64,000 nt of DNA from Bdellovibrio svalbardensis. Its GTDB lineage: Bacteria > Bdellovibrionota > Bdellovibrionia > Bdellovibrionales > Bdellovibrionaceae. Location of the stretch: NCBI RefSeq assembly GCF_029531655.1, contig NZ_JANRMI010000003.1:124001-188000 (forward strand), written 5' to 3'. Shown here in pieces: positions 1 through 64,000 of the stretch. Below the pieces are notes generated by a model. That model ran no database searches and had not been told where the DNA came from. It saw only the letters and a program-made list of their open reading frames with translations. A program made the translations under genes and the position numbers. Position 1 is the first letter of the stretch; every line of letters starts with the position of its first letter.

Positions 1-378
1 GGCCAAGTTTTCCACGAATATCAAAGCACAAAATTCCCCTCTTCATTAAAACTAATGGGCAAATCCATTGAGCTTGTCACCAAAGGCATGATCAACCGTC
101 CATCCACGGCGAAGATGAAAGATCTCAATCAGGAAGCTTCTTGGGTCTGCGACAGCTACAATGCTCATCTTCCAAGTGAAGATGACTTGCGCGCCCTTGG
201 CGGCTTGGGCGACTACCGCGGCGGCATCACAATTGGCAAATCCGGTGAGGAAAATGCTCATTGGGCTCTTGCCGGAGGAAGAGTGTATGTTTCTTCTGGT
301 GGCTGGACCGCTCCAGATACCAACGTCAACCCGGCTGCTTTTTTAAACTACATTTGTGTTCGCGGCGGCAGCCGCTAG
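1..378 (+). CDS. C-terminal part of an unknown protein (5' end outside window)
   Basis: The reading frame is open from the first base of the window, so this is the 3' end of a longer gene; an ATG at 55 is unlikely to be the real start. The visible part is soluble, rich in Gly, Ala and Asn, and ends with a Tyr-Ile-Cys-Val-Arg stretch. The segment around VCDSYNAHLPSEDDLRALGG resembles the short C-terminal modules of exported Bdellovibrio proteins that carry paired cysteines (two Cys are visible here), but I cannot name a family. It is followed by a 70-base gap before the next gene on the same strand. Confidence 0.6.
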   Translation, partial: GQVFHEYQSTKFPSSLKLMGKSIELVTKGMINRPSTAKMKDLNQEASWVCDSYNAHLPSEDDLRALGGLGDYRGGITIGKSGEENAHWALAGGRVYVSSGGWTAPDTNVNPAAFLNYICVRGGSR

Positions 379-448
379 CACTAGCAGACATGTGTGATTA
401 CAGAGCCTTTTATCTTGCCCTTTAAATTTCTTGAGAGGCTAATAAGCC

Positions 449-1171
449 ATGACTTGTCGGCTTCTCATCTGGGTTATTTTGCTTCTCAGCAGTCCTAGCT
501 GGGCTGACGGCATTCATTTGAAAATTGCTGTCCAGGAGGGTTACGACAAACTCTTAGTAATCCAAGAGCTCGAGGACTTCTTTGTCCAGTCCCTAAAGCG
601 CGAAGGGATCACCGTCTCTTTTACGCCGCTTCCTTTAGGAAGATCCTCTTCACTTGTCAGCAAAGGGACACTCGATGGTGAACTTATCCGAAGCGAGCTC
701 GTCGCTCAAAACTATCCGAACATTATTATTTCCTCTAAACCCTTAGGCTTTATCGAGTATCACATTCTCTACAAAATTAAGAACACAACAATCAACGAAG
801 ACCAGCTGAATAAATCCAGAGGACTGGTTATCTTAAACACTTTGACAGTTAAAGAAGATCTCAAACGTCGTGACCTTGGCGCCGAAGAGATCTCGAGCAT
901 TGAGCAAGGCCTTCAGATGTTAAAATCGGGAAGAGCTGACTATCTTATATTACCCGATCCAATCATTGCCTCACTGAAAATTTCCTCGCCCAAAACCTTT
1001 GTGGATGTTCGCATCGGGAAACAATATTTTCAAAAAGTTCCGCTTTATTTTTGTTTGAACAAAAAGCATCTGGAGCTCTTACCCAAAATAGAAAAGGCTC
1101 TTTCAAAGAGCCTTCAGGAAAAGTCCAAAGAGTACAAACTCCTCTATGATTTTTTCAACCCAAATTTTTAA
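449..1171 (+). CDS. Exported solute-binding-protein-like protein
   Basis: A 240-residue protein with a signal peptide (about residues 1-19, ending SPSWA before DG). The rest has the alternating alpha/beta pattern and length of family 3 extracellular solute-binding proteins (SBP_bac_3): an early LKIAVQEGYD strand, a central segment proposing a ligand-responsive hinge, and a late strand reading ADYLILPD. No transporter permease or ATPase lies next to it, so it may act as a stand-alone periplasmic sensor or binding protein. A GAGAGG ribosome binding site precedes the ATG. The last four bases overlap the end of the convergent downstream gene. Family assignment is by fold pattern only. Confidence 0.6.
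   Translation: MTCRLLIWVILLLSSPSWADGIHLKIAVQEGYDKLLVIQELEDFFVQSLKREGITVSFTPLPLGRSSSLVSKGTLDGELIRSELVAQNYPNIIISSKPLGFIEYHILYKIKNTTINEDQLNKSRGLVILNTLTVKEDLKRRDLGAEEISSIEQGLQMLKSGRADYLILPDPIIASLKISSPKTFVDVRIGKQYFQKVPLYFCLNKKHLELLPKIEKALSKSLQEKSKEYKLLYDFFNPNF
1083..1114 (-). terminator. Intrinsic terminator for the minus-strand hydrolase, inside the convergent gene
   Basis: A perfect 10-bp inverted repeat with one-base centre (1094-1114, AAGGCTCTTT / AAAGAGCCTT). Read on the minus strand it is followed by a T-rich tail (TTCTATTTT). It lies about 55 bases past the stop of the minus-strand hydrolase and within the coding sequence of the plus-strand gene. Confidence 0.55.
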
Positions 1172-2886
1172 AGGGCCACCGGCCAGGTGACTTTCAAACT
1201 GGCCTTGGCGGAATTTTGCATCAAACTCACACGCAAGTTTTGATTTAGCCAGCGCACAATCATTTCTTTCTCGGAAAGTGTCAGATCTTTATTGAGGAAA
1301 CGGAAATCGAACTCAGACAAAGGCAGACTGAGATTCATACTGCGATCGTCTTTCTTCCCATTCGTCATTTTAATTTCCAAACGAACGAACTTCTGATCCT
1401 TAGCAGGCTCTCTCACCTCAAAGTTCGTCACAACCGGACCTTCGAAGAATCCTTTCCACTCATCATCACTCAAATCCACAGTTAAGTTCCGCTCTTTCAA
1501 ATGAAACCCCGGCGAGTGGGAAAGAACATAAGATTGAAACACCGTCGTCAGAGCTTTCCAGTCGTAAGGAACCGGCAAAGTACAATGGTAACCTTGCGGA
1601 AGCTCCACCACTTTGACATTCTTGCTGCCGATTTTAAGTTTTTTATTGGCGATATTTTGAGAGTTCATCTCAAAGGGAACCAAAGGGTCTTGTGAGGTCG
1701 CCAGGATCATGACAGGTTCTTGCACATCATTGTAGGACTTCCAGAAGTCATTCAGGGCCCAGAACTCAGCTCCGTCTTTCATACCCGGTGGCAACTTCAC
1801 ATTGGAAATATAAGACAGACCGCCGTGATAATTTCTGACTACTTCCGAAATTGCCTTGGTCAGGAAACTGAAACTTTCGTATTGCACCAAGGATGGCAAC
1901 TTCTGATCCAGTCCACTCAAGCGACGACGGCTCCACAAATCAACAAAGGCCGACTTCACCCCACTTTGCGTGAGATTTTGCATGGTCTCCTGCAAATGGA
2001 CGACCGGGCAAAATGCCAAAGAGCTTTGGATAAGTGGATAGTTCGCAGGAGAATTATATTTACTCAGCAAAGAAGAGAAAAGAACCCCGTGCCCACCAAG
2101 ACTGACACCGAACATATGAACGCTGTCGACAACTTTTGAAAGTGGTTCATTGGAATCACGAAGCATTCTGGCCAGTAAGAGATTCTGAATCCCTTCATCA
2201 TAGCCACCAAATGAAAACTGATTATTATCGGCAACAAAATCACCGCTGGTCATATTTTCCAGGACCAACACGTTAAATGGCGACTGTTCAAAGAGCATCA
2301 TAAGCCAAGCACGTTCCGGCCGGAAATCCTCGACACTCGAAAAGATTCCCAAACGCATAATCACGAAGGGACGACGTTTAAAGTCGCCCTTTAAGCCCAG
2401 CAATCCTTTAAGACGCACATTTCCTGGAAGATTCACAACCACTCGACGCAAAAACGGATGCCCTTGCGGGTTGTAGTTCATGGTCATCATTTTTCGCAAG
2501 TTCACAAGTCCGCTGTTATCACCGGTCTCAAGTTCTGTGCGACATTCCTGAAAATATTTTTGTACCAGTGCCCCTTGAATTTGTGCGGAGCTTTTCACGC
2601 GAGCATCCAGCATGCGGGCCTGCCAGACATTTGGATTGCATGAGGTGGACATGGCCTTGCCCAGACCGGTCGGTGTCCAGCCTAAGACGCTTTCAAACAG
2701 AAAATTGAGGGTTGTCGGATAACGCCCGGGGCTATTTGCAAGGATGGGCGAATCTTCCGGCGGGAACCAAATCCGCGAGCTTTGAAATTGCTCCATAAAG
2801 GTCTGTTGTGGCGTCTGATTACTTAAAGCAGAGGCCGAAAAGGTCAAAAAAGTAAGACTGATAGAGAGCAAACAAGACCGAAGCAT
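1168..2886 (-). CDS. Exported alpha/beta hydrolase
   Basis: A 572-residue protein with a signal peptide (cleavage likely after SASA near residue 21). The nucleophile elbow GVSLGGHG sits near residue 262, followed by a candidate acid in TSQDPLVP (near 398) and a candidate histidine in GYHCTLP (near 434), the expected order for a serine hydrolase of the alpha/beta fold. About 100 further residues follow the catalytic domain and may form a beta-rich accessory region. The substrate is unknown; an exported esterase or lipase acting in the periplasm or outside is plausible. The gene is convergent with its neighbour, with stops overlapping by four bases, and its terminator appears to lie inside that neighbour. 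Confidence 0.8.
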   Translation of the reverse strand: MLRSCLLSISLTFLTFSASALSNQTPQQTFMEQFQSSRIWFPPEDSPILANSPGRYPTTLNFLFESVLGWTPTGLGKAMSTSCNPNVWQARMLDARVKSSAQIQGALVQKYFQECRTELETGDNSGLVNLRKMMTMNYNPQGHPFLRRVVVNLPGNVRLKGLLGLKGDFKRRPFVIMRLGIFSSVEDFRPERAWLMMLFEQSPFNVLVLENMTSGDFVADNNQFSFGGYDEGIQNLLLARMLRDSNEPLSKVVDSVHMFGVSLGGHGVLFSSLLSKYNSPANYPLIQSSLAFCPVVHLQETMQNLTQSGVKSAFVDLWSRRRLSGLDQKLPSLVQYESFSFLTKAISEVVRNYHGGLSYISNVKLPPGMKDGAEFWALNDFWKSYNDVQEPVMILATSQDPLVPFEMNSQNIANKKLKIGSKNVKVVELPQGYHCTLPVPYDWKALTTVFQSYVLSHSPGFHLKERNLTVDLSDDEWKGFFEGPVVTNFEVREPAKDQKFVRLEIKMTNGKKDDRSMNLSLPLSEFDFRFLNKDLTLSEKEMIVRWLNQNLRVSLMQNSAKASLKVTWPVAL

Positions 2887-2997
2887 AGGCCTTCATAGTG
2901 GCCAAAAAGAACCACCGAGTCATCACCTTTTTCCTGAGTGACACTGAGTATTTACTTAATTAAAATTCGACAGTGTATTTTTAAGGAGACATATATC

Positions 2998-4296
2998 ATG
3001 GAAGCCCCTCACGGATCAAAAAACGGATCACAAATAGAACCTCTTTATGATGGCCCATTGTTTAGAAATGCCATTCAAACTCTCGATGAAGCAGCTAAGC
3101 TGATTAACTGCGACCCGAACGTTCTTGAAAGATTAAAACGTCCACGTCGTTGCATCACAGTTTCTGTACCGGTACGTATGGACGACTACTCTGTGAAAGT
3201 TTTCACAGGCTACCGTGTTCAGTACTCTCCAACTTTGGGCCCCTACAAAGGTGGCATCCGTTATCACCAAAACGTAGACCTTCAAGAAGTTGTCGGCCTT
3301 GCCGCTTTGATGACTTTCAAAAACTCTGTTCTAGGTCTTCCATTGGGTGGAGCTAAAGGTGGTATCACAGTTGATCCAACCAAGCTTTCCCGTACTGAAA
3401 AACAAAACCTGACTCGTCGTTATGCTTCTGAAATTGGACCTTTCGTTGGACCAACTAAAGATATTCCAGCTCCAGACGTGGGCACTGATCCACAAACGAT
3501 GGCTTGGTTCATGGATACTTACTCTCAAGAACAAGGTGGCTTCGCACAACCTGGCGTGGTGACTGGTAAACCGGTTGAAATCGGTGGTTCTTTGGGCCGT
3601 AACCATGCAACGGGCTTGGGTGTTGTTTACGTGGCTGAAAAAGCTTTCGAAGTGAACAAAATGAGCTTGAAAGGCGCAACGATTGCAATCCAAGGATTCG
3701 GCAACGTGGGTTCTTTCGCAGCTAAGTTCGCGCATGAGCGCGGTGCTCGCATCGTTGCCGTCAGCGACGTTTCTGGTGGTATCTTCAACGGCGACGGCTT
3801 GGATATCCCTGAAGTTCTTGAGTACATCAAAGCTCACAAATTCCTGAAGGGCTACCCTAAAGCAACTCCAATCAGCAATGAAGATTTGCTTGAAGTTAAA
3901 TGTGATGCTTTGTTCCCGTGCGCTCTTGAAAATCAAATCGACACGCACAACGCTGAAAAAATCCAAGCGAAAATCATCGTTGAAGGTGCGAACGGACCTG
4001 TAACAAATGCAGCGACAAAAATCCTTACAAAACGTGGCGTTTACATCGCTCCAGACGTTATTGCTAACGGTGGCGGCGTGATCGTTTCTTACTTTGAATG
4101 GGTTCAAGATACGATGGCTTTGTTCTGGGACGAAGACGAAGTGAACGGTCGTTTGAAAACGATCATCACAAAAGCTTTCGACAAAGGTCACTCTTTTGCG
4201 ACTGAGAAAAACGTCGACATGAGATCTGCTGCGATGGCGGTTTCAGTTCAACGCCTTGAGAAAGCGATGCTTCTCAGAGGTTTGTACCCAAGATAA
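2998..4296 (+). CDS. gdhA: Glu/Leu/Phe/Val-type dehydrogenase, probable glutamate dehydrogenase
   Basis: A 432-residue enzyme interconverting glutamate and 2-oxoglutarate plus ammonia. The family motifs are complete: PYKGGIRYH (substrate binding), LPLGGAKGGI with the catalytic lysine (near residue 120), the PAPDVGTD segment, and a Rossmann motif IQGFGNVGSFAA (near 232-243). The length is normal for the hexameric class. The ATG at 2998 is preceded by AAGGAG seven bases away in a good position; an upstream in-frame start near 2938 lacks such a site. A terminator begins ten bases past the stop, so the gene is probably monocistronic. Role: nitrogen assimilation or, more likely in an amino-acid-consuming predator, glutamate catabolism (inference). 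Confidence 0.95.
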   Translation: MEAPHGSKNGSQIEPLYDGPLFRNAIQTLDEAAKLINCDPNVLERLKRPRRCITVSVPVRMDDYSVKVFTGYRVQYSPTLGPYKGGIRYHQNVDLQEVVGLAALMTFKNSVLGLPLGGAKGGITVDPTKLSRTEKQNLTRRYASEIGPFVGPTKDIPAPDVGTDPQTMAWFMDTYSQEQGGFAQPGVVTGKPVEIGGSLGRNHATGLGVVYVAEKAFEVNKMSLKGATIAIQGFGNVGSFAAKFAHERGARIVAVSDVSGGIFNGDGLDIPEVLEYIKAHKFLKGYPKATPISNEDLLEVKCDALFPCALENQIDTHNAEKIQAKIIVEGANGPVTNAATKILTKRGVYIAPDVIANGGGVIVSYFEWVQDTMALFWDEDEVNGRLKTIITKAFDKGHSFATEKNVDMRSAAMAVSVQRLEKAMLLRGLYPR

Positions 4297-4306
4297 TGTT
4301 TCCCAG

Positions 4307-4338
4307 AAAAGGCGGTGCAAACCGCCTTTTCTTTTTTT
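4307..4338 (+). terminator. Rho-independent terminator of glutamate dehydrogenase gene
   Basis: A 10-bp stem AAAAGGCGGT / ACCGCCTTTT with a GCAA loop, followed by CTTTTTTT. It also decides the start of the next gene: an ATG at 4296 lies upstream of the hairpin and is unlikely to be used. Confidence 0.9.
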
Positions 4339-4358
4339 GCCAGCTGTACGGAGTATTC

Positions 4359-5342
4359 ATGCGTCCTTGGCTTTTACTACCACCTCAATGGGCTCACGAT
4401 CTTATCCCTCTCACACTTCCCTTTATTTCGATGGCTTACGGAAGAAAAATTCCGGAATGGAATAGCTTCACATGGCGGGATATGACTTTTGCAAATCCAG
4501 TAGGAATTGCAGGAGGAGTGGATAAGAATGCAGAACATCTAAAGGACTGGTGGCGCCTTGGTTGCGGTTTTGTCGAGGTCGGCACGGTCACTCCCCTCGC
4601 ACAGGATCCCAATCCTGGAAAAATCATGGACCGCGATAAATCACTTCAGGCGATGTGGAATAAAATGGGTTTTCCCAGCCATGGCGCTGACGAAGTTTTC
4701 TATAATCTTGCTGCTTATGCCCCCCGATTTCGCACTACTGTTTTTGTGAATATCGGAAAGAATCGGACGACTCCGAACAACGAGGCCGTCCAAGACTATT
4801 TGACCCTCGTCGATAAGTTTCGTCCATTTGCCGATGCCTTTGTTGTGAATGTTTCCAGCCCAAATACTCAGGGACTTCGCGAACTTCAGAACAAAGACAA
4901 CCTTCGCAATCTTTTGGGTCCCATCATCGACAGAGTTTCACACTTTGAGCCGACTCCGGTTTTGGTGAAGTTGAGTCCTGACATGGGCGATGATGCCCTG
5001 GCCGAAGCGATCACTCATTGTCATGAATTGGGTGTCGATGGCTTCGTTTTGACAAATACCACACTTTCAAGGCCTCCCGGCTGCCACTTCCCCGCAGAAG
5101 GGGGACTTTCTGGAGCCCCTTTAAAGCACCTCTCTCAACGCGCCTTGCAAATTGCTGTGCAAATTTTAGGCAAAAATAAAGATGAGAAGCTGCTGGTGAG
5201 TGCTGGTGGCATTATGAGTCCGGATGATGTCTTTGAAAGATTGCAAATGGGCGCCAATCTTGTTCAAATTTATTCTGCACTCGTGTTCTATGGTCCCGGT
5301 TTTTTCCACGAGGTAGCAAGAAAGCATCATGAGCGACAATAA
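4359..5342 (+). CDS. pyrD: Dihydroorotate dehydrogenase (quinone), class 2
   Basis: A 327-residue FMN enzyme that oxidises dihydroorotate to orotate with quinone, the fourth step of UMP synthesis, at the inner membrane. The class 2 marks are present: NPVGIAGGVDKNA near the N-terminus, NVSSPNTQGLRELQ with the serine base, KLSPD with the active lysine, TNTTLSRP, and a C-terminal SAGGI...GANLVQIYSALVF phosphate-binding region. The start at 4359 is preferred because ACGGAG precedes it and because the previous gene's terminator occupies the upstream in-frame region. It heads a compact run in which the next gene overlaps by 14 bases. Confidence 0.93.
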   Translation: MRPWLLLPPQWAHDLIPLTLPFISMAYGRKIPEWNSFTWRDMTFANPVGIAGGVDKNAEHLKDWWRLGCGFVEVGTVTPLAQDPNPGKIMDRDKSLQAMWNKMGFPSHGADEVFYNLAAYAPRFRTTVFVNIGKNRTTPNNEAVQDYLTLVDKFRPFADAFVVNVSSPNTQGLRELQNKDNLRNLLGPIIDRVSHFEPTPVLVKLSPDMGDDALAEAITHCHELGVDGFVLTNTTLSRPPGCHFPAEGGLSGAPLKHLSQRALQIAVQILGKNKDEKLLVSAGGIMSPDDVFERLQMGANLVQIYSALVFYGPGFFHEVARKHHERQ

Positions 5343-5838
5343 GCTTTCCTCCGGCGGAGCCGGAGGGCAAACCAGCCCCAGCGAAGCTGGAGTGCAAACA
5401 GGTCAGCCAAAGAAATCCAAGATCCGCAAAGGTCATTGGATTCCTGTGGTTGCAGGCTTCTTGCGTAAAGATGGTAAAATTCTGGTCGGCCAAAGACCTG
5501 AAAATAACTCCTTAGCTGGCCAATGGGAATTTCCCGGTGGAAAGATTGAAAACGGGGAAACGCCTGAGTTCGCTCTCGCAAGAGAATTAAATGAAGAACT
5601 GGGTATCGAAGCCGAAGTCGGGGAACTCAAACTCGCCTGCACTCATTCATACGGGGACGTAGGGATTCTCATATTGTTCTATGAGATCATTTACTGGAAA
5701 GGTGAACCTCGCGCCAAACATCACATGATGCTTGAGTGGATTCACCCAGAAGAACTCAAGCATCGCAATATTCCAGAAGCGAACCGCAAGATACTTGATC
5801 GCATCTATAAAGCCTTAGGGATTGAATGGCGAAAATAA
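5329..5838 (+). CDS. mutT: MutT-type Nudix hydrolase
   Basis: A 169-residue Nudix hydrolase, probably removing oxidised dGTP from the nucleotide pool. The full Nudix box GX5EX7REUXEEXGU is present (about residues 68-92, GGKIENGETPEFALARELNE then ELGI), after the MutT-typical GQWEFPGG. The first 35 residues form a low-complexity Gly/Ser/Pro/Lys tail not found in standard MutT (about 130 residues); its codons contain two strong hairpins. No better in-frame start exists downstream (a GTG at 5446 would cut the fold). It overlaps pyrD by 14 bases and the next gene by 13, suggesting translational coupling. Confidence 0.88.
   Translation: MSDNKLSSGGAGGQTSPSEAGVQTGQPKKSKIRKGHWIPVVAGFLRKDGKILVGQRPENNSLAGQWEFPGGKIENGETPEFALARELNEELGIEAEVGELKLACTHSYGDVGILILFYEIIYWKGEPRAKHHMMLEWIHPEELKHRNIPEANRKILDRIYKALGIEWRK
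5348..5399 (+). repeat. Two tandem hairpin repeats inside the 5' end of the mutT-type gene
   Basis: Two 24-base direct repeats (5349-5372 and 5376-5399), identical at about 19 of 24 positions and both ending GCAAAC. Each folds: CCTCCGGC-GGA-GCCGGAGG (5348-5366) and CCAGC-GAA-GCTGG (5378-5390). One stem pair changes from G-C (5353/5361) to A-T (5380/5388), a compensatory change. Confidence 0.7.
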
Positions 5839-6941
5839 TTCTTGTAAGCAAAAATATCACGGCCACTTCTTGGCAATTGGCGCAGGCTCTGCGCAGCCAG
5901 CAACATGAGGTCGTGATTCTTACAAGCAGAGGTGAAGAGCCTCTGGGCCACCTGCACGGCATCGAATTCATGGCATATTTCAGAAGATGGAACTTTGTCG
6001 AAGGCCTTAAAATCATTCCAGGTCTTTTCGGATTGCAACCGCAAATCTTACATATCGTTCTGGATGAAGACCGCATGAATGCGGCACAAATCGTTCTTTC
6101 GACTTTTGCAAAATCTCATCCTGCTTGTGTTCTGACGACTTCCCTTTTGAATATTCGCTATGGACTTCGCCGCAGCAACCCGGTTCGCTATTTGGTTGAA
6201 GAAAGCGATATCATCACCTGCCCGACGGTCGAAGCATTGGGACAGTTGCGCGGACTAAATGTTCGCTCCAACAGCCAAGGACGAGGGATTTTACCTCCGG
6301 CCTTGGATTTCCGTCATGATACTCTTTCTGAAATCTATGCCGATGGCAGTGACGCCCGATTGATCGCAGATTTGGCTGACAATGACTATTTTGTCGTCCC
6401 TTTCCGTGAGACTCGTTTTAATCCTGACTCGGAAAATCTCATGCGCATCCGAACTCTCGCGCAAAAGCACAAAGTGGCTCTGTGGGGATCTTATTCTCAT
6501 TGGCCTTTGCGCGATCGTAAGAAGTTTGCGGCCTGGATGGCCAAATTCGATTGCGAGCACCGTTGGGTTGTGACCGGTTCTATGCCGCCTCACCTTTCGA
6601 AAATTTTGTTAGAGCGTGCAACAGCTTTTGTTTTAGCGGGGCAGAAATTCACGCCGGTTGAAATGACTGAATACTATATGCGCGCCATTCAGTCTCAAGC
6701 GGTCATGATTCTGGATTCCCGCCAGACCAGTATTCACTCTGATCTTTGGAAAAACGCGGTAAACTGCTGGGTCCTGAATCACGAACACACGCAAAGAGAT
6801 TTGGTAAAGCTGCTTTCCAGACCTCACCTTCGTCTGCCTGAAGTCATGTCTGAACAAAGAGCTCAGGGCAGCCATCTGATTGATTCGTCCTTAAATGAAC
6901 TCAATCGTCTGTACAACAAGGCCTTGTCTCATCTAAGATAA
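5826..6941 (+). CDS. Putative GT-B-fold glycosyltransferase
   Basis: A 371-residue soluble protein. It starts with a Rossmann-like strand (MAKIILVSKNITATSWQLA) followed by REVVILTSRGEE-like pattern (QHEVVILTSRGEE), as in the N-terminal domain of family 4 glycosyltransferases, and has a second domain with VPFRETRFNPDSENL and a GTP-free helix-rich C-terminus. The canonical EX7E motif of GT4 is not obvious, so activity is uncertain. It overlaps the Nudix gene by 13 bases and is followed after four bases by a clear GT4 gene, suggesting both act on the same envelope polysaccharide or glycolipid. Alternative: a catalytically inactive partner of the next protein. Confidence 0.55.
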   Translation: MAKIILVSKNITATSWQLAQALRSQQHEVVILTSRGEEPLGHLHGIEFMAYFRRWNFVEGLKIIPGLFGLQPQILHIVLDEDRMNAAQIVLSTFAKSHPACVLTTSLLNIRYGLRRSNPVRYLVEESDIITCPTVEALGQLRGLNVRSNSQGRGILPPALDFRHDTLSEIYADGSDARLIADLADNDYFVVPFRETRFNPDSENLMRIRTLAQKHKVALWGSYSHWPLRDRKKFAAWMAKFDCEHRWVVTGSMPPHLSKILLERATAFVLAGQKFTPVEMTEYYMRAIQSQAVMILDSRQTSIHSDLWKNAVNCWVLNHEHTQRDLVKLLSRPHLRLPEVMSEQRAQGSHLIDSSLNELNRLYNKALSHLR

Positions 6942-6945
6942 GTTC

Positions 6946-8205
6946 ATGCTTGCGAAGTCGAAACTTCCAGAGAAATTAAATATCTGCCTGACCTCCGCCC
7001 GTTTCCCGATATTAAGTCGTGCGACGGACCATGGATTTTTATGGCCTATTGCTCGCGGCTTGGCTCGCGAAGGACATAAGGTCACGGTGCTTTCGACCAC
7101 TTCATTCTTGAAAAAACCTGAAGTGATTCGCGACGGCGTGCGCGTTCTTTATCTTCACGAAGGTGCCAAGAATCTTTCTCATATGAGCTTCCAAATTGCA
7201 GTTCGGCAGAAGTTTGCACAACTTCATAAAGAAGAACCTTTTCACCTGGTTCATAGCATCGATAGATCGGGTTACCGCATTGGCAATCGCAAAAAAGATT
7301 TCAAAATCGCGATGGCTTATGATGTGGAAGCCACTCAGATGTCACAGCTTTTTGCGATCTTAGCAATGAAGCGCGAAACCTTGGGAAGCATGCTGACCAC
7401 GGCGATCGCAACCGCTTATAAATTCCTGACAACTTATTATGGTGGCGACCGCCAGCTTCTTTCGACGGCCGACGGGATCTTTGTTACCAATCCTCAGCAA
7501 AGAATCATTCTGGAAAGATATTATCTTTATCCTGACTTTCACACTTACACGGTTCCTTATGGAATTGAACTGGGTGACTTGTCGCCTAAAGAGAAGTCTT
7601 TGGAACTTCGTAAAAAGCTGGGTCTGCCGGAAAATTCCCATGTCGCGGTTACAATCAGCGATATGACAGAGGTTCAAGAACTTCTTCCGCTTTTAAAGGC
7701 CTTTGAGAAGGTGGCGATTAAAAAGCCCAACAGCTATTTGATCATCGTCGGCAACGGACCCAAGTTTAAAAATGTGGAGTTCGAAGTCCTCAATCTGGCT
7801 CTTGGCAATCGAGTCATCCTAACGGGCGCAGTTCCAGCCCCCGAAATCGAAGACTATATTGTCTTGGGCGATGTTTTCGTAAACATGAGTTCCCGCACAA
7901 CAGGCTTTGAACCCTCCACTTTGGAAGCCATGGCGCAGAAAAAAGTGGTTATGGGGTCTGAAGTGTCGCCTATTGCCAACATTATTGAAGATGGCAGAGA
8001 CGGTTTCTTGCTTCGCCCGGCCGACGTGGACTCCATGAGCAACCTCTTGGTTGAGATCTTTTCAGGCACCATGCCTGCGGACGAAATCGGCGAAAGAGCC
8101 CGTCAACGCGTCGTAGACCTGTTTGACACCCCAAAACTGGTCCAGTCCGTGCTCGATGCCTACCGAAAAATACTGCTCAACACCGGAATGTATAAGAAGC
8201 ATTGA
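6946..8205 (+). CDS. Glycosyltransferase family 4
   Basis: A 419-residue GT-B glycosyltransferase that moves a sugar from a nucleotide donor to an envelope acceptor. The N-terminal domain has the usual opening (SARFPILSRATDHGFLWPIA...GHKVTVLST). The C-terminal domain shows VPYGIELGDLSP, a linker RKKLGLPEN, YLIIVGNGPK, VILTGAVPAPEIEDY and the EX7E motif in GFEPSTLEAMA (near residue 320), then DGFLLRPADVDSM. The gene lies four bases after another putative glycosyltransferase and ends the pyrD-led run. The specific sugar and acceptor cannot be read from the sequence. Confidence 0.88.
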   Translation: MLAKSKLPEKLNICLTSARFPILSRATDHGFLWPIARGLAREGHKVTVLSTTSFLKKPEVIRDGVRVLYLHEGAKNLSHMSFQIAVRQKFAQLHKEEPFHLVHSIDRSGYRIGNRKKDFKIAMAYDVEATQMSQLFAILAMKRETLGSMLTTAIATAYKFLTTYYGGDRQLLSTADGIFVTNPQQRIILERYYLYPDFHTYTVPYGIELGDLSPKEKSLELRKKLGLPENSHVAVTISDMTEVQELLPLLKAFEKVAIKKPNSYLIIVGNGPKFKNVEFEVLNLALGNRVILTGAVPAPEIEDYIVLGDVFVNMSSRTTGFEPSTLEAMAQKKVVMGSEVSPIANIIEDGRDGFLLRPADVDSMSNLLVEIFSGTMPADEIGERARQRVVDLFDTPKLVQSVLDAYRKILLNTGMYKKH

Positions 8206-8224
8206 GTTAAAGTATTGAAAAGTG

Positions 8225-8253
8225 ATAGTCAGCCCCCTGCACATCTGTATAAT
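8225..8253 (+). promoter_or_regulatory. Possible sigma-70 promoter of the HU/IHF gene
   Basis: A perfect TATAAT (8248-8253) lies about 85 bases before the HU/IHF start, with a weak -35 match TAGTCA (8226-8231) at 16-base spacing. Only the -10 box is convincing. Confidence 0.35.
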
Positions 8254-8338
8254 CGGGAGTGTTATCAATGCTTTATGGTTCGATATGTTTAGACCGAAAT
8301 ACGGCATATCTGAGCTTGAGATCTGAAGGAACTTGAAG

Positions 8339-8626
8339 ATGACAAAAGCGGATTTAATAAATTTGATCTCAGAAAAAGCCGGCATCACTCGCGTGAAAGC
8401 TGAGACTGTAGTTAACACTATTTTTGATTCTATGGTGGAAGCCTTGATGCGCGATGACCGTATTGAAATCCGTGGTTTCGGTTCATTTGTAAATCGTCAA
8501 TATGGCGCTTATAAAGGACGCAATCCTCGCACTGGTGAAATCATCAATGTTGAAGAGAAAAAATTGCCATTCTTTAAAGTTGGTAAAGAACTCAAAGAAG
8601 ATATCAACGGCGGAAAAGGCGAATAA
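8339..8626 (+). CDS. HU/IHF family DNA-binding protein
   Basis: A 95-residue nucleoid protein that bends DNA as a dimer. The fold signature is complete: MTKADLINLISEKAGI, the beta-arm core IEIRGFGSF, and the DNA-intercalating arm GRNPRTGE followed by FKVGKELKE. The arm and length resemble IHF-beta as much as HU, so the symbol is left blank. The ATG at 8339 has AAGGA at good spacing; a TTG two codons earlier is too close to that site. It has its own promoter region and terminator. A second histone-like gene lies at 15.25 kb. Confidence 0.93.
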   Translation: MTKADLINLISEKAGITRVKAETVVNTIFDSMVEALMRDDRIEIRGFGSFVNRQYGAYKGRNPRTGEIINVEEKKLPFFKVGKELKEDINGGKGE

Positions 8627-8655
8627 AAAAAAGGAACCCACGGGTTCCTTTTTTT
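8627..8655. terminator. Bidirectional intrinsic terminator between HU/IHF and the glutamate-synthase-domain gene
   Basis: A 9-bp stem AAGGAACCC / GGGTTCCTT with A-run on the left and T-run on the right, placed between two convergent genes. Confidence 0.9.
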
Positions 8656-8681
8656 ATTTCTGAATATCAGACTCCGAAAGT

Positions 8682-10181
8682 TTAAACCATCGAAGCGTAG
8701 ATTTCTTGATAGGTTTTAATATGGTTGTCATCCACACGTTTATACAAATCCGCACGAGTCAGATCTTGAAACTTTGAAACTCCCATGGCGCCGATGATAT
8801 GCGCCACCGTTCCCAGTGTTTCTGCATGGAAGTTTTTAACACGCTCTCGCTTGGTCGGCACATGAAGGCCTTTAACCAGATTTGGATCTTGAGTCGCAAC
8901 ACCTGTTGGGCATTTATTATTGTTGCAGCGAAGTGCTTGAATACACCCCAAAGCCAGCAACATTGAACGAGCCGCATAGGTCGCATCTGCACCAATACAC
9001 AATAACTTTACGATATCAAAAGCAGTCGTGATCTTTCCGGTTGCCAGAACTTTCACCTTCTCGCGAACGCCAAATTTCTTCAGAGTATCAACAACAATCA
9101 CCAAAGCATCAATGCCCGGCATGCCCATATAGTTTGTGAACTCAAGTGGTGCAGCGCCAGTTCCACCCTCGGCACCGTCGACGGCAATAAAGTCCGGATA
9201 AGAATTCTTTTCCACCATCAAAGAAACCAACTCTTCAAACTCGCGGCGATGGCCCAGGCACAATTTAATACCCACGGGTTTTCCACCGGATAGTTCACGC
9301 AAGGTCTCAATGAACTTCAACATTTCCGCGGCATCACTAAATGCACTATGTCCCGGAGGCGAAATCACATCTTTGCCCATCGGCACATTTCGAATCTGGG
9401 CAATTTCAGGCGTCACTTTTTTACCAGAAAGAATACCACCGTGCCCCGGCTTTGCCCCTTGGGACAACTTAATCTCAATCATTTTCACCTGAGGACGAGA
9501 GGCATTGGTTTTAAAAAGTTGTGGATCAAAAGTACCTTCATGGGTTCTGCAACCAAAATAACCCGTACCGATTTGCCAAATCAAATCTCCACCCAATTCA
9601 AGATGGTAAGGAGAAATACCGCCTTCCCCCGTATTGTGCGCAAAGCCACCGTCTTTGGCGCCTCCGTTCAGAGACAAAATGGCGTTCGTCGACAAAGAAC
9701 CAAAACTCATCGCTGAGATATTTAACAAAGACAAAGAATAAGGCTGTTTACATTTCTCGCCACCCACGGTGATACGCAGATCTTTTTCATCCACATGTTT
9801 TGGATACATGGAGTGAGTCACAAACTCATAACCTTGTTTGTAAACGTCGTGCTGGGTTCCGAACGGCACTGTATCTAAAACTTTCTTAGCTCTTTGATAA
9901 ACGACGGAACGCTGTTCGCGATTGAATGGACGACCATCGGTATTGGATTCAATAAAGTACTGATTGATCTCGGGACGAATTGATTCCAAGAGATAACGGA
10001 AATGTCCAAAGACTGGGAAGTTGGATTTAATTGCGTGACGAGTTTGTCTGATATCGCGAATTCCCAATGCGAAGAAGGGAACAAAAAAGAAGAGAGATAA
10101 CAACCCCGGCATCCAATAGAAGTAAAATAAAACATTCGCAACAAGTACAACCACGAGGGCCGTGTAAAATTCTTTTCTCAT
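8682..10181 (-). CDS. FMN-binding glutamate synthase family protein, membrane anchored
   Basis: A 499-residue protein made of two N-terminal membrane segments (about residues 6-45) followed by the FMN/Fe-S synthase domain of glutamate synthase (GltB-type, residues about 90-480). Recognisable parts are MSFGSLS, the NTGEGG turn, KLSQGAKPGHGG, GAEGGTGAAP, and the cysteine cluster CIQALRCNNNKCPTG that would hold the iron-sulfur centre. It lacks the glutaminase domain, so it is not a full glutamate synthase; stand-alone, membrane-anchored members are widespread but their reaction is poorly defined. It is transcribed alone, away from its neighbours. Confidence 0.88.
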   Translation of the reverse strand: MRKEFYTALVVVLVANVLFYFYWMPGLLSLFFFVPFFALGIRDIRQTRHAIKSNFPVFGHFRYLLESIRPEINQYFIESNTDGRPFNREQRSVVYQRAKKVLDTVPFGTQHDVYKQGYEFVTHSMYPKHVDEKDLRITVGGEKCKQPYSLSLLNISAMSFGSLSTNAILSLNGGAKDGGFAHNTGEGGISPYHLELGGDLIWQIGTGYFGCRTHEGTFDPQLFKTNASRPQVKMIEIKLSQGAKPGHGGILSGKKVTPEIAQIRNVPMGKDVISPPGHSAFSDAAEMLKFIETLRELSGGKPVGIKLCLGHRREFEELVSLMVEKNSYPDFIAVDGAEGGTGAAPLEFTNYMGMPGIDALVIVVDTLKKFGVREKVKVLATGKITTAFDIVKLLCIGADATYAARSMLLALGCIQALRCNNNKCPTGVATQDPNLVKGLHVPTKRERVKNFHAETLGTVAHIIGAMGVSKFQDLTRADLYKRVDDNHIKTYQEIYASMV

Positions 10182-10311
10182 TATTGAGCCTCGAACATTA
10201 AGTTTCTCTTAGTTTTCTTCAAACCCAGAGCATACAAAATTCTTGTCCACAAAGACAGTCTGTTTCGACTTCTCTCGAGGGCATCAGATCCGACTTTAAT
10301 TCACGATTTAT

Positions 10312-11547
10312 TTATACTGAGGGGAACAAACGAAGGTCTTTGATATTTTTCACATCAAAAAGACACATAAACAGACGCTCTACTCCCAGGGCGATCCCCC
10401 CAGAGGGAGGAAGTCCCGCTTCTAGACTTTGGAAGAACTCTTCATCCAGACGAATCTCTTCTTTTCCGGAAGCTCTTTTCTTTTGTAAATCCTCTTCGGA
10501 ACGCTGCCGTTGAATTTTAGGATCATTCAATTCATGGAAAGCATTGGCCAGTTCCAGCCCCTTCCAATAGAACTCGAAACGATCCCCCCAACCGTCTTCT
10601 GTTAAGCGCGCCAAAGCCGCCTGATAAGGAGGGTATTTCTCAACAAAAATTAAATCCTCAGGTGGCAACTGCGATTCGATTTTATCCATGAAGATCAGAA
10701 AGAAATAGTCGTCGATGCTTTCGGCACTTCGTACGTCCACGCCTAACTTTTCCGCCAAGGCTTTGAGTTCGGCAAGAGTGGTCTGAGGAGTCAGATTGAA
10801 ATTGCAGTAAATTTTAAAAAGTTCTGCGACGGAATAGCTGATAACCTGGCGCGGCCCTGGAACCTTGAGGGATTTTGAAAGATAAGTCACAAGACCGATC
10901 GCATCTTTTTTAATCGCCGCCAGATTGTCGTAGGCGCGATACCACTCCAGCATCAAGAATTCGGGCTGATGACGTTCTGTCACTTCGCCATTGCGATAAC
11001 AAGGGGCAATCTCAAAAATTTTCTCTGCACCTAAAGCCAAGGCTTTCTTCAGATGAAGTTCAGGGCTGGTGGGCAAAAACAATTTCTCTTTGCGTGAGCC
11101 AACCTTGAGCTCTGTGGAAAACACATCCAGAGCGGGTTCTGTGCCGGGACAAACCACCAGGCCCGGGGTTCTTAACTCTACAAAGTTATTGAATTTAAAA
11201 AACCCGCGCAAATGATCGAGATAAGAATTCCATTTCAAAAACAATTCTTTGTCATAAGAGCGTTTTGGCAAAGGTGCCAATTGTGGAGCCAACAACACCA
11301 GTTCATTGACGGAAACAACCGCAACCAAATCACCGAAATCCAGGAATTCTGAATGTTCGGGGGCATTATCGAATTTAACTTTATGAGTTTGTTGGTCACG
11401 GTGAAGAGTCAGCGCAAGGCTTCCGTCCTCACGAACCAGGTCGTAAATACGACCGGCCACGATGACACCCGAAGGCATGGCCGGATAGGGTTTCCAAATT
11501 GATGAAAGATATTCTTTACGATCCAAGACTTGCCACTTTAGCGGCAA
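10312..11547 (-). CDS. epmA: EpmA-type EF-P lysine lysyltransferase (class II aaRS-like)
   Basis: A 411-residue class II aminoacyl-tRNA-synthetase-like protein. Motif 2 (APCYRNGEVTERHQPEFLML, about residues 187-208) and motif 3 (GGIALGVERLFM, about 384-395) match LysRS/EpmA, and VCPGTEPALDVF is an EpmA mark. EpmA attaches (R)-beta-lysine or lysine to a conserved lysine of elongation factor P. It is about 85 residues longer than the typical 325-residue enzyme; the extra N-terminus (SGVIVAGRIYDLVREDGSLA...) has a beta-strand pattern like a reduced OB fold. It follows a small exported-protein gene with a 10-base overlap. A divergent LysRS paralogue is the alternative. Confidence 0.82.
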   Translation of the reverse strand: MPLKWQVLDRKEYLSSIWKPYPAMPSGVIVAGRIYDLVREDGSLALTLHRDQQTHKVKFDNAPEHSEFLDFGDLVAVVSVNELVLLAPQLAPLPKRSYDKELFLKWNSYLDHLRGFFKFNNFVELRTPGLVVCPGTEPALDVFSTELKVGSRKEKLFLPTSPELHLKKALALGAEKIFEIAPCYRNGEVTERHQPEFLMLEWYRAYDNLAAIKKDAIGLVTYLSKSLKVPGPRQVISYSVAELFKIYCNFNLTPQTTLAELKALAEKLGVDVRSAESIDDYFFLIFMDKIESQLPPEDLIFVEKYPPYQAALARLTEDGWGDRFEFYWKGLELANAFHELNDPKIQRQRSEEDLQKKRASGKEEIRLDEEFFQSLEAGLPPSGGIALGVERLFMCLFDVKNIKDLRLFPSV

Positions 11548-11774
11548 AGACCTTTCGCACGCAAGGAATCAAGCTGAGAAAAAATCGATTCCATTTGATT
11601 CGCCCCGAAAAGGACCTCTTCACCGGAAACGATACGGTGCTTCACCCAAGATCCGTTAAAGATCCCTTCGCTTGTCATCGAGCATTGAGGTAATTCAGTT
11701 TCAGCATGGGCCAAACCTGTTTGTGACAAAAGAACTAGAAAGAAAGTGGCCAAGGCTGCTAGTGCGATTCTCAT
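11538..11774 (-). CDS. Small exported protein of unknown function
   Basis: A 78-residue product with a clear signal peptide (MRIALAALATFFLVLLSQTG, cleavage after AHA near residue 24), leaving about 54 residues with two cysteines (CSM and terminal LCR) that could form a disulfide. A GAAGAAGGGG site precedes the ATG. The stop overlaps the start of the EpmA-type gene by 10 bases, so the two are probably co-translated although a functional link is not obvious. I do not recognise a family. Confidence 0.65.
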   Translation of the reverse strand: MRIALAALATFFLVLLSQTGLAHAETELPQCSMTSEGIFNGSWVKHRIVSGEEVLFGANQMESIFSQLDSLRAKGLCR

Positions 11775-12046
11775 TTTTTACCCCTTCTTCTCTGGTATTT
11801 TCCATCGTTGGTTCAATGTGACACCAGAGACGTTTCACGGAAGCTATAAAGCAATACGCTTGCCAAATGATTTCGAGCCATTTTGCTCCCATTCACTTTG
11901 GTCCTCTGGACTCGCGCCGAGGGGGAACTCGGGTACTATAGAGCGAAACCTCGGTATAACTTTCACAGCCTTTTGGTTTCAAAGTTGTATTTTTTCGCTC
12001 GATCCTATATCTGAAATACTGAATTTAATTGAGGAAAGGCCAAACT

Positions 12047-13492
12047 GTGAATCTAACTGGTAGCTTAAACCTGAATCTCCATAAAACCCTCTCATCCTTT
12101 CAAGATTCCGTCGACTGGGCCCAATTGCGTCACGTCTCTGAAAAAACCACCTACCGCACAGTTCGCGATGAAAAGCCCGATCGCAATCATATCTCTTTTG
12201 ATCATGGCATCATGGTGGAAGTTTTGGTGAACGGTCACTTTGGATACGCGGGCACCAGCGATCTTTCTGATTCGGGTGTAAAGCGCGCCTTCAGCAAAGC
12301 TGTGGCAATGGCCAAGCAAGCTTCTTCTTTTAAGGTTCACGACTTCTCGGTTTTGCAGCGCCCCATGGCTAAAGGACACTACCACTCCCCAGTGACTCGC
12401 CCCATGGATTCAATTTCTGCAAAAGAGATTTCTGACATCTTTGTCGATGCCACCAGGGCGATGAAAGTGTCTGACAAAATCGTCAGCCGTTCTGCCACCG
12501 CTATGATTGTTGAAACCGAATTTTTCTCAGTCAGCACCAGCGGTTCTGATGTTCATCAGAAGTTTTCTATCGTCAGCACCGACTTCTCGGCCACTGCGGG
12601 CGCCAATGGTGATACCCAAACCCGCTCTGACAGCGGCGGTCTTGCGCGCTGTTTGCAAGTGGGCGCCGAAGTTTTCGACCGCGCTTCCATTCTGGAGAGA
12701 TCCAAAAAATTAGCTGAAGAGTCTGTCGAACTTCTTTCTGCAGAAAACTGTCCAGAGACTGCTATGAATCTTTTGATCGCGCCTGATCAAATGACTTTGC
12801 AGGTTCATGAATCTATCGGGCATCCCTTGGAGTATGATCGTATTTTGGGAGACGAAAGAAACTATGCCGGATGGAGTTTTGTGAAGCCGGATGATTTCGG
12901 CAAACTTCGTTATGGCTCGAACTTGATGAATGTCACTTTTGATCCGACCATTCCTGATGCTTTGGCGTCTTATGCTTTTGATGACTCTGGAAACCCAGCG
13001 AAGAAAGAATTCCTTATCAAAGACGGCCTTCTGGTGCGTGGTTTAGGTGGCCTGGAATCCCAAGCCCGCCTGGATCTTCCAGGTGTTGCCAACACCCGCT
13101 CTTCTTCTTGGAATCGTGCCCCGATTGATCGCATGGCGAATATTAATCTGGAACCGGGCACCAGCAAACTTTCTGAGATGATCGCCTCCACAGAGCGCGG
13201 CGTTTTCATGATGGCCAATAAGTCCTGGTCTATCGACGACTATCGCAACAAATTCCAATTCGGCTGCGAGTACGCGAAACTGATTGAAAACGGCAAGCTC
13301 ACAAAGACTCTTAAAAATCCAAATTATCGCGGCACCACTGTGAATTTCTGGAACAGTTTGAAAGCCGTCAGTGAAAACCGTGAAACCTATGGCTCTCCTT
13401 ACTGTGGTAAAGGCGAACCAAATCAGGTTATTCGCGTCGGACATACCACGCCTTATTGCCTCTTCTCTAATATCGAAGTGTTTGGAGCTTAA
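12047..13492 (+). CDS. tldD: TldD-type metalloprotease of the TldD/PmbA family
   Basis: An approximately 481-residue subunit of the TldD-TldE protease, which in E. coli degrades unfolded peptides and matures microcin. The zinc motif HExxxH is present as HESIGH (residues 254-259), placed in the usual LQVHESIGHPLEYDRILG context, with later family motifs (GGLESQARLDLPGVANTRS, GTSKLSEMI). The GTG at 12047 is chosen because AGGAAAGG lies seven bases upstream; the TTG at 12029 overlaps that site. It is followed within two bases by its presumed partner, supporting a heterodimer encoded as an operon. Confidence 0.9.
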   Translation: MNLTGSLNLNLHKTLSSFQDSVDWAQLRHVSEKTTYRTVRDEKPDRNHISFDHGIMVEVLVNGHFGYAGTSDLSDSGVKRAFSKAVAMAKQASSFKVHDFSVLQRPMAKGHYHSPVTRPMDSISAKEISDIFVDATRAMKVSDKIVSRSATAMIVETEFFSVSTSGSDVHQKFSIVSTDFSATAGANGDTQTRSDSGGLARCLQVGAEVFDRASILERSKKLAEESVELLSAENCPETAMNLLIAPDQMTLQVHESIGHPLEYDRILGDERNYAGWSFVKPDDFGKLRYGSNLMNVTFDPTIPDALASYAFDDSGNPAKKEFLIKDGLLVRGLGGLESQARLDLPGVANTRSSSWNRAPIDRMANINLEPGTSKLSEMIASTERGVFMMANKSWSIDDYRNKFQFGCEYAKLIENGKLTKTLKNPNYRGTTVNFWNSLKAVSENRETYGSPYCGKGEPNQVIRVGHTTPYCLFSNIEVFGA

Positions 13493-13493
13493 A

Positions 13494-14831
13494 ATGAATT
13501 TTACTGAATCCACCAAAAAAGCTTTCAATGCTGTCGCAGATCATCTTTTGCAAAGCCTTCAGACTGGCGAAGAAGCGAATTTAAATCTTCACGCCGAAGA
13601 TACAACTTTCATCCGTTTCAATAACAATAAAGTTCGTCAGAACACTCACGTTGAACAGCGTTCTTTGGGTTTGCTACTGCAAAAAAATGGCAAGACAGCG
13701 AACCTCAGTTTCTCTATCACAGGCCAGGTGGAGGAAGATAAAAAACGCGCCGATCACTGGCTGGCAGAAGCTCGCAAAGAATGTGATCTTTTGCCCGAAG
13801 ACCCTTATCAGGTGGCTTTGCAAAATAACGGCACGAGCGATAGCACCATCACGGGACATTTGCTTTCTGAAGGTGAACTCTTCAAGGCAATCACAGAGCC
13901 CGCACAAGGCAGTGACCTTGCGGGACTTTACTGCGCAGGGGCTTTGATCTCTGCAAATAAAAACTCCAAAGGTCAAAGCCATTGGTTCGCGAATGAGTCC
14001 TTCTTTATGGATTACTCTTTGTACCTTGGCGAAAAAGCTGTGAAAGGCGTGTACGCGGGTACCGCTTGGAACCAGGCGGACTTCGCGGCAAACTTGGCGC
14101 AAAGTAAAAATCAATTGGCACTGATGGACCGACCAAAGAAAACATTGCCACCAGGGGCCTACAGAGCCTATCTCGCTCCGGGCGCCGTGGCTGAGCTTGC
14201 GAGCATGTTCTATTGGGGCGCCTTGAGCTTCAATGGCTATAAGCAAGGAACCAGCGCGTTCATGAAGCTGGCGGATAAAGAGAAAACTTTGTCACCGCTT
14301 TTCTCTATGCAAGAAAACTACAAAATGGGTCTGATTCATCAATTCAACTCTTTGGGCGAACTTTCTCCAGAGACGTTGCCATTGGTGAGCGAAGGCAAGC
14401 TGGCCAACTTCCTGATCTCCACAAGATCTGCGAAAGAGTATTCAGTCACTGGGAATGCGGCGGATTCTTCCGAAGCACCCCGTTCTTTAGAGATTCTTCC
14501 GGGAACTTTGCAGAAAGCCGACATTTTGAAGGAACTAGGCACGGGACTCTATTTGTCCAATTTACACTATCTGAATTGGTCAGACCGTATGAATGCGCGA
14601 ATCACGGGAATGACCCGTTATGCGTGTTTCTGGGTGGAAAATGGCGAAATCGTCGCCCCGATTGCAGATATGCGTTTCGATGAAAGTCTTTTCGACTGCC
14701 TTGGGCAAAATCTTGTCGCGGTCACAGACTTCCAAGAGGTCGATCCCCAGGTTTCCACCTATGAAAGTCGCTCTTTCGGTGGCAAAAAAATCCCGGGCAT
14801 GCTAATCAAAGACTTCAAATTCACTCTATAG
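13494..14831 (+). CDS. PmbA/TldE-like partner subunit
   Basis: A 445-residue TldD/PmbA family protein without the HExxxH zinc motif, as expected for the non-catalytic TldE/PmbA subunit. Family features include the N-terminal FIRFNNNKVRQNTHVEQRSL, LPPGAYRAYLAPGAVAELAS in the middle, LGTGLYLSNLHYLNWSDRMNARITGMTR and a FDESLFDCLG stretch near the C-terminus. The ATG at 13494 sits one base after the tldD stop and has GGAG six bases before it. Gene order tldD-tldE is standard for this complex. Confidence 0.88.
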   Translation: MNFTESTKKAFNAVADHLLQSLQTGEEANLNLHAEDTTFIRFNNNKVRQNTHVEQRSLGLLLQKNGKTANLSFSITGQVEEDKKRADHWLAEARKECDLLPEDPYQVALQNNGTSDSTITGHLLSEGELFKAITEPAQGSDLAGLYCAGALISANKNSKGQSHWFANESFFMDYSLYLGEKAVKGVYAGTAWNQADFAANLAQSKNQLALMDRPKKTLPPGAYRAYLAPGAVAELASMFYWGALSFNGYKQGTSAFMKLADKEKTLSPLFSMQENYKMGLIHQFNSLGELSPETLPLVSEGKLANFLISTRSAKEYSVTGNAADSSEAPRSLEILPGTLQKADILKELGTGLYLSNLHYLNWSDRMNARITGMTRYACFWVENGEIVAPIADMRFDESLFDCLGQNLVAVTDFQEVDPQVSTYESRSFGGKKIPGMLIKDFKFTL

Positions 14832-14840
14832 AGGCAACCA

Positions 14841-15167
14841 ATGGTCACTTATACAGTTCACATGACGGTTCAACACGAGGCTTATGCTGAGTACGTGGAA
14901 TGGCTTAAAACTGAACACATCCCTGATTTCCTTAAGGTTCCTGGATTCTTAAGTGCGGATCTTTGCCTTCGCAAAGGTGGCGCTATGGTCGCTTCCAGCA
15001 AAGAGGTCAAAATCATTTACCACGTTAAGGACGAGGACCATTTGAAGGCTTACATCAGTGACTACGCGATGAAGCTTCGTGAAAAAGGCCTTGAGAAGTT
15101 TCCGGGAAAATTTTCAGCCACACGTGAAGTTTGGTTAGAAACTCTAAAATTTGGTAACGACTATTAA
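14841..15167 (+). CDS. DUF4286 family protein
   Basis: A 108-residue soluble protein matching the DUF4286 pattern: an opening beta strand (TYTVHMTVQHEAYAEYVEWL), a conserved HIPDFLKVPGF, and a closing helix ending REKGLEKFPGKFSATREVW. The ferredoxin-like dimeric alpha/beta-barrel fold resembles small monooxygenase-like or stress proteins, but no activity is established. It lies nine bases after the PmbA-like gene with a GAGGCA site, so it is probably the third gene of that operon. Confidence 0.75.
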   Translation: MVTYTVHMTVQHEAYAEYVEWLKTEHIPDFLKVPGFLSADLCLRKGGAMVASSKEVKIIYHVKDEDHLKAYISDYAMKLREKGLEKFPGKFSATREVWLETLKFGNDY

Positions 15168-15251
15168 TTTTGTGTCAAAGTATTAAGAGGGGACTTTAAT
15201 TTCCCCCTTTCTAGGTGTATCTTGAATGCACCTTAACTAAAGGAGAATTTC

Positions 15252-15746
15252 GTGGCATCTGCAGCTTTCCAAAAAATCTTGGGTAACCTCTCCAAAAACA
15301 AGAACGTACAAAACCTTCTTGAGAACTTCCAAAAATTGAGCGACGAAATCAAAAAAAGAGAAACTGAGCTCAAAGGTTCTTTCGATCAAAAGAAAGAAGA
15401 AAAACTAGAGCAAGCTTGGAAGAAGTACCAAGAGATCGTTAAAGTTCTTAGCACTTCAGAAGAGAAGCTTGAAAAAGAAGTGAACATGACTCTTGAGAAA
15501 ATCAAAAAGTCAGCTGACGCTCTTGAAAAGAACATCGTCGTTGCAAAGAAAAAAGCAATCGCCAAAAAAACAGAGCTTGAAAAGACCATCTTCAAAAACC
15601 AATTGAAGACAGCCTCTAAAAAGAAAGCCACTGTAAAGGCAAAAGCAAAAGCAAAACCAGCAACAACTAAAAAAGCGGCTGTGAAAAAAACCACAACTCG
15701 CAAAACAACAAAAAAAGCTTCAAAAAAAGCTTCAAAAAAAGCCTAA
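15252..15746 (+). CDS. Histone-H1-like lysine/alanine-rich protein
   Basis: A 164-residue protein in two parts. Residues 1-115 are a charged coiled coil (heptads in the NLLENFQKLSDEIKKRETEL region and beyond). Residues 116-164 are an unstructured tail of Lys, Ala and Thr (KKATVKAKAKAKP..., ending KKASKKASKKA) like the C-terminal domain of histone H1 and bacterial Hc1/AlgP-type proteins. It likely condenses DNA through the tail, possibly during the compact attack-phase state of the nucleoid (inference). GTG start, preceded by AAAGGAG. A strong terminator follows. Confidence 0.8.
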   Translation: MASAAFQKILGNLSKNKNVQNLLENFQKLSDEIKKRETELKGSFDQKKEEKLEQAWKKYQEIVKVLSTSEEKLEKEVNMTLEKIKKSADALEKNIVVAKKKAIAKKTELEKTIFKNQLKTASKKKATVKAKAKAKPATTKKAAVKKTTTRKTTKKASKKASKKA

Positions 15747-15770
15747 TCTGCTAACAAAAAAACAAGTCTC

Positions 15771-15810
15771 AAAAGACCCGCATTCCAAAAAAATGCGGGT
15801 CTTTTTTTTT
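15771..15810 (+). terminator. Strong intrinsic terminator of the H1-like gene
   Basis: A 14-bp stem AAAAGACCCGCATT / AATGCGGGTCTTTT with a seven-base loop, followed by five more T residues. Confidence 0.93.
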
Positions 15811-16097
15811 AAAACCCAGAGCCAAACCCTACCTAGGCAGGACGGCCACGATGGCCGGCCTCTAGCGTTCTCCCGGACGGAAACACCCTCAACCTACCCA
15901 TCACTGCCTCACACACTCCTCATCCCCCCACTCCACCCGTCAAAACTTTGCACACAAAACCAAACATTCAAAAAGGTCCCTTCAAACTGTAAAACTCTTA
16001 GCAAGCCCTCCACCTCATATTGATTCGCCAATCGAAAACATCTGGAGATTTATCTCTGCCAGCGTAACCATAAGATCAAGCAAGCAAGGAGTCGCCG
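15811..16097. other. Gene-free interval, C-rich and G-poor, with a small hairpin
   Basis: After the terminator, a short structured piece (15833-15865) contains the hairpin GGCCA-CGA-TGGCC flanked by CTAGGC and GCCTCTAG. From about 15885 to 15985 the plus strand is strongly C-rich and almost lacks G (only a handful in about 100 bases). Frames crossing it show biased, non-protein-like composition. The promoter and AAGGAG site of the lipoprotein gene lie in the last 75 bases. I see no gene. Confidence 0.6.
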
Positions 16098-18860
16098 ATG
16101 AATTACGGAAGAGTCTTACTGCCGATGAGTTTAGTTCTTTTAGCTGGATGCCAAAAGTCTACCGTCAACCAAGATCTCGCAAGCACAGTGGACAGTGCTT
16201 CTATTAAGTGCGAAGTCTCCGCCGCGGACCTCTCTTCTGCTGATGCCTCTGGTGAAAGCCTGAAGATTGTCGGCCAATCCGCAGTTCAATCCGGTAACGC
16301 CGTAAAATTCACTCTGACCGATTCAGGCAGCTGCGTGAACGGTCAAAAAGTCAGCTGGAAAGCTGCCGGTTCCAGCAGCGTTCGAACAACATCGACTGGA
16401 TTGACATCTGTATATAATAAAGCTGGATCCTATGTGGTAACTGCTCAAGAAAAGACAACAGGCACAACGGACGCGCCTGTTGTCTCATTTAAAACAGCTG
16501 TTGTCTCTGAAGAGATGATGCTGTCTGGCCCCCAAGCTGGCTTTGCATTTAATAATGTCAGCTTCTCTCTTGTCGTTCCGGCGTCAATCACGCCCAGCCA
16601 TATCAGCTTTGATTTTGGTGATGCCACAGCGACTGTGAATGACGTTCCGCAAGCGACTCATGTTTATTTTGAGCCCGGTGTTTATCAAGTGAAAGCCACG
16701 GTGACGGAAGCCAGTGGCAAAGTCACAACTCTATCTCAACGTATCACAATCATTACTCTGGTCGACGGCATGAGCTGTCTTCAAGAGCTTGCGATCTCAG
16801 GCGCCACGGAAGCAAAGGTTAAAGTGGCGACTTCTCTGTCCGTTTATATCCCACCCTGCTTAACTGATAAAATTGGAGCTGTTCGTTGGACTTTCGGAGA
16901 CAACGAAACAGGCGCCAATCAATCCGTGACTCATACATACGCAGCCATTGGCACCTATCCTGTGACAGCAACTCTCTATCTTGGTTCAAGCCAAGAGCCT
17001 TGGATTACTTTGGATCATTCAATTCGCGTGATCGAAAATCTTGTCGTCGATCCAGAGCCGCCAGCTCCAGCAGATCCGAACTCTTGCACCACTCAAGGTG
17101 CGACCCGTGAATCGCAAAGCGAATTGTATTCTGAAACTCTGGCTTGCGGCATTGATGGAACAAAATCTGTTTCATACCGCGACCGTGTTGTTGAAGAATG
17201 TAAGCTGGTCGTGGAAAAGTTGGCGTGGACTGAAGTTTCACGCACCAAAGAAGTCACCAATGAAGGACCTTGCGAGGGACAGTCTTGTAAACTTCCAGAT
17301 GGTTCTCTATTGGCAAACGGAGCTTCTAAAGTTCTCTACTCAAACGCGGCGCCAGCAGGTTCCTGCTCGACAGTCAGCGAACAACGTACTTGCAATAACG
17401 GAGTTCTTTCCGGTTCCAGCAGTTCAAATCAAATGACTTGTCATGATGGATGCGGAAACTTCGGTTCTCACGGCACCGTTAAAATTGGAGTCGTAACTGG
17501 TGAGACACAAGTTCCTCTTACTTGTTCTTTCGGAGAACAAGGATTCTTTGATGTCTATACGCAAATCTCTGATCAAACTTGTAAAGATGGTTCAGTTTCA
17601 AATTCAAACACTCGTCAAGGTACCCTAAAAACACCCGGTCAGTGTCCGGTCTACAGCTATGCTCCTACTGACGCCTTCACTGCCTGCTCTGCAGATTGCG
17701 GTGGCAAGCAAAGTCGTATCTTTGTCTGCCGCGACGATAAAGGGGTTCAAGTAGATAATGCCCGCTGCCAGGGATCTGCGATGCCGGTCGAAGAACGAGT
17801 TTGTGATGGCAATCCAGCGGCTGTACGCCGCCAAGAAGTCACAACAACTTCGGAGGAAGCGAACAGTTCAAAACTATGTCCTAAAAATCAAATTGGCTTG
17901 ATCATTAAATCACGTGATGTGGTGAATACAAAAACTTACGCTTGTATTGATCATCAGGTCCAACTTGAAAGCAATGTTTCAGTACCAAGCCCATGGGTTG
18001 AAGAAAGCTTCTGTCGCGACTACGTCGCCCGCCGTTGCTCTCAAGACAGTTTGAGCAATACCGAAGCGAAGGGTCGCTATGATTGGATGGTCAAGTGTCA
18101 AAACCAACTTCCAATCATCAAAGATTTCTTGGATAACTTCAATGACGTGAAAGTGACTTTGAGTGGTCAACAAGTCTCTTTGGGATCTGCAGGTCGCGAA
18201 TTGTACCCAACATTCATGAACTTTGCTTTCAAGCCTGAAAAACCTTGGATTGCTCCAAAAGTCAAAACTGCACCTTGCGTGATGCCTGAGACGGTTTATG
18301 TTGCGACAGTGTGTGTTTCTTCTTGTGCGACACCAGAGCAACAGATCTTGGCTCAAGAAAAAGCCAATGGAAGTTTGAAATACGTACCGTTCATTGAAGC
18401 CCTCACTAAAAACATGAACTTCGTGGCTTCATTGCAAAGTGCGCAGTCCATGGGAAGCAAAGAAGTCGTGAAAACAAAAGTCGACCAATGGGTTACTGAA
18501 TTGATCGACACTGAACATGACATCTTGGTCTTCAAAATGAAATCAGGTCGCGAGTTGAAAGTGACTCCAAATCATCCGATTGTAACTTCAGAAGGCTTCA
18601 TGAAAACTGCCGCTGAATTCAAAGCCGGAGAATCGCTAGTGCAATTGGGTGGAAACTTAGATCCAATCGTTTCTATCACCGCGACGAAGTATTTTGGCAA
18701 GGTCTACAATGTGTTTGTTCAATCCAGTGCGATTCACAAGAACATCCTTGTGACCAATGGTTACCTGAATGGTTCGGCTTACTTCCAAAATGCGGGAGTC
18801 AAAGACATGAACCGCTCATTGTTCAAACAAAAACTGACAAGCGGAGTCTTTAGCAAATGA
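16098..18860 (+). CDS. Large surface lipoprotein with PKD, TSP1-like and C-terminal Hint domains
   Basis: A 920-residue lipoprotein: signal peptide and lipobox LLAGC (Cys18 lipidated). Two PKD-like beta-sandwich domains follow (about 140-225, with FDFGD and THVYFEPGVYQVKATV; about 235-320, with WTFGD and THTYAAIGTYPVTATL). A cysteine-rich region (about 330-515) leads to a thrombospondin type 1-like segment (about 520-575: FTACSADCGGKQSR then C..., ERVC). The C-terminus (about 743-905) is a Hint domain: Cys743 as first residue of block A (CATPEQQIL), block B as LKVTPNHPIV with His826, AAEFKAGESL, and block F YNVFV...HKNILVTNG. Such domains self-cleave before the Cys. The ATG has AAGGAG. The next gene overlaps by four bases. 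Role in surface adhesion or prey contact is inferred. Confidence 0.82.
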   Translation: MNYGRVLLPMSLVLLAGCQKSTVNQDLASTVDSASIKCEVSAADLSSADASGESLKIVGQSAVQSGNAVKFTLTDSGSCVNGQKVSWKAAGSSSVRTTSTGLTSVYNKAGSYVVTAQEKTTGTTDAPVVSFKTAVVSEEMMLSGPQAGFAFNNVSFSLVVPASITPSHISFDFGDATATVNDVPQATHVYFEPGVYQVKATVTEASGKVTTLSQRITIITLVDGMSCLQELAISGATEAKVKVATSLSVYIPPCLTDKIGAVRWTFGDNETGANQSVTHTYAAIGTYPVTATLYLGSSQEPWITLDHSIRVIENLVVDPEPPAPADPNSCTTQGATRESQSELYSETLACGIDGTKSVSYRDRVVEECKLVVEKLAWTEVSRTKEVTNEGPCEGQSCKLPDGSLLANGASKVLYSNAAPAGSCSTVSEQRTCNNGVLSGSSSSNQMTCHDGCGNFGSHGTVKIGVVTGETQVPLTCSFGEQGFFDVYTQISDQTCKDGSVSNSNTRQGTLKTPGQCPVYSYAPTDAFTACSADCGGKQSRIFVCRDDKGVQVDNARCQGSAMPVEERVCDGNPAAVRRQEVTTTSEEANSSKLCPKNQIGLIIKSRDVVNTKTYACIDHQVQLESNVSVPSPWVEESFCRDYVARRCSQDSLSNTEAKGRYDWMVKCQNQLPIIKDFLDNFNDVKVTLSGQQVSLGSAGRELYPTFMNFAFKPEKPWIAPKVKTAPCVMPETVYVATVCVSSCATPEQQILAQEKANGSLKYVPFIEALTKNMNFVASLQSAQSMGSKEVVKTKVDQWVTELIDTEHDILVFKMKSGRELKVTPNHPIVTSEGFMKTAAEFKAGESLVQLGGNLDPIVSITATKYFGKVYNVFVQSSAIHKNILVTNGYLNGSAYFQNAGVKDMNRSLFKQKLTSGVFSK

Positions 18861-19573
18861 AAATAAAGACTGTTACCGCAGGGGTCATCGTTTCAGCAGG
18901 TGTCGGGATCGGGATCTATCTGATCTCGGCACCAAAGACGACAAGTTCACAAGCGCCTTCCCTAGAGTCGCAAATAGCGACTGACGTTGTGATTTCACCG
19001 ACTCCTGCTGCGAAAACTGCGATGATGAAAGCTTCTTCTGATTCGAAAGCCTCTTCGCCTCGGGAAGAGGCGGCTGCAAAGAAGGTTTGGGAAGATTTCA
19101 AGTACGGTAGAGAACTCAACAAATATGCTGCCATCGAAACGAAAGCACTGTTGTTAGAGCACGACAAAGTTGCAAAAAGAAAACTTCTGCATGACTCAGG
19201 ATTTATCCACAGCCTTCAACCTTTGTTAACAACCGTCGCAGTCCACGAAGAAGCCGCGCACTTGCAGAATGTTGCAGTGGACTTTCTTTTCGAAGCTTTG
19301 AAAAGCGATTTGCGCTCTGATGTCGTTCAAGTTCTACAAGCTGTTGTCGCGGACCCTTCTGTTGAAGATGAAAGTCGTGATTTACCATCAAGAAAATCAC
19401 TGGCGGGAGTGAAGGCAGAAATTCTTTTCAATTGGTCCTCTGTGGAGCCCACTTCTGACCCCGAAATATCGGCGGCCCTGCCCGGTCCAGTCAGTCAAAA
19501 AATCTGGGCTAACGTAAAGAAACAACAGGAAAATAATCTCGCGGAATCTGCGACGTTTCAGTCTCAAGAATAG
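18857..19573 (+). CDS. Membrane-anchored helical protein, partner of the Hint lipoprotein
   Basis: A 238-residue protein with one N-terminal membrane segment (about residues 4-24, TVTAGVIVSAGVGIGIYLI), a Ser/Thr/Ala/Pro linker (about 26-70) and a predicted all-helical domain (about 70-235) that looks like a few degenerate helical repeats (LQPLLTTVAVHEEAAHLQNV and following). The ATG overlaps the stop of the upstream lipoprotein gene (ATGA), which implies coupled translation. I do not recognise a family. It may be a periplasmic helper for presentation or processing of the lipoprotein (inference from coupling only). Confidence 0.65.
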   Translation: MKIKTVTAGVIVSAGVGIGIYLISAPKTTSSQAPSLESQIATDVVISPTPAAKTAMMKASSDSKASSPREEAAAKKVWEDFKYGRELNKYAAIETKALLLEHDKVAKRKLLHDSGFIHSLQPLLTTVAVHEEAAHLQNVAVDFLFEALKSDLRSDVVQVLQAVVADPSVEDESRDLPSRKSLAGVKAEILFNWSSVEPTSDPEISAALPGPVSQKIWANVKKQQENNLAESATFQSQE

Positions 19574-19592
19574 GCGTGCTAGCATCGTCCTG

Positions 19593-20261
19593 ATGGTTAT
19601 TGCTAGGTCCGTTTTAAAGTCATTGGCTAAGTTGTTGGGCGTTTTGTTGTTGGCCGTGCTGTGCTTTGCCTTCATCACCACAACTGCGGTTTCCTATTGG
19701 ACTGTGACGACTTTGATTTCGATTTCTTCTGATCAGGACGTCGATCATAATCTCAAGGAAGTGACCCGCATCGGACAAAAATACATCTTGGAGCTGCGAC
19801 AGTTCGAGGGACTTTTGTCAGATATCAACAAAACAAAAATGCCGCCAATTTGTTCGACTTTGTGCAATGGCGCATTCCTGGATCAGGAACGGTTTTCCAA
19901 CGAACGAGCTGCCTATTTACACAGCTTTTTTAAAAATCAAAAGGCTGCAGCTCTACAAGACCCCTCTTTCCGAATAAAAGTTGAAGAGCTGACTTTCCTC
20001 TCCAAGGCTTTTCCGAAATCCTTGCGCGCCCTCATTACGGATATTCTGGAAAGTCCTGAAAGCAAATCACATCCTTGGGCCCTCACCTTTCGATTTGAGG
20101 GTGTGATGCTTTCCGAGCTATCTGGCATCAAAGCCCACCTGATGCAGTTGAAGGTGGACTCTCACAAACTGGATGTTTTCAAAGACCTTATGAAGTCCTG
20201 CCAGGGTGGTGCCCCCCGCAAAAAGCTTATGGAAGAATGTCGCAAAGAGTTTCCCAACTAA
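19593..20261 (+). CDS. Membrane-anchored protein of unknown function
   Basis: A 222-residue protein with a strong N-terminal membrane segment (about 12-40, LAKLLGVLLLAVLCFAFITT) and a helical extracytoplasmic domain containing a Cys pair (ICSTLC, near 89-93) and another Cys pair towards the end (KSCQ, EECRK), suggesting disulfides. It starts 19 bases after the previous gene on the same strand, so it is probably the third gene of the Hint-lipoprotein cassette. The ribosome binding site is weak. No family recognised. Confidence 0.6.
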   Translation: MVIARSVLKSLAKLLGVLLLAVLCFAFITTTAVSYWTVTTLISISSDQDVDHNLKEVTRIGQKYILELRQFEGLLSDINKTKMPPICSTLCNGAFLDQERFSNERAAYLHSFFKNQKAAALQDPSFRIKVEELTFLSKAFPKSLRALITDILESPESKSHPWALTFRFEGVMLSELSGIKAHLMQLKVDSHKLDVFKDLMKSCQGGAPRKKLMEECRKEFPN

Positions 20262-20269
20262 GCTTTTCT

Positions 20270-20345
20270 AGCGCCCGTATTGCCTACATTGATTGATGTC
20301 GCTCTCTGTCAGCGCCCATCTATATATTGCCTCGCATTAGCACCC
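20270..20345 (+). repeat. Three AGCRCCC repeats upstream of gcvP
   Basis: AGCGCCC occurs at 20270-20276 and 20311-20317 and AGCACCC at 20339-20345; the first two are each followed by ATTGCCT (20279-20285 and 20326-20332) at different distances. The block lies within the 150-base leader of gcvP and could be an operator. No glycine riboswitch consensus is visible here. Confidence 0.3.
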
Positions 20346-20412
20346 ACTGGACGTCTTGCAAAGCTTTAATCTCATAGTCGGCTGTGCTAATCTCGGGCGC
20401 ATTGAGGTGCAC

Positions 20413-23283
20413 ATGAAACTAGCAGATCTTTCTCCTATCAACGAGTTTATTCCTCGCCATATCGGGCCTAACGACACCGACATTCAAGCGATGCTCAAAA
20501 CTTTGGGCTTTTCTTCTTTGAATGAATTGGCTGACAAAATCATTCCTTCGCAAATTCGCACTCAGCACAACTTCGCTGATGTCGGCCCTGGTATTTCTGA
20601 ATACGGTCTTTTGAACCAATTGAAATCAATGGTTTCAAAGAACAAAGTTTTCAAATCTTATATCGGCATGGGCTACCACGACACGATCACGCCAACGATC
20701 ATTCAAAGAAACATCTTTGAAAATCCAGTCTGGTACACAGCCTACACTCCTTACCAAGCAGAGATCGCACAAGGTCGCTTGGAAGCATTGTTGAACTTCC
20801 AAACTATGGTCATTGATCTGACAGGCATGGAGATTTCAAATTCTTCGCTGCTTGATGAAGGAACAGCGGCTGCGGAAGCGATGTTCATGGCTCACGCTCT
20901 TTGCAAAAACAAAGCAAACGCGTTTGTGGTGTCTCCGAAAATGCATCCTCATGTGATCGAAGTATTGGGCACACGTGCAGAGCCATTGGGCTTTGAAATG
21001 ATTTTGATGGAGCCTTCTGCTTACGATTTCTCTAAACCAGTTTTCGGTGCCTTCTTCCAATACCCAGATACAGAAGGTGGAGTGCAAGATCACTCTGCAA
21101 CTGCAAAGAAATTCCATGATCACGGAGCCTTGGTGACGGCTTCTGTAGATCTTCTCGGTATGACACTTTTGACTCCTCCAGGAGAATGGGGCGCTGACAT
21201 CGTGGTGGGTAATTCACAACGCTTCGGTGTACCACTCGGATTCGGCGGACCTCATGCTGCCTTCTTGGCCACTAAAGACGCTTACAAGCGCATGATGCCG
21301 GGTCGTCTGGTTGGTATCAGCGTCGACTCTCAAAACAAACCGGCTTTGCGTTTGGCTTTGCAAACTCGCGAACAACATATCCGTCGTGAAAAAGCGACTT
21401 CAAATATTTGTACTGCGCAGGTGCTACTGGCGAACATGGCATCTATGTACGCTGTCTATCACGGCCCTGAAGGTTTGAAACGTATCGCTCAACGCGTGAA
21501 TCGTTTGACTGCGATCATGGCGGACGGTCTTTCTAAACTTGGTTACAATGTTTCAAAAGATTCTTTCTTCGACACTGTAACCGTGACGACGGACAAAGCG
21601 GCTTCGATCATTGCTGATGCTGAAGCTTTGCAAATGAACTTCCGTATTCTTGCTCCAAACAAATTGGGTATTTCTTTGAATGAGACTGTTCAGCCTCAGG
21701 ATATCGAGACCATTTGGATGGCCTTCAACGGTGGTAAGAAAACAGATCTTACGGTGGATTCTATCGATGACACGTTGAAATTCGAACTGCCTGCGGCTTT
21801 GGTTCGTAAGTCACCTTACATGACAAACCCGGTGTTCAACTCTCATCACAGTGAGACGGAACTTCTTCGTTACATCCATCACTTACAAAACAAAGATATC
21901 ACGTTGACTCATTCCATGATTCCATTGGGTTCTTGCACAATGAAACTGAATGCAACAACAGAGTTGATTCCGGTTTCTTGGCCAGAAATCAGCAAACTTC
22001 ATCCGTTTGCTCCCGTGGCGCAGGCGCAAGGCTTGATCGAAATGATCAAAGACCTTGAGCACAAGCTTTGCGATATCACGGGCTTTGCGGCAGTAAGCTT
22101 GCAGCCTAATGCGGGTTCTCAAGGTGAATACGCGGGTCTTCTGGTCATTCGCAAATACCACCAGACTCGTGGTGAAGCGCACAGAAACATTTGTTTGATT
22201 CCATCTTCAGCGCACGGAACAAATCCTGCCTCTGCAGCTCTCGCAGGCATGGAAGTGGTCGTCGTGAACTGCGATGCTCTTGGCAACGTAGAAGTTTCTG
22301 ACTTGAAAGAAAAAGCTGAAAAGCACAAAGCAAACCTGGCTTGCTTGATGATCACTTACCCTTCGACTCACGGTGTGTACGAAGAAAGTATCAAAGAAAT
22401 CTGCCAGATCATTCATGACAACGGCGGACAAGTTTACATGGACGGCGCGAACATGAATGCCTTGGTTGGCATGTGCCGCCCTGGTAACTTCGGCGCAGAC
22501 GTTTCTCATATGAACTTGCACAAAACCTTCGCGATCCCTCACGGTGGCGGCGGACCTGGCGTGGGCCCTATCGGTGTCGGCGCTCATTTGAAAGAGTTCT
22601 TGCCGAAGCACTCTTTGGTTAAAGAAGCAGGTCCTGCGAACGGAATCTCTGCAACAACTTCTGCTCCTTGGGGAAGTGCCAGCATTTTGCCGATCTCTTG
22701 GGCTTACATCACAATGATGGGCGCGCAAGGTTTGCAAAAGGCAACGTTGGTGAGTTTGTTGTCTGCGAACTACATCGCGAAGAAATTGGAAAAGGACTAT
22801 CCAGTTCTTTACAAAGGTAAGAGCGGCTATGTAGCCCATGAGTGCATCATCGATACACGTGAGTTGAAAAAGACTTCAGGCATCGACGTGACTGATATCG
22901 CGAAACGTTTGATCGACTACGGCTTCCATGCTCCAACAATGAGCTTCCCGGTTGCCGGAACTTTGATGATCGAACCGACAGAGTCTGAACCAAAACAAGA
23001 ACTCGATCGTTTCATCGATTCAATGCTTTCAATCCGCAAAGAAATCAATGCGATTGAGTCTGGTAAGATGGACAAAGAAAACAACGCTTTGAAAAACTCT
23101 CCGCACACAGCACAGATGTTGATGAAGCCAGAGTGGAATCATCCATACTCTCGCGAAGAAGCCGTCTACCCAGTAGAATGGCTTCGCACCAACAAGTTCT
23201 GGCCAGTCGTCGGACGCGTCGACAACGCCTACGGAGACAGAAACCTCATCTGCAGCTGCCCAAGCATCGAAGAATACAAATAA
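20413..23283 (+). CDS. gcvP: Glycine dehydrogenase (decarboxylating), P-protein of the glycine cleavage system
   Basis: A 956-residue PLP enzyme that decarboxylates glycine and passes the aminomethyl group to lipoyl-GcvH. It is the long single-chain form (both GcvPA- and GcvPB-like halves). Motifs: RHIGP near the start, [40 protein letters not shown], and the PLP lysine Lys704 in [16 protein letters not shown]. The ATG at 20413 follows GAGGTG; an in-frame upstream start at 20356 has no such site and adds residues absent from the family. Its partners gcvT and gcvH lie about 8.5 kb downstream, not adjacent; lpd is not in the window. Confidence 0.97.
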
Positions 23284-23289
23284 GACCCC

Positions 23290-23321
23290 AAAAAGAGCTG
23301 GAAACCCCAGCTCTTTTTTTT
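23290..23321 (+). terminator. Intrinsic terminator of gcvP
   Basis: A 12-bp stem AAAAAGAGCTGG / CCAGCTCTTTTT with loop AAACC and further T residues, starting six bases past the gcvP stop. Confidence 0.93.
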
Positions 23322-23324
23322 AGG

Positions 23325-23385
23325 GGTGCCTGCCGTTTTCTCGGAAAAGGTGCCAGGCACCTTTTCCGAGAAGATGGCAGGCACC
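23325..23385 (+). repeat. 61-base near-perfect palindrome (REP-like hairpin)
   Basis: Centred on A23355, the arms pair over 30 positions: outer GGTGCCTGCC / GGCAGGCACC and inner TTCTCGGAAAAGGTGCC / GGCACCTTTTCCGAGAA. The only two non-Watson-Crick positions (23335/23375 and 23337/23373) are G-T, which would be G-U pairs in RNA from the plus strand. It sits between the gcvP terminator and the GT9 gene. Both strands read FSEK..GTFSEK-type peptides through it, a common artefact of such repeats. Confidence 0.85.
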
Positions 23386-23430
23386 TTTTGGGTTTTGCCT
23401 TTTCTTGGGGGGGCCTTTATAGTGGGGGTT

Positions 23431-24405
23431 ATGAAACGGGTGCTTTTGGTTCGGCTTGATAAGATTGGTGATTTGATTTCCACGATGTGTGTGGATCAGG
23501 CGGAGCTATTGAAGGGCTGTGATGTTCGCTGGGTGATTTCTAAAGGGTTGGGTTTTGTGCCTGATCATGCGGAGCCTCGTAGAACCTATATTGAGCTTTC
23601 TAAAGAGGACTGGAAGACATCCCTTCAGAATTTGCGCAAATTCATCCGTGAATTTAAGCCTGAAGTCGCCGTGAGTTTCCAAGCTCCCTGGTGGGTGGGT
23701 TATGCACTTTGGGCTGAAGGAGTTCCGGTTCGAGCCGGGGTCCAATCTCAATGGCACAGCTTTTTGTTCTTGAATAAGGGCCTGCGCCAACGTCGCAGCC
23801 TTGCGACTCAGCATGAGGCCGACTACAACTTTGATCTTCTTCGTTATGCCTTGGACGACACTTCCGCGCGCCCAGCCACCCCGATTCTGAAACTAACGGC
23901 ACCAACCAATCCCGAGCTTCTGCAGAAGTATGGGCTGACTGCCCAAAACTATGTCGTAGTTCACCCGGGCATGGCGGGATCTGCCTTGAACTGGCCTACT
24001 GCGAACTATATTGAATTGATCGAGAAAATCACGCCATCAACTCAAGTGGTCCTCACCGGCACCCCTGCAGATGAGCCTTTTCTTAAAGACATCAAAGCGC
24101 ACTTTGCAAAGAACTCCAAAGTTTTGTCTTTGCAGAATTTATTAAAGGCACCAGAGCTGTTCACGGTTCTTAAAAATGCCAAAGCGGTTGTTGTTCCAAG
24201 TACGGGAGTTGCTCACATGGCAGCCTCTTTGGGAACTCCGACACTGGGCCTTTACTCCCCGATTCGCGTGCAACATCCACGTCGTTGGGCCGCTCGCGGG
24301 GAAAAAATTCAAATCTTTGTCCGTCAGAACGAAAATCCTCCATATGACAATGCTATGGAAGAAATCAAAGTGGATGATTTGCTTAAAGCCCTTTCCTCAT
24401 TATAG
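23431..24405 (+). CDS. Glycosyltransferase family 9 (heptosyltransferase-like)
   Basis: A 324-residue GT9 enzyme, the family of LPS core heptosyltransferases. It begins MKRVLLVRLDKIGDLI, the family's N-terminal strand and turn; the C-terminal half has VVVHPGMAGSALNWP (GSA...W donor-site motif), VVLTGTPADEPF, VVPSTGVAHMAASLGTPTLGLYSP. The start at 23431 is chosen because the protein then opens with the conserved strand; the longer upstream frame reads through the palindromic repeat. G-rich bases (23424-23428) may serve as the ribosome binding site. It probably acts in LPS core synthesis. An Rsm22 homologue follows nine bases later. Confidence 0.88.
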   Translation: MKRVLLVRLDKIGDLISTMCVDQAELLKGCDVRWVISKGLGFVPDHAEPRRTYIELSKEDWKTSLQNLRKFIREFKPEVAVSFQAPWWVGYALWAEGVPVRAGVQSQWHSFLFLNKGLRQRRSLATQHEADYNFDLLRYALDDTSARPATPILKLTAPTNPELLQKYGLTAQNYVVVHPGMAGSALNWPTANYIELIEKITPSTQVVLTGTPADEPFLKDIKAHFAKNSKVLSLQNLLKAPELFTVLKNAKAVVVPSTGVAHMAASLGTPTLGLYSPIRVQHPRRWAARGEKIQIFVRQNENPPYDNAMEEIKVDDLLKALSSL

Positions 24406-24414
24406 ATTGAAACC

Positions 24415-25431
24415 ATGAACAGACATTTTTCCATTCCCAAGAATTTTGAAGACTCTATTTCTGCGGCTCTAGCGAGCTATAAACTCACACTTCAGGATTC
24501 GAAGACATTGGCGAAACATGTTCTGACTCTTTCAGACTATTTCATCCAAAATCCCGAGGGTATGACTCCTTGGCACGAGAGTTCAGCGCAAATCGCTTAT
24601 TTGTGCTATTACCTGCCCCTCAATGCTGCCCGCCTTCGCGCGATTACCATTGAAGGTGAAAAAAGAGGATTCTTCGACGGCCTTGAAGAAGTCATCGATT
24701 TCGGCGCAGGTCTTGCGACAGCTTCGCTGTGCTTGGCCGAGTCACAAAAGCTTCAATATACTCTGATCGAAACTGCCTCCGAGCCGCAAAAACTCATCGA
24801 GACTTATTTCAAGGATTTCACCGCAAGAGAGTGGATTCGCACCTTCAGTGCAGCTCGCTTGAAGAATCCAAGAAAGACTTTGGCGCTGTTCTCATACTCA
24901 CTGACTGAACTGGCGGATCTTCCGGATTGGGCTTATCAATGCGAGGCTCTGATGATCGCTGAGCCTTCCACACAGCAAGACGGCCGCAAGCTTTTGCAGC
25001 TTAGACAGAAGCTTTTGGAAAAAGGCTATCACGTCTGGGCCCCTTGCACCCACGAAGGCGCTTGCCCTTTGTTGACTCAATCAAAAAACGACTGGTGTCA
25101 CGATCGTATTCATTTCGATGCCCCTCCATGGTTCCAAAAAATGGAAGAGCAATTGCCAATGAAAAATCGCACACTGACTATGAGCTATTTGTTGATGCGA
25201 AAAACGAAACCCGCTGCTATCAAAGCCGCTCGTGTCGTGGGTGACACTTTGAAAGAAAAAGGCAAGGACCGCCAAATGATCTGCCAAAGTCCTGAACGAG
25301 AATTTCTGGCATGGATGCATAAGGCCGGGATTCAGCAAGAAATCCCCCGCGGAGTCTTGATTGAAATGCCGGAAGACTTACAAAAAGTCTCTAATGAGCT
25401 TCGCGTAAAAAGCGAAATCAAAATCCTCTGA
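24415..25431 (+). CDS. Rsm22 family ribosomal small-subunit methyltransferase-like protein
   Basis: A 338-residue member of the Rsm22 family (METTL17 in mitochondria), which binds the small ribosomal subunit during assembly. A SAM-type motif VIDFGAGLATASL (about residues 92-104) is followed by the family's cysteine region: APCTHEGACPL (about 210-220) and DWCHDR (about 229), which hold an iron-sulfur cluster in METTL17-type proteins, then MSYLLMRK. Bacterial members are common but uncharacterised. It is nine bases downstream of a GT9 gene, with a weak ribosome binding site; that pairing seems accidental. Confidence 0.82.
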   Translation: MNRHFSIPKNFEDSISAALASYKLTLQDSKTLAKHVLTLSDYFIQNPEGMTPWHESSAQIAYLCYYLPLNAARLRAITIEGEKRGFFDGLEEVIDFGAGLATASLCLAESQKLQYTLIETASEPQKLIETYFKDFTAREWIRTFSAARLKNPRKTLALFSYSLTELADLPDWAYQCEALMIAEPSTQQDGRKLLQLRQKLLEKGYHVWAPCTHEGACPLLTQSKNDWCHDRIHFDAPPWFQKMEEQLPMKNRTLTMSYLLMRKTKPAAIKAARVVGDTLKEKGKDRQMICQSPEREFLAWMHKAGIQQEIPRGVLIEMPEDLQKVSNELRVKSEIKIL

Positions 25432-25557
25432 TTCATTTCACAGAATGGCTCTTTGTTTAACTTTTTGACAGCCCTTTGGTACCAACTGCTCCATATACAA
25501 AATGAACTTGGAACAGCAAGTGCATCGAACTCCCCATTGAACAAAAAAGGAGTTCGT

Positions 25558-26049
25558 ATGAAAGTTCTTGTAGCGTCCCTGGTATTGCTTGCAGCAAGCT
25601 CTTCGTTTGCAGCCTCAGCTTCAAATTTTGAAGGCTCATATCGTCTTACCAAAAGCCAAGTCGATGGCGACACCTTCTGTTATAACGGAATCATCATCGC
25701 CAAAGAGGAAAATCAATTAGCCTTCTATCGTGCAGATATCTCTTATTCTCCGCTCTTTAAAGCCGAAGTAAATGGCGAAGCGCGAGCAGTGAGTGGTTCG
25801 CACGGAGAAGCTATGAGCTCTTATAAAGGCACCGAGTCTGTGACTTTAGATGCAAAAGGACTTCTGACTTTTGAATTCAAAGCCGTGAACAAGTTCCTGG
25901 GAATCCCGGCAACACGCGAAAAAGAGACTAACACTCTTCAACTTTCTAAAGATGGGAAAAAACTTCGCGCAGTTCGCGCGACCTTTGAAGGCCCTGTTGC
26001 AGGTATTGGCAAAAGAGCAAAAGCCCTTTGCGAGTACGACCGCGAATAG
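25558..26049 (+). CDS. Small exported protein of unknown function
   Basis: A 163-residue protein with a signal peptide (MKVLVASLVLLAASSSFA, cleavage near residue 18-21) and a mature part of mostly beta strands beginning NFEGSYRLTKSQVDGDTFCYNGI. Two cysteines (in DTFCYN and ALCEYD) could be disulfide-bonded across the fold. The pattern (a G-Y-x-L opening, alternating strands, about 140 residues) is lipocalin-like, but no motif confirms it. ATG at 25558 with AAGGAG six bases upstream. A bidirectional terminator separates it from the convergent next gene. Confidence 0.72.
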   Translation: MKVLVASLVLLAASSSFAASASNFEGSYRLTKSQVDGDTFCYNGIIIAKEENQLAFYRADISYSPLFKAEVNGEARAVSGSHGEAMSSYKGTESVTLDAKGLLTFEFKAVNKFLGIPATREKETNTLQLSKDGKKLRAVRATFEGPVAGIGKRAKALCEYDRE

Positions 26050-26078
26050 CATTTAAAGTTCAATCACTTGAAAAAATA

Positions 26079-26109
26079 AAGCCGAGGTTTTACCGACCTC
26101 GGCTTTTCT
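26079..26109. terminator. Bidirectional terminator between two small exported-protein genes
   Basis: Stem AAGCCGAGGT / ACCTCGGCTT (26079-26088 and 26096-26105) with T-rich tail on the plus side and an A-run on the left that is a T-run for the minus strand. Confidence 0.88.
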
Positions 26110-26134
26110 ATTTAGAAGATCTAAATTTCGAAGC

Positions 26135-26515
26135 TCAGTTGCACTTCAGCCCTGCGATATACTCACCGGCATAGGCGTGAATCATATCGTACTCACCATC
26201 AAATTGGCTCAGCTGAAAAAGTCCCGATACCACCATTTTATAAACAATCGATTTATCATTTATAAAATCAGCCAAACGCTGGCCTTTAATGATAAAGGTC
26301 ACACCCTCCTGAGCCAGAATATTATATCCAGCCACTTCCTGCTGAGGGGTGTATTTTCGCGGAATATCCTGAACCTTCATCGAAATGTCGACGCCATTTT
26401 GCTCCATAAGAACTTCAGCCCGGTCATCGGCGGAGTGACAGTACTTAAGAATCGAATCTTCCGCTCGCGCGCTCAAAGACACCAAAGTCAATCCAGCCAC
26501 AAATAGTGCTTTCAT
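26135..26515 (-). CDS. Small exported protein of unknown function
   Basis: A 126-residue protein with a signal peptide (MKALFVAGLTLVSLSARA, residues 1-18), a mature region with Cys in LKYCHS near its start and Cys at GLKCN at the very end, which could be bonded. The ATG at 26515 is chosen because GAGGAGG lies five bases before it; an upstream in-frame start would add an untypical N-terminus ahead of the signal peptide. It is convergent with the preceding exported protein and shares its terminator. No family recognised. Confidence 0.7.
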   Translation of the reverse strand: MKALFVAGLTLVSLSARAEDSILKYCHSADDRAEVLMEQNGVDISMKVQDIPRKYTPQQEVAGYNILAQEGVTFIIKGQRLADFINDKSIVYKMVVSGLFQLSQFDGEYDMIHAYAGEYIAGLKCN

Positions 26516-26594
26516 AGCACCTCCTCGTGAAAGCACCTTATTCACGAGGACTCCCCGCAACAAGTGACGCCTCTGAAATCTAATGCTCCAAAAC

Positions 26595-26625
26595 GAAAAA
26601 AGCCGAGATCCTCAGATCTCGGCTT
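26595..26625 (-). terminator. Intrinsic terminator of the 974-residue repeat protein gene
   Basis: An 11-bp stem AAGCCGAGATC / GATCTCGGCTT with a four-base loop; on the minus strand it ends in a T-run (A-run at 26595-26600), 30 bases past the stop. Confidence 0.88.
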
Positions 26626-26654
26626 GCGAATTTTCAATCTTTATTACCTTAAAT

Positions 26655-29579
26655 TTATTTTGCCAGAGGGAACACCTGATTTACCAGGCTCGCATCCCAG
26701 CTTGGAGTCAAAGTGTAGTTCTTAATACGTGTTCCACTTAGGTTGTAAGAAGAGCTCACACCTTTACCCGCTGTTCCGGCCACCGCCGCAGAAAGAACCG
26801 CCTGGAAAGTGAAGGCACTCGAAGTCAAAGACTTGCCCAGGTCCGCATAGGCCGTTGTAAAGGCCATTCTGTCATTGCGTTCCAATGCGATTTTCATGTC
26901 ACGCAGATTGACGATGACTTCGCCCGTTGCATCCAAAGTCGCCTGTTGAGCTTGGCGCACGCAGGCATCAGCGTGGTAGTCATAAACAGTTCCACACATT
27001 TTGATAGGATCATTGTAGCTATCATTTCGTCTATCAAATTTGTTCATGCGAACATAACCCGTCAAGAACGCCTGAGCATCTCTTTCCAGTTTAGCTGAAG
27101 CAACACGGTCTTGCGCCAAAGCCATCAAGAAATCAGTTGCCGATTTATCGAAGGTCAACATGAACGTCACTGTAGAGTAGCCAAGATTTCCCGCTTTAGG
27201 AATTTCAACATAAAGCTCGTTGCGCATGCCCGTTAGCGCCACCAACTGATTCACAACACCTTGAAGTTCAGAATCTTTAGTGTGGGTATCTGTATAAGAG
27301 AATGCAAACTGCCCAAAGTAACCTGTGTCTTGCAGTGAATAAGTCGAAGCATCACGAACATTATATCGAGCCGCTGTGAAGGCCACTGTTGAGTTTTCAA
27401 CCCAGTTGAACATGCGAGAGTCACGAGCCTTCATGTAAACTGAATAATTCGCATCCCCCAAAGTATTGTCAGGGAAATACTGAGTGATTTGAGTCTGATT
27501 GATGCGACCTTTACCCCAGCTTGCCGTCATATACGGAATACCCATGCTGAGTGTGCGCAAAGCACCGCGTGCCACGTTATCCTGTTTGGTCACTTTGAGA
27601 ACGGTCGTTTCACCTTGAGAGTTCGACAACTTTTGTGCATCAAGAGCAATCCCTTTGAACACGAAGTTTTCCAAAGCTTTAGCACCTTGAGGATCCGCCG
27701 CATTGAATAGCCAAGAGAATTGGGAATCCGCAGACTTAAATTGGCTGGCGGTATAAGCCAAGGTCAATGTAGAACCAATCGCCGCTCCAAAGTTATTCAT
27801 TTTAACAGCAGTCCGGTTGACGTAGTAAACAGAGTCAGTGACCTTTTGGATCTCTGTCTTCCATTGCCCCACAGCGATATAATTCACACCGACATTGGCT
27901 ACGATATACGCCGCCCCTGCCGAGAACATCACGCCCCCCATTTGCCCAAAGCTCAAAGAGTCGCCCACTTTCAGCTTTTTGAGATCATTCAAAGCGGAGG
28001 GAGTCGCAGGGATAGAAGTATTTTCTGCTTCTACACCCGTCTTAACGATAGTTCGGTAGATCTTCTCAGTTCCCACGATGGGCGCCATACCCAGTGTCAA
28101 AGCAGTACCTGGCTTCCAAGCGGAATACTGAGCAACCACAGCACCACCGACAGCCCCGGTGATCGCCATTTTTTTCTCAACCAAGAAGCCCTTGTTTGTA
28201 GAACTGACTTCGATTTTTTTTACACCGGCACCAGAGGAAGCCATTGGCATTTTAAATTGCGAATCCAAACTGGTGATTTTCGTTGGCGTCTGAATATCCA
28301 ATGAAAGAATCGGAGAGAAGCTGAACTTCCAAACGTTCTTTTTGTTTTCAACTACACGCGAAGTAGTCTCTGAACGTTCTTCGTCATGAGTTTCCGTGTG
28401 TTCCTCTTTGCGGGTACTTTCACGGTCTTCATTATGCGTTTCAGTGCGCTCTTCCTGGCGAGTCCCTGTACGGTCTTCATTGTGTGTCTCGGTAACCGTT
28501 TCTTCGCGAGTGCCTTCACGAACCTCATCATGGGTTTCTGAATGCTGTTCGATCACAGTCTTTTCACCCGTAACTACGGTTTCACCACTATCAACAGTCG
28601 TCACTTCAGTTTTGGTTCCATACTGATGAACATCGGCTAACTTGATGGTATCGGCGTCATCAACCACGCCATTCTCATTAGTATCAATCCATTGATAAGC
28701 GCGCTGTCTGTAGCGATCCTCCACCGCAGAGTAAGTCGTCGTCGTGATCACGCGAGCTCTGTAAGTCACACCATTTGAATCCGTGTAAGGAGCTGGTGTC
28801 GAAACACTTGTGATAGCTGAAGAGGTCCCAAAAGTTGAACTGCCCACACCATTATCGATAGCAGTGCCACCCATAATGCCCCATTGGCTCATGTCTCCGC
28901 TTTGAAGTGCGTTGTAGACATCTTGCTTGGATACAGGAACACCATTATTGACCCAATAGTTGCTCTCGGCCTCTGCCCCAAAAGTCACACTTTGATTTTT
29001 TATATAATTAGAATTGATGTTTGCCAAAACGCTATTGGCAAAGTCACTCGCTGACTGAGAGTTTTGAATGTTAACACTCATCCCGTACGAGGCGAGCGTG
29101 GCGCTATTCGAAACTATCGAATAAGGAGTCACCACTTCCGTCTTGATAACTGAAGTCGTCGTCCATGTTGTTGTCACCGGTACCGTATAAGTATAAGGAA
29201 CAGAAGTTGTCGTCGTCGTCGTGACTGGAACTTGGTACGTGTAAGGGACATCAACGATTGTCGTGGTAGTCACTGGAACTTGGTAAGTATAAGGAACATC
29301 CACAATAGTCGTCGTTGTCACCGGAACTTTAACCAGGTGAGTGTCAAAGACAACCGTCTGTGTGATATCCGGAGAAACACCGTTGGGATTGACATAGATG
29401 AAGCCCAAGCCATTATAAATCGGCGAGTTTTTCATGAATGCCATCATGTCGGTCTTAAAGTTAGTTTTATACGTCGGTTTATAGATTTTCGCGGCCTCTT
29501 CAAGAGTCATCGCTTTTTGCTCTTGTGCCTGAGCAACCAATCCAGCCACCATTAAAGACAAAATAACTTTGTATTTCAT
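26655..29579 (-). CDS. Large exported repeat protein (16-residue repeats of two kinds)
   Basis: A 974-residue exported protein (signal peptide MKYKVILSLMVAGLVAQAQ). Residues about 80-143 hold four copies of a Thr/Val/Tyr repeat of 16 residues (VPVTTTTIVDVPYTYQ). A calcium-loop-like DTNENGVVDDAD follows near residue 300. Residues about 345-405 hold four copies of a charged repeat, again 16 residues long (TETHNEDRTGTRQEER). The remaining 560 residues have long hydrophobic alternating strands (for example GAAIGSTLTLAYTAS and FSYTDTHTKD), compatible with an outer-membrane-associated beta structure. No family recognised; a surface protein with a stalk is plausible. Own promoter region and terminator. 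Confidence 0.75.
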   Translation of the reverse strand: MKYKVILSLMVAGLVAQAQEQKAMTLEEAAKIYKPTYKTNFKTDMMAFMKNSPIYNGLGFIYVNPNGVSPDITQTVVFDTHLVKVPVTTTTIVDVPYTYQVPVTTTTIVDVPYTYQVPVTTTTTTSVPYTYTVPVTTTWTTTSVIKTEVVTPYSIVSNSATLASYGMSVNIQNSQSASDFANSVLANINSNYIKNQSVTFGAEAESNYWVNNGVPVSKQDVYNALQSGDMSQWGIMGGTAIDNGVGSSTFGTSSAITSVSTPAPYTDSNGVTYRARVITTTTYSAVEDRYRQRAYQWIDTNENGVVDDADTIKLADVHQYGTKTEVTTVDSGETVVTGEKTVIEQHSETHDEVREGTREETVTETHNEDRTGTRQEERTETHNEDRESTRKEEHTETHDEERSETTSRVVENKKNVWKFSFSPILSLDIQTPTKITSLDSQFKMPMASSGAGVKKIEVSSTNKGFLVEKKMAITGAVGGAVVAQYSAWKPGTALTLGMAPIVGTEKIYRTIVKTGVEAENTSIPATPSALNDLKKLKVGDSLSFGQMGGVMFSAGAAYIVANVGVNYIAVGQWKTEIQKVTDSVYYVNRTAVKMNNFGAAIGSTLTLAYTASQFKSADSQFSWLFNAADPQGAKALENFVFKGIALDAQKLSNSQGETTVLKVTKQDNVARGALRTLSMGIPYMTASWGKGRINQTQITQYFPDNTLGDANYSVYMKARDSRMFNWVENSTVAFTAARYNVRDASTYSLQDTGYFGQFAFSYTDTHTKDSELQGVVNQLVALTGMRNELYVEIPKAGNLGYSTVTFMLTFDKSATDFLMALAQDRVASAKLERDAQAFLTGYVRMNKFDRRNDSYNDPIKMCGTVYDYHADACVRQAQQATLDATGEVIVNLRDMKIALERNDRMAFTTAYADLGKSLTSSAFTFQAVLSAAVAGTAGKGVSSSYNLSGTRIKNYTLTPSWDASLVNQVFPLAK
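28360..28560 (-). repeat. Charged 48-base tandem repeat inside the 974-residue protein
   Basis: About four copies of a 16-codon unit of the form TETHxEDRxxTRxEEx, on the minus strand. The copies differ mostly by conservative changes, so they are old or under selection rather than freshly copied. Confidence 0.75.
29150..29335 (-). repeat. Thr/Val/Tyr 48-base tandem repeat inside the 974-residue protein
   Basis: About four copies of a 16-codon unit VPVTTTTIVDVPYTYQ (two copies identical in protein, two diverged), on the minus strand near the N-terminus. Confidence 0.8.
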
Positions 29580-29780
29580 TCCCCAACCCCATTTTGTATA
29601 GTCGGAGGGTTATAGAGCACGACTTTACAGTGGGATAGATAAGATTTCTTGTTGCCCAATTTTCAGAAAAAAATTCTCACTTTCCCTCTAAAAATCGCCT
29701 TTTTTCAGTCTTCCGGAAACTAAGGGAACAGTGCTCCCACTTTTATTGCTTTTCAAGCCAGAGTCCTGCAAGGTGGGCCT

Positions 29781-30416
29781 ATGATTCCCGAGCGAAAACG
29801 AAAAACCAAAGACCCCTGCCCGAACTGCTATTTGCACCGGGAACGTTGCATTTGTGAGTCCATTCCCACACTCAATCTAAAAACACGTCTTTGCTTAGTC
29901 GTGCACGCCAAAGAATTGAAACGCACGACCAACACCGGCCGCTTGGCCATCAAAAGCCTGGTGAACAGCGAGATGCGCATTCGTGGGGTCAACTCCGGCA
30001 ACACTCAAGAGGCCTTGGACTTGAGCGACCTCCTTGTACCCGAATATCGCACCCTTTTATTTTACCCTTCTGAGGACGCGGTGGCCTTGACCAAAGATTT
30101 TATCGGGGAAGATCCAAGGCCCATTCAACTCATCGTACCGGATGGAAGTTGGCGCCAAGCGAGTAAAGTCCATTATCGTCACCATGAACTAAAAGATGTG
30201 CCGCGAGTGATGATTAAAACTCCAAACACGGCAGTTTTACATATGCGAACAGAGACTACTCCGGAAGGTATGGCAACTTTGGAAGCCATTGCACAAGCTA
30301 TGGGAATTATTGAAGGTGATTTTGTCGGACAAGAGCTGATGAAACTCTACAACGCCAAACTTGAAAACACTCTGATTGGCCGAGGTCAGCTGAAGAAGCA
30401 AGATGGCCAAAAATAA
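29781..30416 (+). CDS. tapT: DTW-domain tRNA-uridine aminocarboxypropyltransferase
   Basis: A 211-residue DTW-domain protein. Family members (TapT and TuaA types) put the acp3 group on a tRNA uridine using SAM. Features: an N-terminal metal-type cysteine set CPNCYLHRERCIC (residues about 13-25), VVHAKELKRTTNTGRL, and the signature LIVPDGSWRQASKV, in which the DTW triad reads DGSW, as in many bacterial members (D-G-T-W). The later RTETTPEGMATLEAIA matches the conserved C-terminal stretch. AAGGTGGG precedes the ATG. It has its own terminator. Symbol by family resemblance. Confidence 0.85.
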   Translation: MIPERKRKTKDPCPNCYLHRERCICESIPTLNLKTRLCLVVHAKELKRTTNTGRLAIKSLVNSEMRIRGVNSGNTQEALDLSDLLVPEYRTLLFYPSEDAVALTKDFIGEDPRPIQLIVPDGSWRQASKVHYRHHELKDVPRVMIKTPNTAVLHMRTETTPEGMATLEAIAQAMGIIEGDFVGQELMKLYNAKLENTLIGRGQLKKQDGQK

Positions 30417-30441
30417 AAAGGCCGCCTTGGGCAGCCTTTTT
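30416..30441 (+). terminator. Intrinsic terminator of the DTW gene
   Basis: AAAAAGGC / GCCTTTTT arms around a short inner loop, starting at the stop codon. Confidence 0.75.
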
Positions 30442-30469
30442 ATTCGTCGAATTTAGTTTGTTGATATGA

Positions 30470-30952
30470 TTAGTCTCTGAGGCTGAAACCCGAAACCGGG
30501 AACATTGATACAGAGATCTGATAAGTCTTACCTTGGTTATTGCCACCAGCATCTAGAAATTGAGCAAGCTCACGGCGGAAGTTTTTGATTTTCTCTTTTG
30601 CTTCCGTCAAACGTGCTTCATCAACAGTAATAGAGATTGTTGATTGCTCACGCTCTTCGCTTGGCATTTTCTCAAGAAGACGCTCTAGCTTGCGCTTCAT
30701 CTTCTTTTCGCGGCTCACTTCAGCGAAACCTTGGAGCTCTTCGTTTTGCAAGTTCAGACGCTCACCGAACATGCGAATAGTTCTCAAAGTCACCGTTCTT
30801 TTGCCATTTAGGATTTTGGACAAAAATGACGAGTCCACTTCGAGGTGTCGAGCGAACGCACGCAACGAATAACGTGGGTAGTTCTGGCTACGACGAGCGA
30901 GTTCATCTTCAAGAAACTGTCTAAAGTCTGAATTTATTTTTGAGTCCTGCAT
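30470..30952 (-). CDS. Short HTH protein of the TIGR02147 type
   Basis: About 160 residues: an N-terminal helix-turn-helix (FRQFLEDELARRSQNYPRYS, then LRAFARHLEVDSSFLSKILNGKRTVT) followed by a helical linker and a C-terminal piece DEARLTEAKEKIKNFRRELAQFL...YQISVSMFPVS. Both ends match TIGR02147 proteins, a large Bdellovibrio family, but the roughly 100-residue central DUF4423-like region is missing. Likely a DNA-binding regulator. The start could be ATG 30952 or GTG 30976; neither has a strong site. A hairpin GCGTC-AAAAGG-GACGC lies just upstream (31034-31049). Confidence 0.75.
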   Translation of the reverse strand: MQDSKINSDFRQFLEDELARRSQNYPRYSLRAFARHLEVDSSFLSKILNGKRTVTLRTIRMFGERLNLQNEELQGFAEVSREKKMKRKLERLLEKMPSEEREQSTISITVDEARLTEAKEKIKNFRRELAQFLDAGGNNQGKTYQISVSMFPVSGFSLRD

Positions 30953-31056
30953 GTCGACAAGGATTATGTGTCGCACTCCGAATAATCAATACCTTGTTAA
31001 CACCCTTACAGACATTTAATACAGCCATACGGGATGCGTCAAAAGGGACGCAAACA

Positions 31057-31566
31057 TTACAGAATTTTATCGAAAATCAATAGTTTACGTATTCGACTTC
31101 CTTCTCGAACATGTGTTACGGCCGCACATTTGTAGGAGGCTTGAAAGCCTTCCCAAGCGATCAATTCACGCTCCAAAAGCTCTTCATCTTTTTGCGGAAC
31201 CAAGATAAATCGCGAAGCTTGCGCCCCTTCTCTCTCGAATAATCCTCGTAAAATCTGTAAGGTCGTGTGGGCACCAACACCAGCAATAATGGCCGTACCC
31301 TTTAGTGGCGCAGAGATATTTTCTCCACTCTCAGCCCAGAAAAAAGCCTTCTGCGAATACTCCGAACGCTGATGCTTAACAAGAAAAGTCTGCTCCAACC
31401 GCGCAATAATATGTGGAACCTGATCGACAAAATGAATCTCAGGAAAAGCCCCACTATGATAAGCCTTCAACCCCATATACCCATGATCACAACAAAAATC
31501 CCAAACCGGCTCGCCCGGAATCAAAAAATCAAAAATTAGCTGCATACGATCAGAAAGTTTCGGCAT
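31057..31566 (-). CDS. TrmK-like tRNA (adenine-N1)-methyltransferase family protein
   Basis: An approximately 169-residue SAM-dependent methyltransferase. It begins MPKLSDRMQLIFDFLIPGEPVWDFCCDHGYMG, which parallels the LSxRL...DIGSDHAYLP start of TrmK, the enzyme that makes m1A22 in tRNA. It is shorter than TrmK (about 230) and the motif I reads DFCCDHG, so the specificity may differ. The start at 31566 gives the family N-terminus; a TTG at 31599 is possible. The HTH gene follows on the same strand after about 100 bases. Upstream, on the other strand, lies the gcvT leader. Confidence 0.7.
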   Translation of the reverse strand: MPKLSDRMQLIFDFLIPGEPVWDFCCDHGYMGLKAYHSGAFPEIHFVDQVPHIIARLEQTFLVKHQRSEYSQKAFFWAESGENISAPLKGTAIIAGVGAHTTLQILRGLFEREGAQASRFILVPQKDEELLERELIAWEGFQASYKCAAVTHVREGSRIRKLLIFDKIL

Positions 31567-31653
31567 AGATGCGCTAAATAACAGTATCCAATTCCTCAAT
31601 CAACAATCTTCCCCGTAGCGATGGCGCAGCCAAGCTCCCCCTCCCGCAGAAAC

Positions 31654-31780
31654 GGGCGAGTTCAAAAAGGGTCACATGCAAGGCGGAGGGTTTTCCGCGA
31701 AACGCAGGCGTGGCAGCGCCACGTCGGAGAGAAGCGGAAGGCCCGACAACGCAGTCAGGTGGCCCTTTTTCAACTCGCCT
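31654..31780 (+). ncRNA. Candidate structured RNA / long imperfect hairpin upstream of gcvT
   Basis: Three nested helices share one axis: outer 22-nt arms (31654-31675 with 31759-31780, one C/C mismatch at 31663/31771, with G-U pairs), a middle 11-bp helix (31688-31698 with 31734-31744, two U-G pairs), and an inner hairpin CGTGGC-AGC-GCCACG (31709-31723). The wobble pairs would become C-A mismatches on the minus strand, so the plus strand is the better fold. It lies in the divergent region before gcvT and matches no riboswitch that I recognise. Confidence 0.6.
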
Positions 31781-31820
31781 ATTGACTGACTAAGAGGGTC
31801 GGCGCGATTATGCCTGCACT

Positions 31821-32903
31821 ATGAAAAAGACTCCTTTAGCAGATACACATGTTTCCCTTGGCGCTCGCATGGTTGATTTCGCTGGCTGGTATATGCCAGT
31901 TCAGTACACAGGTCTTCGTGAAGAACACGATGCTGTTCGTAACAATGTGGGTTTATTCGATGTTTCTCATATGGGCGAAGTTCGCGTTAAAGGCCCAAAA
32001 GCTCTAGAGACTCTAGAGTGGTTGACGACAAATGATGTTTCTAAATTGAATGACGGCGAAGCTCAGTACTCTTTGCTTCCGAATGAGCAAGGCGGACTTG
32101 TCGACGATATTATCGTTTATTGCCTTTCTAAAAACTCAGACTATCTGGTGTGTGTGAATGCCTCCAACAAAGACAAAGACTTTGCCTGGATGACAAAACA
32201 CAATAAAGGCGCAGATATCACTGACGAAAGTGATCGCTGGGCACAGATCGCGATTCAAGGTCCAAAAGCCTTGGAACTTTGTGATCGCGTTTTCTCTTTC
32301 AAAGTCAGCGAGATGAAGTCATTCACAGTTAAATCTGGTGAATTCCAAAATCACAAAATCATGGTGGCTACGACTGGTTACACCGGTGAAAAAGGCTGTG
32401 AAGTGTTCGTTGACGCTGCTGGCGCCGTGGCCTTGTGGAATACATTGCTCGAAAAAGGCCAAGACTTGGGAGTAAAATCCATCGGCCTGGGCGCACGCGA
32501 TACGTTACGCACAGAAATGAAATACTCTTTGTACGGCCATGAGATTGATGACACAACGAATCCATACGCTGCGGGTCTTGGTTGGGTCATTAAACCTGCC
32601 AAAAAAGACTTCCTGAACAAAGCCCAAATCGTAGGCACAAAAGAAGCTGGTTTGTCGCAAAATCTTGTGGGATTTAAGATGCTTGAGAAGGGCATCCCAC
32701 GCCAAGGATACAGCCTATTTTCTTTTGACAACAAAGAAATCGGCAAGGTAACTAGTGGTACACACTCTCCGACTTTGGATGAACCTATCGGTATCGCTTA
32801 TATCGACGTGGCCTTCGCAAAAGAGGGAACTGAGTTCCTTCTCGATATCCGCGGTCGTAAAGTGAAAGCTGTGGTTGTTAAAACCCCATTTGTAACGAAA
32901 TAA
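31821..32903 (+). CDS. gcvT: Aminomethyltransferase, T-protein of the glycine cleavage system
   Basis: A 360-residue folate enzyme that releases ammonia and forms methylene-tetrahydrofolate from the aminomethyl-lipoyl arm of GcvH. Motifs: FAGWYMPVQYTGLREEHDAVRN (N-terminal), LFDVSHMGEVRVKG, GLVDDIIVYCL, TGYTGEKGCEVFV, GLGARDTLRTEMKYSLYGHEID, and the C-terminal RGRKVKAVVVKTPFV. Normal length. gcvH follows after ten bases, with AAGGAG between them. No clear ribosome binding site is seen at its own ATG; the leader contains the structured element. Confidence 0.96.
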   Translation: MKKTPLADTHVSLGARMVDFAGWYMPVQYTGLREEHDAVRNNVGLFDVSHMGEVRVKGPKALETLEWLTTNDVSKLNDGEAQYSLLPNEQGGLVDDIIVYCLSKNSDYLVCVNASNKDKDFAWMTKHNKGADITDESDRWAQIAIQGPKALELCDRVFSFKVSEMKSFTVKSGEFQNHKIMVATTGYTGEKGCEVFVDAAGAVALWNTLLEKGQDLGVKSIGLGARDTLRTEMKYSLYGHEIDDTTNPYAAGLGWVIKPAKKDFLNKAQIVGTKEAGLSQNLVGFKMLEKGIPRQGYSLFSFDNKEIGKVTSGTHSPTLDEPIGIAYIDVAFAKEGTEFLLDIRGRKVKAVVVKTPFVTK

Positions 32904-32913
32904 GGAGCCGAAC

Positions 32914-33303
32914 ATGGCATTTCATATTCCTGAAGACTACTACTACACAAAAGAACACGAATGGGCTCAAGTTGACGAGAACATCGTAACAGTTGGCATT
33001 ACAGAATTCGCACAAGACTCTTTGGGCGAGGTTGTTTACGTTGAACTTCCAGAAGAAGGTCAAAAAATCACTCAAGGCCAAACTTTCGGTGTTATTGAGT
33101 CTGTTAAGGCCGTGAGCGACCTTTATGCACCTGTTTCAGGCACTGTAATCGAAGTAAACGCATCTCTAGGCGACGATCCGTCTATTTTGAATGACGACCC
33201 AGTGAACGAAGGTTGGTTGGTTCGTATCGAAATGGATACAGAAAAAGAGCTCGCAAACTTGATGAGAGCTCCAGAATACAAAAAATTGATCGCTGAGAAG
33301 TAG
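32914..33303 (+). CDS. gcvH: Glycine cleavage system H-protein
   Basis: A 129-residue lipoyl carrier that shuttles the aminomethyl group between GcvP, GcvT and Lpd. The lipoylated lysine is Lys65 in IESVKAVSDLYAPVSG, the family hallmark; the opening YYYTKEHEWAQ and the SLGEVVYVELPEEG and NDDPVNEGWLVRI segments are also typical. It starts ten bases after gcvT with a good AAGGAG, so gcvT-gcvH is one operon. A tRNA gene lies 55 bases downstream. Confidence 0.97.
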   Translation: MAFHIPEDYYYTKEHEWAQVDENIVTVGITEFAQDSLGEVVYVELPEEGQKITQGQTFGVIESVKAVSDLYAPVSGTVIEVNASLGDDPSILNDDPVNEGWLVRIEMDTEKELANLMRAPEYKKLIAEK

Positions 33304-33358
33304 TTTTTCGTTGATTTAGCTAAAACAATTAGCTAAATCTTTGTTTCCGCAATCGTGT

Positions 33359-33441
33359 GCCCCGCTGGTGAAATTGGCAGACACGCTAGACTTAGGATCT
33401 AGTGCGCAAGCGTGGGGGTTCAAGTCCCTCGCGGGGCACCA
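33359..33441 (+). tRNA. tRNA-Leu(UAG)
   Basis: An 83-base class II tRNA. Acceptor stem GCCCCGC / GCGGGGC, D-arm with GGTGAAATTGGCAGACAC, anticodon stem CTAGA / TCTAG with loop CTTAGGA giving anticodon UAG, a long variable arm (TGCGCAAGCG), and T-arm GGGTTCAAGTCCC. The CCA end is encoded (33439-33441). Confidence 0.95.
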
Positions 33442-33474
33442 AATCTTCTCCTTAAAAAGAAGATCGCGAGTAAG

Positions 33475-33507
33475 AAAAAAGCTGACTAAATAAGTCGGCT
33501 TTTTTTA
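33475..33507. terminator. Bidirectional terminator after tRNA-Leu
   Basis: Stem AAAAAAGCTGACT / AGTCGGCTTTTTT with one T-G pair and loop AAATA. It terminates the tRNA on the plus strand and, from its other side, could end the fibre gene on the minus strand. Confidence 0.85.
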
Positions 33508-33688
33508 TGTCCGAAATCACTGAAAACGGTTTCTTCAACTCATAAATTAGATTTGAGCCTTCCAACTTCTGGTTCGAGAGTCTTGGTACTACTCGTCCTC
33601 TCGCTGCTCACTTGCAATAGTAGCAGCTCTATATTCATCCATAGTTTTGAGGCGGATTTTGATAATTTCACATGAGTATTTCAAATAA

Positions 33689-36600
33689 TTAGTTCTTTAT
33701 ACAAGTATAGAACTCAGGAGCCGCCGCCGATAGTGGATCGTCCCCAAGGATCTGTGTTCTTGTATATCCAGATGGACACGTCGAAGAAGGAACAACACCA
33801 CGACATGCCGTACTTCCCCGCGAAGTGTAGTAACCACAGTGAGTGCCTGGTGGATTGAAATCGGACCACAAGGTTCCATTGCAATACTCCATAACATTGT
33901 CCGTGGAATTATAACGAGTCGTTCCTTTTTTCGAGCTATCGCATGTAGAAGAGTCAGAACCCACCCGAACTCCACCATTGACGTCGAGAACTGCCACCGG
34001 AGCTGACAGGCCAATGCCGACATAACCTGATCCAGAAGTGTTCATCAAAATATTTCCATTTGTTCCGGTCCCATTTCCAACACCTGCTGAGATGGTAATA
34101 TTGCCACCATTGCCATTCGAAACACCCGCTCCTGACGTAATTGAGACGGACCCACCATTGCGCGCTGTCGCAGTGGTCGTTGCACCTGATGAGGCCGTGA
34201 TACCAATAGATCCCCCAACCCCATCAATGGGTGTCCCACCCGCAATACTCACTCCGCCAGCACCTCCCGAAATACTTCCTCCCGCGCCACCTCTTATCGT
34301 CATACCTAGCCCTATGGAGGTTGTCCCTCCGGAAGCACCGACGAAGTGAAGAGGATAGGAGGTTCCAGGTGTCTCACAAACTCGGCACGCCGAACCGCCA
34401 CATGTTGCCAGTGAGGTTCCTGTTCCTGTGGGTCCTAAATCATTCCATGAAGACGGGCAAGTGGCCATAATAGTTCGCACACCCATCGGTAGAGAGGTGG
34501 CCGATGCAGGGCTTTGACAAGATGAAAAATTGATACCATCATATCCCGCCATAGCCGTACCAATGCCCTGGCCTAAATTGCTCCATCCTGTCGGACAGTT
34601 TTCCATCAGCATAATAGAACTTGCTGATATCAAACTCGCGTCCGTAGGGCTTTGACACATGCGACAGCTAGTACCGTTGCAAGTCGCATATCCAGTACCT
34701 GCGCCGGTCGATCCGTTGTCAGTCCATCCCGTAGGACAGGAGGCCATAACCACCACGGAACCTCCGGGAATTGCGGCACCCATGAAGGAAACCCAGCTAG
34801 ACCCGTTGCACGTCTCTAGAAGTGAAGTCGTTGAGCTAAAGCGAATCGCTCCAGCAATGGCACTCGAACAAGTGGTTGAATCATCACTCACACGAACTGA
34901 GCCTGCCACATCCAACTTCGTAGCTGGAGTTGTCGTTCCAATACCAACTTTGCCTGTGTTGTAATAGATATCGGATCCCGTCGACGTCCATTGTGAACTT
35001 GTGGGGATCGTCGAGTTACAAATAATTCCAGTGGCGGAACTATTTGCCACGCACATTTTATCTCCGACCAATCCGCCGGTTCCTAATAGAGGAATATTCC
35101 CGGCGGTAGCACCTGTGTCCACTGTCGCGGAAGTTCCCAAACCTAAATTTGTGCGAGCACCTGCCGCCGTTGTGGCGCCAGTACCACCATTGATAACGGC
35201 AAGAGTTCCAGTGACATCTGTTGAAGCATTAATAAGGGCATTCACCCAGTTTGTACCGTCATAGCGAAGGACCTGGCCCGCAGCATAGGCCGCAGGGGAA
35301 ATGGTTTTGCCTTTGATCTTATCAACACTTGTTGCGTTGTATGCTCCGCTCACGTCGCCAGAAAAAGCTGTAGCCGTTCCAAGCTTGTTGTTGAAAGTAT
35401 TCCAGTCGGTGGAACTTAAATAACCGTTTGTCGTGGTGTCAGCTTGAGAGATCGTCAAATTCGGCGTCGTACCGCCAGAAGAAGATAACGGGGCACTTGC
35501 CGTGACGGAAGTCACGCCACCAACCGCTCCATCGCCAATAGCCACCCATGCTGATCCAGTATCACGATAAAGAGTGTTATTATCAGAAGCGATATAAAGT
35601 TGTCCCGCAGTTCCAAACGCAGGACGAGCCGCCAAAGTTCCGGCTTGAATGCTGGGAGTACCCCCCAGATTTTGAATTCCGTCGGTAATGCCATAGCCAC
35701 TTAACGTTGTTGGTTTGCCAGAAGTGATCTTAGCCCAATCCAAATTTGGAATATCCGTCGCAGATAAAGTGGTTCCGCTTGTCACACGCCCCTGAGCATC
35801 GGTGGTGACTTTAGTATATGTTCCTGCTGTGCCTGTATTTTTCAAAGTCACAGTACCTGCGTTGGACATCGTCGCGTCGCCACTCACAGAGACGGGGACA
35901 TATTGAGTTGAACCATCATAGACCAGGAACTGCGCTGATGTGGGAGCAGTCCCTGAAACAGCAATGCCTTTGACTTTGTCCACGCTCATTGTCGCGGAAG
36001 TGCCACTGACATCGCCGCTGAATGTTGAAGAGGTTCCAAGTTTATTATTGAAAGCATCGTAATCCGCTTTAGAGATCAAACCCGCAGTCACGCTGCTTGT
36101 TGAAGCCATGGGGATATTCAAGGTATGGGCTGTGCCTGATGAGGACCAGGTAGGGGCTGTTCCTGAGGTTCCCGGTGTAGCAAAGGTCTGAGTGTTTCCG
36201 GTCAAGCCGTTGAAAGATGTGAGACCCGCACCACTGGCAGCAAAGGTCGTCCAAGCCGTGCCATTACAATATTCGACGTTGCCACCATTGTAACGAATCG
36301 CACCGGCAATACCTGCAGCGCAGGCTGTGACATCCGTACCAACCCGAATGGCGCCGGCGATATCCAGTTTCGTGACCGGGGAGTTGGTTCCGACGCCCAC
36401 ATTTCCTGAAGAACGATAGACGTCTGAACCGCTGATGGACCAAATGCCAACATCACTTCCCAGTTTCACTGCTGTCACAGCACCATCCGCAATTTTCGCT
36501 GTCGTTACTGCATTATTAGAAATAGTTGCAGCCACGGAGCCAGAACCCGAAGCGGTCACATCTCCAGTTAGGGCTGTGATTGTTCCGCCGGAACTATCTG

Positions 36601-37774
36601 CGGGGGCCCATTTTGTCCCGTTATATTGCAGGATCTGACCTGATGTGGGGGCTGTTGAATCTACTGTGATGCCTTTGATTTTATCCACGCTCACGGCACC
36701 GATGGAGCCGCTGACGTCACCGGCAACGCTGACGTTGATGGCTTGGCACTGGAAGTTTCCGCTGACGGAATTCCAGTACATGGTCTGACTTTGAGTGCAG
36801 GAAGCCGAAGCCACATAGCCATTGAAGGCCGACTGAGTCAAATACGTTCCCAGCTGAGCGCCGAGACCCGAAACATCGGCGACAGCAATCGTGCTGCCAC
36901 CCCAACTTGTTCCGTTAAATTTAAGGAAGTCTCCGGAGGCAGGGGCGGTTGCGCTGACTGAGACTCCCTGAAGTTTCGCAACTGTGGGGCCGGGGTAGGA
37001 ACCTGTCAGATCGCCGCTCGCACTGCCTGTGGGAGCACGGGGATCCGTGAAGCGTGAGTCATTTCCTGCGGCGACGGTTCCCGCCGTCGTGCCAACACTG
37101 ATTCCCACAGTCACGTTCCCGGTGCCGGTGACTGTGATGGGAGCTGTGCCTGATATAGAGCTTACAACTCCAGAACCGCCTTGGTCGGTCACGCAAATGA
37201 AGCTTGTTCCGTCATAACTCAAAATTTTTCCGGCACTGTTACAATCTGGCACGAGATTTTTTTGAATGAAATCGCTCGCGGTTTTATCGCCCAGGGTCTG
37301 AGCCGACTTTGCCACCATCGCATAAGGCACGGAGTGAATAACTGCATCAGGTGAAATTTGTTTCCAACCTACACCATCATGAAATTGGACTTTCAAAACT
37401 CGACCATCATCCACAAGGGGACTATAGGTCGCTCCTCCGCTGCAGTTTATGGAACTGGAGTTTGCAAAGGATTGTTCCAAATTAAATAGAGGATTCGCCG
37501 GAAAAAGCTTGGTTCCACCACCGATGGAGACATCAAAAACCCCATTGGAATTGACCATGTTAATACCATCGACCTGTTCTCTGTAGATGACGCAGGACCC
37601 GTTCGGATTGGCAATTTCAAATAGAAAGCTGACGTTATTGTGTTCCAGTGGTGTTCCATCGGATTTGAGAATGCGTCCCTGGTAAGTTAACGATCCGAGG
37701 TTAGCCAATGCCGGCTGTGCCAGCAGAATAGAAAAGAGAAGATGAAAAAAAGGAACATTCAGGAACTTTTTCAT
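33689..37774 (-). CDS. Giant modular surface fibre, MAT-like (mosaic adhesive trimer)
   Basis: A 1361-residue exported protein (signal peptide about 1-24, cleavage after ALA). The N-terminal domain starts LTYQGRILKSDGTPLEHNNV, as in many Bdellovibrio surface fibres. The shaft alternates copies of KIKGITVDSTAPTSGQILQYNGTKW (at least four variants), GVGTNSPVTKLDIAGAIRVG modules with C...EYCNGTAW (three variants), and GDVSG-type linkers. Residues about 1010-1140 hold three cysteine-rich repeats (MASCPTGWTDNG...CNGTSCRMCQSP), then a Gly-rich beta region and a final CNGTLW cap. This mosaic, phage-tail-like order matches the MAT proteins that B. bacteriovorus uses in prey recognition. Trimer formation and ligand are inferred. 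Confidence 0.8.
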   Translation of the reverse strand: MKKFLNVPFFHLLFSILLAQPALANLGSLTYQGRILKSDGTPLEHNNVSFLFEIANPNGSCVIYREQVDGINMVNSNGVFDVSIGGGTKLFPANPLFNLEQSFANSSSINCSGGATYSPLVDDGRVLKVQFHDGVGWKQISPDAVIHSVPYAMVAKSAQTLGDKTASDFIQKNLVPDCNSAGKILSYDGTSFICVTDQGGSGVVSSISGTAPITVTGTGNVTVGISVGTTAGTVAAGNDSRFTDPRAPTGSASGDLTGSYPGPTVAKLQGVSVSATAPASGDFLKFNGTSWGGSTIAVADVSGLGAQLGTYLTQSAFNGYVASASCTQSQTMYWNSVSGNFQCQAINVSVAGDVSGSIGAVSVDKIKGITVDSTAPTSGQILQYNGTKWAPADSSGGTITALTGDVTASGSGSVAATISNNAVTTAKIADGAVTAVKLGSDVGIWSISGSDVYRSSGNVGVGTNSPVTKLDIAGAIRVGTDVTACAAGIAGAIRYNGGNVEYCNGTAWTTFAASGAGLTSFNGLTGNTQTFATPGTSGTAPTWSSSGTAHTLNIPMASTSSVTAGLISKADYDAFNNKLGTSSTFSGDVSGTSATMSVDKVKGIAVSGTAPTSAQFLVYDGSTQYVPVSVSGDATMSNAGTVTLKNTGTAGTYTKVTTDAQGRVTSGTTLSATDIPNLDWAKITSGKPTTLSGYGITDGIQNLGGTPSIQAGTLAARPAFGTAGQLYIASDNNTLYRDTGSAWVAIGDGAVGGVTSVTASAPLSSSGGTTPNLTISQADTTTNGYLSSTDWNTFNNKLGTATAFSGDVSGAYNATSVDKIKGKTISPAAYAAGQVLRYDGTNWVNALINASTDVTGTLAVINGGTGATTAAGARTNLGLGTSATVDTGATAGNIPLLGTGGLVGDKMCVANSSATGIICNSTIPTSSQWTSTGSDIYYNTGKVGIGTTTPATKLDVAGSVRVSDDSTTCSSAIAGAIRFSSTTSLLETCNGSSWVSFMGAAIPGGSVVVMASCPTGWTDNGSTGAGTGYATCNGTSCRMCQSPTDASLISASSIMLMENCPTGWSNLGQGIGTAMAGYDGINFSSCQSPASATSLPMGVRTIMATCPSSWNDLGPTGTGTSLATCGGSACRVCETPGTSYPLHFVGASGGTTSIGLGMTIRGGAGGSISGGAGGVSIAGGTPIDGVGGSIGITASSGATTTATARNGGSVSITSGAGVSNGNGGNITISAGVGNGTGTNGNILMNTSGSGYVGIGLSAPVAVLDVNGGVRVGSDSSTCDSSKKGTTRYNSTDNVMEYCNGTLWSDFNPPGTHCGYYTSRGSTACRGVVPSSTCPSGYTRTQILGDDPLSAAAPEFYTCIKN

Positions 37775-37965
37775 GACATACGCATCGGAATAAATCGTTT
37801 AAAACTTAGCCAATCTCTTAGATATTCATGAAAATTGTGTTGCTCGATATTTTAATGCATTCAATATTCCTCACTATCGAGCAAGTTTACGAATATGATT
37901 TAATTCTCATTTTTTGTCGCAATCTTTTTTAGGGTTTGAGAGGTGGTACCCTACACATATGTAAA

Positions 37966-39033
37966 CTACAGGCCCGCCTTCAAATTGACGGTCACACCGG
38001 GTTTTTGAAATTGAAAACTCTTGGTCTTTTTAAATTTGTTGGTGATGTCACCAACGAGGTCATAGTTTTTAACCAAGGTGATTTTCTTCACACTAGCGTT
38101 TTTACGAAAATCCAGCTTTGGCAATTGCACCCACACAAGGTTGGGGGCCACGGAGCTTTCGTAAAAGTAAATTCCCTTGGTTAGATCCGCAACCACACGC
38201 CAACGTGTAGGCGAAATATTAGGTCGGGCGGGATCGGAAGTGCCGAACGGCTGCGAAACATTTCGAATCACGCTCAGAACACCCGCGACAGCTTCGCGAT
38301 AGTCTTGTGGTTCTGGTAAATGCTCTGAGTAAAACGCAGCTCGCACAAAGCGGTCTGCCGCATCTGTCGTACCTGGTAAATCCTTACTTCCACCAAAACC
38401 CTTATACTGCTTCAACCCAGCAAGTTGCTGATCAAAAGGAGGAGAGTTCGTCATCACTCTGTAATCTTTGTCGTGATAGATTTTCACTTCGCCCTTAATG
38501 TATTCAATAACGGCAGTGTCACCGGTTCTATCCGAAATCGCCAAGTGGACAGTCCCTTCCTTTCGTCCTCCGACAGTTTCAATAGCTCCCGTAAGAACTT
38601 GAAATGGTGTCTTCTCCATTGATGCAATGGCCTCGGCGACGGTTTGGAAGTTGTCTAAATAGTACTGAGCCCAAAGACTCACGGCCAAGCCCGGCATCTT
38701 TTGATTGCGGGTCCCAAAATCACTTTCAGTTAGATAAAGAATGTTGGCCACAAGGCCTTTTTCATTCAGACCGTCAGCCGTTCCAACGTCGTAGGAAGTT
38801 AAAACAACACTTCCATATTTTGAGGTCCACTTCAAAGAGTTGTCGCCCGCCAGCCCGTCGCGCGCAATCCCGCGTGGAAACAACCACATATTGCTGCCGG
38901 GGTCTTCAAGCCAATCCATGCTTCGCCCGACGATCACATCTTGCTTCTGATTTTTTCCAATAGACACAAACCGCGAACATGGGAATGCAGGAATCGCCAC
39001 CAGCAAAGACATAAGAATATAAAGTGTTTTCAT
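37966..39033 (-). CDS. Exported Ntn-type amide hydrolase (choloylglycine hydrolase family)
   Basis: About 355 residues with a signal peptide whose cleavage (after AFP near residue 19) exposes CSRFVSIGKN; the N-terminal Cys would be the nucleophile, as in bile salt hydrolases and penicillin V acylases. Downstream family parts are VIVGRSMDWLEDPGSNMWLFPRG, DGLNEKGLVANILYL, and MTNSPPFDQQLA with the conserved Asn. It cleaves linear amides; the natural substrate is unknown and could be a quorum-type acyl amide or a peptide-like compound. The ATG at 39033 is preferred over a TTG two codons earlier. Confidence 0.88.
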   Translation of the reverse strand: MKTLYILMSLLVAIPAFPCSRFVSIGKNQKQDVIVGRSMDWLEDPGSNMWLFPRGIARDGLAGDNSLKWTSKYGSVVLTSYDVGTADGLNEKGLVANILYLTESDFGTRNQKMPGLAVSLWAQYYLDNFQTVAEAIASMEKTPFQVLTGAIETVGGRKEGTVHLAISDRTGDTAVIEYIKGEVKIYHDKDYRVMTNSPPFDQQLAGLKQYKGFGGSKDLPGTTDAADRFVRAAFYSEHLPEPQDYREAVAGVLSVIRNVSQPFGTSDPARPNISPTRWRVVADLTKGIYFYESSVAPNLVWVQLPKLDFRKNASVKKITLVKNYDLVGDITNKFKKTKSFQFQKPGVTVNLKAGL

Positions 39034-39091
39034 AAGCAAAATTTAGCCTGAATAGGCTGCGCTTACTGCTTTATTTTAAATGTATTTTGAT

Positions 39092-39129
39092 CTCGCCCCG
39101 TCAGTCGACAAGGGCGAGTTTCTTTTTTT
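39092..39129 (+). terminator. Terminator-like hairpin facing against the neighbouring genes
   Basis: Stem CTCGCCC / GGGCGAG (39092-39098 and 39112-39118) followed on the plus strand by TTTCTTTTTTT. Both flanking genes are on the minus strand, where the hairpin lacks a T-run, so it would stop a plus-strand transcript. Confidence 0.5.
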
Positions 39130-39131
39130 GT

Positions 39132-39746
39132 TTAACGAAATACAATATTTTTTGAATCAGTAGGAAGGTAGCGAACTTCGCTGTAACCGTCATGAGTCAC
39201 GAGAGTTGAACAAGTGAATCCTTGAAAGGTTTCAATGTTTGAATGTCCTGCAACTCCCATTTTAATTTGATGTTCAAAACAGATAGTTCCCTTTGTTTTG
39301 TGAATTCCGATCTTCACAAGTTTGAACTCTCCATAGACCTTATTTTGGTTAGAACATTGACTATTTGGATAGAAACCAGAGCCCCATCTATAAACATTCC
39401 CCGTCATGGTTTTCGCGAAATAGTCATCGTCCGCGGCAATCGCAGCGTTTTCAACATTTGCGAGCATCATGACATCGTAAGAGCTCAGCAAAGATCCAAG
39501 CTCAGAGTTTTCAAAATCAGTTCCCACAATGGGCAACTTCTCCATCGCTGATGAAACTGGAAAGCTGTTGGAATATCCAAAGCACAGTCCTTGCGCGGAG
39601 CCTCCGTTGGGACCAAGCCAACCACCGATGGCACCACCGATAATGCCGCCGACTGCGGATCCGCTTTCATCAGTTCTGGCAAAGCCTTGAGTGCCCATGA
39701 AAACTATGATGATACCGATTAATGATTTAGTTAGTTTAGACGACAT
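39132..39746 (-). CDS. Exported glycine-rich protein of unknown function
   Basis: A 204-residue protein with a signal peptide (about residues 1-23, ending GFA) followed by a Gly-rich helix-like segment (AVGGIIGGAIGGWLGPNGGS) typical of small outer-membrane glycine-zipper regions. The rest is a soluble domain with several cysteines (LCFGYS, SQCSNQ, TICFEHQ, FTCSTL) that could form disulfides. AAGGAG precedes the ATG. It is upstream of the Ntn hydrolase on the same strand, about 100 bases apart. No family recognised. Confidence 0.68.
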   Translation of the reverse strand: MSSKLTKSLIGIIIVFMGTQGFARTDESGSAVGGIIGGAIGGWLGPNGGSAQGLCFGYSNSFPVSSAMEKLPIVGTDFENSELGSLLSSYDVMMLANVENAAIAADDDYFAKTMTGNVYRWGSGFYPNSQCSNQNKVYGEFKLVKIGIHKTKGTICFEHQIKMGVAGHSNIETFQGFTCSTLVTHDGYSEVRYLPTDSKNIVFR

Positions 39747-40027
39747 AGAAACTCCTTGTGCGAATTGATGAACTAAAATTCCGCGCTTAGACTGATCAAT
39801 TTTTTAAGTCCGGGAGTTTTGCGAGTCTTAAAATGAAAGCTTCACCGCGAGGGTTACTTATTTAACTCAAAGTCGGTGCGAACTAGATTACATATGGAAA
39901 ATGTATAAATTTGAAAAAGCCGCCTAGAAGTTCGACAGCGCTCTATATTAACTTACCTAAGCCTTTCCGTAGGATTGTAAATAACTAATTGTTTGCGAGA
40001 AAACTGGCCTTATGATTCAATCTTCGG
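39747..40027. other. 281-base divergent intergenic region
   Basis: It holds the upstream regions of the glycine-rich exported protein (minus) and the glycosyltransferase fusion (plus). AT-rich stretches around 39890-39910 and 39945-39990 are promoter candidates, but no box is convincing. No repeat, tRNA or small gene is visible. Confidence 0.5.
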
Positions 40028-41566
40028 ATGAATACAAGTTCAACTGCACTCATTTCAATCGTCAAAACTGACAACCAGATTGAATTCAATCGGGTCACGG
40101 AAGGCCTGCGCAAGCAGTATGCATTGAAATTTAATTTCGACATTGTCGCTGCTGCAAATATAGATTTCCAGGATCTGTTCAAGAAATATGAACGACTCAT
40201 TTTTGTTTCGGTGAACTGTCTGATACGCCCTGATACGCCGAACTTACTGCAAGTTGTGCCTGCTGGAAAAATTGGGCTCATCAACTTGAGACCATTTGTC
40301 TCTACCCCGTTTGAATACTATAGCTCTGATGTGATGATCTTTGATCGCTGCCATGGATTTATCTTCGATCACATTGACGCTGACATAGGCACCTTGGATT
40401 TCGATAGGGCTTTATCCGCACTCCTTCCCAAGTTTCCTCTTCCAGTGGAAGAGCTTGGGATCAGCTTCAATCGTCAAAATATTATGGATTCGAAGATTCA
40501 AGATGATCGTCTGCAATCTTATATTGTGAACTACAAGAACTTAGAAACGATTCCTGGCCACCCCCAATCCAATGGAGTTTTAGAATTTATAAATCAGGAC
40601 CTCGCCACCTGGAATTCCCGAGCGCCAAGCTACACTCCCCATAAAGTTATCAAAGTCTCAATGAATGGCGGCTTGGGTGATCATATCGACGCAGAGCCGG
40701 TACTTCGTGAGATCCGCTGTCTTTATCCAGAAGCCCGCTTGGTAGTGCGCTCTACCTGGCCGGAACTTTTTGAAAATCTGCCTTACGAGGTGGAAACTTT
40801 AGATCGCTGGAACGGTCCAGATGTAAACGCCTCTCTTGAATTCCTCACCTACCCGTTGCAGCACGAGAAAGAATCCAGGCCTCTGAATCCAGCTTTTTCT
40901 CACACCACAGACTATTGCTCTATAAATGCTCTTGGTCGCATTTTGCCTCCTGAGAAAAAACAAATCACTCTTGGTTACAAAAAAGATGATCTAGAGGCTG
41001 TACTGAAATTGATTCCCACAACAGTGGATCTTTCTAAAGCCATCTGCATTCATCCAGGCTTGAGTTGGCCGAACCGAACCTTGAATGAAAATACCTGGTT
41101 TGAATTTATCGCGGGCTTGCCACAGGACCGTCCAGTAATTTTGATCGGACAATCCAATTCCAATACTTCGGGAGTTATGACATTCAAGGCTCCCACTCAT
41201 GTTATCGACTTAAGACAGAAATTAAGCTTAAAGCAAACTTTGGCTCTACTGGATAAATCATTTATGTTGGTCACCAACGACACCGGAACTTTGCACTTGG
41301 CTGGTGCTACAGACATATGGATCGCCGCGTTTTTTAGCGCAAGGCACTCCGCTTTTGTATGGCCCTATCGCAACCAAACACAGAACTATAAAACGATTGA
41401 ACTCAATTCAAGGCCCCATTGCTGGCCTTGCACCATGAATAGGCCCCAAACCCACGGTTCCGAATCTCAATTAACCCAGTGTACGAACTGGGAAAACAAA
41501 CTTTGCTGTCACCCCAATTCAAAGTTGATGCTGGAAAAAATTCAGATAGCTGTTAGTTCACATTAA
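40028..41566 (+). CDS. Two-part protein: unknown N-terminal domain fused to a GT9 glycosyltransferase
   Basis: A 512-residue protein. Residues 1-185 form an alpha/beta domain with an opening ISIVKTDNQIEFNRVTEGL and a later ERLIFVSVNCLIRPDTPNLL, a pattern like the GT-A half of family 8-type enzymes (an aspartate-containing sugar-nucleotide motif is not certain). Residues 210-510 are a GT9 domain: KVSMNGGLGDHIDAEPVLREI, CIHPGLSWPNRTLNENTW, PVILIGQSNS and LVTNDTGTLHLAGATDIW. Cysteines cluster at the end (HCWPCT, QCTNWENKLCC). The fusion suggests one protein adding two sugars, or a scaffold. It is alone on its strand, 57 bases before the next gene. Confidence 0.72.
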   Translation: MNTSSTALISIVKTDNQIEFNRVTEGLRKQYALKFNFDIVAAANIDFQDLFKKYERLIFVSVNCLIRPDTPNLLQVVPAGKIGLINLRPFVSTPFEYYSSDVMIFDRCHGFIFDHIDADIGTLDFDRALSALLPKFPLPVEELGISFNRQNIMDSKIQDDRLQSYIVNYKNLETIPGHPQSNGVLEFINQDLATWNSRAPSYTPHKVIKVSMNGGLGDHIDAEPVLREIRCLYPEARLVVRSTWPELFENLPYEVETLDRWNGPDVNASLEFLTYPLQHEKESRPLNPAFSHTTDYCSINALGRILPPEKKQITLGYKKDDLEAVLKLIPTTVDLSKAICIHPGLSWPNRTLNENTWFEFIAGLPQDRPVILIGQSNSNTSGVMTFKAPTHVIDLRQKLSLKQTLALLDKSFMLVTNDTGTLHLAGATDIWIAAFFSARHSAFVWPYRNQTQNYKTIELNSRPHCWPCTMNRPQTHGSESQLTQCTNWENKLCCHPNSKLMLEKIQIAVSSH

Positions 41567-41626
41567 CACCCCCAAATCTGGACCCGTTGTGAATTCTTAG
41601 AGACAATTGGTGCAGGAGGCGTCGTG

Positions 41627-43090
41627 ATGATACTGATCCATTTGAGATTTCTTTTGCCACTTTTTCTGACTGTTCTGCTGAATCCGGTTATTGAATCCCT
41701 CGCTTCACAACCAAAAAACAAGCCCGTAAGCAGCCCACTGCTTAGCGGAATCGAGCAGGTCACGAAGGACTTGAACAACTCCAAGGTTTTCAATCCGAAA
41801 ACCTGCCCCACATATATCAACAACACTACGGATTATCTTTTTCTTCAGCCCGCAGATCATTTTCTTCCAAAAGCTCCCGAAGAGATTGAGTACTTCAAAG
41901 CCCATGGCACAGAGCTGATCAAAAAAATATTTCTAATCCGGGTGAAACTGCGCGAACTCCTGCAGGAGTATGACAAAAATAATGAACTCTCTAATGAATG
42001 TGTTTTGAAAATGCGCGAGGGCACACAGTACGCGCGATTCACGGAGGAGTATCTGCTGGAGTGGCTTGTACACGAAAAGGTTGTTGCTTTTAAGGATGCC
42101 CCCATTCTTGGTGGCGATGAGCCTTTTGTCTTACGCAATCCGAAATTCAGCGAACTGAAACTTCAAGCGGGTGATGTGATGCTCATTCGTGGAGTCAGTT
42201 TTGTCTCTGCCATGATTGCTCGTATTGGTGATGAAGAAGGAAACTTTTCACACATGGCCATTGTCGCCGAGGACGGCCAAGGGGGGCTTCATGTCGTCGA
42301 GTCCTTGATCCAATACGGCGTCATCGTCACTCCTTTAGAGAAATGGCGCCAGGCTCATGATTCCCGTGTTGCCTTGTTTCGCCATCCTGACATGGAACTC
42401 AGTCATCGAGCGGCCCGCATTGCCTACGACTGGAGCCTGACTCATCCTGACTATGATTTTGCGATGGATGATAGCAACTACGACAAGGTCTTCTGTGCGG
42501 AAGTCATCAGATACGCCTATGACAAAGCTTCCAATGGCGCACTGATCGTTCCTAAATTTCGAAGTCATGTGAGTAAATTCAAAGGCGGCCCGTATCCAAA
42601 ATCTTTGGGTGTTACTAAGGATACGTTGTTTACTCCCTACGATATCGAAGTCGATCCCCGCTTTGATTTTGTGGCTGAAGGGAAATATTATCCAGCTCTT
42701 CGCCAGGTGCGAATGCAGGATTCAATCTTACAAAGTATTTACTCCTGGATGATTGAAAAGAACTATACCTTCTATGGATCAGCCAGTGTCACCGCGCAAT
42801 CTTATGCAGGAAAGGCCATTCGCTATCTTGGATTTATGAAAGAGGACTTCCCCACCTATATGCCGATTGAAACAATGCAGTCGGTGATTCAGTTTCAGAC
42901 TATTGCTGAATTGCTGGAGGCCAACCTGTATGCGAAGGAAGACGCTTATTATAAAGCTCATGGGTACTTGCCATCATTTCAGGAAATGATGGTTGCTAAC
43001 GATGCTTATCGACGTGAGGACTGCCTTCATTATCAGAAGAAGGAATCGTCAAAGTTCCATTCGATTTTCAGAGGGAGCAGCTGTAATTAG
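41627..43090 (+). CDS. Exported YiiX/YebB-like NlpC/P60-type cysteine hydrolase
   Basis: A 487-residue protein with a signal peptide (about 1-24). Residues about 180-320 carry the permuted NlpC/P60 fold of the YiiX/YebB family (PF05708): GDVMLIRG, FSHMAIVAED with the His, and later DKVFCAEVIRYAYDKA with the Cys. These enzymes act on peptides or lipids at the envelope; the substrate is unknown. About 170 additional residues on each side are family-typical in Bdellovibrio-like members. ATG 41627 is preferred over GTG 41624 because AGGAGG (41614-41619) is seven bases from it. Confidence 0.83.
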   Translation: MILIHLRFLLPLFLTVLLNPVIESLASQPKNKPVSSPLLSGIEQVTKDLNNSKVFNPKTCPTYINNTTDYLFLQPADHFLPKAPEEIEYFKAHGTELIKKIFLIRVKLRELLQEYDKNNELSNECVLKMREGTQYARFTEEYLLEWLVHEKVVAFKDAPILGGDEPFVLRNPKFSELKLQAGDVMLIRGVSFVSAMIARIGDEEGNFSHMAIVAEDGQGGLHVVESLIQYGVIVTPLEKWRQAHDSRVALFRHPDMELSHRAARIAYDWSLTHPDYDFAMDDSNYDKVFCAEVIRYAYDKASNGALIVPKFRSHVSKFKGGPYPKSLGVTKDTLFTPYDIEVDPRFDFVAEGKYYPALRQVRMQDSILQSIYSWMIEKNYTFYGSASVTAQSYAGKAIRYLGFMKEDFPTYMPIETMQSVIQFQTIAELLEANLYAKEDAYYKAHGYLPSFQEMMVANDAYRREDCLHYQKKESSKFHSIFRGSSCN

Positions 43091-43120
43091 AGAGCAGGTT
43101 CTAACTTACTAATGCCAAGT

Positions 43121-43151
43121 CTCAAGGCCGACTTATTCAGTCAGCCTTGAG
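43121..43151. terminator. Long hairpin between two convergent genes
   Basis: Stem CTCAAGGC / GCCTTGAG continued by GACT / AGTC after one C/A mismatch, loop TATTC. A T-rich stretch starts five bases later (TCAATTTTGATTTTTT), so terminator function on the plus strand is plausible but not textbook. Confidence 0.55.
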
Positions 43152-43170
43152 TCAATTTTGATTTTTTGAA

Positions 43171-43767
43171 CTATTTTTTCACAGATTCCACAGAAATTGC
43201 CAAAGCTTCAGAGTAAGTCGCTTCAATCTGATCGCCTTTTTTGATTTTGTCGAAGATATCCTTCTTCGCCACATGAAGAACGACAGATCTTTGTGGTCCC
43301 TTCACCGTCACGGATTGAGTTTTGGCGTCCAGGCTCATCACGGTTCCACGGGCCGTCACTTTTGCAGAAGCCATTCCACCCGGTTTCTGCCCCATCGATG
43401 CTCGGGATATATCAGAAGTTTCGGTCACAGCAACCGGGGCTGCTCCACCTTTTTTCAACTCCAGCATTAAAGACTCAAAATAGCGAACCTTCAAACGATC
43501 GCCTTTTTTAATTTGTGCGAAGTTTTTCACTTCATCACCGGCAATCATAGAAGTGACTTCACCATCACTACTTTTGAGCTTTATCTCCCGAGTTTTCTTA
43601 TTAACAGAGACAACTTCCGCTTCGACTTCGACAGTCTCTTTGGCTTCGACGGTGTTTTCACCGGTCCTTTTGAATTCTTGATGTTTTTCCGGCTCCGCGG
43701 CTTGAGCGACCATTGACCATGAAAAACAAGTGACAGCACATAAGCCTAAAATTCCATGCTTGATCAT
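43171..43767 (-). CDS. Exported protein with a duplicated beta domain
   Basis: A 198-residue protein with a signal peptide (cleavage after AQA near residue 23). Two halves align: VNKKTREIKLKSSDGEV...VKNFAQIKKGDRLKVRYFESLMLEL (about 55-104) and LDAKTQSVTVKGPQRSV...IFDKIKKGDQIEATYSEALAISV (about 145-195). Each begins with an S-D/N-K-T strand and ends with IKKGD and a Y.E strand, the order seen in small periplasmic beta proteins of the DUF5666 or OB-like type. Function unknown. AAAGGA precedes the ATG; a hairpin follows the stop. Confidence 0.72.
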   Translation of the reverse strand: MIKHGILGLCAVTCFSWSMVAQAAEPEKHQEFKRTGENTVEAKETVEVEAEVVSVNKKTREIKLKSSDGEVTSMIAGDEVKNFAQIKKGDRLKVRYFESLMLELKKGGAAPVAVTETSDISRASMGQKPGGMASAKVTARGTVMSLDAKTQSVTVKGPQRSVVLHVAKKDIFDKIKKGDQIEATYSEALAISVESVKK

Positions 43768-43900
43768 AAAAATCCTTTTGATGAAGGTTCAAAGGAAACT
43801 TCATCAAGATGACTTCAGACCGTCAACTCAAAGTGAATTCGCTATGTCTGATCACAATGAATGCGCTTGTCAGCAGGCAGTTCATTTTGATAACGATGAC

Positions 43901-44695
43901 TTAAAACGTGGGAATGAGGTTTTCAGAGACACTCCATCTGAAAACTCGTCCAACGGGCGCCCCTTTTTTAAGGTCCTCCGGATTTTGCGGAACAAGAAAG
44001 ATCAGCTCTTGATTTGAAGCCCCCTCGAAACCCGTTCTAATTTTCACGATCGTCCAATGCGATGGATCCGCGGGATCAATCAACCACAACAAACCTTGCT
44101 CTTTATCTGCGTGAACCTTCAGGACATAGTGAAAGCCAACCAGGAAATCTTCTTCAGGTGCGTAACCGCCGGGATCCATAGGTGGCGAAAAGCGTGGATC
44201 CCGTCGGCCAGGACCGCGAGGCATCGGCGCGACGGAACGTCTGTCAGAATAGCGCAACATCAAAACAGATGGCTCAGGACTCAGCAAAGTCTCAAGATCA
44301 ATTCCGCCCGCTGAGGAAGCGTGCTGTTTTGTCCACTTAATTTGAACATTGAACTTCTTCAAAAAGACGTCGGCAAAATTCACAAACTCATATGACGTTA
44401 AGCCTTTGCGAACATCGATATCTTTCAAAAGAGATTCTTGCTGAGACTTTGCCATCGCATTTACAAAAGTCTGAGCCGGAATGGTGCGACCCTTCATTTC
44501 AAATGCAAGAATCTGAAGCAGGTTTGCCAAAGTTGTAGGGCCACATAAAGAACTTGGTTGATTCGGCTCAATAAGCTGAGCCTGAGCCAATCGCTGATCC
44601 TCTTGATTCAAAAAAGAAGAAGGATCTATATCTGTGTAGGCAGCATAAAGACTTGAAGAAAATAGCAGACCCAATAACAAAAGTACTTTTGACAC
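43901..44695 (-). CDS. Exported C39-like papain-fold protein
   Basis: About 264 residues with a signal peptide ending SSLYA. The mature part has a papain-like layout: NQPSSLCGPTTLANLLQILA, with Cys in the C-G-P-T context of C39 peptidases, and FHYVLKVHADKEQGLLWLIDPADP with the His and Asp. A Pro/Gly/Arg-rich loop (PMPRGPGRRDPRF) is inserted. It could be an active cysteine peptidase or a C39-like fold with another role. GAGGG lies directly before the ATG at 44701 but six bases before the GTG at 44695, so the GTG is preferred; either is possible. Confidence 0.68.
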   Translation of the reverse strand: MSKVLLLLGLLFSSSLYAAYTDIDPSSFLNQEDQRLAQAQLIEPNQPSSLCGPTTLANLLQILAFEMKGRTIPAQTFVNAMAKSQQESLLKDIDVRKGLTSYEFVNFADVFLKKFNVQIKWTKQHASSAGGIDLETLLSPEPSVLMLRYSDRRSVAPMPRGPGRRDPRFSPPMDPGGYAPEEDFLVGFHYVLKVHADKEQGLLWLIDPADPSHWTIVKIRTGFEGASNQELIFLVPQNPEDLKKGAPVGRVFRWSVSENLIPTF

Positions 44696-44833
44696 AAGCA
44701 TCCCTCAGCCTCTAGTGAAGGTTCCTTGTAAGGGAAAATGCTTAATAAATCCACTCTGACGATCAGACTCTGTTTTATCAAAGATGGCTCCACAGAGGTC
44801 TTGTAAAAAGATCCTAAAATCCCTGCTGCCTAT

Positions 44834-45844
44834 CTAAACTTTAGACAGTTCAGCCGCGCGAGCAATGATCTCGAAAGAGAGCAAGCGATTCGCATGTTCA
44901 TAGGCATCTGAGACTATCATCAACTCATCGGCTTGAGTTTCGTCGATCAACTTCTGTAGCCCCGAACGAATTTTCTCCGGTCCCCCAATGACTGAAGTTC
45001 TGAGCTTGGAAAGGACCAGCTCTTTCTCCATGGGATTCCAAATCTCGTCCATATTGGCAACCGGTGGACGGAGATTGACTCGCTGGTTGCGAATAATACC
45101 CAAAAATCTCTGATACAAAGAAGTCGCCAGAAGTTCCGCCTGAGCATCACTTGAGGCCGCCAAAACCTGCACGCCGATCATCACCTTCGGCTCACGCAAA
45201 AACTCTGAAGGTTGAAATCCAACACGGTAAAGATCAATCGCGCGCATCATCAACTCGGGAGCAAAGTGTCCCGCGAAGGCATAGGGAAGTCCCATCAGTG
45301 CCGCAAGTTGGGCGCTGTAGAGACTGGATCCCAACAACCAAATCGGAATCTGCAATCCGGCCCCAGGAATCGCGCGAACTTTTTGCCCTTCAGCGACGGG
45401 AGCAAAATAGTGCTGAAGCTCTTGCACCAATTCGGAAAAATCAGCCTCCCGCCCCGTCATCTCACGACGAAGAGCGCGCATCGTAAGACCATCTGTCCCA
45501 GGTGCACGGCCCAATCCCAAGTCAATTCTTCCGGGATAAAGGGTCTCAAGAGTCCCGAACTGTTCTGCAATCACCAATGGCGCATGATTTGGAAGCATGA
45601 TGCCACCTGACCCCACACGAATTTTTGAGGTGCCACCAGCGACATAGCCCAAGAGCACAGAAGTCGCCGCACTGGCAATGCCTTCCAGATTATGATGCTC
45701 GGCCATCCAAAAGCGGTGATAGCCCAAGCGCTCTACATGTCGAGCTAAATCCAAAGTGTTTCGAAAAGTCTCCGCAATGGATTTACCCTCAATGACGGGT
45801 GCAAGATCCAAAACGGATAATTTAGTGTCGGCAAGCTTCTTCAT
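44834..45844 (-). CDS. LLM-class flavin-dependent oxidoreductase
   Basis: A 336-residue luciferase-like enzyme using FMN or F420-type reduced flavin. Family marks: [11 protein letters not shown] at the N-terminus, [51 protein letters not shown], and [15 protein letters not shown]. The start at 45844 has AGAGGT eight bases before it, whereas the longer in-frame start adds an untypical tail. Substrate unknown. It stands alone on its strand with a 190-base gap upstream. Confidence 0.9.
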
Positions 45845-46034
45845 GAATACCTCTGTAAGCTTGGCTTTAATGTAACAGAAAGCCAATCACCTTAGGCCAA
45901 ATAATTACGGCGATCTGAGTGTATTTTTATTTGGACTCCTGAACTTCTTGATCCGCAACACAAACTCACAAGATTCCTTCTGCATCGATTGCAAAGGGTA
46001 GACAATGTCCTCAACAACGTGGAAGGAGCTTAAT

Positions 46035-46307
46035 ATGGCTGAATTCACAGGTACCAACAAAAGCAGTACAAGTTCTTCCGGCGCTAGCTATCGTCCCACT
46101 TCGAGCAGCTCAGCAATGAACCTCCCTCGAGGTGAAGCCTCTTCAAGTAAGTTTGACCTCAAAGACACTTGGGCCAACGTGCAAAGAAGAGCACAGGGTG
46201 CGATTTCTAGTTCTGAAGACTTTGTAAAAGAAAGACCATTAAGAACCGTGTTAGGAGCGGCTGCAGTGGGATTCCTAGCGGGCATGATCGCGCGAAGAAG
46301 ACACTGA
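46035..46307 (+). CDS. ElaB/YqjD/DUF883-like small membrane-anchored protein
   Basis: A 90-residue protein. A Ser/Thr/Gly-rich N-terminus (about 1-40) is followed by a charged amphipathic helix (DLKDTWANVQRRAQGAISSS, then EDFVKERPL) and a C-terminal membrane helix (TVLGAAAVGFLAGMIARRRH). This arrangement matches the ElaB/YqjD/DUF883 family, C-tail-anchored inner-membrane proteins that associate with ribosomes and appear in stationary phase. The ATG at 46035 has AAGGAG six bases before it. A hairpin follows the stop. Confidence 0.78.
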   Translation: MAEFTGTNKSSTSSSGASYRPTSSSSAMNLPRGEASSSKFDLKDTWANVQRRAQGAISSSEDFVKERPLRTVLGAAAVGFLAGMIARRRH

Positions 46308-46320
46308 GGACCTAGCACAA

Positions 46321-46364
46321 CAGGAACCTGGTTCCTCCTTGTGGGGACAGGTTTCTGCTTTTTT
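46321..46364 (+). terminator. Possible terminator of the ElaB-like gene
   Basis: CAGGAACC / GGTTTCTG arms with one G-T pair around a 21-base loop, followed by CTTTTTT; flanking GCACAA and TTGTGC (46315-46320 and 46363-46368) also pair. The loop is long, so this is moderate evidence. Confidence 0.5.
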
Positions 46365-46390
46365 GTGCATTCTTTTGGGGGAAACATTTC

Positions 46391-46705
46391 ATGAAAAAAT
46401 CAGATAGAAAAATTAAACTTGTCGCATTAAATTCTGTTCTAATGTTCGCATCAGCTCAGGTCGCGCATGCGATGTCGACGCCTGAAGAGATTCGCGACAC
46501 AACCAAAAGCACCATGAGTACACCGAAGCAAGCTCCCTCGCCCAAGCCTAAAGAAAAACGAGAGATCATGCCTCCACCTCGCAAAACTCCCAAGCCTCAC
46601 AACATGGAGCCGCCTATTGCACCGATGACAGATCCCCAGGCAACCAAAAAGCTTCCACCGACGGAACCGCCAGTTCCCGGGGCAGATCCACGAACTGACC
46701 GATAA
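46391..46705 (+). CDS. Small exported proline/lysine-rich protein
   Basis: A 104-residue protein: signal peptide (about 1-28, cleavage after VAHA), then a low-complexity mature part rich in Pro, Lys, Thr and Glu (SPKPKEKREIMPPPRKTPKP, PPTEPPVPGADP). No fold is expected; such stretches often span peptidoglycan or act as a linker. A G-rich site (GGGGGAAA) precedes the ATG. No cysteines. Unknown function. Confidence 0.6.
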   Translation: MKKSDRKIKLVALNSVLMFASAQVAHAMSTPEEIRDTTKSTMSTPKQAPSPKPKEKREIMPPPRKTPKPHNMEPPIAPMTDPQATKKLPPTEPPVPGADPRTDR

Positions 46706-46747
46706 CCCTCTTGCTGATTTGGTTTTGAGCATGCTAGGCTGTCGCGC

Positions 46748-48550
46748 ATGAATACACCTGCTTGGAACATTGAATCCGAATATCCGTCTATCAACTCGAA
46801 ACCTTTTCAAAGTGACTGGGAAGCTGTTGTCACATTTCTGAAACAAATGGAATCCGGCGTGGCTGCTGTAAAAGACCATTTTGCAAATCCAGATGCTGCG
46901 ACAATTAGCAAAGTCCAAGACCTTTATATTCTCGAAGAAAAGTGTTCGATCCTGCTGGGCAATCTTTTCACATACTTGCATTGCATCCTTTCAGTTGATG
47001 CGACTGACAGTGAAGCCAAAGGACGAGTTTCAGAACTCGAGTCTATTCACTCAAAAATTTCCCAGGCGCTGACTCCTCTTGATATCTTCATGAAACGTTG
47101 TGATGAGAAGACCTTCCAGCAACTGGTGAGTCACCCGGACCTCAAAGGCCATGAATTCATTTGGTCGCAAAAACGTTTGCAGGCGATCTATCTTCTTTCT
47201 GAAGCAGAGGAAACTCTTCTTGAAGGTCTCTCTGTGACGGGCCACAACGCCTGGGGAAATTTGTATTCAAATCTTAGTGGCAAAATGAAGGTTCAGCTGA
47301 AGTATCCAGACCGCACCGAAGAGGTCGGATTGGCCAAGGCCCATTCACTCACCCGCACTAGCAATGAATTGGATCGCAAAGTTGCTTGGTTGGGAATTCA
47401 AGAAGCCTGGACGGAACACCAAGAAACCGCTGCTGGAGTTTTGAATGCCCTGGCTGGATGGCGCCATGAAGTGAACAGCAAACGTTCCCACAAAAAAGAA
47501 ATGAGCTTTTTGGATCAGCCTCTTTGGGACAATCGTATCAGCCAGGAAACTTTGCAGGCCTTGATGACCGCTTGTGAAAACAATATCGCAGATATTCAAA
47601 AAGCCCCGGCTTTGATGGCGAAAGTTTTAAAGAAGAAACAACTGGATCCATGGGACCTTTTGGCCCCAAGCCCTGTTTCTGCTTCTACGACTGAAATGAG
47701 TTTTGCTGATGGAGCACAGCTGATCAGCGACTCTTTCGCACAGGTATCCCCTGACATGGCTGACTTCGTAAAAATGATGGTCAAGAATCAATGGATCGAG
47801 GGTCGTGTTCTTCCTAATAAAACGACGGGCGCTTACTGCACCGGCTTCTCAAAAAGCCTTGAGCCCCGGGTTTATATGACTTACATGGGGTCCAACAGCG
47901 ACGTTTCAACATTGGCCCACGAACTGGGGCATGCCTTCCACTCTTGGGTGATGAGAGACATGCCTCGTGCGCAAATGAACTATCCAATGACCTTGGCCGA
48001 AACTGCCAGCATCTTTGCCGAAACCGTGCTGCACGATGCTCTCATTCAAAAAGCTTCAAGCTTTGAAGAAAAAGTGGAATTCGCGTGGAATGACGTTGAG
48101 GGAGCCATGGCTTTGCTTCTGAATATTCCAACCCGCTTTGAATTCGAAAAGAAATTCTATGAAATGCGCAAAGAACGCATCGTCGACGCTTCTGAACTGC
48201 GCAAGCTGATGGATGAGACTTGGAGCAAATGGTACGGCACTACTTTGTCTAAGAATGATGATTTATTCTGGGCCCACAAACTGCATTTCCATATTTCCGG
48301 ATTAAGCTTCTACAACTTCCCTTACACCTTTGGGTATTTGTTCAGCTTGAGCATCTATGCTCGCAGAAAAGAACTGGGCTCGAACTTCATGAAAACTTAT
48401 GTCGAAATTCTGCGCGATACCGGTCGTATGACGGCAGAGGATTTGATCCAGAAACACCTGGGCGAGGACATCCGCCGACCTGAGTTCTGGCAAAAATCGA
48501 TTGATGTGGTGAAAGAAAAAATCAATAAGTTCGAGAAGCTCATTCAGTAA
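46748..48550 (+). CDS. pepF: M3 family oligoendopeptidase F-type
   Basis: A 600-residue zinc peptidase that cuts short peptides in the cytosol. The M3 zinc motif HELGH is at residues 391-395 (STLAHELGHAFHSW), followed by a conserved MTLAETASIFAET with the third ligand. The N-terminal helical domain and total length fit PepF rather than Dcp/PrlC. It fits recycling of peptides from digested prey protein (inference). Start has a weak site; a bidirectional terminator follows. Confidence 0.93.
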   Translation: MNTPAWNIESEYPSINSKPFQSDWEAVVTFLKQMESGVAAVKDHFANPDAATISKVQDLYILEEKCSILLGNLFTYLHCILSVDATDSEAKGRVSELESIHSKISQALTPLDIFMKRCDEKTFQQLVSHPDLKGHEFIWSQKRLQAIYLLSEAEETLLEGLSVTGHNAWGNLYSNLSGKMKVQLKYPDRTEEVGLAKAHSLTRTSNELDRKVAWLGIQEAWTEHQETAAGVLNALAGWRHEVNSKRSHKKEMSFLDQPLWDNRISQETLQALMTACENNIADIQKAPALMAKVLKKKQLDPWDLLAPSPVSASTTEMSFADGAQLISDSFAQVSPDMADFVKMMVKNQWIEGRVLPNKTTGAYCTGFSKSLEPRVYMTYMGSNSDVSTLAHELGHAFHSWVMRDMPRAQMNYPMTLAETASIFAETVLHDALIQKASSFEEKVEFAWNDVEGAMALLLNIPTRFEFEKKFYEMRKERIVDASELRKLMDETWSKWYGTTLSKNDDLFWAHKLHFHISGLSFYNFPYTFGYLFSLSIYARRKELGSNFMKTYVEILRDTGRMTAEDLIQKHLGEDIRRPEFWQKSIDVVKEKINKFEKLIQ

Positions 48551-48553
48551 AAT

Positions 48554-48583
48554 AAAAAAGCCGACTTCCACGTCGGCTTTTTT
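48554..48583. terminator. Bidirectional terminator between pepF and the following minus-strand gene
   Basis: Stem AAAAAGCCGAC / GTCGGCTTTTT with loop TTCCAC, A-run left and T-run right. Confidence 0.9.
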
Positions 48584-48603
48584 ATTTCCCAAACATATAC
48601 TCG

Positions 48604-49515
48604 CTAGTGATTAAACTCGTCGTGACCTTCTTTTTTGAGATCACTGAGAGCTTTCAAAATGTCGGTCGCCGTGTCAATGTCGTTGGCGAGCAGTGCTTGT
48701 TGCAAGCTTACACACATCTCCACCGATTTGCGAATCTGTGCTTGATAACCTTGCAAGGCCTCTTGCTGACGACTGGCCGGAAGGTCCGAGATGGACTCTG
48801 GCACTTGAGAATAAGTCATATGAAAATAAGCAGCCGCATCGTAGGCTAAAGCCGCATTTTCCTCGTTCTTGGAAGAATCATTGATTGTCAGTGCAATCGC
48901 TTTCAAATTCTTCTCTGCTGCCTTCATGTTTTGTTTCAGGCTGCCACCCGGAGTCGCCGCCATCATAGAAAGCATTCTTGGCGCGACAACAGAATGCAAA
49001 CTTCCAGCGTCAGACATCTTTCGATGAGCATGATTGATCAAATCATTCAGCTTTTCGCTTTCCTCGTACAAAGAATTCCAATCTCTGTCGGCAGCTTTGG
49101 TCACGCCCAAAGCTGCGAAGCTAGCCTTGTAGTGGATCATCGCATCGCGGAAATCGGTCATAAAGTAGACATAGTCTTCAATGTATTCTTTAAGAGCATC
49201 GCCTTCCAAAAAGGTCGCTTTGCTTGGAAGAAGATCACCCGTTGGGTTGGCGATGACAGCCTCTGCACAAGAGATGGCCAAGCCAATCTTGTTAACAGCA
49301 TCTGCAATTTGCGCATCGGTCACTGTTTCATTGGGATATTTCGCCCCCAGCAAAGCAATATGATCTGCTTGGCCAATATATTTGCCAAAGTTAAGCATCA
49401 CACGTTGCACCGTCAACGTGCTCTCTTTAGCTCCTAGCGGACAAGCTTGGGATTCCATAGGCAAAAGAGTGAAAATCTGAACTAAAAAAGCGAGAACGAA
49501 CACTCGTGATTTCAT
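48604..49515 (-). CDS. Exported all-helical protein of unknown function
   Basis: A 303-residue protein with a signal peptide (about 1-24, ending SQA before CPLGAK). The mature part is predicted all-helical (for example MSDAGSLHSVVAPRMLSMMA and NMKAAEKNLKAIALTI), with Cys at residues just after cleavage and at EMCVSLQ (late). It resembles no family I can name; cytochrome b562 or Imelysin-like helical bundles are conceivable but no motif supports this. ATG 49515 has AAGGGAG seven bases upstream. Confidence 0.65.
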   Translation of the reverse strand: MKSRVFVLAFLVQIFTLLPMESQACPLGAKESTLTVQRVMLNFGKYIGQADHIALLGAKYPNETVTDAQIADAVNKIGLAISCAEAVIANPTGDLLPSKATFLEGDALKEYIEDYVYFMTDFRDAMIHYKASFAALGVTKAADRDWNSLYEESEKLNDLINHAHRKMSDAGSLHSVVAPRMLSMMAATPGGSLKQNMKAAEKNLKAIALTINDSSKNEENAALAYDAAAYFHMTYSQVPESISDLPASRQQEALQGYQAQIRKSVEMCVSLQQALLANDIDTATDILKALSDLKKEGHDEFNH

Positions 49516-49621
49516 CAAAAAACTCCCTTTGAAGAATCCACCAAGTATCGGATTGATTTAATAAAGTCATGTGTAAGACCAAGACCTCATATAAATGAAA
49601 ACCAATTGGCCGATGACGTTG

Positions 49622-50281
49622 TTAAAATTTTTTTGCCGAGCTTAGGCACACGAAATGGGTTCCGCGAATATCCCCCAAAAGTTCAATGTGCAGGGTCCCT
49701 TTTAGAATAGATTTTGCTTCTTCCAAAGAATGCCAACCGTGTTCAGAAAGATCGCGTAGAAGCAGATATGCTTTTCCATTTTCAGCAAGACTTGCCGAGA
49801 TCCCCAACAACAACTCGGCAAAACCCGAGTCTATAAAGAATCGGCAGCGATTTTTAAACTCAGACGGAGACAGGGTTCCTTTGTCGGCAAAGAAGTAAGG
49901 CGGGTTGCAAAGAATAAGGTCATACTTCCCGGCATTCTCAGAATTCTGAAGAGCGGTGTAGTTTTGATTTACAAATTGCAGACTTGAAGCAACTTGGCCA
50001 AGTCTTGTGACATTTTCCACAAAATGACTGCGATAGACATCCTGCACTTCCAAGAAATCAAAACTCCGAGGAGTCTTGCCCCACTCTTTTTGGCAGTGAA
50101 AAATAAAATCGAGGCCGATGATTCCGCAGCCTGAGCACAGATCCAAGCCTTTGATGTTTTGTATCTCTTCGGGCGTCATCAACTCAAACACCTGGCGCGC
50201 CAAGAAGACCGAATCATGAGAAAAGCGGTATTCTTCAGGCTGCGAGTAATTGAAGGTAAAATAAGGATTGATTGAGGACAT
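49622..50281 (-). CDS. TrmN6-like SAM-dependent methyltransferase
   Basis: A 219-residue methyltransferase of the YfiC/TrmN6 type, which makes m6A37 in tRNA1(Val). Motif I reads GLDLCSGCGIIGLDF and the N6-adenine motif is NPPYF (residues about 124-128). The start MSSINPYFTFNYSQPEEYRFS resembles the family N-terminus (FTFKQF...). A perfect hairpin covers its start codon (AGGACATC / GATGTCCT, 50275-50295). No clear ribosome binding site. A different N6-adenine target such as rRNA is possible. Confidence 0.78.
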   Translation of the reverse strand: MSSINPYFTFNYSQPEEYRFSHDSVFLARQVFELMTPEEIQNIKGLDLCSGCGIIGLDFIFHCQKEWGKTPRSFDFLEVQDVYRSHFVENVTRLGQVASSLQFVNQNYTALQNSENAGKYDLILCNPPYFFADKGTLSPSEFKNRCRFFIDSGFAELLLGISASLAENGKAYLLLRDLSEHGWHSLEEAKSILKGTLHIELLGDIRGTHFVCLSSAKKF

Positions 50282-50329
50282 CGTGAGGATGTCCTAACCT
50301 GCTGGTGAAGTTTCTGTAAAGCTTTTTTG

Positions 50330-51463
50330 CTAACGGCAGATTTTTTCCATCAAGGGTGCAGCTGGCTCCAGGCGATTGATGGTTCCGAAGTTTTGCGCGG
50401 CATAAGTGAGAACCTCTTTTGCGGAGGTGCTGCCGATTGGAAAGATTTCGGCCCCTTCCCGGTAGGTCGGAGTATAAGCGACACCGAAGATCTGCGCTTT
50501 TTGATTTCCCTGTCTGGAGAGTCCCAAATAAGCTACTGCCCCCGTCTGCTTCGGAATGCTTGGCTGACCGGCTACAAAATTCCCCAATGAATAAACGATC
50601 AGGCCTTCATGTCCATCTTTGGCCGTATATTTCTCCCAAGGCTCCAAAACATGAGGATGCGAACCGACTACAGCCAAAGCGCCGGCTTCGATAAAGCGTC
50701 GCGCATACAGCTTCTGGCTCTCATCAGGCAATGGCTGATATTCTTGCCCCCAATGAGGAAGCACAATCACCGCGTCCACATCCGGGCGGGCAGCGAGTTC
50801 TTTAATAATAGCCACCAAACGCTGCCCTTTATAACAAGCCAGTACTTGATCCTTGCTATCATCATTTCCGTTGATCATTTCCGTGCAGCCGATGAAAGCC
50901 ACGTTCAGCTCTTTGATTTTGGCAATACTGAAGAATTCAGCATTGCGCTCCGTGGACATACGTACACCCACTGTCGGCAAAGCCAGGGTTCGCGCCGTCG
51001 CGATGGTTCTATCAATTCCCAAGAAGCCACGATCCAAAGCATGATTGTTCGCCATCGTCAAAAGATCGTAACCGGAGTCGACCAAGTCGCGCAGAATTTG
51101 CGGATGGTAGTTAAATACAAAATTAGTTCCTGAGTAAACCGTGCCGTCATAGACAAAGCCTATATCACCGTGATCGCGCCCTTTATGATCAATGCCCAAC
51201 GCCGCTGGCCCTTCCAGATTGGCGACAGAGAAATCTGCTTTTTGAATCAAAGGATTCGTTTTCTTCCAAATTTGCGAAAACTTTTTGCTGCCACTCACAA
51301 CCGACTCATAAAGAGCTTTGTGAACCAAGACATCCCCCACAATGGAAACCGTTGCCAGGTCATTGCGAGTGTCGCATCGGGTGGAAAATGTGATGTCACG
51401 TTTGTCGGCATGAGCCAAGGCTGGCAATAAGATTGCTAAAAAAAGAAACTGTCTGCACGTCAC
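50330..51463 (-). CDS. Exported CapA family metallophosphatase-like protein
   Basis: A 377-residue CapA/PgsA family protein with a signal peptide (ending ALAHA near residue 19). The calcineurin-like core shows SIVGDVLVHKAL, ADFSVANLEGP, TMANNHALDRG, VIVLPHWGQEYQP, VGSHPHVLEP and YSLGNFVAGQ, the usual metal ligands in order. In Bacillus CapA supports poly-gamma-glutamate export; in Gram-negatives its role is unclear. GTG start with AAGGAG seven bases away. The next minus-strand gene (TrmN6-like) follows after 48 bases. Confidence 0.87.
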   Translation of the reverse strand: MTCRQFLFLAILLPALAHADKRDITFSTRCDTRNDLATVSIVGDVLVHKALYESVVSGSKKFSQIWKKTNPLIQKADFSVANLEGPAALGIDHKGRDHGDIGFVYDGTVYSGTNFVFNYHPQILRDLVDSGYDLLTMANNHALDRGFLGIDRTIATARTLALPTVGVRMSTERNAEFFSIAKIKELNVAFIGCTEMINGNDDSKDQVLACYKGQRLVAIIKELAARPDVDAVIVLPHWGQEYQPLPDESQKLYARRFIEAGALAVVGSHPHVLEPWEKYTAKDGHEGLIVYSLGNFVAGQPSIPKQTGAVAYLGLSRQGNQKAQIFGVAYTPTYREGAEIFPIGSTSAKEVLTYAAQNFGTINRLEPAAPLMEKICR

Positions 51464-51546
51464 AGGAAAACTCCTTTAATGTGCGACAGTTTCTATCAAA
51501 ATTTATCAGGCACCGTAGTTACACTTCACTAAGGATACCCCGCATC

Positions 51547-52077
51547 CTATTCACCTTTCGAAGATGTAACGCGATCCCGAGCCACTTGTCCTTTGCGGGT
51601 TCTTGCAGAGATGTAGCCGGCAACGCGTTTGGAATTCACAGCTCCTTGAATTTCTTTTTTCCGTTTTTCTTTAAGCTGTTTGGAATACATTTTCTTCTTT
51701 TCACCGTTCAGAAAGCTATTGCGAGGTGAGTCCTTCAATTCCAATTTCATCTTCGGCTGCGCTGTCATCGATTTCTTTTGTTTCACCACAGGCTTGGCAT
51801 TCAGATGATCAATGCGATCCAGCCTTTTGGCGTAGCGCTCATGAGCCTTCGCTAAACTTTTCATGCGAAACTCTAATATCTTATTTTTGGTCTCGCTCGA
51901 TTTCCCCCGTGACAGGCGATATTTTTGTAAAAGTTTTTCCGTTTTAATTTTTGCGGAATTCAAACTTCTTCGAGAAATTTTAGACATCTCTTTTGGAAAA
52001 CTTCCACTAAACAACTTGAATTCAACCTTGGTTAATTTTTTTTTCGCTTGAACGTGTTTACCCATAGAATGAGCCAT
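51547..52077 (-). CDS. Highly basic protein of unknown function
   Basis: A 176-residue soluble protein with very high Lys and Arg content and a predicted helical, partly coiled-coil structure (KSLAKAHERYAKRLDRIDHL, EKKKMYSKQLKEKRKKEIQG). It lacks cysteines and a signal peptide. Such composition suggests RNA or DNA binding, for example a ribosome- or nucleoid-associated role, but no family is recognised. The start at 52077 is chosen because AAGGAG lies six to seven bases before it; a start nine codons earlier is less likely. Confidence 0.62.
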   Translation of the reverse strand: MAHSMGKHVQAKKKLTKVEFKLFSGSFPKEMSKISRRSLNSAKIKTEKLLQKYRLSRGKSSETKNKILEFRMKSLAKAHERYAKRLDRIDHLNAKPVVKQKKSMTAQPKMKLELKDSPRNSFLNGEKKKMYSKQLKEKRKKEIQGAVNSKRVAGYISARTRKGQVARDRVTSSKGE

Positions 52078-52248
52078 GAGAGTCTCCTTTCGTCCTTCAC
52101 TCACTATCTTAAGACCTCAGACAGCCAGAGACCAAACCCAAGGCCGTGAAATGCAGGAATGCATAGAAAGCCCTGGCCTTTAATTCATGACGGAATTAAA
52201 TTAATTATTCTGACAGCCTCGAAATCGGGGTCCATCCAGGAGAATTCG

Positions 52249-52794
52249 ATGAGTATCAAAAGAGTTTGTGTTTATTGCGGCGCCAGTCTAGGTAACAATC
52301 CCAATTTTGCCAAAGCGGCAAAAGAGCTGGGCCATTTACTGGCAAAAGAGAACATCGAACTTGTTTATGGCGGCGGCAAAGTGGGTCTCATGGGCGTTCT
52401 CGCTGATGCTGTTCTTGAAAAAGGCGGCAAGGTCATCGGAATCATCCCTCAGAAACTTGTCGATAAAGAGCAAGCTCATCGTGGTCTGCAAGATTTACGC
52501 ATTGTAAACGACATGCACGAAAGAAAAGCCACCATGGCCGCTCTTGCCGACGCATTTATTGCCTTGCCTGGCGGTTTTGGGACTATGGAGGAGCTTTTCG
52601 AAGTCCTGACTTGGTCACAAATTGGATACCACCAAAAGCCGGTCGCCGTTCTTGAGGTGGATAACTATTACGAGCATTTAAATAATTTTATCAATCATGC
52701 CAAAACTACCGGCCTTTTGAAGCCCGAGTTCGCTCAGTTCTTCCAGCTGACTCACTCGGTTCAGGACGCCTGGAAGGCCCTCCAAGGAGTTTAA
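52249..52794 (+). CDS. LOG family protein (cytokinin riboside 5'-monophosphate phosphoribohydrolase type)
   Basis: A 181-residue Rossmann-fold enzyme of the LOG/TIGR00730 family. Motifs: VCVYCGASLG at the start, YGGGKVGLMG, MHERKATM, and PGGFGTMEELFEVLTW, all required for nucleotide 5'-monophosphate phosphoribohydrolase activity. In bacteria it is a nucleotide-salvage or damage-control enzyme rather than a hormone maker. The ATG at 52249 follows AGGAGAA. It stands alone with a 135-base gap before the helicase. Confidence 0.9.
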   Translation: MSIKRVCVYCGASLGNNPNFAKAAKELGHLLAKENIELVYGGGKVGLMGVLADAVLEKGGKVIGIIPQKLVDKEQAHRGLQDLRIVNDMHERKATMAALADAFIALPGGFGTMEELFEVLTWSQIGYHQKPVAVLEVDNYYEHLNNFINHAKTTGLLKPEFAQFFQLTHSVQDAWKALQGV

Positions 52795-52929
52795 GAGTCA
52801 GCTAGAGGTCCTCTACGTTTCAGTTAAAGCTCATCTGCGATTCGTTGAGGCAATTTACCCTGTATTTTTAGACATTTGCGGCATAAAAACTTGCCCTCCG
52901 GACCGGGCGGCTGTAGGTTCCACGGACTT

Positions 52930-54282
52930 ATGCATTCACAAAAATTTTCCGATCTTCCCCTTATCGAGCCATTACAAAAAGCTGTAGCAGAATCCGGGTA
53001 CACCACACCGACTCCGATTCAGATCCAATCCATCCCTCACCTTCTTGAAGGCCGCGACCTTTTGGGTTGTGCGCAAACTGGGACTGGAAAGACTGCTGCT
53101 TTTGCACTGCCTATTCTTCAAAACCTTTACAAAAATCATCGCCGTCCGGAGCCAAAGCATCCTCGCGCTTTGATTCTTTCTCCAACTCGCGAATTGACGA
53201 TTCAAATTTACGACAGCTTTAAGACCTATGGAAAACACCTTCGTCTTAAGTACTCTGTCGTTTTTGGTGGCGTCAGCCAAGGTCCACAAACCAAAGAGCT
53301 TGCCGCGGGTGTGGATGTTCTTATCGCAACTCCGGGTCGTTTGTTGGATTTGATCAATCAAAAGTACGTCAGCCTGAACAAACTTGAGATTTTCGTTTTG
53401 GATGAAGCCGATCGCATGTTGGACATGGGCTTCCTTCCAGACATTCGCAAAGTTGTGAATATGCTACCAAAGCAACGTCAGAACTTGTTCTTCTCTGCGA
53501 CGATGCCGAAAGACATCCAAAAGCTGGCGGACTCTCTTTTAACGGATCCTGTAAAAGTGGAAGTGACACCCGTTGCTTCGACGGCAGAGATGATTGAACA
53601 GTCTGTGATGTTCGTAGACCGCAGTAAAAAACGTGATTTGCTTCGCGATCTTTTGAAAGATAAATCTTTCGAACGCGTGATTGTATTCACCCGCACAAAA
53701 CACGGGGCCAACCGAGTTGTTGAAGGCTTGGTAAAAACCGGTGTTCCCGCGGAAGCCATTCACGGCAATAAGTCTCAAAATGCCCGTCAAAGAGCCTTGG
53801 AAAACCTTCGTGAAGGACGCATTCGCGTGCTTGTCGCAACTGACATTGCAGCACGTGGTATCGACATCGACAACATCACTCATGTTATCAATTTCGAACT
53901 TCCCCATGAGACTGAAAGTTACGTGCATCGTATCGGCCGTACCGCTCGTGCTGGCGCCCAAGGTATTGCGATCTCTTTCTGTGACGCTGAAGAAAAATCT
54001 TTCCTTCGCGATATTGAAAAACTGATCGGCAAACAAATTCCACTCATTAAAACTCACCCACATCACTCTGAAGAAGTGGATAAGGCTTCGCTGGTATCCA
54101 AAGGCAAAGCGAAGGCGATTATTGAAGGGCGCGGCGAACGTGATCACAAAGGCGGAGGCGGACTTAAAAAACGCCGTCGTCTGAATCCTCGCAAGAAACC
54201 ACCGACGTTTGAAAAAGCAGCAAAAGGTGGTGGTGCGAAACCCGCTCCTCACAACTCTGGTAAAAACGCAGGTAAAAGATAA
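52930..54282 (+). CDS. DEAD-box RNA helicase, RhlE-like
   Basis: A 450-residue ATP-dependent RNA helicase: Q motif ([13 protein letters not shown]), motif [27 protein letters not shown] ([13 protein letters not shown]), SAT, and [10 protein letters not shown]. The C-terminal tail (about 395-450) is rich in Lys, Arg and Gly as in RhlE proteins that act in ribosome assembly and RNA decay. The ATG at 52930 gives the typical N-terminus. Its stop overlaps the hflX ATG by one base (TAATG), indicating translational coupling. Confidence 0.92.
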
Positions 54283-55739
54283 TGAACATGCATTCGACTG
54301 AAACTAAAATCCAAAAGGCCGTTCTGGTGGGAATTCAACTTCCTCGCACCTCCGATCAAGAACGTGAAAGCTCACTTGATGAACTTTCACGCCTGGTGAC
54401 TACTTTGGGGTTTGAAGTCATCGGTCGAACTTCCCAACGTCGTTCATCGACCAAGGGTGCAACAGTCCTGGGTGATGGTAAACTCTTGGAGCTTGCCAAA
54501 TGGACGGGCGGAACCGGCGTGATCGGTCCCATGATCGTCAAAAAGAAGCACAAGGCCTCTTTAAGACTGGATTGGAAAAAAGGTGGCAATGACGAAGAAG
54601 AGGAAGGTTCTACCGAGTCTTCTTTGCCAGACTTCCTGGAAGAGGAAGAGTTTGTCTTTGAACCTGAGGACTCTGTCGAGGAAGAAAACCCTCTGGAGCG
54701 CGCAGACGTCGTTATTTTTGACTGTGATCTTTCACCATCCCAATTGCGCAATGTTGAAAGTGCCACCGGCGCCTCTGTTTTGGATCGCACAGGTGTGATC
54801 ATCGAAATTTTCAGCCGTCATGCGCGCACTCGTGCCGCTCGTCTGCAAGTTGAGATTGCACGCTTAACTTACGTTGCTCCTCGCATGCGCGAAACCGGAG
54901 CTTCTGACGATCGCCAAGGTGGTGGTGGTAAAGGGGCCGGTGAAACCAGCATTGAATTGGATCGCCGTAAGATTCGCGACCGTATTAAAGAATTAAAAAA
55001 TGAACTTGAAGCCATTGGCCAAGAGCACCTGACTCGCCGATCACGTCGTGATCAAGAGCTTTGCGTCGCTCTTGTTGGCTACACCAATGCTGGTAAGTCC
55101 TCGTTGATGCGTGCCATGACTGGCAGCGAAGTTTTGGTTGCTGATAAGCTGTTTGCAACATTGGACACCACGGTTCGCGCTATTCAGCCCGAAACACAGC
55201 CAAAAATTTTGCTTTCTGATACTGTCGGCTTCATCAAAAAACTTCCCCATGACCTCGTGGCTTCTTTTAAATCGACCCTGGATGAAGCTCTCAATGCTTC
55301 GTTGCTCCTGTATGTCGTGGACGCGGCGGACCCTTCATTCCGTTCACAGCTTGAAGTAACCAAAACGACTTTGGCTGAAGTGGGAGTTAAAGATACTCCG
55401 ACTATGCTAATTTTGAATAAGCGTGACCGTCTCACAGAGGAAGAGTCCGAAGCTTTGCGCCAGGAATTCCCTGAAGCAATCCAGCTTTCCACTCGCGATC
55501 CTCAGGATATTCATGATTTGCGCGAACGAATGATTAAATTCTTCGAACAATCCATGGTTGAAGAAGACGTTATGGTTCCTTATTCCATCCAAGGAATCAT
55601 CGGTGATCTTCGCGCTCGCGTAAAAGTTTTGGCAGAAGAATACGACGGGTCTGGTGTTAAAATCCGTGCACGCGGAAGTGCTGAAGATTTCGCTAGAATT
55701 CGCAGCAAAATCAAGCAGGCGATTTACGACAAAGAATGA
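54282..55739 (+). CDS. hflX: Ribosome-associated GTPase HflX
   Basis: A 485-residue GTPase that splits stalled or heat-damaged ribosomes. The N-terminal HflX domain is visible (VLGDGKLLELAK, VIFDCDLSPSQLRNVESATG, IIEIFSRHARTRAARLQVEIARL), then the G domain: GYTNAGKSSLMRAM (P-loop), LDTTVRAI, DTVGFI, and NKRD. An acidic insert (about residues 100-145, DEEEEGS...EEEEFVF...) interrupts the N-terminal domain and is absent from E. coli HflX. It is coupled to the upstream helicase gene. Confidence 0.93.
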   Translation: MNMHSTETKIQKAVLVGIQLPRTSDQERESSLDELSRLVTTLGFEVIGRTSQRRSSTKGATVLGDGKLLELAKWTGGTGVIGPMIVKKKHKASLRLDWKKGGNDEEEEGSTESSLPDFLEEEEFVFEPEDSVEEENPLERADVVIFDCDLSPSQLRNVESATGASVLDRTGVIIEIFSRHARTRAARLQVEIARLTYVAPRMRETGASDDRQGGGGKGAGETSIELDRRKIRDRIKELKNELEAIGQEHLTRRSRRDQELCVALVGYTNAGKSSLMRAMTGSEVLVADKLFATLDTTVRAIQPETQPKILLSDTVGFIKKLPHDLVASFKSTLDEALNASLLLYVVDAADPSFRSQLEVTKTTLAEVGVKDTPTMLILNKRDRLTEEESEALRQEFPEAIQLSTRDPQDIHDLRERMIKFFEQSMVEEDVMVPYSIQGIIGDLRARVKVLAEEYDGSGVKIRARGSAEDFARIRSKIKQAIYDKE

Positions 55740-55766
55740 AAATGCCGTAATGAGAAACCGGTAACT

Positions 55767-55800
55767 GGACGCTCAGTTTCTGTTCTAAGAAACTGCGTCC
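55767..55800 (+). promoter_or_regulatory. Hairpin abutting the start codon of the lipase-like gene
   Basis: GGACGC-(TC)-AGTTTCT / AGAAACT-GCGTCC with a six-base loop (55782-55787), ending one base before the ATG at 55802. No T-run follows and no ribosome binding site is visible, so the hairpin occupies the place where one would be. Confidence 0.5.
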
Positions 55801-55801
55801 A

Positions 55802-56800
55802 ATGAAAAACGCAACCAGCTTTCCATTAACGGCTTTAGTCTCCACTCTGGGATTTGTTCTCGCTCCCCCAGTTCACGCAAAAAACATCAAAGAGATCAGT
55901 CGCAGCGCGGAACGCCGACTTTTAGGTCCTCACTATGAGGGTCGCCTCGTCCCTGTCGAAACAGATTTGTCACAGGGATCCAAGGAGTTGGCTGATGCAG
56001 AACCCCTCATCTTCGTTCACGGGATGTCAGGCTCTGCACAAAACTTTGCACAACTTGTTCCGGCTGTTTCGAAATTTTCGCAATATCAACTTTTCTATTT
56101 TGCCTATGACGATCTTCATCGATCGCTCAAGAGGTCCGCTCTGGAACTCGCGGTTTCATTGCGCCAGCTGCGCGCCCCCCGTATCACCGTAATTGCTCAT
56201 AGCATGGGAGGCTTGGTCACCCGGGAAGCGCTAAATTTGCTGGCCCAGACACATCCTGCAGAACTTCTTCCCGAAATCCATGTCATCGCCATCGATTCAC
56301 CTTGGCACGGTGGCAGCTCTAAGAACTGCGATCTGAAAGGTTCGCGGATCGATAATTTCATCGAACTCTTTTTACCAGCGGCCGTGGCCGACATGAGAAC
56401 TTGTTCTGATTTTCTAAAGAATCTTTATGCCACAAAACTTCCTGGGAAACTTTCGACAACTTTATTCTTTGCGGAAGAAGGCGATCAAGCCTGGGATTAT
56501 TCGGAAGGTCCTATCAAAGGTCTTCCACAAAAAATTGCGGATTATATTTCAACCGGTAAAGCGGTGACTGGAACTTTGGCGGAACTCTATTTCTGGGACG
56601 CCTTACGTTCGTCATCTCAGTATTCCTATTTTGAAGTGAGTTTGCACACCTTGCAGAAAGAAACGCCTCTCTCGGCTGCCTTGGTGACCAAGGAACTGCA
56701 AACTTACTTTCCACGCCTTCCTGGGGATCACACCAGTGTCTTAGCATCTCACCCAAAAAGAAAAATGGATCTGCCCAAATACCTGGAGCAGATCCTATAG
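55802..56800 (+). CDS. Exported lipase/esterase-like alpha/beta hydrolase
   Basis: A 332-residue protein with a signal peptide (about 1-26, ending VHA). The alpha/beta-hydrolase core includes the oxyanion turn IFVHGMSGSAQNF and the nucleophile elbow AHSMGG (near residue 135), typical of triacylglycerol lipases and PGAP1-like proteins; AIDSPWHGG follows. A candidate catalytic histidine lies in GDHTSVLASHP near the end. Substrate unknown. It starts 62 bases after hflX, with a strong hairpin and no ribosome binding site before the ATG. Confidence 0.82.
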   Translation: MKNATSFPLTALVSTLGFVLAPPVHAKNIKEISRSAERRLLGPHYEGRLVPVETDLSQGSKELADAEPLIFVHGMSGSAQNFAQLVPAVSKFSQYQLFYFAYDDLHRSLKRSALELAVSLRQLRAPRITVIAHSMGGLVTREALNLLAQTHPAELLPEIHVIAIDSPWHGGSSKNCDLKGSRIDNFIELFLPAAVADMRTCSDFLKNLYATKLPGKLSTTLFFAEEGDQAWDYSEGPIKGLPQKIADYISTGKAVTGTLAELYFWDALRSSSQYSYFEVSLHTLQKETPLSAALVTKELQTYFPRLPGDHTSVLASHPKRKMDLPKYLEQIL

Positions 56801-56814
56801 AGGCTGATTTAGGA

Positions 56815-57081
56815 CTATTCTCCCGTGGTGACCAAGCGGACCGAGATATCACTTGTGCGAGTGGTATCTGCCTTCTGCATTTTCACCCAAGAACCATGGT
56901 AAGACTGAGCCACCTCACTGTTCGGAATTTGCTCTAAAACTTTTTGATGCAGGGACTTCTCGTCCATGGAAGCCCTCTCAATCAAGCCGTTTAAGTTACC
57001 TACTGCCGCCATTGTCACCGACGACACCAGGACAATTAATAAAGCCGACATCACTGCGATTTGTACTCTGAAGAAGCGCAT
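56815..57081 (-). CDS. Small single-pass membrane or exported protein
   Basis: An 88-residue protein whose N-terminus (MRFFRVQIAVMSALLIVLVS, through VTMAA) is either a signal peptide or a membrane anchor; the rest is short and polar (LNGLIERASMDEKSLHQKVL...). The start at 57081 is chosen because GGGAGGG stands five bases before it. It converges with the lipase-like gene 15 bases away without an obvious terminator. Unknown function. Confidence 0.6.
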   Translation of the reverse strand: MRFFRVQIAVMSALLIVLVSSVTMAAVGNLNGLIERASMDEKSLHQKVLEQIPNSEVAQSYHGSWVKMQKADTTRTSDISVRLVTTGE

Positions 57082-57279
57082 CCTTGCCCTCCCTTTTCCA
57101 TAAGACACCCTTGGAATTGTTTCGGTTAACTTGCTGGACCAAAGTTTGTTTCTAAATTTAGACAGCCACTGCCAAAAACAGTCTCTGTTTCATATTGAGA
57201 CGCTCTTTAGTTCTTCATCTGCAAGCAATGCTTTCTGAGCCCCCTGGCAAAGGCACTTATCTTGAATATCTGATTTATC

Positions 57280-58311
57280 GTGAACAGATTCATCGTGGTC
57301 GCCCTATTCTTAATGCAATTGATAGCTTCAGTGAGCTTCGCTGAAGACTTGCGACTTTTTGAATGGTCTCCCGGAAACACTCTGGCTCCGCTGATCCTGC
57401 CTGTTCGAGCTACTGAAACCCCGGAACAAGCCGCGCAAAGATATCTGAATGGTCTTTCCAAGAATTCTGATTTGATGGAGCTTTTTCAAGGTCAACTTCC
57501 TGACATTTCACTGCAGGGATTTAAACCCTTAAGCGATGAGACCCGTGAGTCGCGAGCTTTGATGATCGCCAACCTCCCCAAGGACTACACTCGCAATTCA
57601 CAGCGTGTCAGTAACTTTAAGACGATCTTTCAAAAAGGCGGTCAAAAGTCTTTCATTCTGCCTATCAATGCAAATTTGGGTTTGAGCTTAAATGAAACAC
57701 GGGATCTATTTAGAATGATCGCCGAGCACTTCCCCTTGCTGGTCGCCATGGGCGGCGACGATGTGACTCCTGATCTTTATAAGAAAGAAAACATTCACTC
57801 TCGCAATACTATTCCAGCACGCGATAATTTCGAGGTGCAACTGATCAAGTCTTATGTTGCGCAAGAAAAAGGATTTCTGCTGGGAGTTTGCCGAGGTTCG
57901 CAGCTTTCGTCGGTTGCGCTGGGTTATTCATTGATTCAAGATGTTCCCACTCAAGTCGGCGACAAAGTGGCTCATGGAAATGACTGGCATGACATCGAAG
58001 TGGTGAAGACAAAGAATAATCTCTTGGGAAGTCTGTTGACAGAACATTCCCCAGGAGGTTCTGCCAAACTTTACGTCAATTCTCTCCATCATCAATCGGT
58101 CATCTTTAAGGAAGGTGGACCTTTGGAGATCGCGGCCCGAGCCCATGACGGCGTCACCGAAGCGACGGAGTTCAAAAATGGGCGCGGCTTACTTTTACAA
58201 TTTCATCCCGAGCTGATGAACAATTTGCTGGGTCAGAAAATTCTTTGGAACGTATTGCAACAGAAGAACCGCGTGATGCCGGGACGATGCGCTAAAATAT
58301 TTAGCTTATAA
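57280..58311 (+). CDS. Exported class I glutamine-amidotransferase-like (peptidase C26) protein
   Basis: A 343-residue protein with a signal peptide (MNRFIVVALFLMQLIASVSFA). The C26 hydrolase core follows: a glycine-rich MGGDDVTPDLY, the nucleophile in GFLLGVCRGSQLSSVALG, VNSLHHQSV, and the His-Glu pair in LLLQFHPEL. The closest described functions are PuuD-type gamma-glutamyl-GABA hydrolase and gamma-glutamyl hydrolases; the export signal is unusual for PuuD. GTG start with a weak ribosome binding site. Confidence 0.82.
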   Translation: MNRFIVVALFLMQLIASVSFAEDLRLFEWSPGNTLAPLILPVRATETPEQAAQRYLNGLSKNSDLMELFQGQLPDISLQGFKPLSDETRESRALMIANLPKDYTRNSQRVSNFKTIFQKGGQKSFILPINANLGLSLNETRDLFRMIAEHFPLLVAMGGDDVTPDLYKKENIHSRNTIPARDNFEVQLIKSYVAQEKGFLLGVCRGSQLSSVALGYSLIQDVPTQVGDKVAHGNDWHDIEVVKTKNNLLGSLLTEHSPGGSAKLYVNSLHHQSVIFKEGGPLEIAARAHDGVTEATEFKNGRGLLLQFHPELMNNLLGQKILWNVLQQKNRVMPGRCAKIFSL

Positions 58312-58321
58312 AATTCCCATC

Positions 58322-59542
58322 CTAAAGCTTCGCACCTTTTCTTTTCGCGACAAACATCAACAACAAACTCATCAGACATAAGAACGACGCAAAGATATAG
58401 GGCATGCCCGGGTAAATAAATGAACTGCCGGGCACAGTGAATCGCGCAAAAATATCGGTGTAACACAAAGGCCCTATGATCGCAGTCAAACTGGCAATTG
58501 AGATCAAGCTTCCTTGCAACTCCCCTTGTTCCTGCGGAGGCGTATTTTTAGAAATCAGGGATTGCAGTGCAGGACCTGCAATACTGGAAAGCGCATTCAA
58601 AGGCAAAATTGCATACATCATCCAGGCCTGATTGGCGGCACCGAAAAGAAAATACGAAAGAACATTCACCCAGGCGCCGAACTTCAAAGACTTCACCTCA
58701 CCCCATTTAGGGATCACAATTCGGGTCAAGTATCCTTGACCGATTGCAATCATGACACCGACTGCTGACAAAGACAGCCCCACTTGAAAAGGTGTCCAGT
58801 TGAATTTGTACTGGGTGTACAATGTCCAGATGCTTGGATGCGACTGCCCAGCCAGATACAGCAACATATAAACCCAAACCAAAATGCCGATCGCAGAAGG
58901 TTTTAAAATTTTCAGCAAAGAATGAAAGGGATTCAACTTTCCCAGCAAAATCTTGCGACGATGATTCTCAGGCAGGGATTCTGGCAGAATAAAGTATCCA
59001 AACGCAAAGTTCAGAAGATTCAAAACCGCCGCAGCGATAAATGGGGCTTGATAGCTATATTGCCCCAACAATCCACCTAATCCTGGGCCAATGATAAAAC
59101 CCAAACCAAAGGCAGCACCAATCATACCGAAGTTGGCGGAACGATTGGAATCATCAGAAATATCTGCCATGTAAGAGCTGGCAACCGTCATACTGGCTCC
59201 GGTCAAACCAGAAATAACTCTTCCGACAAACATAATTCCCATGGTGGGAGCCAGTGCCATCAAAATATAATCTAAACCGGCTCCCAGCAAAGACACCAAC
59301 AAGACAGGACGTCGCCCATAACGATCCGACAATGAACCCAAAATCGGCGACGCTAAAAATTGCATTAATGCATACACAGAAATGAAATAACCAAAGTAGT
59401 GATTCACAAAAGAAGGATCATGACCAAATCGACGAATAACTTCTGGAAAGACTGGCACTAATAATCCAATCCCCAAAGCATCTAAAAAAATGGTCGCAAA
59501 AATAAATCGTACGCTGGCTGCTTTGTTAAAACTTTTTGTCAT
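58322..59542 (-). CDS. MFS exporter, TetA/TCR-like family
   Basis: A 406-residue protein with 12 predicted membrane segments. The loop 2-3 motif GSLSDRYGRRPVLL is the canonical MFS motif A, and the opening FIFATIFLDALGIGLLVPVFPEVI together with GLGFIIGPGLGGLLG (motif C of drug/H+ antiporters) places it in the TetA/TCR drug-efflux branch. Substrate cannot be predicted; it should not be read as tetracycline resistance. AGGGG precedes the ATG at suitable distance. It converges with the C26 gene 10 bases away. Confidence 0.9.
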   Translation of the reverse strand: MTKSFNKAASVRFIFATIFLDALGIGLLVPVFPEVIRRFGHDPSFVNHYFGYFISVYALMQFLASPILGSLSDRYGRRPVLLVSLLGAGLDYILMALAPTMGIMFVGRVISGLTGASMTVASSYMADISDDSNRSANFGMIGAAFGLGFIIGPGLGGLLGQYSYQAPFIAAAVLNLLNFAFGYFILPESLPENHRRKILLGKLNPFHSLLKILKPSAIGILVWVYMLLYLAGQSHPSIWTLYTQYKFNWTPFQVGLSLSAVGVMIAIGQGYLTRIVIPKWGEVKSLKFGAWVNVLSYFLFGAANQAWMMYAILPLNALSSIAGPALQSLISKNTPPQEQGELQGSLISIASLTAIIGPLCYTDIFARFTVPGSSFIYPGMPYIFASFLCLMSLLLMFVAKRKGAKL

Positions 59543-59626
59543 AATTCGAACCCCTAAAACGAATTCAAGTGTAGACCAGCTAGTGTAGAAAAACTATGAG
59601 GCTTTGCTCTGTTTCCAAAAAAACCT

Positions 59627-60274
59627 GTGCTAACCTTCCGACAGTGGGAGGCGCCTATCTATCACGGTGAACGATTCAACAGTATCAGTCACTTGATCGG
59701 AGCCGTTCTGGCTTTGATCGGCGCCTCTGTCCTGGTCACCCTGGCGACTTTGCAGGGAGATTCCTGGAAAATCATTAGTGTGAGTGTTTACGGCGGAATG
59801 CTGGTTTTGCTTTATACGATCTCGACCCTTTATCACAGCCTGCGTGGACCTGTGAAAAAAATCTTCCAAAAGCTCGATCATATTTCGATCTATCTTTTGA
59901 TTGCAGGAACATACACTCCATTTACTTTGATCACCTTACGAGGTCCCTGGGGTTGGTGGCTTTTCGGAATCAACTGGTCTCTGGCAGCAATTGGTATTCT
60001 CTATGAACTGACTTTATCCCATCGCACACGCACCCCGTCTTTAATCATTTATCTCGTGATGGGCTGGCTGATCGTCGTCGCATTGAAACCACTGACTTCG
60101 CTTCTTCCTGTTCACGGTGTTTTCTGGTTAATTCTAGGTGGATTGTTTTATACTTCTGGAGTTGGGTTCTTTCTTTATGATGAAAAAGTCCGCCACTTTC
60201 ATGGCATCTGGCATTTATTTGTGCTGGGTGGAAGTATCTCACAGTATTTTTGCATTTTATTTTATCTGATTTAG
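59627..60274 (+). CDS. HlyIII/PAQR family membrane protein
   Basis: A 215-residue protein with seven predicted membrane segments. The family signature is present: GERFNSISHLIGA, YTISTLYHSLRGPVKKIFQKLDHISIYLLIAGTYTPF with the conserved His and Asp, and the C-terminal HFHGIWHLFVLGGS with the metal-binding His cluster. These are hemolysin-III-like or adiponectin-receptor-like hydrolases; function in bacteria is uncertain. GTG start without a clear ribosome binding site. A terminator-like hairpin follows. Confidence 0.87.
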   Translation: MLTFRQWEAPIYHGERFNSISHLIGAVLALIGASVLVTLATLQGDSWKIISVSVYGGMLVLLYTISTLYHSLRGPVKKIFQKLDHISIYLLIAGTYTPFTLITLRGPWGWWLFGINWSLAAIGILYELTLSHRTRTPSLIIYLVMGWLIVVALKPLTSLLPVHGVFWLILGGLFYTSGVGFFLYDEKVRHFHGIWHLFVLGGSISQYFCILFYLI

Positions 60275-60347
60275 CAAATTGCCGCGTGGTGAGCTGCAAT
60301 CAAAGCTCTGAGACAGTATCCCGTCGTTCTTGTCACTAAGACCTAAA

Positions 60348-60388
60348 GAAGCTGCCATCAGATCAATGTCTTGTGGCAGCCTCTTTTC
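60348..60388 (+). terminator. Probable terminator of the HlyIII gene
   Basis: GCTGCCA / TGGCAGC arms (60351-60357 and 60374-60380) with a 16-base loop, followed by CTCTTTTC. Confidence 0.55.
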
Positions 60389-60419
60389 TAAATACCTCCG
60401 CTCATGATATCCTTGCTTC

Positions 60420-61019
60420 ATGAGCCGTGAAATCTCTCTCGCCATTAGTTCCCAAAAGCCTGTGGATCTTTCGAAAGATCTGGAGAAGTACGCCTGTGTC
60501 GCGATCATCCTGCGCGGCCCCGTGGACAATCTTGAGATCGGCTTCATACAAAGAGCGGCCAATGACAGTGATCGCTGGGCCGGTCAAATTGCCTTTCCCG
60601 GCGGAAAAAAAGAAGACTCTGACTTCAGCGATCTAGGCGCAGCCTTGCGGGAAACTTTCGAAGAGATCGGTATTGATCTCCTCCCTGAAGAACTGATGGG
60701 TCGCCTGAATGATATTCAAGCACGCAAGCACGGAACGACTTTAGAGTTCTTTATTCGTCCTTTTGTGTTTTATACCGAGCGAGAGTTTACGATTAAATTG
60801 GATCCCGCGGAGGTCGCTGACTTTTTCTGGATTTCATTGAATGAGCTTTTAAATCCCCAGCGTCACATAAATTACGAATTGAAACGTGGAGAGGTTCATG
60901 TCGAGCTTCCGGCGATTTCTCTGGATCGCGATCCTCCACTTTGGGGACTCACCTACATGATGGCGCAAAACCTATTAGATGTACTGAAACAGCAGCAACT
61001 TTTAGAAGCGCAGACTTAA
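60420..61019 (+). CDS. CoA-type Nudix hydrolase (NudL-like)
   Basis: A 199-residue Nudix enzyme. The region DRWAGQIAFPGGKKEDSD followed by AALRETFEEIGID (about 55-87) combines the CoA-pyrophosphatase mark (GQIAFPGG) and the Nudix box, as in NudL/YeaB, which split CoA to 4'-phosphopantetheine and 3',5'-ADP. Normal length for the family. It is the second Nudix gene of the window and is not linked to the MutT-type one. Start by position; no strong ribosome binding site. Confidence 0.85.
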   Translation: MSREISLAISSQKPVDLSKDLEKYACVAIILRGPVDNLEIGFIQRAANDSDRWAGQIAFPGGKKEDSDFSDLGAALRETFEEIGIDLLPEELMGRLNDIQARKHGTTLEFFIRPFVFYTEREFTIKLDPAEVADFFWISLNELLNPQRHINYELKRGEVHVELPAISLDRDPPLWGLTYMMAQNLLDVLKQQQLLEAQT

Positions 61020-61242
61020 CAAATGATCGCTCAAATAACGGGCAGAAATCCCCTCGGGCGTTTCAAGAAGTGACGTTTGAATCTTCCATTGTCACAGTCG
61101 GAGACAGTCGATGAGGAGCGAAGAGATTCCGGTATCTCTGGCCTTCAAATAAATCAGATATTTTCAATTTTTTGCGATTTAGCCCTCAACTATCCAAAGG
61201 TCCAGCCGATAAGTTTGCTACCTATTAAGAAGGAGGCCTTGA
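61020..61242. other. 223-base leader of a very small gene
   Basis: It contains AT-rich stretches (around 61140-61180) suitable for a promoter, and a GAAGGAGGCC ribosome binding site at its end (61230-61239). No convincing -10/-35 pair and no other gene. Confidence 0.45.
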
Positions 61243-61329
61243 ATGGCTAAAAATGTAGTACGTCACGAATACATCTGGAACAAGGAGATTCGTGAATTGT
61301 TAACTCGGATTGAGACGGGTCCGCCTTAA
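61243..61329 (+). CDS. 28-codon small protein gene with a strong ribosome binding site
   Basis: Encodes MAKNVVRHEYIWNKEIRELL followed by TRIETGPP, a basic, helix-forming 28-residue peptide without a signal sequence or cysteines. GAAGGAGG stands about seven bases before the ATG and an intrinsic terminator begins about 33 bases after the stop, so the unit is a complete, stand-alone gene. The EYIW...KEIRELL part is amphipathic. It is not a leader peptide of the following gene, which is on the other strand. Function unknown. Confidence 0.6.
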   Translation: MAKNVVRHEYIWNKEIRELLTRIETGPP

Positions 61330-61361
61330 CTACATTCCAATAATTTTTTGGTGTTTAAAAT

Positions 61362-61396
61362 AAAAAAACCAGAGCGAATAGGCGCCCTGGTTTTTT
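61362..61396 (+). terminator. Intrinsic terminator of the 28-codon gene
   Basis: AAAAAACCAG / CTGGTTTTTT arms with an inner GCG / CGC pair set around AATAGG, ending in the T-run. Confidence 0.88.
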
Positions 61397-61402
61397 GCTT
61401 TT

Positions 61403-61478
61403 GGTACGGACTTTCTTTTGGTAGAGAAAGCGCGGTACGGCAGTAACGCGATTGCGCTACCAAAAGTAAGTCCGTACC
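61403..61478. repeat. 76-base inverted repeat with 22-base arms
   Basis: Arms GGTACGGACTT-T-CTTTTGGTAG (61403-61424) and CTACCAAAAG-T-AAGTCCGTACC (61457-61478), pairing everywhere except one T/T position. The 32-base middle repeats GGTACGG (61434-61440). It lies between the small gene's terminator and the end of the following minus-strand gene. REP-like or a regulatory RNA hairpin. Confidence 0.75.
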
Positions 61479-61487
61479 TTTTCTTTG

Positions 61488-62453
61488 CTATAGAATCGAG
61501 AAAGTCGTCGAGAAGTTGATTGTTGTAGAATCCATCTCTGCACTTTTCGGATAGAAGTTCAAATAAGGTGCGAAATAGATGTCACGAGTGAATGCGTAAC
61601 CCATGCCCAAACGTTGGCTCAAAGTTCTGTTCCACAATACAGAATGATCTTCCGTACCACGTGGATTGATGAAGTTAATTGCCAAAGAAGTGTAAGCATT
61701 CAAACGGTCAGAGAAGTTGTATTTAACCTGTGGGAAGAATGACAAGTTGTAACGACCTGACTTCATCTCTTTTGATTTGCTTGCGTCCGGTTGTCTCTCA
61801 TAAAGGTAGTAGCTCAATGAAGTATCTACGCCCACGCCCAAACCAGAAGCTCCGATATTGTAGATCATCGAATTGTCATAGTTAAGACCCGCATACTCAC
61901 CAATGGCGCGGTATTCAGGATTTGTTACGAAAGTAACGCCGACAGAGTTGCGCATTTGCATTTCATAAACGCGCGCATTGCGATCGTAAGTGATGAAGGG
62001 ATTTTTAACGTCGTAACGTTTCACACCTTGCACGGGAGTCAGGGCACTGGCACCTGTACCGAAGCCGATCGCACTTTTTGTGTCGATACGGTATCTGGCG
62101 CTGATCGAACCACCCAAAGCCGTTTCAAAAGTTCCTACTGAACCATCCGGATTGGGTTGCATTGTGTTGTTAAGATCTCCCACTGGAGGTCCGTTGTAGC
62201 TCAAGTTGAATTTCAAAGAGTAACGAGACAAAGACCCTGAGTCTGCTTTCAATTTTGAATCCGTGATGTCTTTATCGTCTTCAAATTTTTTGTTCGACAA
62301 AACATCGCCGATTTTTACAGTTGAAGTTTGTGCTGCAGAAGCACCTTCAGAAGCTGTTTGAGTTGATGAGGGAACCGAAAGAGTTGTCGTGGAAGTCTGC
62401 GCGTGGGCAGAAACCGACAAACCAAGCAGGGCACAAAGTACGAAGCTTTTCAT
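61488..62453 (-). CDS. Exported outer-membrane beta-barrel-like protein
   Basis: A 321-residue protein with a signal peptide (MKSFVLCALLGLSVSAHA) and a Ser/Thr/Ala linker (about 20-55), then alternating amphipathic strands typical of a beta barrel (LKFNLSYNGP, GGSISARYRIDTKSA, MQMRNSVGVTFV, LSYYLYERQ, FFPQVKYNFSDRLNAYTSLAINF), ending TTINFSTTFSIL with a C-terminal hydrophobic residue. Probably an outer-membrane protein of porin-like or channel type; function unknown. The ATG at 62453 has CAGGAG six bases upstream; a longer in-frame start precedes the signal peptide. Confidence 0.78.
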   Translation of the reverse strand: MKSFVLCALLGLSVSAHAQTSTTTLSVPSSTQTASEGASAAQTSTVKIGDVLSNKKFEDDKDITDSKLKADSGSLSRYSLKFNLSYNGPPVGDLNNTMQPNPDGSVGTFETALGGSISARYRIDTKSAIGFGTGASALTPVQGVKRYDVKNPFITYDRNARVYEMQMRNSVGVTFVTNPEYRAIGEYAGLNYDNSMIYNIGASGLGVGVDTSLSYYLYERQPDASKSKEMKSGRYNLSFFPQVKYNFSDRLNAYTSLAINFINPRGTEDHSVLWNRTLSQRLGMGYAFTRDIYFAPYLNFYPKSAEMDSTTINFSTTFSIL

Positions 62454-62613
62454 GAATTCTCCTGAGCTCTTGAAGTGTTTTAAGGACCTCAAGTTTCTAA
62501 CTGCTTCGTAACAAAAAGGAAAGTCAGGCTTAGGTTAATCCCTATATTCTGCTCCTAGAAGGGCCTATTCTTGCCCCAATAGGCACAGTGCGATGAAAAA
62601 AATACAGCCAAAT

Positions 62614-63456
62614 TCAACCTTTGCGGACCCTATGAATCACCTCCGGCAGGATCTCTATGACATCCGATGCCATGAGGGACAGAGAATCCCTCCCCTTTGC
62701 CACCCAAAGATCGGCACAGGCGCCGTGCAGATAGGCTCCTAAAAGGGCGGCTCTTGCGGGTCTCAAACCTTGTGCGCGCAAGGCCGTGATCATCCCCGCC
62801 AAGACATCCCCGGTTCCCGCTTTCGCCAAAGCTGAGTTGCCCGAAAGAATTTTATAAGTGCGCGCGGATCTTCTGATCAAAGTGCCATGACCTTTCAACA
62901 AAACAACACATTGGAATTTCTCTTGAGCCAACTTCACAAAGTGCTCGCGATCTTGATCGATGTCTTCACTGGTCACTTTCAAACAACGAGCAAGCTCCCC
63001 GGTATGAGGAGTCACAATCCAAGTGCGTGGCAGAGGAAAAAGATTTTCTTGGGCACAGACGGTCAGCGCATCCGCATCTAGAATCACTTTTTCAAATTGA
63101 AGTTCTTTAAGTCGCCGAATCACTGAAGCCGTGAACTCATTCACTCCAAAGCCAGGACCAACAAGAATGGCATCAAACTTCAGTTCTTCCCAACGCTTGT
63201 CGTTGAGATCGCAGAGCAAAAAATCCGGATTTTCCAAAGAAGAGACGGCGATGTTAGGCTGAGCTAATATCACATAGCCACTGCCCATGCGTAAGGCGGC
63301 TCTGGCCGCAAGAACACCTGCTCCTGGATAATTATGACTGCCAGCAAGTAAAAGACTGCGTCCACGGCGGGCTTTGTTATCCCTCGTTGAGACTGCAGGC
63401 AGCAATCGCCCTGCTGATTTTCTTCCGAAATTAACAACTGAATCACTTTTTTTCAT
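62614..63456 (-). CDS. nnrD: ADP/ATP-dependent NAD(P)H-hydrate dehydratase (YjeF C-terminal type)
   Basis: An approximately 280-residue repair enzyme that returns hydrated NAD(P)H to NAD(P)H. Motifs: GRSLLLAGSHNYPGAGVLAARAALR, VGPGFGVN, VILDADAL, TPHTGELARCL and the nucleotide loop KAGTGDVLAGMI, then LGAYLHGACADL. The N-terminal epimerase domain found in bifunctional NnrDE proteins is absent. The start at 63456 avoids the divergent map gene, whose ATG would otherwise overlap the longer start at 63510. Confidence 0.9.
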   Translation of the reverse strand: MKKSDSVVNFGRKSAGRLLPAVSTRDNKARRGRSLLLAGSHNYPGAGVLAARAALRMGSGYVILAQPNIAVSSLENPDFLLCDLNDKRWEELKFDAILVGPGFGVNEFTASVIRRLKELQFEKVILDADALTVCAQENLFPLPRTWIVTPHTGELARCLKVTSEDIDQDREHFVKLAQEKFQCVVLLKGHGTLIRRSARTYKILSGNSALAKAGTGDVLAGMITALRAQGLRPARAALLGAYLHGACADLWVAKGRDSLSLMASDVIEILPEVIHRVRKG

Positions 63457-63508
63457 CCCGCTCAGTCTATGCCTTGGATCTATATGGGTAAAGTTGTATA
63501 AGTGAAGC

Positions 63509-64000
63509 ATGATCGTTAAAACTCAGGCTGACATTGAAGGGCTCCAAAAAATTGGCAAAATTGTCGCCAACTGTCTTCACTATATGTTGGGAAAAGCCGA
63601 ACCTGGAATGACCACTAAAGAGTTGGATGATTTGGGCGGCGCTTATTTAGAATTGCATGGAGCTCGCTCGGGACCCAAATTGGCCTACGACTTTCCTGGC
63701 TTCAATTGCATCAGCCTCAATCAGGAAGCCGCTCACGGCGTGCCATCCGACAAGAAAATCATCCAAAAGGGCGATATGCTCAATATCGATGTCTCTGCGG
63801 AGCTCAATGGCTACTACGCCGACAATGGCGGCTCGATGGTGATTCCGCCTGGAACTGAAAAAGATTTTCTACTGCTTGAAGCCACCAAAATGGCATTGGA
63901 CATGGCGATTAAAGACGTCAAAGCTGGAATGCCCATCAATCGCATTGGCTACAACGTCGAGCAAGTTGCCGACAAATATGGTTTTAGCATCATTGAGAAT
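63509..64000 (+). CDS. map: Methionine aminopeptidase, type I (3' end outside window)
   Basis: The first 164 residues of a M24 metallopeptidase that removes the N-terminal methionine. Visible family parts: ANCLHYMLGKAEPGMTTKELD, FNCISLNQEAAHGVPSD with the catalytic His, and GDMLNIDVSAELNGYYADNGGSM with two metal-binding Asp; the later His and Glu ligands lie beyond the window. The ATG at 63509 is divergent from the dehydratase gene, sharing an approximately 50-base region. The reading frame stays open to the last base. Confidence 0.92.
   Translation, partial: MIVKTQADIEGLQKIGKIVANCLHYMLGKAEPGMTTKELDDLGGAYLELHGARSGPKLAYDFPGFNCISLNQEAAHGVPSDKKIIQKGDMLNIDVSAELNGYYADNGGSMVIPPGTEKDFLLLEATKMALDMAIKDVKAGMPINRIGYNVEQVADKYGFSIIEN

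Follow-up and report, generated by a model that had tools for sequence, protein, structure and literature searches.

A C-type BIL protein of Bdellovibrio bacteriovorus was reportedly described in 2009 by Dori-Bachash et al. (Funct Integr Genomics 9:153), and we take Bd2400 to be that protein. The 2009 work is cited in PMC2797640, PMC9185962 and PMC11271337: PMC9185962 names the C-type BIL together with a domain found beside it, PPS-1, and PMC11271337 gives qPCR primers for bd2400. In the accessible portions of the printed literature, bd2400 is accompanied by a hint of attack-phase expression only, and no papers were found on Bd2399 or Bd2401.

The locus analysed here lies in a stretch of 64,000 nucleotides from Bdellovibrio svalbardensis (hereafter the window). 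Three open reading frames follow one another on the forward (+) strand, as a first-pass annotation of this DNA had placed them: P1 (16098-18860, 920 amino acids), P2 (18857-19573, 238 amino acids) and P3 (19593-20261, 222 amino acids, a membrane protein). The encoded proteins correspond to 16098-18857, 18857-19570 and 19593-20258, respectively. P1 and P2 share 4 bases and P2 is separated from P3 by 19 bases. A strong terminator-like hairpin (14 pairs plus a T run; 15771-15805, + strand) is found upstream of P1; it belongs to the preceding gene and is consistent with P1 opening its own transcription unit. A scan of 14-24 kb of the window against Rfam returned no matches. Further downstream, a GGTGCCAGGCACCTTTT-type sequence is repeated at 23333-23390, within the start of the 23326 ORF and near a terminator-like hairpin; this is probably an intergenic repeat, and the start codon assigned to that ORF is probably wrong.

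The N-terminal part of P1 proved to be organized much as first described. The signal peptide ends in a lipobox (LLAGC, cleaved as LAG-C; 16098-16151) that is common to the orthologues and whose motif predicts lipidation of Cys18 in the mature form. It is followed by two PKD domains (16554-17025, residues ~153-310; two stretches matched by Pfam PKD_4 above cut-off, E = 1.6e-18; PKD, E = 1.1e-17) and by a TSP1-like domain carrying the CSADCGG segment (17673-17807, residues 526-570; TSP1_ADAMTS, E = 9.3e-06, above cut-off). A Cys-rich domain (17997-18323, residues 634-742) directly precedes the Hint, or C-type BIL, domain, which extends from Cys743 to the C-terminus (18324-18857). P1 also has a further Cys-containing unit (~residues 395-453), copies of which occur in numerous other large proteins across the genus (genomes G001, G008, G015, G019 and others).

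Presence of a C-terminal Hint domain had been proposed from the letters alone, together with an HMM search of the region as a check, and the outcome of that check depends on the query. Taken as a single sequence, P1 stays under the curated cut-offs (Pfam Intein_splicing, E = 0.0016; PT-HINT, E = 0.06; TIGR01445, E = 9.7e-05 with 23.3 bits, short of the cut-off of 24.5), but family profiles match solved BIL and intein structures at E-values of 1e-6 to 1e-7. Full-length P1 orthologues were gathered from 18 relatives, plus many shorter ones. When the last 287 residues of the family were used as a profile, they matched the intein of Pho radA (E = 1.3e-06) and 2lwy, a bacterial intein-like structure (E = 5.2e-06), and a Hint-only profile of 49 sequences matches 2lwy (E = 2.6e-07) and 4e2u (E = 1.2e-06), so that similarity to the latter two structures is significant. 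In the longer of the intein alignments, profile column 11 (Cys743) pairs with the first residue of 2lcj, the Pab polC intein, and with the third residue of 1mi8, a DnaB intein construct. Intein_splicing is matched at E <= 0.01 by 40 of the 49 family members; the match to the hedgehog Hint family PF01079 is weak, with a best E-value in the family of 0.00021. An AlphaFold2 model of residues 634-920, built from two input sequences only, reached a pLDDT of 35, too low for interpretation. Judged by the profile matches, the C-terminus of P1 is a true Hint domain. True inteins were also located in relatives; a search of viral contigs gave no relative.

The two published bd2400 primers allowed this protein to be connected with the earlier literature. 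Both match the P1 orthologue of one relative (L037) exactly and define a product of 122 bp; in another (L038) the reverse primer is exact and the forward primer has 1 mismatch. In the orthologues, both primers lie inside the region that codes for the Hint domain, and the forward primer encodes ATPEQQI, the block that follows Cys743. Because the primers map to P1 orthologues in this way, P1 is, by sequence, the orthologue of Bd2400. P1 and the B. bacteriovorus-type copies share ~65-66% identity over their full length and have the same domain order; they differ in species and in gene neighbourhood. Presence of P1 within the genus is patchy, in line with what was published for SKB1291214 (PMC5941755). 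The suggestion that P1 heads a new kind of adhesin is thus not upheld: P1 is orthologous to Bd2400 and so belongs to a BIL type, the C-type, already published in 2009; it is not a new class.

Conservation within the Hint domain was analysed in 65 sequences and in the diverged set of 49, in which identity to the window copy is as low as 17%. Alignment columns average 39% identity. No more than four positions are invariant among the 49: Cys743, His826, Asn871 and Gly892. In the larger set, Cys743 is kept in 64/65 sequences, His826 in all 65 and Thr823 in 63 (the other two have Ser); 64 have Ser or Gly immediately N-terminal to Cys743. The TPNHP block is present in P1 as described, and T823-x-x-H826 forms block B. 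The idea that the Hint fold has lost its activity and survives as a structural relic, P1 being an ordinary surface lipoprotein that stays full length, would accommodate both the sub-threshold single-sequence scores and the loss of C-terminal splice residues; it is nevertheless very unlikely, since Cys743 and His826 are almost universally kept against a background of 39% mean identity. On alignment, the family retains the residue pattern required for an active N-to-S acyl shift, and the earlier assignment of Cys743 as the nucleophile agrees both with its alignment to intein Cys1 and with its conservation. A single locus (L105:3994-6975) has Gly at the nucleophile position (VCLSGGSTPE); this could be an inactive form that occurs in nature or, the genome being incomplete, an error of sequencing.

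The C-terminal side is conserved in another manner. The terminal Asn/Cys+1 had been noted as missing, and indeed neither a conserved C-terminal His-Asn/Cys nor a +1 nucleophile is found in the alignment of 65 Hint sequences, of which just 41 carry Asn at position 891. C-terminal to the Hint fold there is instead a conserved tail of ~25-30 residues (NR..LR). Splicing is unlikely because of these three features, the lack of a conserved His-Asn end, the lack of a +1 nucleophile and the conserved tail. That the Hint excises itself and joins the lipoprotein to a short C-terminal tail would fit a fold common to inteins, and some BILs that have no C-flanking nucleophile are reported to splice; set against the missing C-terminal residues, we regard this outcome as extremely improbable. 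Profile alignment to inteins and the conservation pattern thus favour, as anticipated in the first-pass annotation, cleavage or transfer over splicing.

We consider it likely that P1 is a surface lipoprotein in which a thioester at Cys743 frees the lipid-anchored N-terminal part, with P2 probably involved in this processing. After export, Cys743 would attack the Ser742-Cys743 peptide bond in an N-to-S shift aided by Thr823 and His826, and a thioester would form at Cys743. Attack by water or another nucleophile would then separate residues 18-742, the PKD/TSP1/PPS-1 portion with its lipid anchor, from the Hint domain; the freed portion would end in a free C-terminus or be linked to an acceptor.

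The Cys-rich domain that would be carried at the new C-terminus is a conserved unit in its own right (alignment A1). C647 and C667 are invariant, C727 and C739 nearly so. The unit precedes the Hint domain in full-length relatives and also in most of the short secreted proteins (~290-330 residues, without PKD and TSP1). It is probably the published PPS-1 domain. The unit and Cys743 together hold five Cys; therefore four could pair, which would leave the nucleophile free. P1 as a whole holds 30 Cys, and subtraction of the lipidated Cys18 gives an odd count, as would fit a single unpaired Cys. A PPS-1-like piece without Hint was observed in a B. bacteriovorus-type genome (G023:C1:1204356-1204628), and just after it lies a relative of the large LRR/Kelch operon protein considered below (G023:C1:1205250-1206572).

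The pairing of PPS-1 with Hint, in full-length members as in the short secreted forms, is also what would be expected if the Hint were a hedgehog-like ligase that passes its thioester to an amine or hydroxyl on a candidate target such as P2, peptidoglycan, a lipid or the prey surface, and so fixes PPS-1, in the present case with the entire lipoprotein, to that target. The architecture is hedgehog-like, with the N-side nucleophile kept, the C-side splice residues lost and the fold followed by a conserved stretch of ~25 residues, and in almost every case the P2 gene adjoins that of P1. However, simple hydrolysis would leave the same sequence pattern, and we hold ligation to be possible but rather unlikely.

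Relatives of P2 adjoin P1 in 18/18 of the first relatives. Of 33 fused-type loci, 32 have P2 at -20 to +13 bp from P1; the 33rd (L108) has a divergent P2 copy. When gene contexts were defined by single-linkage clustering of two flanking genes on each side of P1-P2, the 33 loci fell into about 18 contexts, and the pair has therefore been kept while its surroundings changed. P3, on the other hand, is found beside P1-P2 in only 1/18 relatives, a congener that shares the gcvP neighbourhood. A search for the same three-gene order in other Bdellovibrionota had been proposed as a check: the P1-P2 order is kept, whereas P3 is not part of it, and the three-gene cassette is rejected on gene order. The conserved cassette is thus, as far as synteny indicates, the two genes P1 and P2, with P3, which lies outside the unit, a local neighbour. 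Of the two membrane partners originally proposed, both have N-terminal hydrophobic segments, but P2 alone is supported as a partner. It is true that P3 starts 19 bp after P2 and shares this feature with it, as a functional adhesin cassette of all three proteins would imply; absence of P3 beside 17/18 P1-P2 pairs makes such a cassette highly improbable.

P2 begins with a hydrophobic segment (the predicted TM anchor), which a variable, disordered linker connects to a helical domain; the LPGPVSQKIW motif in its C-terminal part is conserved. Its structure model is fair in the core only (pLDDT 85-90). Foldseek gave no match to this model under E 0.1, and VIA-align found designed and ARM/HEAT-type repeats at best (Z = 7.9), so that the modelled helical domain has at best an ARM/HEAT-like arrangement. 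Naming of the P2 family from these matches was rejected, a Z under 8 not being diagnostic. P2 would comprise an inner-membrane anchor and a helical periplasmic domain and, judging from gene order, it probably handles, times or receives P1 processing. That P1 travels with this small membrane protein across the phylum looks new.

In distant Bdellovibrionota, the PPS-1/Hint module takes the form of a short secreted protein, encoded by the first gene of an operon. The order of genes is: (i) the Hint protein, (ii) an S8 subtilase-like lipoprotein, (iii) a P2-like anchored protein and (iv) a large secreted LRR/Kelch-repeat protein (L053:6396-12829, L118:4203-9999, and loci L055, L056, L109, L111, L117 and L119). 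The S8-like lipoproteins match Pfam Peptidase_S8 at up to E = 2.8e-18; His and Ser are kept in them, whereas Glu frequently occupies the probable position of Asp. The P2-like proteins are recognized by weak but repeated profile matches and by the same operon position. In alignment A3, which comprises L053:9971-12829 and its relatives, the N-terminal 450 residues of the large protein make up a separate family, for which a profile search of the PDB gave one convincing match only (Aeg-L, 9uj0, E = 5.8e-05). A MACPF/CDC-like character, suggested by eye, is not claimed: Thiol_cytolysin (Pfam) was matched by one member at E = 0.046. The genome from which the window derives has only one Hint of the P1 type and no copy of the large LRR/Kelch protein. 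No description of the split operon was found in the partially accessible literature, and this four-gene arrangement is apparently new.

The fused two-gene form (the window and Bdellovibrio) and the split four-gene form (distant Bdellovibrionota) could jointly represent a phylum-wide envelope protein-transfer system, in which the PPS-1/Hint thioester and the anchored P2 would join a PPS-1-bearing surface protein to an acceptor; in this joint form, the proposal is doubtful. Conservation of P2 and the split operon nevertheless give, within the literature accessible to us, a first handle on the role of predator BIL proteins, and they point to co-expression candidates and to acceptors to seek. If the Hint domain ligates beyond cleaving, it would provide a bacterial counterpart of hedgehog-type modification on the surface of a predator.

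Comparison with known Hint systems places the P1 family closest to, and yet apart from, three of them. With inteins it shares a profile match at E = 1e-6 and the alignment of Cys743 on Cys1, but it has no conserved C-terminal Asn or +1 nucleophile and no endonuclease, and its host is a surface protein. With the Hog/Hint domain of hedgehog proteins it has in common the expected N-side cleavage chemistry, the absence of C-side splice residues and the extra conserved tail, whereas the sequence match is weak (PF01079, at best the E-value given above) and the protein is a bacterial lipoprotein. With BIL domains it shares Hint homology by profile, the N-side Cys and T-x-x-H; unlike A-type BILs, which end in His-Asn, it has no conserved terminal His-Asn, and it differs from BIL domains in sitting within a conserved, phylum-wide protein together with PPS-1.
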